Source: Paracoccaceae bacterium (lineage in GTDB: Bacteria > Pseudomonadota > Alphaproteobacteria > Rhodobacterales > Rhodobacteraceae). Taken from it: a stretch of DNA of 20,958 bases. The stretch is from NCBI GenBank assembly GCA_023263735.1, contig JALQUQ010000004.1:1-20958 (forward strand), given 5' to 3'. Position 1 is the stretch's first letter. The number at the start of each line of letters is the position of its first letter. The notes under the pieces were generated by a model. It ran no database searches, was not told the origin of the DNA, and was given only the letters and a program-made list of their open reading frames with translations. The position numbers were made by a program, and so were the translations under genes. Shown piece after piece: positions 1-20,958 of this stretch.

Positions 1-1455
1 GCCGCCCAAGATGTCACCTTGACGGCGCGCGAAGGTGATTTGTCGATAACGGGCACATTGCAGGGGTATGACGGGGAATTCTACCGCATTTCCAGCCCCT
101 ATGGTGCTTTGACGATTGATGCGGCAGGAGTCATTTGCGACGGTCCGGCATGCCCCGATCTCACCGCCCCCAAAGCCACAATTCGCATTCTGGCGGTGCC
201 GGGGGCCGGTGGGGATCTGATCCCACCGCTGTTTCAAGCTTTCGCTCAGGCGCGCGGGCTGTCGTTTGCCTTGATCAGCACAGACCCATGGGCGGCCGAA
301 TTGCGCGATCCTGTCAAGGGACAGGTCTTGGCGCAGGTCAGTCTAACCGAAGCGGATGTTACGGCGCTGCGCCCCACGCTGGTTTCAGGCGGGGCCGAAC
401 TGGCCCTTTCGGCCATCGTTGATCCGGGATTGAATGCGCGGGTTGTGGCGATGAATGGCATGGTGCCCATCGTGGCTCCGTCGAACACGATGCCCGAAAT
501 CTCTTCGGCTGATTTGGCCAAGGTCTTGGATGGCACCGTGAAGAATTGGGCGCAGATTGGTGGGCCTGATATTCCCTTGGTCCTGCATGCGCTGCTGCCG
601 GAAACCGGGTTGCAGCAGGCACTGACCGCGCGACTTGGCCGTGCGGTTCAGGCAACGGTCTTGCATCAGACGCCCGAGGCGCTGGCGAAGGCTGTGGCGT
701 CTGATCCTTGGGGTGTTGGCGTGACGTTGGTGACCGAGACAGGGCCGGCAAAGGTGCTTTTGCTGACCGATCGCTGCGGCTTTCCGCTGCTGCCTGACCG
801 ACTGGCGATCAAGTCCGAAGATTATCCGCTGTCATTGCCGGTGCATGTGCTGACGCCGCGTCGCAGGATGCCCCTTTTCGTGCGCGAGTTTCTGGAGTTT
901 CTGTCGACCCCGGCAGCGCAACGGGTGATCGGCGCTACCGAATGGGTGGATCGTGGCGTGCAAAGTGAACCGCTGACCAAAGACGGGCTGCGCCTGATCA
1001 ACGCGATCCAAGGGGCAGGAAAAGAAACAACGCTTGAGGATCTAAAGCGGCTGGTGACCGCGATGGATGGAGCAAGTCGCGTGTCCTTTACGTTTCGGTT
1101 CAAGGATGGCAGCAGTTCCCTCGACACCGCCTCGGCAGAGAATTTGGCGGATCTGGTGCGTCTGATCGAAACGGACCACTTCCACGGGTTCAAGCTGATC
1201 TTGGCCGGGTTTTCTGATGGATCAGGCCCCGCAAAAACCAATCTGGAACTGAGCCAGACCCGTTCCAATGCGGTGCTGTCGGCCCTCAAGGCCCAAGCGC
1301 CGGGTGTGCCCGAGGAGGGGCTGCCCGAGGTGATGGCATTTGGCGAGGCCCTTCCCATGGCCTGCGACGAAACCGATATCGGGCGCCGGTTGAATCGTCG
1401 GGTGGAATTGTGGATGCGCCCCGATTTCACAAATACCCCTGCGCACGAAAACTGA
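1..1455 (+). CDS. Periplasmic phosphate-binding-like / OmpA-domain fusion protein (5' partial)
   Basis: The reading frame is open from base 1, so the true start and signal peptide lie upstream; the first visible residues, AAQDVTLTAREGD, look like the region just after a signal-peptidase site. Visible residues about 55-310 resemble a PstS-like periplasmic binding protein (PBP_like_2 type), with IRILAVPGAGGDLIPPLF at its start and FLEFLSTPAAQRVIG near its end. The last 120 residues resemble an OmpA C-terminal peptidoglycan-binding domain, ending in NRRVELWMRP with the conserved paired arginines. Proteins of this two-domain build are usually annotated as phosphate ABC transporter substrate-binding/OmpA family proteins; the ligand is unknown. 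A TTG at 19 is in frame but is not a convincing start. The 3' end overlaps radC on the other strand by 29 bp. The domain call is fairly sure; the function is inferred. Confidence 0.8.
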   Translation, partial: AAQDVTLTAREGDLSITGTLQGYDGEFYRISSPYGALTIDAAGVICDGPACPDLTAPKATIRILAVPGAGGDLIPPLFQAFAQARGLSFALISTDPWAAELRDPVKGQVLAQVSLTEADVTALRPTLVSGGAELALSAIVDPGLNARVVAMNGMVPIVAPSNTMPEISSADLAKVLDGTVKNWAQIGGPDIPLVLHALLPETGLQQALTARLGRAVQATVLHQTPEALAKAVASDPWGVGVTLVTETGPAKVLLLTDRCGFPLLPDRLAIKSEDYPLSLPVHVLTPRRRMPLFVREFLEFLSTPAAQRVIGATEWVDRGVQSEPLTKDGLRLINAIQGAGKETTLEDLKRLVTAMDGASRVSFTFRFKDGSSSLDTASAENLADLVRLIETDHFHGFKLILAGFSDGSGPAKTNLELSQTRSNAVLSALKAQAPGVPEEGLPEVMAFGEALPMACDETDIGRRLNRRVELWMRPDFTNTPAHEN

Positions 1456-2194
1456 CTTCGCGGTTTTTTCCGACGATCAGGTGATCGTGCAGGACGATGT
1501 TCAACACCTGACAGGCGTCTTGAATTTGGTTGGTCATGGAAATATCGGCCTGACTTGGGGTGGGGTCGCCCGAGGGGTGATTGTGAACAAGGATCAAGGC
1601 CGAGGCGTTCAGTTCCAGCGCCCGTTTCACAACCTCTCGCGGATAGACGGGAACGTGGTCAACCGTGCCTTTGGCCTGCTCTTCATCGGCAATCAGCGTG
1701 TTTTTGCGATCAAGGAAAAGAACGCGGAACTGCTCCGTCTCTCGATGCGCCATGGCGGTGTGGCAGTAATCCAGTAGAGCATCCCACGACGAGAGCACCG
1801 GTTTGTGCATGACGCGCGACCGCATCATCCTTTGGGCCGCGGCCTCAATGATCTTAAGATCCGTCGCGACGGTTTCACCCACCCCTTTGATGGCCGTCAG
1901 CCGGTGCATAGGGGCCGTGACCACCCGGTTCAGATCCCCGAAGGTATCGAGCAGCAAGCGGGCAAGTGGTTTCACATCCTGCCGCGGAATGGATCGAAAC
2001 AGGATCAATTCCAGCAGTTCATATTCGGGCATCGAGGATGCCCCGCCATCACGGAACCGCTGACGAAGCCGCAGACGGTGGTCAGCGATGTACGAGGGTT
2101 GTTTACCCAAGCTGGGATTTGTAACGGCCTCATCCTCATCCCCCTGAGGAGGGAAAAGCCCAAGGCCGACATCATGGAAGCCATTCTGTTTCAT
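1427..2194 (-). CDS. radC: RadC family JAB/MPN-domain protein
   Basis: This is a RadC-family protein of about 255 residues. An N-terminal helix-hairpin-helix stretch (LTAIKGVGETVA, about residues 99-110) is followed by a JAB/MPN metalloprotease-like domain whose metal motif is intact: HNHPSGDPTPSQAD at about residues 204-217 supplies the two histidines and the aspartate. The family was once linked to recombinational repair, but its biochemical role is unsettled and this copy has no direct functional clue. The ATG at 2194 was preferred; a GTG at 2215 would add seven residues, and neither has a clear ribosome binding site. The first 35 or so residues are poorly conserved in the family, so an even later start is possible. 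It lies downstream of dnaJ on the same strand but is separated from it by a strong terminator. Confidence 0.88.
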   Translation of the reverse strand: MKQNGFHDVGLGLFPPQGDEDEAVTNPSLGKQPSYIADHRLRLRQRFRDGGASSMPEYELLELILFRSIPRQDVKPLARLLLDTFGDLNRVVTAPMHRLTAIKGVGETVATDLKIIEAAAQRMMRSRVMHKPVLSSWDALLDYCHTAMAHRETEQFRVLFLDRKNTLIADEEQAKGTVDHVPVYPREVVKRALELNASALILVHNHPSGDPTPSQADISMTNQIQDACQVLNIVLHDHLIVGKNREVSFRAQGYL

Positions 2195-2236
2195 GGGCCA
2201 AAGACTGCCATGCACAGGGTAAAGAACCGGTTAATG

Positions 2237-2263
2237 AAAAAGGCCCCCAAGCGGGGGCCTTTT
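2237..2263 (-). terminator. Rho-independent terminator after dnaJ
   Basis: On the minus strand a GGCCCCC/GGGGGCC stem with a short loop is flanked by A-rich and T-rich ends, giving AAAAGGCCCCCG and then CGGGGGCCTTTTT in mirrored form. It starts two bases after the dnaJ stop codon and is followed by a run of five T. It should end the dnaK-dnaJ transcript and separate it from radC, which then needs its own promoter or relies on read-through. Confidence 0.9.
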
Positions 2264-2265
2264 CG

Positions 2266-3408
2266 TCAGCTTTTCATTCCGTCCCAAAAGCTTTTGACCT
2301 TGGAGAAGAACGTCTCCCCTTCGGGGTTGTTCTCTTCCGAAAGTTTTTCAAACTCTCGCAACAGTTCCTTTTGGCGTGAGGTCAAGTTGACCGGGGTTTC
2401 GATGGCCAGTTCGATGACCATATCCCCCACACCGCCACCGCGCAGGGCAGGCATGCCCTTGGCCCGCAGGCGCAATTGCTTGCCCGATTGCGCGCCGCCG
2501 GGCACCTTGACCCGGCTGCGGCCACCGTCGATCGTGGGCACTTCGACCTCGCCGCCCAGGGCAGCCGTCGTCATGCTGACGGGAACCCGGCAGAACAGAT
2601 GCGCGCCGTCGCGTTGGAAGATCGAGTGGTTCTTCACCTCGATAAAGATGTAAAGATCCCCCGAAGGTCCGCCGCGCATTCCGGCCTCGCCTTCGCCCTC
2701 CAGGCGAATGCGATTGCCGTTGTCGACACCCGCAGGGATGTTGACCGACAGTGCCCGTTCTTTTTCGATCCGGCCCTGACCGCCACAAGAGCGGCACGGG
2801 TTCTTGATGATCTGGCCCATGCCCGAGCAGGTCGGGCACGTCCGTTCGACGGTAAAGAACCCCTGTTGCGCGCGGACCTTGCCCATGCCGGAACAGGTGG
2901 GGCAAGAGGTCGGCTCTGCGCCACCCTCTGCGCCCGTGCCACGGCAGACGTCACAGGTCTGAGACGAGGGGACATTGATCGTTTTTTGGACGCCCTTGTA
3001 CGCCTCTTCGAGGGTGATCCGCAGGTTATAGCGCAGGTCCGATCCGCGCTGAGCGCGGCTCCGAGACTGTCCGCCGCCGCGTCCACCCATAAAGTCGCCA
3101 AACAGGTCTTCGAAAACGTCTGAAAAAGCGCTCCCAAAATCGGAATGACCGCCGCCACCGCCGGGTCGTCCCCCCATGCCGCCTTCAAATGCGGCATGGC
3201 CATAGCGATCATAGGCCGCCTTTTTGTCGGCGTCTTTCAGAACGTCATAGGCTTCATTGACCTCTTTGAACTGCGATTCCGCATTGGGGTTTCCCGCGTT
3301 GCGGTCTGGGTGCAGTTCCTTGGCCTTTTGTCGATAGGCTTTCTTGACCTCTTCGGGCGAAGCGCCCTTGGTCACGCCCAACACATCGTAATAGTCGCGT
3401 TTTGCCAT
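2266..3408 (-). CDS. dnaJ: Chaperone protein DnaJ (Hsp40)
   Basis: This is a full-length type I DnaJ of 380 residues, the co-chaperone that delivers unfolded clients to DnaK and stimulates its ATPase. The J domain is at residues 1-70 and contains the essential HPD motif (ELHPDRNAG). A Gly/Phe-rich linker follows ([17 protein letters not shown]). The zinc-binding domain then carries four CxxCxGxG repeats: [24 protein letters not shown] and CRSCGGQG. The C-terminal client-binding and dimerisation domains complete it. The start at 3408 has a good ribosome binding site (AGGGAGA) about eight bases upstream. It is the second gene after dnaK, 75 bp downstream, and is probably cotranscribed with it. 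Confidence 0.98.
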
Positions 3409-3437
3409 GGGAAGTATCTCCCTTTCTGAACCGGAGA

Positions 3438-3463
3438 GGGGCGGCCCGTTGCCAGACCGCCCC
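3438..3463 (-). repeat. GC-rich hairpin in the dnaK-dnaJ spacer
   Basis: A 7-bp inverted repeat (GGGGCGG / CCGCCCC) with a 12-base loop lies between the dnaK stop and the dnaJ ribosome binding site. There is no T-run on the minus strand, so it is not a standard terminator. Hairpins in this spacer can act as partial terminators or mRNA stabilisers that set the DnaK:DnaJ ratio; that role is inferred here. Confidence 0.55.
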
Positions 3464-3483
3464 CGATTCCGTTTCGTGCGGTC

Positions 3484-5391
3484 TTACTTCCGCTTGTTTT
3501 CGCCAAGATCCTCGAAGTCGGCGTCAACGATATCGTCGTCAACGTCGCGGGGCGCATCCTGATCAGCATTGCCGCCCTCAGCTTGGCTGGCCTTATAGAT
3601 GGCCTCGCCCAACTTCATGGCTGCTTCCTGCAGGTTCTGGATACCGCTGCGGATCTTGCCGGGATCTTCGCCTTTCAGCGCTTCTTCCAGCGGGCTCATG
3701 GCAAATTCGATGGCCTCAACGGTTGACGGGTCAACCTTGTCGCCATGCTCTGCCAATTGTTTCTTGGTCGCATGCAGAAGGCTTTCACCCTGATTGCGGG
3801 TTTCCACGATTTCCTTGCGCAGTTTGTCGGCTTCGGCGTTGGTTTCAGCGTCCTTGACCATTTTTTCGATCTCTTCATCGGACAGGCCGCCCGAAGCTTG
3901 GATCGTGATCTGCTGTTCTTTGTTCGTGCCTTTGTCCTTGGCCTTGACGCTCACGATGCCGTTGGCGTCGATGTCAAAGGTGACTTCGATCTGCGGCATG
4001 CCGCGCGGAGCCGGCGGGATGTTTTCAAGGTTGAACTGGCCCAGCATCTTGTTGTCGGCCGCCATTTCCCGTTCGCCCTGGAATACCCGGATCGTCACGG
4101 CGTTCTGGTTGTCTTCGGCGGTCGAGAAGATCTGCGACTTTTTGGTCGGGATCGTGGTGTTGCGGTCGATCAGACGGGTGAACACACCGCCAAGGGTTTC
4201 AATGCCCAAGGACAGCGGGGTCACGTCCAGCAGAACGACGTCTTTCACGTCACCTTGCAACACGCCTGCCTGAATGGCGGCACCAGCGGCAACCACTTCG
4301 TCCGGGTTCACGCCCTTGTGCGGTTCCTTGCCGAAGAATTTGGTCACTTCGGCAACCACTTTCGGCATCCGGGTCATACCGCCGACCAGAACCACTTCGT
4401 CGATGTCGGCGATGGTCAGGCCCGCATCTTTCAACGCGGCTGCACAGGGCTTCATCGACCGCTTGATCAGGTCGTCCACCAGCGATTCCAGCTTGGCGCG
4501 GGTCAGTTTGACCACAAGGTGCAGCGGCTGACCGGTGTTCTTGTCCATCGAGATGAACGGCTGGTTGATTTCGGTCTGCGACGACGACGACAGTTCGATC
4601 TTGGCCTTTTCAGCGGCTTCTTTCAGGCGCTGAAGCGCCATCTTGTCCAAGGTCAGATCGACGCCGTGCTCTTTTTTGAACTCGTCCGCCAGATAGTTGA
4701 CGATGCGCATGTCAAAGTCTTCGCCGCCAAGGAAGGTATCCCCGTTGGTCGATTTCACCTCGAACAGGCCATCATCGATTTCCAGAATGGTGATGTCGAA
4801 GGTGCCGCCGCCAAGGTCGTAAACGGCGATGGTGCGGGTTTCTTTCTTGTCGAGACCATAGGCCAGAGCGGCGGCGGTCGGCTCGTTGATGATGCGCAAC
4901 ACTTCCAGACCGGCAATCTTGCCCGCATCCTTGGTGGCCTGACGCTGGGCGTCGTTGAAATAGGCCGGAACCGTGATGACGGCCTGGGTCACAGGCTCAC
5001 CCAGATAGGATTCGGCGGTTTCCTTCATCTTTTGCAGGATGAATGCCGAAACCTGGCTGGGTGAATAGCGCTCGCCGCGCACTTCGACCCATGCGTCGCC
5101 ATTGCCGCCATTCACAACTTTGTACGGCAGGTTTTTCAGGTCTTTAGCCAAAGCCGGGTCGTCCTGACGACGACCGATCAACCGCTTGACGGCAAAGACC
5201 GTGTTCGAGGCGTTGGTCACGGCCTGACGCTTGGCGGCTTGGCCGACCAGACGTTCGTTTTCCGTGAAAGCAACAATAGACGGCGTGGTGCGTGCACCTT
5301 CCGAGTTTTCGATAACGCGAGGCTGCGACCCATCCATGATGGCGACGCAGGAGTTGGTGGTCCCAAGGTCGATACCAATGACTTTGGCCAT
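3484..5391 (-). CDS. dnaK: Chaperone protein DnaK (Hsp70)
   Basis: This is a full-length DnaK of 635 residues, the ATP-driven Hsp70 folding chaperone. The nucleotide-binding domain starts with [17 protein letters not shown] (phosphate 1 loop), followed by [27 protein letters not shown] (phosphate 2 loop) and [12 protein letters not shown]. The interdomain linker is [18 protein letters not shown], from about residue 385. The substrate-binding domain and helical lid follow, and the acidic C-terminus ends in [18 protein letters not shown]. The start at 5391 has an AAAGGGA ribosome binding site at suitable spacing. It is the first gene of the dnaK-dnaJ unit. A sigma70-like and a heat-shock-like promoter can be seen upstream. 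Confidence 0.98.
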
Positions 5392-5466
5392 GTTTCAGAT
5401 CCCTTTCTACAGGCGATGTTACGGCACGAGCCCGATCCGGCACCCGTGCCCATGGAGCGTTGGACA

Positions 5467-5493
5467 GGATGGGGCGTTTCAAATGACCCCAAG
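5467..5493 (-). promoter_or_regulatory. Candidate heat-shock (sigma32/RpoH) promoter of dnaK
   Basis: Read on the minus strand, CTTGGGG (5493-5487) is followed after 12 bases by CCCCATCC (5474-5467). This resembles the enterobacterial sigma32 consensus CTTGAAA-N11-16-CCCCATNT and lies about 75 bp upstream of the dnaK start. Heat-shock control of dnaK is well established in Alphaproteobacteria; the exact site is inferred from the motif alone. Confidence 0.6.
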
Positions 5494-5510
5494 TTCCCGT
5501 TTGCCTGCTG

Positions 5511-5539
5511 TATATAGGGGCCTGCGATTTTGCCTGCAA
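5511..5539 (-). promoter_or_regulatory. Candidate sigma70 promoter of dnaK
   Basis: On the minus strand TTGCAG (5539-5534) and TATATA (5516-5511) are separated by exactly 17 bp, a good housekeeping-type arrangement. It sits just upstream of the candidate heat-shock promoter and would give a leader of roughly 110 bases. It may provide basal dnaK expression. Confidence 0.6.
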
Positions 5540-5719
5540 CCGCGCCACAAGGATCGAAGTGGCGAAATTTTGTGGAAATTTGGTCCAGCTTTTCGAGTTG
5601 GGTGGGGATGGGCCCAAAGCCGGGGGCGTTGTTGGCAAAGACCATGGGGGAGTGGGGTTGAAACGCGGATGGGGCGCTTTACTCTGATAGGCCCAAGCAT
5701 GTCAGGGACAGGGGGAGGG

Positions 5720-6343
5720 ATGGAACGCGCATTGCCCGAGCCTTTGATGATCAAGGGGTTTCTGGTCTACAAGGGGCTTCTTTCAATCGACGATCAACGG
5801 GCCTTGGTTCAAGAAATCCGACAGGTGGCCGAGATTGCGCCGTTTTACAGCCCCATAACGCCCGGCGGGCGGCCCATGTCGGTGCGTATGACGGCGGCCG
5901 GGCGGTTGGGATGGATCACGGATCGACGCGGATATCGCTATGAACCCCAGCACCCGTCTGGCATTTCATGGCCCCCCATTCCCGACAGTGTCATGAAAAT
6001 CTGGACAGCCTTGGTGCCAAATGGGCCAAGCCCCGACTGTTGCCTGATCAATTATTACGGCGAACAGGCCCGTATGGGGCTGCACCAAGACAAGGACGAA
6101 GGTGATTTCTCCTATCCTGTTGTGTCCATCAGCCTTGGCGACGATGGGCTTTTCCGCATGGGAGAGGTCGGCCGAACGGCCAAGACGCAAAGTGTTTGGC
6201 TGTCGTCGGGCGATGTGGTCGTCATGGGAGGAGCCGCGCGGCTTGCGTGGCACGGGATCGATCGGATACGCTTTGGCTCGTCGTCCCTCTTATTGAAAGC
6301 GGGCCGGTTGAATTTGACCCTTCGGGTGGTCAGACCGGTTTAG
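5720..6343 (+). CDS. alkB: AlkB-family 2-oxoglutarate/Fe(II) dioxygenase (alkylated nucleic acid demethylase)
   Basis: The 207-residue protein has the full AlkB core. NYYGEQARMGLHQDKDE contains the iron ligands H122 and D124, WHGIDRI supplies H178, and RLNLTLR carries the two arginines (196 and 202) that bind 2-oxoglutarate. MSVRMTAAGRLGW and TDRRGYRYEPQHP match the nucleotide-recognition lid region. AlkB enzymes oxidatively remove methyl groups from 1-methyladenine and 3-methylcytosine in DNA or RNA. The start at 5720 was chosen for the AGGGGGAGGG just upstream; ATGs at 5699 and 5747 are alternatives. The stop overlaps that of the convergent SH3 gene by four bases (TTAG shared). No adaptive-response regulator is nearby. 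Confidence 0.92.
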   Translation: MERALPEPLMIKGFLVYKGLLSIDDQRALVQEIRQVAEIAPFYSPITPGGRPMSVRMTAAGRLGWITDRRGYRYEPQHPSGISWPPIPDSVMKIWTALVPNGPSPDCCLINYYGEQARMGLHQDKDEGDFSYPVVSISLGDDGLFRMGEVGRTAKTQSVWLSSGDVVVMGGAARLAWHGIDRIRFGSSSLLLKAGRLNLTLRVVRPV

Positions 6344-6951
6344 CGGTGATCCAACGTGCAGCAACCGGACAGAATCTGATTGCCATCCGGGGCATCGACA
6401 AAAATCTTGGAGGTAAAGCCGTATTCGCGGTCGCTCATCCCGTCGTGACAGGTTTCGCGGGCGATGATCATGGTGCGGTCGAGCGTTGGCCCCTCTTCCA
6501 GGGTCAGCAGATAGCCCTGAGGGGCCGCCCGCTCACTCTTGACCGAGAGCGGAACCACACCGGTATCGGGGGAATTGTATTCGGCACCTCTTGGGTAAAG
6601 ACTGATCGCCCAAAACGGCTCGGTCCCCATGCAGGTCATCGGCCTAGGCACCTGATTGACGTCGTCGGACGGTGCCTTTTCCAAAAAGCGCATGGCCACC
6701 CAGCCATTGCCTTCGGGAACGCCAATCTTGCCCCACTTTCCGTCGGTCGAAAGCGCGATCACCTCGATCGCGGTGGCGAAGGGGCTGATGCTTCCGATGA
6801 TGTCAGCATGTGTTGACGGTGCCGATCTGATGTTCAGCATGTCTGAGGCGTCAACCCCGGTTACCTGATACGCCAAGGGCAAGAGGTCGGCCGCAGCCGA
6901 AGTGGCCAGAAAGACCACGGTCAGCACTGCCCCTGTCACGCGCAGGGTCAT
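6340..6951 (-). CDS. Secreted SH3-domain protein with COG3650-like C-terminus
   Basis: This is a 203-residue protein with an N-terminal signal peptide (hydrophobic run to about residue 21, ending ATSAAA). A bacterial SH3 domain covers about residues 25-90 (YQVTGVDASDMLNIRSAPS ... GNGWVAMRFLE). The second half, from CMGTEPFWAISL at 107, through ETCHDGMSD at 166-174, to GCC at 196-198, resembles the COG3650 group of predicted membrane or periplasmic proteins, with its conserved cysteines and EPFW. The function is unknown; SH3b domains often bind cell-wall material. The ATG at 6951 forms an ATGA overlap with the upstream permease stop, so translation is probably coupled. A TTG at 6966 is a weaker alternative start. 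Confidence 0.82.
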   Translation of the reverse strand: MTLRVTGAVLTVVFLATSAAADLLPLAYQVTGVDASDMLNIRSAPSTHADIIGSISPFATAIEVIALSTDGKWGKIGVPEGNGWVAMRFLEKAPSDDVNQVPRPMTCMGTEPFWAISLYPRGAEYNSPDTGVVPLSVKSERAAPQGYLLTLEEGPTLDRTMIIARETCHDGMSDREYGFTSKIFVDAPDGNQILSGCCTLDHR

Positions 6952-7769
6952 CGACGCGCCCCCCAAGATACCGACGCATGTTTGCGTGTGTAGAATTCAC
7001 CCATCAAGCCAATGATGATACAGACCAACGTCACATAGATCGGGTATTCGATCGAGCTGTAGCGCGGGTGATAGTTCAAAAAGATGAACCCGCGCCCCTG
7101 ATCAATGGTGTGAAACAGCGGGTTCCAGTCGAAATAGGCCAAGACATGCGTGGGCATTGCATTGGCAACAAACATTTTTCCCGACGCGATCATGTTGCCG
7201 CGCTGATAAATGGTTGAGGCGATGCCAAAAAGTTCGGGTTGCCAGGGTGTTGCTGCCTTGAACACCATGCCGATCGCGACGCCTGAAATCCATGACAGCA
7301 GGAACATCCCCAATGTTCCATGCCAATCATGAATCGTAATCGGCTCCCAAAGCGCATGGTACAAGAACAGCACCGCCGCCGCAGACAGAAGCTGCAGGTA
7401 CAAAGAGGACAGGGCCGCCGCCGCAATCGAGACGACGGGGTTCATCGGCGAATGCTTCATCATTGCCGAAGTTGGGCCATCGGCCCCGGTCACGGCCCCC
7501 ATCGCCTTGGTGTGGGTCATGAACATGAAGATCCCGCTCATGACATATAAAAGGAAATCGCCCCGAATGGCGCTGCGCCGCATGCCCATCAATTCGAACA
7601 TCAGAAAGAAGATCGCGACCATGATCGCCATCTGCGACAGATTCATCAGCAGACCGATGATGGCATTGCCATGGCTCTTGCGCACGCCCCTGACCGAAGC
7701 ATGGAAGATCAGTTCCAACATTGCCCAAGCATTTTGGGCCGAAGATCTCTTAGCCTCAAAGCGGAACAT
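6948..7769 (-). CDS. ABC-2 type polysaccharide export permease (KpsM-like)
   Basis: The 273-residue integral membrane protein has about six hydrophobic segments, for example in NAIIGLLMNLSQMAIMVAIF, DFLLYVMSGIFMFM and YPIYVTLVCIIIGLMGEF. The C-terminal part, with NPLFHTIDQGRGFIFLNYHP, matches the signature region of the KpsM/Wzm-type capsule and O-antigen exporter permeases. Such permeases move a glycan across the inner membrane with a KpsT-type ATPase. No ATPase, KpsE or KpsD gene is visible here, so partners must be outside the window. The start at 7769 has an AAGGAT-like site upstream. It is followed by the SH3 gene with a four-base overlap and lies divergent to the glycan cluster starting at cysQ. 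Confidence 0.88.
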   Translation of the reverse strand: MFRFEAKRSSAQNAWAMLELIFHASVRGVRKSHGNAIIGLLMNLSQMAIMVAIFFLMFELMGMRRSAIRGDFLLYVMSGIFMFMTHTKAMGAVTGADGPTSAMMKHSPMNPVVSIAAAALSSLYLQLLSAAAVLFLYHALWEPITIHDWHGTLGMFLLSWISGVAIGMVFKAATPWQPELFGIASTIYQRGNMIASGKMFVANAMPTHVLAYFDWNPLFHTIDQGRGFIFLNYHPRYSSIEYPIYVTLVCIIIGLMGEFYTRKHASVSWGARR

Positions 7770-7906
7770 ATGCTCGATCCTTGACAGGGTTTGCGACGAA
7801 CCCCTTACCTAGCACATGGAAATCTTGATGTTTCCTTTGCGGCGATGATAAGGCGGCAGGCAGTCCAAAGCAACTGTCGTGCAATTCGCACGGCTTCGGA
7901 GGAAAA

Positions 7907-8704
7907 ATGAATTTTGAAGTCATGATGCCAGTGATGCGCGAACTTGCGATTTTGGCTGGTGAAAAAATTATGGAAATTTACGGAAGCGACGATTTCGACG
8001 TCAAATCCAAGAGTGACTCAAGCCCGGTGACCGCCGCAGATGAGGCGGCCGATGCGATCATTTCCGAAGGTTTGCGGGCCCATTTTCCCGACATTACGCT
8101 GATCACAGAAGAACAGGCGGCCAGCCACAGCCTGCAGGCGTCGACGTTTCTGATCGTTGATCCCTTGGATGGCACCAAGGAATTCGTGCAGCGCCGCGGC
8201 GATTTTACGGTGAATATCGCCTATGTCGAAAACGGCGTGCCGGTGCGTGGCGTGGTCTATGCCCCGGCAAAGGGGCGGTTGTTCATGACCTTGGCCGATG
8301 GGAGCGCCGTTGAAGAAACGGGTGCGTTTGACCCAAAAATGGTTGGACCGACCAAGAAAATCGGCGTTGCAGTGCCGGACAATTCGGCCCTGATGGTCGT
8401 GGCGTCGAAATCGCATCGGGATGCGGCCACAGATGCCTACATCGGCAAATATGCTGTCAAGGACATGCGCAGTGCGGGCAGCAGCCTCAAGTTTTGCTTG
8501 GTCGCAACGGGCGAGGCAGATTTGTATCCGCGTCTGGGCCGCACGATGGAATGGGACACAGCCGCAGGCGATGCCGTACTGCGCGGCGCCGGGGGGCATG
8601 TCGTTCGCTTTGATGATCATCGTCCCTTGGCCTATGGCAAGTCGGGATGGGACAACCCGTTCTTTATTGCCTATGCGCCCGGAGTGGACTTGAAACAAGG
8701 ATGA
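7907..8704 (+). CDS. cysQ: 3'(2'),5'-bisphosphate nucleotidase CysQ
   Basis: The 265-residue protein belongs to the inositol monophosphatase-like fold. The metal-binding motifs are intact: EE in LITEEQAAS, DPLDGTKEF at about residues 85-93, and WDTAAGDAVL near residue 220. CysQ hydrolyses 3'-phosphoadenosine 5'-phosphate (PAP), the by-product of PAPS-using enzymes, to AMP. GGAGGA lies four bases before the ATG at 7907. The stop overlaps the next glycosyltransferase start (ATGA), tying it to the glycan cluster. Because the last gene of the cluster is a sulfotransferase that would release PAP, a role in clearing that product is likely. A related inositol phosphatase activity cannot be excluded. 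Confidence 0.93.
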   Translation: MNFEVMMPVMRELAILAGEKIMEIYGSDDFDVKSKSDSSPVTAADEAADAIISEGLRAHFPDITLITEEQAASHSLQASTFLIVDPLDGTKEFVQRRGDFTVNIAYVENGVPVRGVVYAPAKGRLFMTLADGSAVEETGAFDPKMVGPTKKIGVAVPDNSALMVVASKSHRDAATDAYIGKYAVKDMRSAGSSLKFCLVATGEADLYPRLGRTMEWDTAAGDAVLRGAGGHVVRFDDHRPLAYGKSGWDNPFFIAYAPGVDLKQG

Positions 8705-9948
8705 CCGGTTTGCGCCTCTCGGTGATTGTGGTCAGCCGCCACAGACCAGAGGCGCTGGTGCTTTGCCTGACCAGCCTTTCTCAACAGGATTTCGCGAGGA
8801 TCGAGGTAATCGTCGTTGCGGATCCTGCCGGGGTTGGCGCCGCCCGGAAAACCGGGCTTTCCATCAAGACTGTTGAATTTGATGAGCCAAATATCTCCCG
8901 CGCCCGTAACATCGGTCTGGATTGGGCCGCGGGGGATATCGTCGCCTTTATCGACGATGATGCCGTGGCCGAACCGACTTGGGCCGGGCGCCTGATTGCA
9001 CCGTTTGACGCGCCGGATGTGATTGCGGCTACAGGCTTTGTCCGAGGCCGCAACGGAATCAGTTATCAATGGAAGGCCTTTGAAACCGACGCGGTCGGGC
9101 GAGATTTCCCTTTGGATGTTTCCGAAGAAGGTCCAACCTTTCCAAAGACGCGCCCCGGTCGTGCTATCAAGACGGTCGGTACCAATTGCGCCTTTCGCCT
9201 TTCGGTGCTGCGGGAAATTGGCGGCTTTGATGAGGCTTTTCATTTCTTTCTTGATGAAACCGACGTCAACCGTCGGCTGATTGGAATGGGGCGAACCGCT
9301 GTGGTTCCCATGGCCCAAGTGGCCCATGGATTTCTGCCCTCCCGACAGCGCAGGATCGACCGCGTGCCGCTGACCCTGTTTGATATCGGGGCCTCAACAG
9401 CCGCCTTTGCCTTGCGTCATGCACCAAATGAATTGGAAGCGATCTGGCTTGCCTTGCAGCAAGAGCAGCGCGGTCGTCTGATCGCAATGATGCTTCGCGC
9501 TAGGCTTTCCCCTTTTCGGGCGTGGGCGCTGTTGGGCTCTTTGCGACAGGGGTGGCAAGAGGGTTTGACGCGGGCGCCGGACTCCCATCGAAAAAGGTCG
9601 ATGCATCCGGACGCGGTGTTCCTTCCGTTACAGAGTCTTGGCCCGGCTTCGGGCTATTTCCTGTCTGGATGGCGCACGGACCTGAGCAAACTGCACGAAA
9701 TGGCAGCCGAGGCGGTAGGAAATGGGCAGATCGTTACAGTGCTTTGCCTTTCGAAAGGATTTCGACGGCACAAGCAACTGTATGATAAAACAGGATATTG
9801 GGTGCAAATGGGGGGCATTTGGGGAAAGTCGGACCGCACAGCTCCCTTGCCTTTTGGCTCAAGCTTTGGTGAAAGAGAGTCATTGATAAGAGAGTGGTGT
9901 TCAAAGCGTCGCGATTGTCGGATGGCTTCGATTATCGGCAAACTGTGA
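8701..9948 (+). CDS. Family 2 glycosyltransferase with long C-terminal extension
   Basis: This is a 415-residue cytoplasmic transferase. A GT-A fold starts with LRLSVIVVSRHRPEALVLC, has the metal-binding FIDDDAVAEPTW at residues 83-94 (DDD at 85-87) and a putative catalytic FLDETD at 183-188. It would transfer a sugar from a nucleotide donor; donor and acceptor are not predictable. Residues 225-415 form an extension without recognisable motifs, rich in Arg and Ser, that is not part of the minimal GT2 domain. The start at 8701 gives an ATGA overlap with cysQ. An upstream in-frame start inside cysQ is unlikely. A 104-bp spacer follows before galU. Confidence 0.88.
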   Translation: MTGLRLSVIVVSRHRPEALVLCLTSLSQQDFARIEVIVVADPAGVGAARKTGLSIKTVEFDEPNISRARNIGLDWAAGDIVAFIDDDAVAEPTWAGRLIAPFDAPDVIAATGFVRGRNGISYQWKAFETDAVGRDFPLDVSEEGPTFPKTRPGRAIKTVGTNCAFRLSVLREIGGFDEAFHFFLDETDVNRRLIGMGRTAVVPMAQVAHGFLPSRQRRIDRVPLTLFDIGASTAAFALRHAPNELEAIWLALQQEQRGRLIAMMLRARLSPFRAWALLGSLRQGWQEGLTRAPDSHRKRSMHPDAVFLPLQSLGPASGYFLSGWRTDLSKLHEMAAEAVGNGQIVTVLCLSKGFRRHKQLYDKTGYWVQMGGIWGKSDRTAPLPFGSSFGERESLIREWCSKRRDCRMASIIGKL

Positions 9949-10000
9949 CGAAATGTCTTTCTGTTGTCACGAAAAGGCGCTTTTTTCGCCAATTGTGACG
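9943..10000. repeat. TGTGACG repeats in the galU leader
   Basis: AACTGTGACG (9941-9950) and AATTGTGACG (9991-10000) are the same ten bases with one mismatch and lie exactly 50 bp apart. A third copy in inverse orientation, TTGTCACG, is at 9964-9971 between them. The first copy overlaps the stop codon of the upstream glycosyltransferase gene. The arrangement suggests a regulator binding region; no known operator consensus was recognised. Confidence 0.45.
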
Positions 10001-10052
10001 TGTAAGTGATAAGAGTTTCTTCGAAACGGCTATTGAAAAAGGAATGTGTGGA

Positions 10053-10946
10053 ATGAAAGCTAAGAAGGTTACTAAGGCCGTATTCCCTGTTGCGGGCTTG
10101 GGCACTCGTTTTCTTCCCGCGACCAAATCGATCCCGAAAGAGATCATGACTTTGGTTGATCGCCCGTTGATCCAATATGCAATTGACGAAGCTCGTGCGG
10201 CCGGGATCAAAGAATTCATCTTTGTGACGTCTCGCGGGAAGTCCGCCCTCGAAGATTATTTCGACTATTCCCCGGAGATTGAGGCGTCCCTGCGTAGATC
10301 CGGCAAGACCGATCTGCTGGAGGTCCTGAAGGACACCAATATGGATTCCGGTGCGATTGCTTATGTTCGCCAGAACCGCCCCTTGGGGCTGGGCCACGCT
10401 GTCTGGTGCGCCAAACGTCTGGTTGGAGATGAGCCTTTTGCCGTTCTGCTGCCCGATGACGTGATTGCCGCCGAAAAGCCGTGCTTGCAGCAAATGGTTG
10501 AAGCCTATGCAGAAACGGGCGGCAACATGGTCGCCGCTATGGAAGTCGCGCCCGAGAAGGCCAAATCCTACGGGATTTTGGATATTGAAAACGATATGGG
10601 GTCGATTGTCGAAGCAAAGGGCATGGTTGAAAAGCCGGCCGCTGGGACGGAACCGTCGAATCTGGCCGTGATTGGCCGTTATATTCTGTCGCCCGATGTC
10701 ATGACCAATCTGAGCCGCGCAAAGCACGGAGCGGGTGGAGAGATCCAGTTGACGGATGCCATCGCCGAAGAGATTGGCAAGAGCAAGGTCTATGGCTTCC
10801 GGTTCCGCGGGCAGCGGTATGATTGTGGATCAAAGGCCGGTTTCTTGCAGGCGACGGTGGCTTTTGGTTTGTCGCGCCCCGATTTGCGCGACGAGTTCGG
10901 CGCGTATCTTCACGATGTGATCGCCATGCAAAAGGCGGCGCAGTAA
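10053..10946 (+). CDS. galU: UTP-glucose-1-phosphate uridylyltransferase GalU
   Basis: This 297-residue protein is the standard bacterial GalU, which makes UDP-glucose from UTP and glucose-1-phosphate for polysaccharide, LPS and glycolipid synthesis. Motifs seen are KAVFPVAGLGTRFLPATKSI (nucleotide-binding loop), KEIMTLVDRPLIQYA, PLGLGHAVWCAK, LLPDDVI (metal-binding Asp) and MVEKPAAGTEPSNLAVIGRY. The ATG at 10053 was preferred over the one at 10044 because AAAAGGA lies nine bases before it and is too close to the other. It sits in the middle of the glycosyltransferase cluster, four bases before the next gene. This suggests that glucose or a UDP-glucose-derived sugar is part of the product. 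Confidence 0.96.
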   Translation: MKAKKVTKAVFPVAGLGTRFLPATKSIPKEIMTLVDRPLIQYAIDEARAAGIKEFIFVTSRGKSALEDYFDYSPEIEASLRRSGKTDLLEVLKDTNMDSGAIAYVRQNRPLGLGHAVWCAKRLVGDEPFAVLLPDDVIAAEKPCLQQMVEAYAETGGNMVAAMEVAPEKAKSYGILDIENDMGSIVEAKGMVEKPAAGTEPSNLAVIGRYILSPDVMTNLSRAKHGAGGEIQLTDAIAEEIGKSKVYGFRFRGQRYDCGSKAGFLQATVAFGLSRPDLRDEFGAYLHDVIAMQKAAQ

Positions 10947-10950
10947 CGGG

Positions 10951-12141
10951 GTGCAGTCTTCCGTTGTTCTGGATGTCACCCGTCTGGTCTCTCGACTGGG
11001 ACGGGGGGCGCTGACTGGGATCGACCGCGTTGAATTGGCCTATTTGCAGAACCTTCCGAGTCTCTGTGAAAACGTTTATGGACTTTTAAGAACCCCCGCG
11101 GGGGTTCTTTTGTTGGATAGGACTGGCTTGCATCATCTGGGGGAGTGGTCGCTGGGCGCAACTCTCCCGAAACACCGCGACCTGCTTACGCGGCTTTTTC
11201 GGAAAGATGCGATGCTTGGGGCCATCGAGACGGCGCTAAGGTCGATTTCTATCGCACGCTTGCGGGTCGGCGCCTTGCCCCACAAACTGCCCGAATTGTT
11301 GGGCCCGTTTCTTTATCTGAATGTCGGGCACAGCAACCTTTCCGCCAAGATGCTGAAAGCCATTCGTTCGGCGCGGGGGCATGTGGTCGTGATGATCCAT
11401 GATGTCATCCCCCTTGATTTTCCGCAGTTCGCCCGAGACGGTCAACATGAGGTCTTTGCACAGAAACTCAGGGCGGTTTCGCAGTTTTCGGACGCTGTCA
11501 TTCATTTGACCGAGGCCGGCCGGTCGCAGACAGATCATTGGTTTTCTCTGTTTGGGCGGGTTCCGCGTGGAATTGTGGCGCCGTTGGGCGTGCCCGTCCC
11601 ACGACCAGACCCGGTACAAGTGCCAAGCGATCTTCTGATAGATCAGCCCTATTTTATCATGGTGGGCACGGTTGAGCCGCGGAAGAACCACGAGATGATC
11701 CTGCAAATCTGGGAGACCCTGCCGGAGCCCGTGCCGCAGCTTTTCATTCTGGGCAATCGTGGATGGGCTTCAGACGAAGTGTTTCGTCGTCTGGATGGTG
11801 GTCAGAAGAACGTGCATTTTCGATCCGGACTTGGCGATGGGGCAACCGCTGCGTTGGTTCAGGGGGCACGTGCGCTGTTGTTTCCGACCTTTGCCGAAGG
11901 GTTCGGACTTCCGCCCTATGAGGCCGCCGCGCTGGGAACGCCGGTTATTGCTTCTGACATTTCTGTCACGCGTGAAGGCTTGCATGACTTCCCGGTTTAC
12001 GTGAGTCCCACAGACAGTTATTCTTGGCGCGAAACAATCCTTGCTCATTGCGTCGAATTGTCTGGGACTTCGATACAAAAACACCCAAGACAGCCTCCGG
12101 CGTGGGCGGATCATTTCAAGCTGGTGTTAAGTAACCTGTGA
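10951..12141 (+). CDS. Family 4 glycosyltransferase
   Basis: The 396-residue protein has the GT-B fold of GT4 enzymes. The C-terminal domain contains FIMVGTVEPRKNHEMIL (residues 235-251) and the E-x7-E nucleotide-sugar motif in AEGFGLPPYEAAALGTPVIASD, with E316 and E324. N-terminal VVLDVTRLVSRLGRGALTGIDRVELAY is typical of the subgroup that starts with a TGI-R glycan-binding loop. Donor and acceptor are unknown. It starts with GTG at 10951, only four bases after the galU stop and without a strong ribosome binding site, so coupling to galU is likely. A terminator-like perfect palindrome lies inside the gene at 11088-11109, in codons 46-53. Confidence 0.88.
   Translation: MQSSVVLDVTRLVSRLGRGALTGIDRVELAYLQNLPSLCENVYGLLRTPAGVLLLDRTGLHHLGEWSLGATLPKHRDLLTRLFRKDAMLGAIETALRSISIARLRVGALPHKLPELLGPFLYLNVGHSNLSAKMLKAIRSARGHVVVMIHDVIPLDFPQFARDGQHEVFAQKLRAVSQFSDAVIHLTEAGRSQTDHWFSLFGRVPRGIVAPLGVPVPRPDPVQVPSDLLIDQPYFIMVGTVEPRKNHEMILQIWETLPEPVPQLFILGNRGWASDEVFRRLDGGQKNVHFRSGLGDGATAALVQGARALLFPTFAEGFGLPPYEAAALGTPVIASDISVTREGLHDFPVYVSPTDSYSWRETILAHCVELSGTSIQKHPRQPPAWADHFKLVLSNL
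11088..11109. repeat. Perfect 22-bp intragenic palindrome of terminator type
   Basis: AAGAACCCCCG is followed directly by its exact reverse complement. The plus strand continues TTCTTTTGTTGG after the GC stem, and the minus strand ends with TTCTTAAAAG. It looks like a rho-independent terminator but lies about 140 bp inside the glycosyltransferase gene, where it encodes LRTPAGVL. It could attenuate transcription of the distal cluster. Confidence 0.75.
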
Positions 12142-12180
12142 AATGGTCGGTATTGAGGGAGGGTCAGAAAAGGGCAGGCT

Positions 12181-13191
12181 TTGGGCATTATTTCGCGATA
12201 CCGGCTTCGGTTGGCACGCAAGCGTTGGCTTATACGGGCCTTTCGCAAGCGGCGGGAGCTTCGTTCGATCGCGTTGCGTGCAGAGGCCATTCGCAGTTCT
12301 GATATTCTGCTTTTTTCGACCTTGCGGAATGAAAAGGTCAGGCTGCCCTATTTTCTGAAGTATTACCGCCAGCTTGGTGTCAACCATTTCCTGATCGTGG
12401 ATAACGACAGTGACGACGGCAGCCGCGAATATCTGGCGGCGCAGCCAGATGTTAGCCTTTGGACGACCCGTCACAGCTATAAGCGGTCGCGTTTTGGGGT
12501 GGATTGGCTGAATTGGCTGCAGATGCGCTATGGCCACGAACATTGGTGTCTGGTTGTCGATCCGGATGAGTTTTTTGTCTATCCGTTCTGTGACACCCGG
12601 CCGCTGCGCGCGCTGACGGACTGGCTTGATGCGTCAAACATCAAGTCGTTTCCGGCCATGCTGTTGGATATGTACCCAAAAGGGCCGCTGGATGCGCAAC
12701 CCTATCACGAGGGGCAGGATCCGTTTGAAATTGCGCAGTATTTTGACAGTGGCAATTACATCCTTCAGCGCAATCGCCGCTTTGGAAATCTGTGGATTCA
12801 GGGCGGACCGCGGGCGCGAACCTTTTTTGCCAATGATCCGGAACAGGCCCCGGCCTTAAACAAGATTCCTTTGGTTCGCTGGCGGCGGGAATATGCCTAT
12901 GTCAGTTCGACGCATATGCTTTTGCCGCGCGGTCTGAATCAGGTCTATGATGAATGGGGCGGTGAAAAGGCATCGGGTATTCTGCTGCATGCCAAGTTTC
13001 TGGACACCTTTGCCATAAAGGCCGAGGAGGAAATGCGCCGTGGCGAACATTATGCCGCCAGCGCTGAATACAAGGCCTACAAGGCCGGGCTGGATGCACA
13101 GCCAGACATGTGGTGCAAATGGAGCGAAAAATACATCAACTGGCGGCAGCTTGAAATTCTGGGCTTGATGTCCAAGGGGAACTGGGCGTGA
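12181..13191 (+). CDS. Glycosyltransferase, Glyco_tranf_2_4 (GT92-like) family
   Basis: The 336-residue protein has LLFSTLRNEKVRLPYFLKYY at residues 43-62, FLIVDNDSDDG at 70-80 and the metal-binding LVVDPDEFF at 124-132. This set marks the Glyco_tranf_2_4 group related to GT92 transferases. A conserved-looking block, IQGGPRARTFF, LNKIPLVRW and SSTHMLLPRGLN, and the C-terminal INWRQLEILGLMSKGNWA complete it. No signal peptide or membrane anchor is seen; the N-terminus is basic. The only workable start in frame is TTG at 12181, after AAAAGGGCAGG; a stop at 12154 blocks any longer form. An ATG at 12143 is in another frame. The stop overlaps the next gene by GTGA. The sugar used is unknown. Confidence 0.82.
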   Translation: MGIISRYRLRLARKRWLIRAFRKRRELRSIALRAEAIRSSDILLFSTLRNEKVRLPYFLKYYRQLGVNHFLIVDNDSDDGSREYLAAQPDVSLWTTRHSYKRSRFGVDWLNWLQMRYGHEHWCLVVDPDEFFVYPFCDTRPLRALTDWLDASNIKSFPAMLLDMYPKGPLDAQPYHEGQDPFEIAQYFDSGNYILQRNRRFGNLWIQGGPRARTFFANDPEQAPALNKIPLVRWRREYAYVSSTHMLLPRGLNQVYDEWGGEKASGILLHAKFLDTFAIKAEEEMRRGEHYAASAEYKAYKAGLDAQPDMWCKWSEKYINWRQLEILGLMSKGNWA

Positions 13192-14885
13192 CGGTCGGGT
13201 TTGTCATGCTTTGCCATACGGCTTTGTCCCGGGCGGCACAGGTTGCGCGCCATTGGGCCGAACGGAACTGTCCGGTGGTCATTCATGTTGATCGCCGCGT
13301 CAGCAGCAGCGAATTCAACGAACTGCGCACGGAACTGGCCGATCTGGGCAATGTCAAATTCTCGGCCCGACATGCGTGTGAATGGGGCACTTGGGGCATT
13401 GTTGCTGCCAGTCAGGATGCCTCAAGCCTAATGCTGCGCGAATTTCCATCGGTTCGGCATGTCTATCTTGCGTCGGGTTCCTGTCTGCCACTTCGTCCGG
13501 TTGAGGATCTGGTTGCCTATCTGGATGAACGCCCCAAGACCGATTTTATTGAGAGTGTAACCACCGAAGATGTTGGGTGGACGGTTGGCGGGCTGGATTT
13601 CGAACGGTTCACGCTTCGCTTTCCTTTCAGTTGGCGCAAACAGCGCGAGCTGTTTGATTTTTATGTCTGGTTGCAGCGCAAGGTCGGTTTTCGTCGCCGC
13701 ATTCCGCTGGGTCTGGTGCCTCACTTGGGCAGCCAGTGGTGGTGCCTGACCAGAAAAACCTTGTCGTCGATCCTTGAGCATCCGGAACGTGAGAAGATCG
13801 ACGCCTATTTCCGCAAGGTCTGGATTCCGGATGAGAGCTATTTCCAAACCTTGGTGCGCCAACATTCACTGAATGTGGAAAGCCGGTCGCTGACCCTGTC
13901 CAAGTTCGATTTTCAGGGCAAGCCGCATATCTTTTACGATGACCACCTGCAACTCTTGCGCAAGTCAGACTGTTTTGTCGCACGCAAGATCTGGCCCGAG
14001 GCGGACAAGCTTTATTCGGTCTTCTTGTCGGATGATCGCAGTCGTCAGGCCAGCGCCGAACCAAATCCGGGCAAGATCGACCGGCTTTTTTCGAAGGCGG
14101 TCGAGCGGCGGACAAAAGGGCGACCCGGGCTATATATGCAAAGCCGTTTTCCGAACGAAAACTGGGAAAACGGGCGTACGGCCGGGCCGTATTCTGTCTT
14201 TTGCGGGTTCTCGGATGTGTTTGAGAATTTTGAGGTCTGGTTGTCAAAAGCCAGCGGGAGCCGTGTGCATGGGCATTTGTTTGCAAAGGAGCGCGTCGAA
14301 TTTGCGGGCGGGGAAACCACGTTTAACGGGGCCTTGTCTGACAGCGCCGCGATCCGCGACTATGATCCGAAAAACTTTCTGACCAACCTGATCTGGAACA
14401 CCCGCGGCGAACGGCAATGTTTTCAGTTTGGGCCGGCCGACACCCAAGATTTGAACTGGTTCTTGGCGTTGGACGCGAATGCGCATGTGTCCGTCATTTC
14501 CGGGGCTTGGGCGGTGTCGCTGTTTCAATCCAACCTTAACTTTGGCGATATCCGTCGCGAGGCGGCGCGCCTGCAAAAAGCCGAGATGGAATTTCTGAAT
14601 GTTCTGCGATCTGGCTATGCCAAGGCGCGGGTTCGGGTTTGGACACTGGCGGAATTTGTCGAAAACCCGATGGAGCCGTTGCAGACCATCATCGATGAGA
14701 TTGGACCTCGCCACGGACGTCGCCTGACCGAGGCACCGCGGATGGCGGATTTGTCGGGCTTTGGTCAATTCCTGCAAAACTTGCGAAATCAGGGGATGCA
14801 GCCCATTCTTATGGGGGATTTTCCGGTGGGTGATGATCCAAGTCCCAAGACAACGCGCCGTGGGCGCCCCTATCTGGTGAAGTGA
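13188..14885 (+). CDS. Core-2/I-branching-type beta-1,6-N-acetylglucosaminyltransferase with large C-terminal domain
   Basis: Of the 565 residues, about 1-270 resemble the Branch family (GT14): VGFVMLCHTALSRAAQVARH, VIHVDRRVS at 31-39, YLASGSCLPLRP at 93-104, GSQWWCLTR at 181-189 and WIPDESYFQTL at 212-222. These enzymes add beta-1,6-GlcNAc or xylose branches in eukaryotes, and bacterial members decorate glycans. Residues 280-565 form a separate region with no motif I can name with certainty; it may be the DUF5927-type extension that accompanies such proteins in Rhodobacterales. It starts with GTG at 13188, overlapping the previous stop by four bases, with AAGGGGA suitably upstream. The next gene begins directly after its stop. 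Confidence 0.83.
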   Translation: MTVGFVMLCHTALSRAAQVARHWAERNCPVVIHVDRRVSSSEFNELRTELADLGNVKFSARHACEWGTWGIVAASQDASSLMLREFPSVRHVYLASGSCLPLRPVEDLVAYLDERPKTDFIESVTTEDVGWTVGGLDFERFTLRFPFSWRKQRELFDFYVWLQRKVGFRRRIPLGLVPHLGSQWWCLTRKTLSSILEHPEREKIDAYFRKVWIPDESYFQTLVRQHSLNVESRSLTLSKFDFQGKPHIFYDDHLQLLRKSDCFVARKIWPEADKLYSVFLSDDRSRQASAEPNPGKIDRLFSKAVERRTKGRPGLYMQSRFPNENWENGRTAGPYSVFCGFSDVFENFEVWLSKASGSRVHGHLFAKERVEFAGGETTFNGALSDSAAIRDYDPKNFLTNLIWNTRGERQCFQFGPADTQDLNWFLALDANAHVSVISGAWAVSLFQSNLNFGDIRREAARLQKAEMEFLNVLRSGYAKARVRVWTLAEFVENPMEPLQTIIDEIGPRHGRRLTEAPRMADLSGFGQFLQNLRNQGMQPILMGDFPVGDDPSPKTTRRGRPYLVK

Positions 14886-16280
14886 GTGCGAGCGAGATTT
14901 GAAAGATTTGTCATGTTCGCCGAAATGCGGACAGGGTCAAATTTTCTGGAAGCCAATCTGAATGCCATGGAGGGGGTCACCTGCCACGGCGAAGTGTTTA
15001 ACCCGCATTTCATCGGAAAAAAGGATCAGTCCGAATTTATGGGCCTGACCTTGCAAGACCGGGCGAAAGATCCGTTCCTCCTGTTGAAAGCGATGAAGGA
15101 TCAGACCAAGGGTCTGTCTGGCTTCAGGTACTTTCATGACCATGATCCCCGGATCTTGCCCTCGCTGATCGACGATCCGGCTTGCGCGAAAATCATCCTG
15201 ACCCGAAATCCGGCAGAAAGCTATGTCAGCTGGAAGATCGCGCAAGAGACCGGTCAGTGGAAACTGACAAATGCCAAGAACCTGAAAACGGCGCAGATCC
15301 GATTTGATGGTGCCGAATTCGAAGCCCATGTATCGGCCCTGCAGGATTTTCAGGTGCATCTGCTGAATGCCTTGCAGCGGTCGGGCCAGACGGCCTTCTA
15401 CATCGACTATGAGGACATCAACGATCTGGGCGTGATCAATGGCCTTGCCGCGTTTCTGGGGGTCAAGGGGCTTGAGGCGCTGGATGGCAGTCTCAAGAAA
15501 CAAAATCCCGAAGACATCGCACAAAAGGTCGTAAACCCAGAAGAGTTAGAGGCCGCCATTGCCCGGCTGGACCGTTTCAATCTGACCCGCACCCCGAATT
15601 TTGAGCCGCGCCGCGCGCCGATGGTGCCCCATTTCATGGCGTCCAGCGTTGCGCCGATCCTTTACATGCCGATCCGATCCGGCCCGGTGACCCAAATTGC
15701 GGCCTGGCTGGCCCAATTTGGCCCGATTGAGAGTGAGTTCAATCAAAAGGCTTTGCGCCAATGGAAACGGGGGCGACCCCTGCAACGCAGCTTTACGGTG
15801 GTGCGTCACCCTGTGGCGCGCGCCCATCACGCCTTTACGACGCAAATCCTGACTGGGGCTGTTCGCGAAATTCGGGCTCAGTTGCAGCGGGTGTACAAGT
15901 TGCCTTTGCCCGATGTCGGGCAGGGTTATCCGAGCCCGGACGCCCATCGCGAAGGATTTTTGGCCTTCCTGAAATGGCTGAAGATGAACGTTTCCGGGCA
16001 AACGGCCACCCGTGTCGATGCGCATTGGGCATCACAATCGGCTGTCTTGCAGGGGTTCTCGCAGTTTCAGTCGCCGGACTTTGTTTTTCGAGAAGACCGG
16101 TTGCGTCAGGGCATGACCTTTTTGGCCGATGAGGTCGGTGTTCCGTGCCCCCAACTCCCCGCCGGTGATTCTTTTGGTCAACTGGCTGAGATTTACGATG
16201 CCGAGATCGAGGCTGCGGCGCGCGACGCCTACGGTCGCGACTACCTGGCCTTTGGCTTTGGCGATTGGGTCGCCTCCTGA
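14886..16280 (+). CDS. Two-module sulfotransferase
   Basis: The 464-residue protein appears to contain two sulfotransferase modules. In residues 1-240, AEMRTGSNFLEANL (12-25) matches the 5'-phosphosulfate loop, HGEVFNP (34-40) resembles the Stf0 group, and LTRNPAESYVSWKIA (105-119) matches the 3'-phosphate motif. In residues 245-464, VVRHPVARAHHAF (305-317) resembles a second 3'-phosphate motif, DAHWASQ (378-384) recalls the conserved D-HW-Q of carbohydrate sulfotransferases (Sulfotransfer_2), and YGRDYLAFGF (449-458) recalls their C-terminus. The second 5' loop, YMPIRSGPVTQI, lacks the usual lysine, so this half may be inactive. The expected role is PAPS-dependent sulfation of the glycan made by the cluster. 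GTG at 14886 follows the previous stop directly; ATG at 14913 would cut into the domain. Confidence 0.8.
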   Translation: MRARFERFVMFAEMRTGSNFLEANLNAMEGVTCHGEVFNPHFIGKKDQSEFMGLTLQDRAKDPFLLLKAMKDQTKGLSGFRYFHDHDPRILPSLIDDPACAKIILTRNPAESYVSWKIAQETGQWKLTNAKNLKTAQIRFDGAEFEAHVSALQDFQVHLLNALQRSGQTAFYIDYEDINDLGVINGLAAFLGVKGLEALDGSLKKQNPEDIAQKVVNPEELEAAIARLDRFNLTRTPNFEPRRAPMVPHFMASSVAPILYMPIRSGPVTQIAAWLAQFGPIESEFNQKALRQWKRGRPLQRSFTVVRHPVARAHHAFTTQILTGAVREIRAQLQRVYKLPLPDVGQGYPSPDAHREGFLAFLKWLKMNVSGQTATRVDAHWASQSAVLQGFSQFQSPDFVFREDRLRQGMTFLADEVGVPCPQLPAGDSFGQLAEIYDAEIEAAARDAYGRDYLAFGFGDWVAS

Positions 16281-16297
16281 CCGAACCTTCGGTCAGG
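16276..16297. terminator. Hairpin spanning the convergent sulfotransferase and ptsN stop codons
   Basis: CCTGACCGAA and TTCGGTCAGG form a perfect 10-bp stem around two bases. The sulfotransferase stop TGA (16278-16280) lies exactly opposite the complement of the ptsN stop (16293-16295). There is no T-run on either strand, so it is at best an atypical bidirectional terminator or an RNA 3'-end stabiliser. Confidence 0.5.
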
Positions 16298-16757
16298 CCG
16301 CCTGCGGGGTGCGTGTTTCCGTAAGAATCGCGTGCAATTTGGCTGAATCGATGTTTGCGCGCAGTTTTGAAACCACAGCCTGATCGCGCATGGTGCGGCT
16401 GACCAATGCCAGCGCCTTAAGGTGGTCAACCCCGGAATCTTTGGGAGCGAACAGCCCAAAGATCAAGTCAACCGGCTGCCGATCAACGCTGTCATAATCC
16501 AACGGCTTTTCCAGCCGGATGAAGACGCCGACAATCCGATCCAGATCTTCCAAACGCGCGTGGGGCAGGGCGATGCCATGTCCCACGCCAGTCGGACCCA
16601 AACTTTCCCGCTCTTGCAGACCATCAATGGCCGAGGCCGCAGACAGACCGTAGGTGGCCGCCACCATCTCTCCGAGTTCTTGGAAAAGACGCTTCTTGCT
16701 GGTCAACTGCCCGACGACGCGAACGGCGCCGGGCGAAATGAGCTTGGAAAGTTCCAT
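16293..16757 (-). CDS. ptsN: PTS IIA-like nitrogen regulatory protein PtsN (EIIA-Ntr)
   Basis: The 154-residue protein is a complete EIIA of the mannitol/fructose fold, the last phosphoacceptor of the PTS-Ntr chain (PtsP-PtsO-PtsN). The phosphorylated histidine is H66 in GIALPHARL. Other family features are GPTGVGHGIALPHA, DLIFGLFAPKDSGVDHLKAL and the start MELSKLISPGAV. In other proteobacteria the protein links nitrogen and carbon status to potassium transport and, in some species, to envelope and polysaccharide production. It is the last gene of the lpt-hpf-ptsN unit, 28 bp after hpf, with AGGACC as a weak ribosome binding site. It converges on the sulfotransferase gene with a 12-bp gap. 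Confidence 0.95.
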   Translation of the reverse strand: MELSKLISPGAVRVVGQLTSKKRLFQELGEMVAATYGLSAASAIDGLQERESLGPTGVGHGIALPHARLEDLDRIVGVFIRLEKPLDYDSVDRQPVDLIFGLFAPKDSGVDHLKALALVSRTMRDQAVVSKLRANIDSAKLHAILTETRTPQAA

Positions 16758-16785
16758 CTAAGCTGGGTCCTGCACGGCAATGCCG

Positions 16786-17361
16786 TTATTTGCTGTTGCG
16801 AGGGTCGATCCAGCCAATATTCCCATCGTCGCGACGATAAACGACATTGACCCCACCATGACCTTCATTGCGGAAGACCAGCATGCGTTGCCCGCCAATT
16901 TCCAGCTGCAAAACGGCTTCGCCAACGGTGATCGAGGGGATCCTCGTCTCCATTTCGGCGATGACGATGGGCTGAAGCGTGTCGTGCTCGGCATCCTCGT
17001 TATCCTCGGTTGGCGCGAGGATATAAGAGGGCGCGTCGTCGAATTCAACTGGTGACGTACGGGTATTGTGATGGTTCCTGATCCGGCGTTTGTGCCGACG
17101 CAGCTGTTTGTCCATCTTTTCGCGGCAGGATTCGAATGCCGCGTACACCTCACCAGAATGGCCGCGTGCCTGCGCGGTCAAGCCTGTTGAAAGGTGAACC
17201 GTCGCTTCGCACACGAACTCATGAGCGACCTTTGAAAAGACCACGACAGCTTCGGTAGGTCGCTGGGCGTATTTGTCCAGAACCTCTCCCAGCTCTGCCT
17301 TGACGTGTGTCTGCAAGGCGTCGCCGACGTCGATGTGCTTTCCACTGATCTGATAGCGCAT
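16786..17361 (-). CDS. hpf: Ribosome hibernation promoting factor, long form
   Basis: The 191-residue protein is a long-form HPF. Residues 1-100 are the S30AE/YfiA domain that blocks the decoding site, starting MRYQISGKHIDVGDAL and including VHLSTGLTAQARG and the basic CREKMDKQLRRHKRRI. A poorly conserved acidic linker follows. The C-terminal dimerisation domain, from about residue 130, contains IVIAEMETRIPSITVGEAVL and ends in VYRRDDGNIGWIDPR. Long HPF pairs 70S ribosomes into inactive 100S dimers in stationary phase. The start at 17361 has a GGAGG site eight bases upstream. A perfect inverted repeat lies in the leader at 17389-17410. Confidence 0.96.
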   Translation of the reverse strand: MRYQISGKHIDVGDALQTHVKAELGEVLDKYAQRPTEAVVVFSKVAHEFVCEATVHLSTGLTAQARGHSGEVYAAFESCREKMDKQLRRHKRRIRNHHNTRTSPVEFDDAPSYILAPTEDNEDAEHDTLQPIVIAEMETRIPSITVGEAVLQLEIGGQRMLVFRNEGHGGVNVVYRRDDGNIGWIDPRNSK

Positions 17362-17388
17362 GATTTACCTCCGCGCAGTTTATGCCTT

Positions 17389-17410
17389 CCATTCCAATCA
17401 GTTGGAATGG
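17389..17410. repeat. Perfect inverted repeat in the hpf leader
   Basis: CCATTCCAA and TTGGAATGG form a 9-bp perfect inverted repeat around a four-base loop, 28 bp before the hpf start codon. It could be a regulator operator or a leader hairpin in the mRNA. The 225-bp gap between lptB and hpf that contains it suggests an extra promoter here, but no clear -35/-10 pair was found. Confidence 0.6.
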
Positions 17411-17540
17411 TTGGGCTCTTGAATTCCATGTGGGGACGATCACGTTCGTTCGCAACCTGGCCGGGCCGGAAAGGCGGCATCTGGGTCGAAACTGAAGTGG
17501 CGGTTGTCGCACGCATCCTTCATATTTGGGGACACGTTAC

Positions 17541-17558
17541 CCCTGTTTGTCAACAGGG
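17541..17558 (-). repeat. Small hairpin after lptB
   Basis: CCCTGTT and AACAGGG form a 7-bp stem with a four-base loop 28 bp downstream of the lptB stop on the minus strand. No T-run follows, so it may be an RNA 3'-end stabiliser or a weak terminator at most. Confidence 0.35.
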
Positions 17559-17586
17559 TCTTGGGGGGCAAAGTGAAATGCCCGGG

Positions 17587-18348
17587 TCAGCTCATCCGGA
17601 AGTTTTGGCCCAGATAGACCTTGCGCACCATTTCGTCGCCAACAATCTCGTCGGCGGTGCCGCTCATCAGGACGTGACCATCGTGCAAAATGTAGGCCCG
17701 GTCGATAATTTCCAATGTCTCGCGGACGTTGTGGTCAGTGATCAAGACGCCGATCCCGCGTGATTTCAGATCATGAACCAGATGACGAATCTCGCCGACG
17801 GCGATGGGGTCAACGCCGGCAAAGGGTTCGTCAAGCAGCAGGTATTTCGGATTGGCGGCAAGGCAGCGCGCGATCTCGACGCGGCGGCGTTCCCCCCCTG
17901 AAAGGGCCAGTGCCGGGGCCCGCCGCAAATGCGTGATCGAGAAATCCGACAGCAATTCTTCCAGCCGCTCGCGCCGCTTGTGACGGTCGCTTTCGATGAT
18001 TTCCAGCACGGCAAGGATGTTATCCTCGACCGAAAGACCCCGGAAAATGCTGACCTCTTGCGGGAGATAGCCAATGCCAAGCCGCGCGCGCCGGTACATC
18101 GGCAGGGCGGTCACATCCTTGCCGTCGATATTGACCTGCCCCCCTTCGGCAGAGACCAGACCTGCAATCGAATAAAAGCACGTGGTCTTGCCCGACCCGT
18201 TCGGCCCAAGCAGGGCGACGACCTCACCCCGGTTCAGCCGCATCGAGACATCCCGGATCACCGGGCGTTTACGATAGCTTTTCCGCAGGTTCGTGACGAC
18301 AAGCCCGGCGCTGCCTTCGGTGACCTGCAACTTGGGTTGGCCGATCAT
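17587..18348 (-). CDS. lptB: LPS export ABC transporter ATP-binding protein LptB
   Basis: The 253-residue ATPase powers the Lpt bridge that pulls LPS from the inner membrane to the cell surface. Walker A is GPNGSGKTT, the Q-loop is in GYLPQEVSIFRGLSVEDNI, the signature is LSGGERRRVEIAR, Walker B is YLLLDEPFAGVDP, and the switch histidine is in LITDHNVRETLEI. The C-terminal KVYLGQNFRM is typical of LptB. It works as a dimer with LptF and LptG, which are not in the window. Its ATG overlaps the lptA stop (ATGA), so translation is coupled. Confidence 0.97.
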   Translation of the reverse strand: MIGQPKLQVTEGSAGLVVTNLRKSYRKRPVIRDVSMRLNRGEVVALLGPNGSGKTTCFYSIAGLVSAEGGQVNIDGKDVTALPMYRRARLGIGYLPQEVSIFRGLSVEDNILAVLEIIESDRHKRRERLEELLSDFSITHLRRAPALALSGGERRRVEIARCLAANPKYLLLDEPFAGVDPIAVGEIRHLVHDLKSRGIGVLITDHNVRETLEIIDRAYILHDGHVLMSGTADEIVGDEMVRKVYLGQNFRMS

Positions 18349-18842
18349 GGTTGTTTGCTGCCGGGCGAAAAGACCGTTTTCACATTGCCGCTGACGGTGC
18401 CAGTACCATCTTTCAGGTTGACGGTCAGGGATTCGCCGGAAATCGCAGCGGCGCCCTGGGTCAAAAGGACATTGCCAGACATCACCACAAGGCCCGTCGC
18501 GATGGTGTAAACGGCCTCTTGCGCCTCTGCCGCGTCGGTGGGGCTGACCAATGTCACCCCGCCGGTGGCGTGAAGTCGCTGGATCCCCTGCCCACTGGCC
18601 CCATATTCAACCCGGATTTCTTTGGCCTGAAGGCGCATTTCCCCCTGCTTGGCCAAAACATTGCCGGTAAAAAGCGCTGTGCCATCCGTCTGATCGACCG
18701 AAAGCGAATCAGAGGTGACCTCAACAGGCAGGCTAGTGTCCTGTTGCAGGCCCCCGAACTTTACGCCCAATTGCTGCGCAGACGCCGGACCTGCCACAAG
18801 AGCCAAGGCCAAAAGACAGGACGTGATATACTGACGCATCAT
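18345..18842 (-). CDS. lptA: LPS transport periplasmic protein LptA
   Basis: The 165-residue secreted protein has a signal peptide (YITSCLLALALVAGPASAQQ). An OstA-like beta-jellyroll follows: VEVTSDSLSVDQTDGTALFT, GNVLAKQGEMRLQAKEIRVE, ATGGVTLVSPTDAAEAQEA and GNVLLTQGAAAISGESLTVN, the usual repeated strand pattern. LptA forms the periplasmic bridge between LptC and LptD. Two adjacent ATG codons (18842, 18839) are possible starts; the ribosome binding site is weak. It lies 18 bp after lptC and overlaps lptB by four bases. Confidence 0.92.
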   Translation of the reverse strand: MMRQYITSCLLALALVAGPASAQQLGVKFGGLQQDTSLPVEVTSDSLSVDQTDGTALFTGNVLAKQGEMRLQAKEIRVEYGASGQGIQRLHATGGVTLVSPTDAAEAQEAVYTIATGLVVMSGNVLLTQGAAAISGESLTVNLKDGTGTVSGNVKTVFSPGSKQP

Positions 18843-18860
18843 CGGATCTAATCACACAAC

Positions 18861-19463
18861 TTATTTTTCAGGGCTGTATATCAGTTTAACGCGGCCGTTG
18901 AAAACCAATACGTATTTTCCCGGCATTTCGCTGCTTTCGGCGATTCGCATCGTGTCTGCTGTCACTTTGCCCGCTGGGCCTTCGGCCATGACAGGCTGAT
19001 CCGCCGATATTTCCGTTCGGTCAAGCAAGGCCTTCAACGCCTCGGTATGCAAAACCCATCCGGTGGAGGTGGCAATTTCGACCCCACCCGACAAAGTGAC
19101 CAAGCGCTTCGCCGAATCCATGAGGTCGCCCGCTGCCTTGAGATTGGCGGTTGCTCCACTCGGCATTTCAAGCATCCCTGTCATGGTCGTGGCGCGGCCT
19201 GATCCGTTTTCCGTATCCGGGCGCACCTCTGCCGCATCGATGGTCAGCGAACTGCCATCATCGGTTATGGTGACAAAGGTCGCATCCGTCATGCGGGGTT
19301 CGCGAATGCGATCGGCGACGTCGACTTCGGCAAAAGGGATGGCATCTTCGGGATTGACCGTCCGGGCCACCAAAAACAGCGTAGACAGCAGAGCCAATGC
19401 CGCCAACGGCAGGATGATCTTGAGCCACCCAATCGCTTTGCTGTGAAAATCAAGCTGGCTCAT
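18861..19463 (-). CDS. lptC: LPS export system protein LptC
   Basis: The protein of about 200 residues has one N-terminal transmembrane helix (IGWLKIILPLAALALLSTLF) and a periplasmic OstA-like domain. REPRMTDATFVTITDDGSSL and LSGGVEIATSTGWVL are typical of alphaproteobacterial LptC. It docks on LptBFG and hands LPS to LptA. ATG at 19463 was chosen because it starts just ahead of the membrane helix and has GGGG a few bases upstream. A GTG at 19499 would add 12 residues but has no ribosome binding site. It is the first gene of the lptC-lptA-lptB series; a terminator upstream separates it from the DUF3576 gene. Confidence 0.9.
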   Translation of the reverse strand: MSQLDFHSKAIGWLKIILPLAALALLSTLFLVARTVNPEDAIPFAEVDVADRIREPRMTDATFVTITDDGSSLTIDAAEVRPDTENGSGRATTMTGMLEMPSGATANLKAAGDLMDSAKRLVTLSGGVEIATSTGWVLHTEALKALLDRTEISADQPVMAEGPAGKVTADTMRIAESSEMPGKYVLVFNGRVKLIYSPEK

Positions 19464-19531
19464 ATGCCCCGGATCGCCCTTTTGCCGCTGGATCGACACT
19501 TAAGTGTGTGCGGCGCACCGGCCAAGTCCAA

Positions 19532-19563
19532 AAGAAAAAGGCCGGCAAAGGATCGCCGGCCTT
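19532..19563 (-). terminator. Rho-independent terminator after the DUF3576 gene
   Basis: On the minus strand AAGGCCGGC and GCCGGCCTT form a 9-bp stem with an eight-base loop, followed by TTTTTCTTTT. It starts 22 bp after the stop codon of the lipoprotein gene and should end its transcript ahead of lptC. Confidence 0.9.
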
Positions 19564-19585
19564 GGCTTATGAATCGAAGTGCGCG

Positions 19586-20140
19586 TTACAGCTTGGAATC
19601 CTGAATCCGCAACTGACGGGCACGAGTCAGGATGGCGTCTTCGATAGACCGGGCCGTTTCAGCCGAGACGGGCGCCCCACCGCGCGATTGAAGGGCAACC
19701 CGCAGCGAACGGGCGTCAAGCGCAGGGTCTTGAACATAGATCGTGGCACGATAGGCGCGGCCGCCGCCCGGGGGCGTGCCATAGCCGGTAACAATCACCC
19801 CGGTGAACGGGTCGGCAGCTTCGATGGGCAAGAAATTCAGCACATCAAGGCTGGCCACCCAAAGATACTTGTTCACCTCGACCGTGGTGTTCGGATCGGC
19901 CGCGTTGCTGAACAGGTCCCAGATGGTAGACCGCCGCTGATCTTCTCCATTCGCGCGGGCGATGGCCGCACGCTGGGCATCGGCGCGTTGCTTTTGATCA
20001 AGCTGATCGACAGAGGGAATTCCGCTGCCGCCACGGCGGAACAATCCGCTGTCCCCGCTGGCAAGTCCTGTCCCGCAGGCGGAAAGCCCGGCAAGCAGGC
20101 AGGTCATCACGGCAAATCGAGCCAGACGGTGAACAGGCAT
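19586..20140 (-). CDS. DUF3576-family lipoprotein
   Basis: The 184-residue protein has a lipoprotein signal peptide with lipobox LSAC (modified Cys at residue 22). The mature part contains a Gly/Ser-rich start, STIWDLFSNAADPNTTVEVN, KYLWVASLDVLNFLPIEAAD and GGVIVTGYG-type strands (PFTGVIVTGYGTPPGG), which fit the DUF3576 family, widespread in Alphaproteobacteria with no established function. It is probably anchored in the inner or outer membrane facing the periplasm. ATG at 20140 was preferred: GGGGGTGCAG lies directly upstream. A TTG at 20152 is less likely. It has its own candidate promoter and terminator, so it is probably monocistronic. Confidence 0.88.
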   Translation of the reverse strand: MPVHRLARFAVMTCLLAGLSACGTGLASGDSGLFRRGGSGIPSVDQLDQKQRADAQRAAIARANGEDQRRSTIWDLFSNAADPNTTVEVNKYLWVASLDVLNFLPIEAADPFTGVIVTGYGTPPGGGRAYRATIYVQDPALDARSLRVALQSRGGAPVSAETARSIEDAILTRARQLRIQDSKL

Positions 20141-20167
20141 CTGCACCCCCAAATATTCATTAAAAGC

Positions 20168-20196
20168 TGTCTAGCCCACACACCCACGCGTGCCAA
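20168..20196 (-). promoter_or_regulatory. Candidate promoter of the DUF3576 lipoprotein gene
   Basis: On the minus strand TTGGCA (20196-20191) and TAGACA (20173-20168) are 17 bp apart. The -10 with its upstream GC (GCTAGACA) resembles the alphaproteobacterial housekeeping GCTANAWC element. The leader would be about 20 bases. The rest of the 275-bp gap to the porin gene shows a (GGTC)3 run at 20310-20321 but no clear porin promoter. Confidence 0.5.
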
Positions 20197-20415
20197 GGCT
20201 TTTCGCGTCTCCTTATGAATAGGCTGCATTTCGCCGGGAGCATTGAAACAAAACGGGGTGGTTTCCCGACCTGTGGCATTGCTGCACCATGACCACCCGC
20301 TTTTCATTTGGTCGGTCGGTCTTGATTGCAATTGGTCCGGCTTGGGAGGAAAAGCAGATCATTCCCACCGTGGCCGAGCTGCGGCGGGGCTGACCTTGAG
20401 GAAATGAGGGAAAAC

Positions 20416-20958
20416 ATGAAAAAGGTTCTTCTCGCGACGTCCGTTCTGGCTCTGTCCGCGACCGTTGCCGCAGCTGAAGTGAAACTCTCGGGCGATGCTC
20501 GTATGGGCGTTGTCTATGATGGCAACCTGGCTGCTAACAAGCTGCAGCTGACCTCGCGCGCTCGCGTTTCGTTCAACATGTCGGGCGAAACCGATGGCGG
20601 TCTGGCATTCGGCGCATCGTTCCGCGCTGACCAAGCTGCTGTTGCCGCTGGCGGCAACACCGCAATGACCGCTGGTTCGGTTTTCGTTTCGGGCGCTTTC
20701 GGCAAGCTGACCATGGGCGACACCGGTTCGGCTGCTGACAACGTTGTTGGCAACGTTGCTGGCGTCGGCTTGACCGGTCTGGGCGACACCAACGAACTCG
20801 GCTACCTTGGCAACGCAAAGACCGCTGCTAAGTACGAGTACTCGACCAACGGTCTGACCTTGGCTGTTTCGGCTGGTCAGTCGGGTTCGAAAGACGTGTC
20901 GGTTGCTGCTAAGTACTCGAACGATCAGTATTCGGTCTCTCTGGGCTATGAAGACATC
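20416..20958 (+). CDS. Outer-membrane porin, Rhodobacter type (3' partial)
   Basis: The frame is open from the ATG at 20416 to the end of the window (181 codons). A signal peptide, MKKVLLATSVLALSATVAAA, is followed by EVKLSGDARMGVVYDG, the typical first beta strand of Rhodobacter-type 16-stranded trimeric porins. Alternating strands such as LQLTSRARVSFNMSGETDGG and FVSGAFGKLTMGDTGSA fit the barrel and porin motif. It would let small hydrophilic solutes through the outer membrane. GAGGGA lies five bases before the start. Codon use is strongly biased to GCT, TCG, GGC and GTT, unlike most neighbours, as expected for a very abundant protein. The pore loop and C-terminal strand are beyond the window. 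Confidence 0.93.
   Translation, partial: MKKVLLATSVLALSATVAAAEVKLSGDARMGVVYDGNLAANKLQLTSRARVSFNMSGETDGGLAFGASFRADQAAVAAGGNTAMTAGSVFVSGAFGKLTMGDTGSAADNVVGNVAGVGLTGLGDTNELGYLGNAKTAAKYEYSTNGLTLAVSAGQSGSKDVSVAAKYSNDQYSVSLGYEDI

Follow-up and report, generated by a model that had tools for sequence, protein, structure and literature searches.

The window, a stretch of 20,958 nucleotides from a Paracoccaceae bacterium, carries seven genes on its forward strand and, divergent from the first of them, a permease gene (Table 1). All seven open reading frames are found at the coordinates listed. The genes are closely packed, as the preliminary description had stated for most junctions: four of the six overlap or lie no more than 4 nt apart. 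Since cysQ and the GT2 gene have an ATGA in common (8701-8704), translation of the latter probably begins at ATG 8701 and not at the mechanical start at 8647. The PF13704 and Branch genes overlap by four bases (13188-13191), the sulfotransferase gene follows Branch with a gap of 0, and 4 nt separate galU from the GT4 gene; the remaining gaps measure 39 nt (GT4/PF13704) and 95 nt (GT2/galU). Three glycosyltransferases of different folds had been described here. The three enzymes stand, with more likely two folds among them, since the GT2 and PF13704 families are presumably both GT-A-like. No PDB sequence match was found for the PF13704 protein.

Table 1. Features of the cluster and of its divergent neighbour in the window.
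Feature	Position	Strand	Evidence
KpsM/VexB-type ABC-2 transport permease, divergent from cysQ	6948..7769	-	Distant homology
cysQ, 3'(2'),5'-bisphosphate nucleotidase (PAP recycling; shared housekeeping)	7907..8704	+	TIGR01331, 258 bits (cut-off 228.8)
gt2A, GT2-family glycosyltransferase	8701..9948	+	PF00535, E 4.7e-17
galU, UTP-glucose-1-phosphate uridylyltransferase (shared housekeeping)	10044..10946	+	TIGR01099, 332 bits (cut-off 326.8)
GT4-family glycosyltransferase	10951..12141	+	PF00534, E 7.6e-17
PF13704 glycosyltransferase (Glyco_tranf_2_4)	12181..13191	+	PF13704, E 4.6e-37
GT14-type glycosyltransferase, Branch (PF02485) fused to DUF5927 (PF19349)	13188..14885	+	
DUF5927 portion of the fusion	13983..14882		Pfam
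NodH/Stf0-like sulfotransferase, two sulfotransferase-like halves	14886..16280	+	PF00685 (N half), PF03567 (C half)

The Branch protein has the GT14 fold and the conserved acidic residue of that family. Its earlier naming as a core-2/I-type branching enzyme holds as far as GT14, the C2GnT type being one of two equally near relatives: mouse C2GnT-L ranks first in VIA-align, ahead by about 1 Z unit, whereas in a sequence comparison with PDB human xylosyltransferase 1 alone scores under E 0.001. The sulfotransferase (464 aa) has its PAPS motifs in the N half, followed by a degenerate, sulfotransferase-like C half. Residues R15-T16-G17-S18-N19, R107 and S115 are kept in all 109 rows of an alignment that includes duplicates; we take RTGSN to be the 5'-phosphate motif and R...S the 3'-phosphate motif of NodH/Stf0-type enzymes. 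Both the PAPS-binding motifs and the sulfotransferase fold of this type are present, and the protein is predicted to transfer sulfate from PAPS to a sugar. A sulfotransferase fold for DUF5927 is only suggested by hhalign, which gave E 7.6e-4 at a probability of 25% against the sulfotransferase N half (N against C half of the sulfotransferase gave 5.2e-4, in a register that is probably wrong). The VIA matches to the Branch-DUF5927 model, which cover residues 1-280 only, include no sulfotransferase; the DUF5927 part of the model is weak. No publication on DUF5927 was found in the open-licence literature, and neither the Branch nor the sulfotransferase protein has a match in PHROGs.

The gene order recurs in 122 distinct loci, which argues that the cluster is more than chance, and the conservation in other Rhodobacterales that the preliminary description had proposed to look for is indeed found. 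In 118 of 119 loci the gene just upstream of Branch is the PF13704 gene, in 106 of 119 the next gene after GT14-DUF5927 is that of the sulfotransferase, and in 106 of 107 the permease gene stands divergently beside cysQ. The gene kdsB, which serves the supply of CMP-Kdo, is at the locus in 86 of the 113 loci with cysQ. Two forms account for 64 (form A) and 47 (form B) of 113 loci, and form B relatives have a second PF13704-type gene in place of the GT4 gene.

The seven genes and their names had been given correctly, yet the cluster is not self-contained and belongs to a larger system with an exporter. The permease is related to a solved 'Transport permease protein' (PDB 8tsh_C; phmmer E 7.9e-5, profile 4e-7) and, at scores under the curated cut-offs, to the NCBIfam families VexB (E 3.4e-10) and KpsM (E 4.7e-9); no Pfam permease match was found for it. 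Two further, unlinked loci in the same genome hold kpsS-OPX-kpsC and kpsT-kpsE, so that the kps sets are split over three places (the window contig C444, C61 and C78). The preliminary description had left out the permease and both distant loci. In complete genomes the three also lie apart (in G002, at 0.19, 0.91 and 1.42 Mb on C1). A single locus is usual for group 2-type capsule genes without strictly defining them, and it is not what is seen here. Both halves of KpsC (C61; PF05159) match solved KpsC (N half E 7.2e-51, C half E 3.6e-59), as befits a dual Kdo transferase. KpsS matches NF050054 (E 1.1e-63; 216 bits, where the cut-off is 600) and was counted as KpsS; it has no PDB sequence match. 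KpsT (C78:1952-2617) matches VexC (E 1.1e-31), and the PCP (KpsE) and OPX (KpsD) proteins match TIGR01010 (E 6e-57) and PF02563 (E 8e-16), respectively. KpsM, KpsT, KpsE, KpsS and OPX all score under the NCBIfam cut-offs; KpsM and KpsT were accepted as an exporter pair at such scores and share one presence pattern across genomes. The genes kpsS, OPX and kpsC are adjacent in 14 of the 16 genomes fetched, and a KpsE match lies within about 1.5 kb of the KpsT orthologue in all 38 genomes with KpsT.

Across 390 genomes of the family, DUF5927 was found in 373 and the sulfotransferase (threshold E 1e-40) in 363: both in 363, DUF5927 only in 10, the sulfotransferase only in none and neither in 17. 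KpsM (E<1e-60), KpsT (E<1e-100) and cysQ were then scored in 57 chosen genomes, comprising 30 with both genes, the 10 with DUF5927 only and the 17 with neither. A KpsM orthologue is present in 30/30, 8/10 and 0/17 of these, respectively, and KpsT in the same genomes; the weak KpsM-like (eight genomes, E 1e-4 to 2e-9) and KpsT-like (six genomes) matches in the 'neither' group are read as paralogues. Two other markers were set aside. PF05159, with a strong match in three and a weak one in five of the 17, is less clean, and the KpsE family (11 of the 17; 50/57 overall) does not discriminate because a second exporter exists. In a CysQ tree, with KpsM and KpsT run as one identically coded character and weak PF05159 matches for the KpsS/KpsC set coded as absent, the four independent pairs on supported branches are all concordant (p 0.125), the tree being a weak single-gene one with 6 of 53 inner branches starred.

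The same survey contradicts the earlier view that all seven genes are dedicated to the glycan. They are not lost jointly: cysQ is single copy in 57/57 genomes, the 17 included, and among these galU and kdsB each remain in the stretch in 13. Since they persist where the glycan genes are missing, cysQ, galU and kdsB are shared genes. In ten of the 17, cysQ still stands beside ptsN together with kdsB and/or galU; the glycan genes and KpsM are gone there, and lptABC is retained. These empty sites bear on a slim possibility, namely that the cluster makes a sulfated LPS core oligosaccharide which leaves via MsbA and Lpt, with KpsM an incidental neighbour. The presence of lptC-lptA-lptB just downstream, the frequent kdsB and the absence of a flippase or polymerase from the seven genes would suit such a product. 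However, the ten genomes keep the lpt genes without the glycan genes, losses track KpsM and KpsT and not lpt, and in four loci an intact cluster goes with an inverted lpt block.

Is the glycan itself sulfated? That CysQ would destroy the PAP left by the sulfotransferase is chemically sensible, as had been proposed, but with CysQ present also in genomes with neither gene this fit is no sign of a private pathway. APS kinase was rejected as a pathway marker: it occurs in 385/390 genomes, including all 17 with neither gene, and does not co-vary. None was found among all 40 candidates scored in the source genome (85.8% complete), nor among nine candidates scored in each of four other carriers, one of the same genus (G253). 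It is rather unlikely that a real capsule goes unsulfated while the sulfotransferase serves another acceptor (lipid, protein or LPS) and has only the operon in common with it. The ten genomes with DUF5927 and no sulfotransferase at E 1e-40 would agree with this, as would the presence of Stf0, whose acceptor is trehalose, among the nearest solved relatives; the absence of any genome with the sulfotransferase and without DUF5927, and the adjacency of the two genes, argue against it. In some loci the sulfotransferase alone is lost and the glycosyltransferases are kept, which fits a late decoration step.

The features computed directly, that is, gene identities, gene order, PAPS motifs and the co-occurrence of the three loci, are best explained if the window encodes the assembly and sulfation half of a Kdo-linked, ABC-transporter-dependent capsule, which we consider likely. 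Counting against it are the APS kinase results, the PF05159, KpsE and weak KpsM- and KpsT-like matches in the 'neither' group, the scores under the NCBIfam cut-offs and the small number of independent pairs in the CysQ tree. KpsS and KpsC would place a Kdo linker on lipid, and the GT2, GT4, PF13704 and GT14-DUF5927 enzymes, with presumed substrates and order of action, would lengthen this linker into the chain inside the cytoplasm, using UDP-glucose from GalU and other donors. The sulfotransferase would then move sulfate from PAPS onto the glycan, CysQ would remove the resulting PAP, and KpsM, KpsT and KpsE, with the OPX protein encoded beside kpsC, would export the polymer to a presumed surface location. 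The surface glycan with a sulfation step of the preliminary description is thereby upheld as a prediction, through the conserved order, the invariant PAPS residues and the co-occurring exporter and Kdo-linker enzymes. The same linker and exporter could instead serve a short sulfated glycolipid or glycoprotein. This has a small chance of being right; in its favour, there are only about four glycosyltransferases, and no dedicated polymerase was recognised among the genes. Against it, the known KpsC/KpsS/KpsM/KpsT/OPX sets act in capsule formation (PMC11766843 gives one case), and ordinary glycosyltransferases carry out the polymerisation there.

Sulfated, ABC-exported capsules are described from single strains of Cobetia (PMC11766843) and Vibrio (PMC11641403), the former with a structure solved by NMR. 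Cobetia marina KMM 1449 resembles the present system in ABC export, kpsSC Kdo priming, kpsETMD, a sulfotransferase, cysQ for PAP and glycosyltransferases, and has a single cluster of some 70 genes, including PAPS genes of its own (cysN/C, cysD), and rhamnose and mannose (PMC11766843). Here, in contrast, one family-wide gene set lies in three unlinked loci, and the locus lacks genes for PAPS synthesis. Vibrio sp. KMM 8419 has kpsT, kpsDME, kpsS, sulfotransferases and PAPS genes in a strain-specific cluster in which kpsC is reported to be absent, unlike here (PMC11641403). The Vi/Kps group 2-type exporters (VexA-D, KpsM/T/E/D/C/S) have homologous permease, ATPase, PCP, OPX and Kdo-transferase components, but all except KpsC are distant here, under curated cut-offs, and spread over three loci. 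NodH and Stf0 share the N-half fold and both phosphate-binding motifs, but not the second, degenerate half. The RcGTA receptor capsule of Rhodobacter capsulatus is likewise a surface polysaccharide of this family; it was ruled out as the product, because rcc01081-01086 with wza/wzb/wzc export, absent from some strains, represents another pathway (PMC10218006). Searches of the open-licence literature on Rhodobacteraceae sulfotransferases and broader topics returned nothing on the locus by title or abstract among the matches listed, and no paper on a Rhodobacter glycolipid sulfotransferase, Rhodobacter NodH nodulation protein, NodH as LPS sulfotransferase or kpsC in Rhodobacterales.

Capsule genes normally vary between strains, and the capsule is normally the most variable surface trait; therefore, what looks like a capsule gene set in nearly all sampled Rhodobacteraceae genomes is unusual. 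A bolder reading, which we think rather improbable, makes it a single sulfated, branched capsule of ancestral origin that hardly varies and serves as a family trademark, glycosaminoglycan-like in logic (xylosyltransferase/C2GnT-type GT14, sulfotransferase, Kdo-lipid anchor), with DUF5927 a dead sulfotransferase-like domain holding the acceptor for the sulfotransferase of the adjacent gene. The Rhodobacteraceae, a large family of water-dwelling bacteria, rank among the most common in the sea. Should they share a surface polymer, it would influence how phages attack them, their contact with algae and what becomes of sulfated organic matter. With the Kdo-linked capsule as the preferred product, three scattered gene sets join into one testable pathway and DUF5927 gains a context. 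The genomes that lack the whole pathway, or the sulfation step alone, are natural controls.

All seven open reading frames that a preliminary description had assigned to a sulfated glycan cluster (cysQ, GT2, galU, GT4, PF13704, GT14-DUF5927, sulfotransferase) belong to the families it gave, and the tight packing claimed for most junctions holds for four of the six, which overlap or lie no more than 4 nt apart. Divergent from them is a gene that this description overlooked. It had no Pfam match at 0.001, and the NCBIfam VexB and KpsM models match it with scores under their cut-offs; it resembles the solved transport permease 8tsh_C at E 7.9e-5 as a single sequence and 4e-7 as a profile of 13 relatives. 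We take 8TSH to be a KpsMT-E complex. By homology, the product is a predicted ABC-2 capsule-export permease.

Features and their coordinates
Feature	Location	Detail
Divergent permease	window (G000, contig C444) 6948-7769	
Seven-gene cluster	window 7907-16280	
Left flank of cluster	window	ompA-like, radC, dnaJ, dnaK, alkB-like, SH3 genes
Right flank of cluster	window	convergent; ptsN, hpf, lptB, lptA, lptC
kpsS-OPX-kpsC	G000 (window's genome), contig C61	
kpsT-kpsE	G000, contig C78	
Second exporter (L143)	G000:C51:1532-4310	KpsM2-KpsE2-KpsT2 type
Another sulfotransferase gene (L001)	G000:C714:161-907	PF00685, 119 bits
Stretch between sulfotransferase and ptsN	L034 13093-18261	also L035, L116
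OPX-like gene	L206 (G001) ~8783	153 bits
Split cluster	G004:C1 3446523 and 3592334	DUF5927 and cysQ ~146 kb apart
Remnant-like matches	L203 (G075) 5455-5649, 6508-6702; L135 (G326) 9383-9694	22-50 bits; GT14, PF13704, permease

The gene order, proposed for a search in other Rhodobacterales genomes, recurs at 122 distinct loci, a tally conditional on GT14-DUF5927 because nearly all stretches were selected through that gene or its neighbours. They are what is left of 130 stretches, of which 80 were named loci (the 80 best among 545 confirmed GT14-DUF5927 relatives), 20 were regions picked around DUF5927 or sulfotransferase matches and 30 were anchored on the permease or cysQ, after removal of six copies and two without GT14-DUF5927 (L205, L208). 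PF13704 lies directly upstream of GT14-DUF5927 at 118 of 119 loci and the sulfotransferase directly downstream at 106; at L086 and L157 the latter is the next recognised gene, over 150 bases off, and 11 loci lack it. The KpsM-type permease adjoins cysQ divergently (106/107), galU sits between cysQ and GT14 (113/113), and kdsB (CMP-Kdo synthetase; NCBIfam NF003950, above cut-off), which the window lacks, is present at 86 of 113. Of the two forms seen, GT2-galU-GT4 accounts for 64 loci and galU plus another PF13704-type gene for 47; two loci show neither. Three Pseudotabrizicola-like loci have ~8 kb, including ABC ATPase and permease-like frames, between sulfotransferase and ptsN; another locus has an OPX-like gene between GT2 and galU, and one genome has a split cluster.

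By protein comparison, the window's closest relatives are Pseudotabrizicola and other Rhodobacteraceae. DUF5927 matches 373 of the 390 genomes drawn from the order, nearly always in single copy, the matches listed all being from the window's own family, as are all three found in a class-wide draw of 190. The sulfotransferase profile (52 rows; E 1e-40; up to four candidates scored per genome) matches 363. Both genes occur in 363 genomes, DUF5927 only in 10, the sulfotransferase only in none and neither in 17, with 7 of the 27 genomes lacking a sulfotransferase match assigned by absence from the match list. Among 57 chosen genomes (30 both, 10 DUF5927 only, 17 neither), KpsM orthologues (E<1e-60) were found in 30/30, 8/10 and 0/17. 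KpsT orthologues (E<1e-100) show an identical distribution, genome for genome, and in 38/38 a KpsE match lies no more than ~1.5 kb from KpsT. Weaker KpsM-like (eight genomes, E 1e-4 to 2e-9) and KpsT-like matches (six, E 1e-41 to 1e-50) in the "neither" group are attributed to the second exporter, which genomes lacking the cluster can carry as well. PF05159 (KpsC/KpsS) is found in 30/30 carriers; among the 17 it is absent from nine, weak in five and strong in three. Of 16 genomes compared at this locus, 14 have kpsS, an OPX gene and kpsC side by side, the exceptions being G341, without kpsS, and G011, with the genes on two contigs. Judged from sequence, the cluster, kpsS-OPX-kpsC and kpsT-kpsE are three loci of one predicted pathway. 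Sulfated ABC-exported capsules with a sulfotransferase, cysQ and kpsSC are already known, according to two sources (PMC11766843, PMC11641403). What is new is that the gene set is nearly invariant across the family, that GT14 and DUF5927 are fused, that the sulfotransferase has two halves and that the genes are spread over three loci; a search of open-licence papers found nothing on this cluster or pathway.

Counting against sulfation in some carriers, APS kinase (PF01583), present in 385 of the 390 genomes, was not found in the window's genome (3.2 Mb, 740 contigs, 85.8% complete) or in G253, G038, G190 and G333 (nine candidates scored each), though the sulfotransferase is present. Without PAPS, the sulfotransferase would be unable to work in these five. 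Each of the 17 genomes that lack the cluster also has an APS kinase; PAPS therefore has other uses.

All 17 "neither" genomes keep cysQ. In ten, the ancestral site is cysQ with kdsB and/or galU adjoining ptsN, where no GT2A, PF13704, GT14 or sulfotransferase was found; three of these sites have a ~1.1 kb unassigned stretch ahead of ptsN. In the other seven, ptsN was not found in the fetched stretch, and two of them (G110, G227) retain a GT4-like gene. Genome G326 has a permease remnant of 57 residues and no PF05159 match was found in it; its congener G063 has everything. Remnant-like matches were seen at two loci. Six genera (g36, g40, g51, g53, g98, g117) have one sampled member without both genes and a congener with them, KpsM and KpsT being checked in such congeners for g40 (G063) and g117 (G341, DUF5927 only). 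The CysQ tree requires 13 changes; its well-supported branches give four independent pairs, all concordant for KpsT (p 0.125), so that the pair test is not decisive by itself. The sulfotransferase alone is missing from nine further "DUF5927 only" loci that have the GT14 gene, and in eight of them ptsN directly follows GT14.
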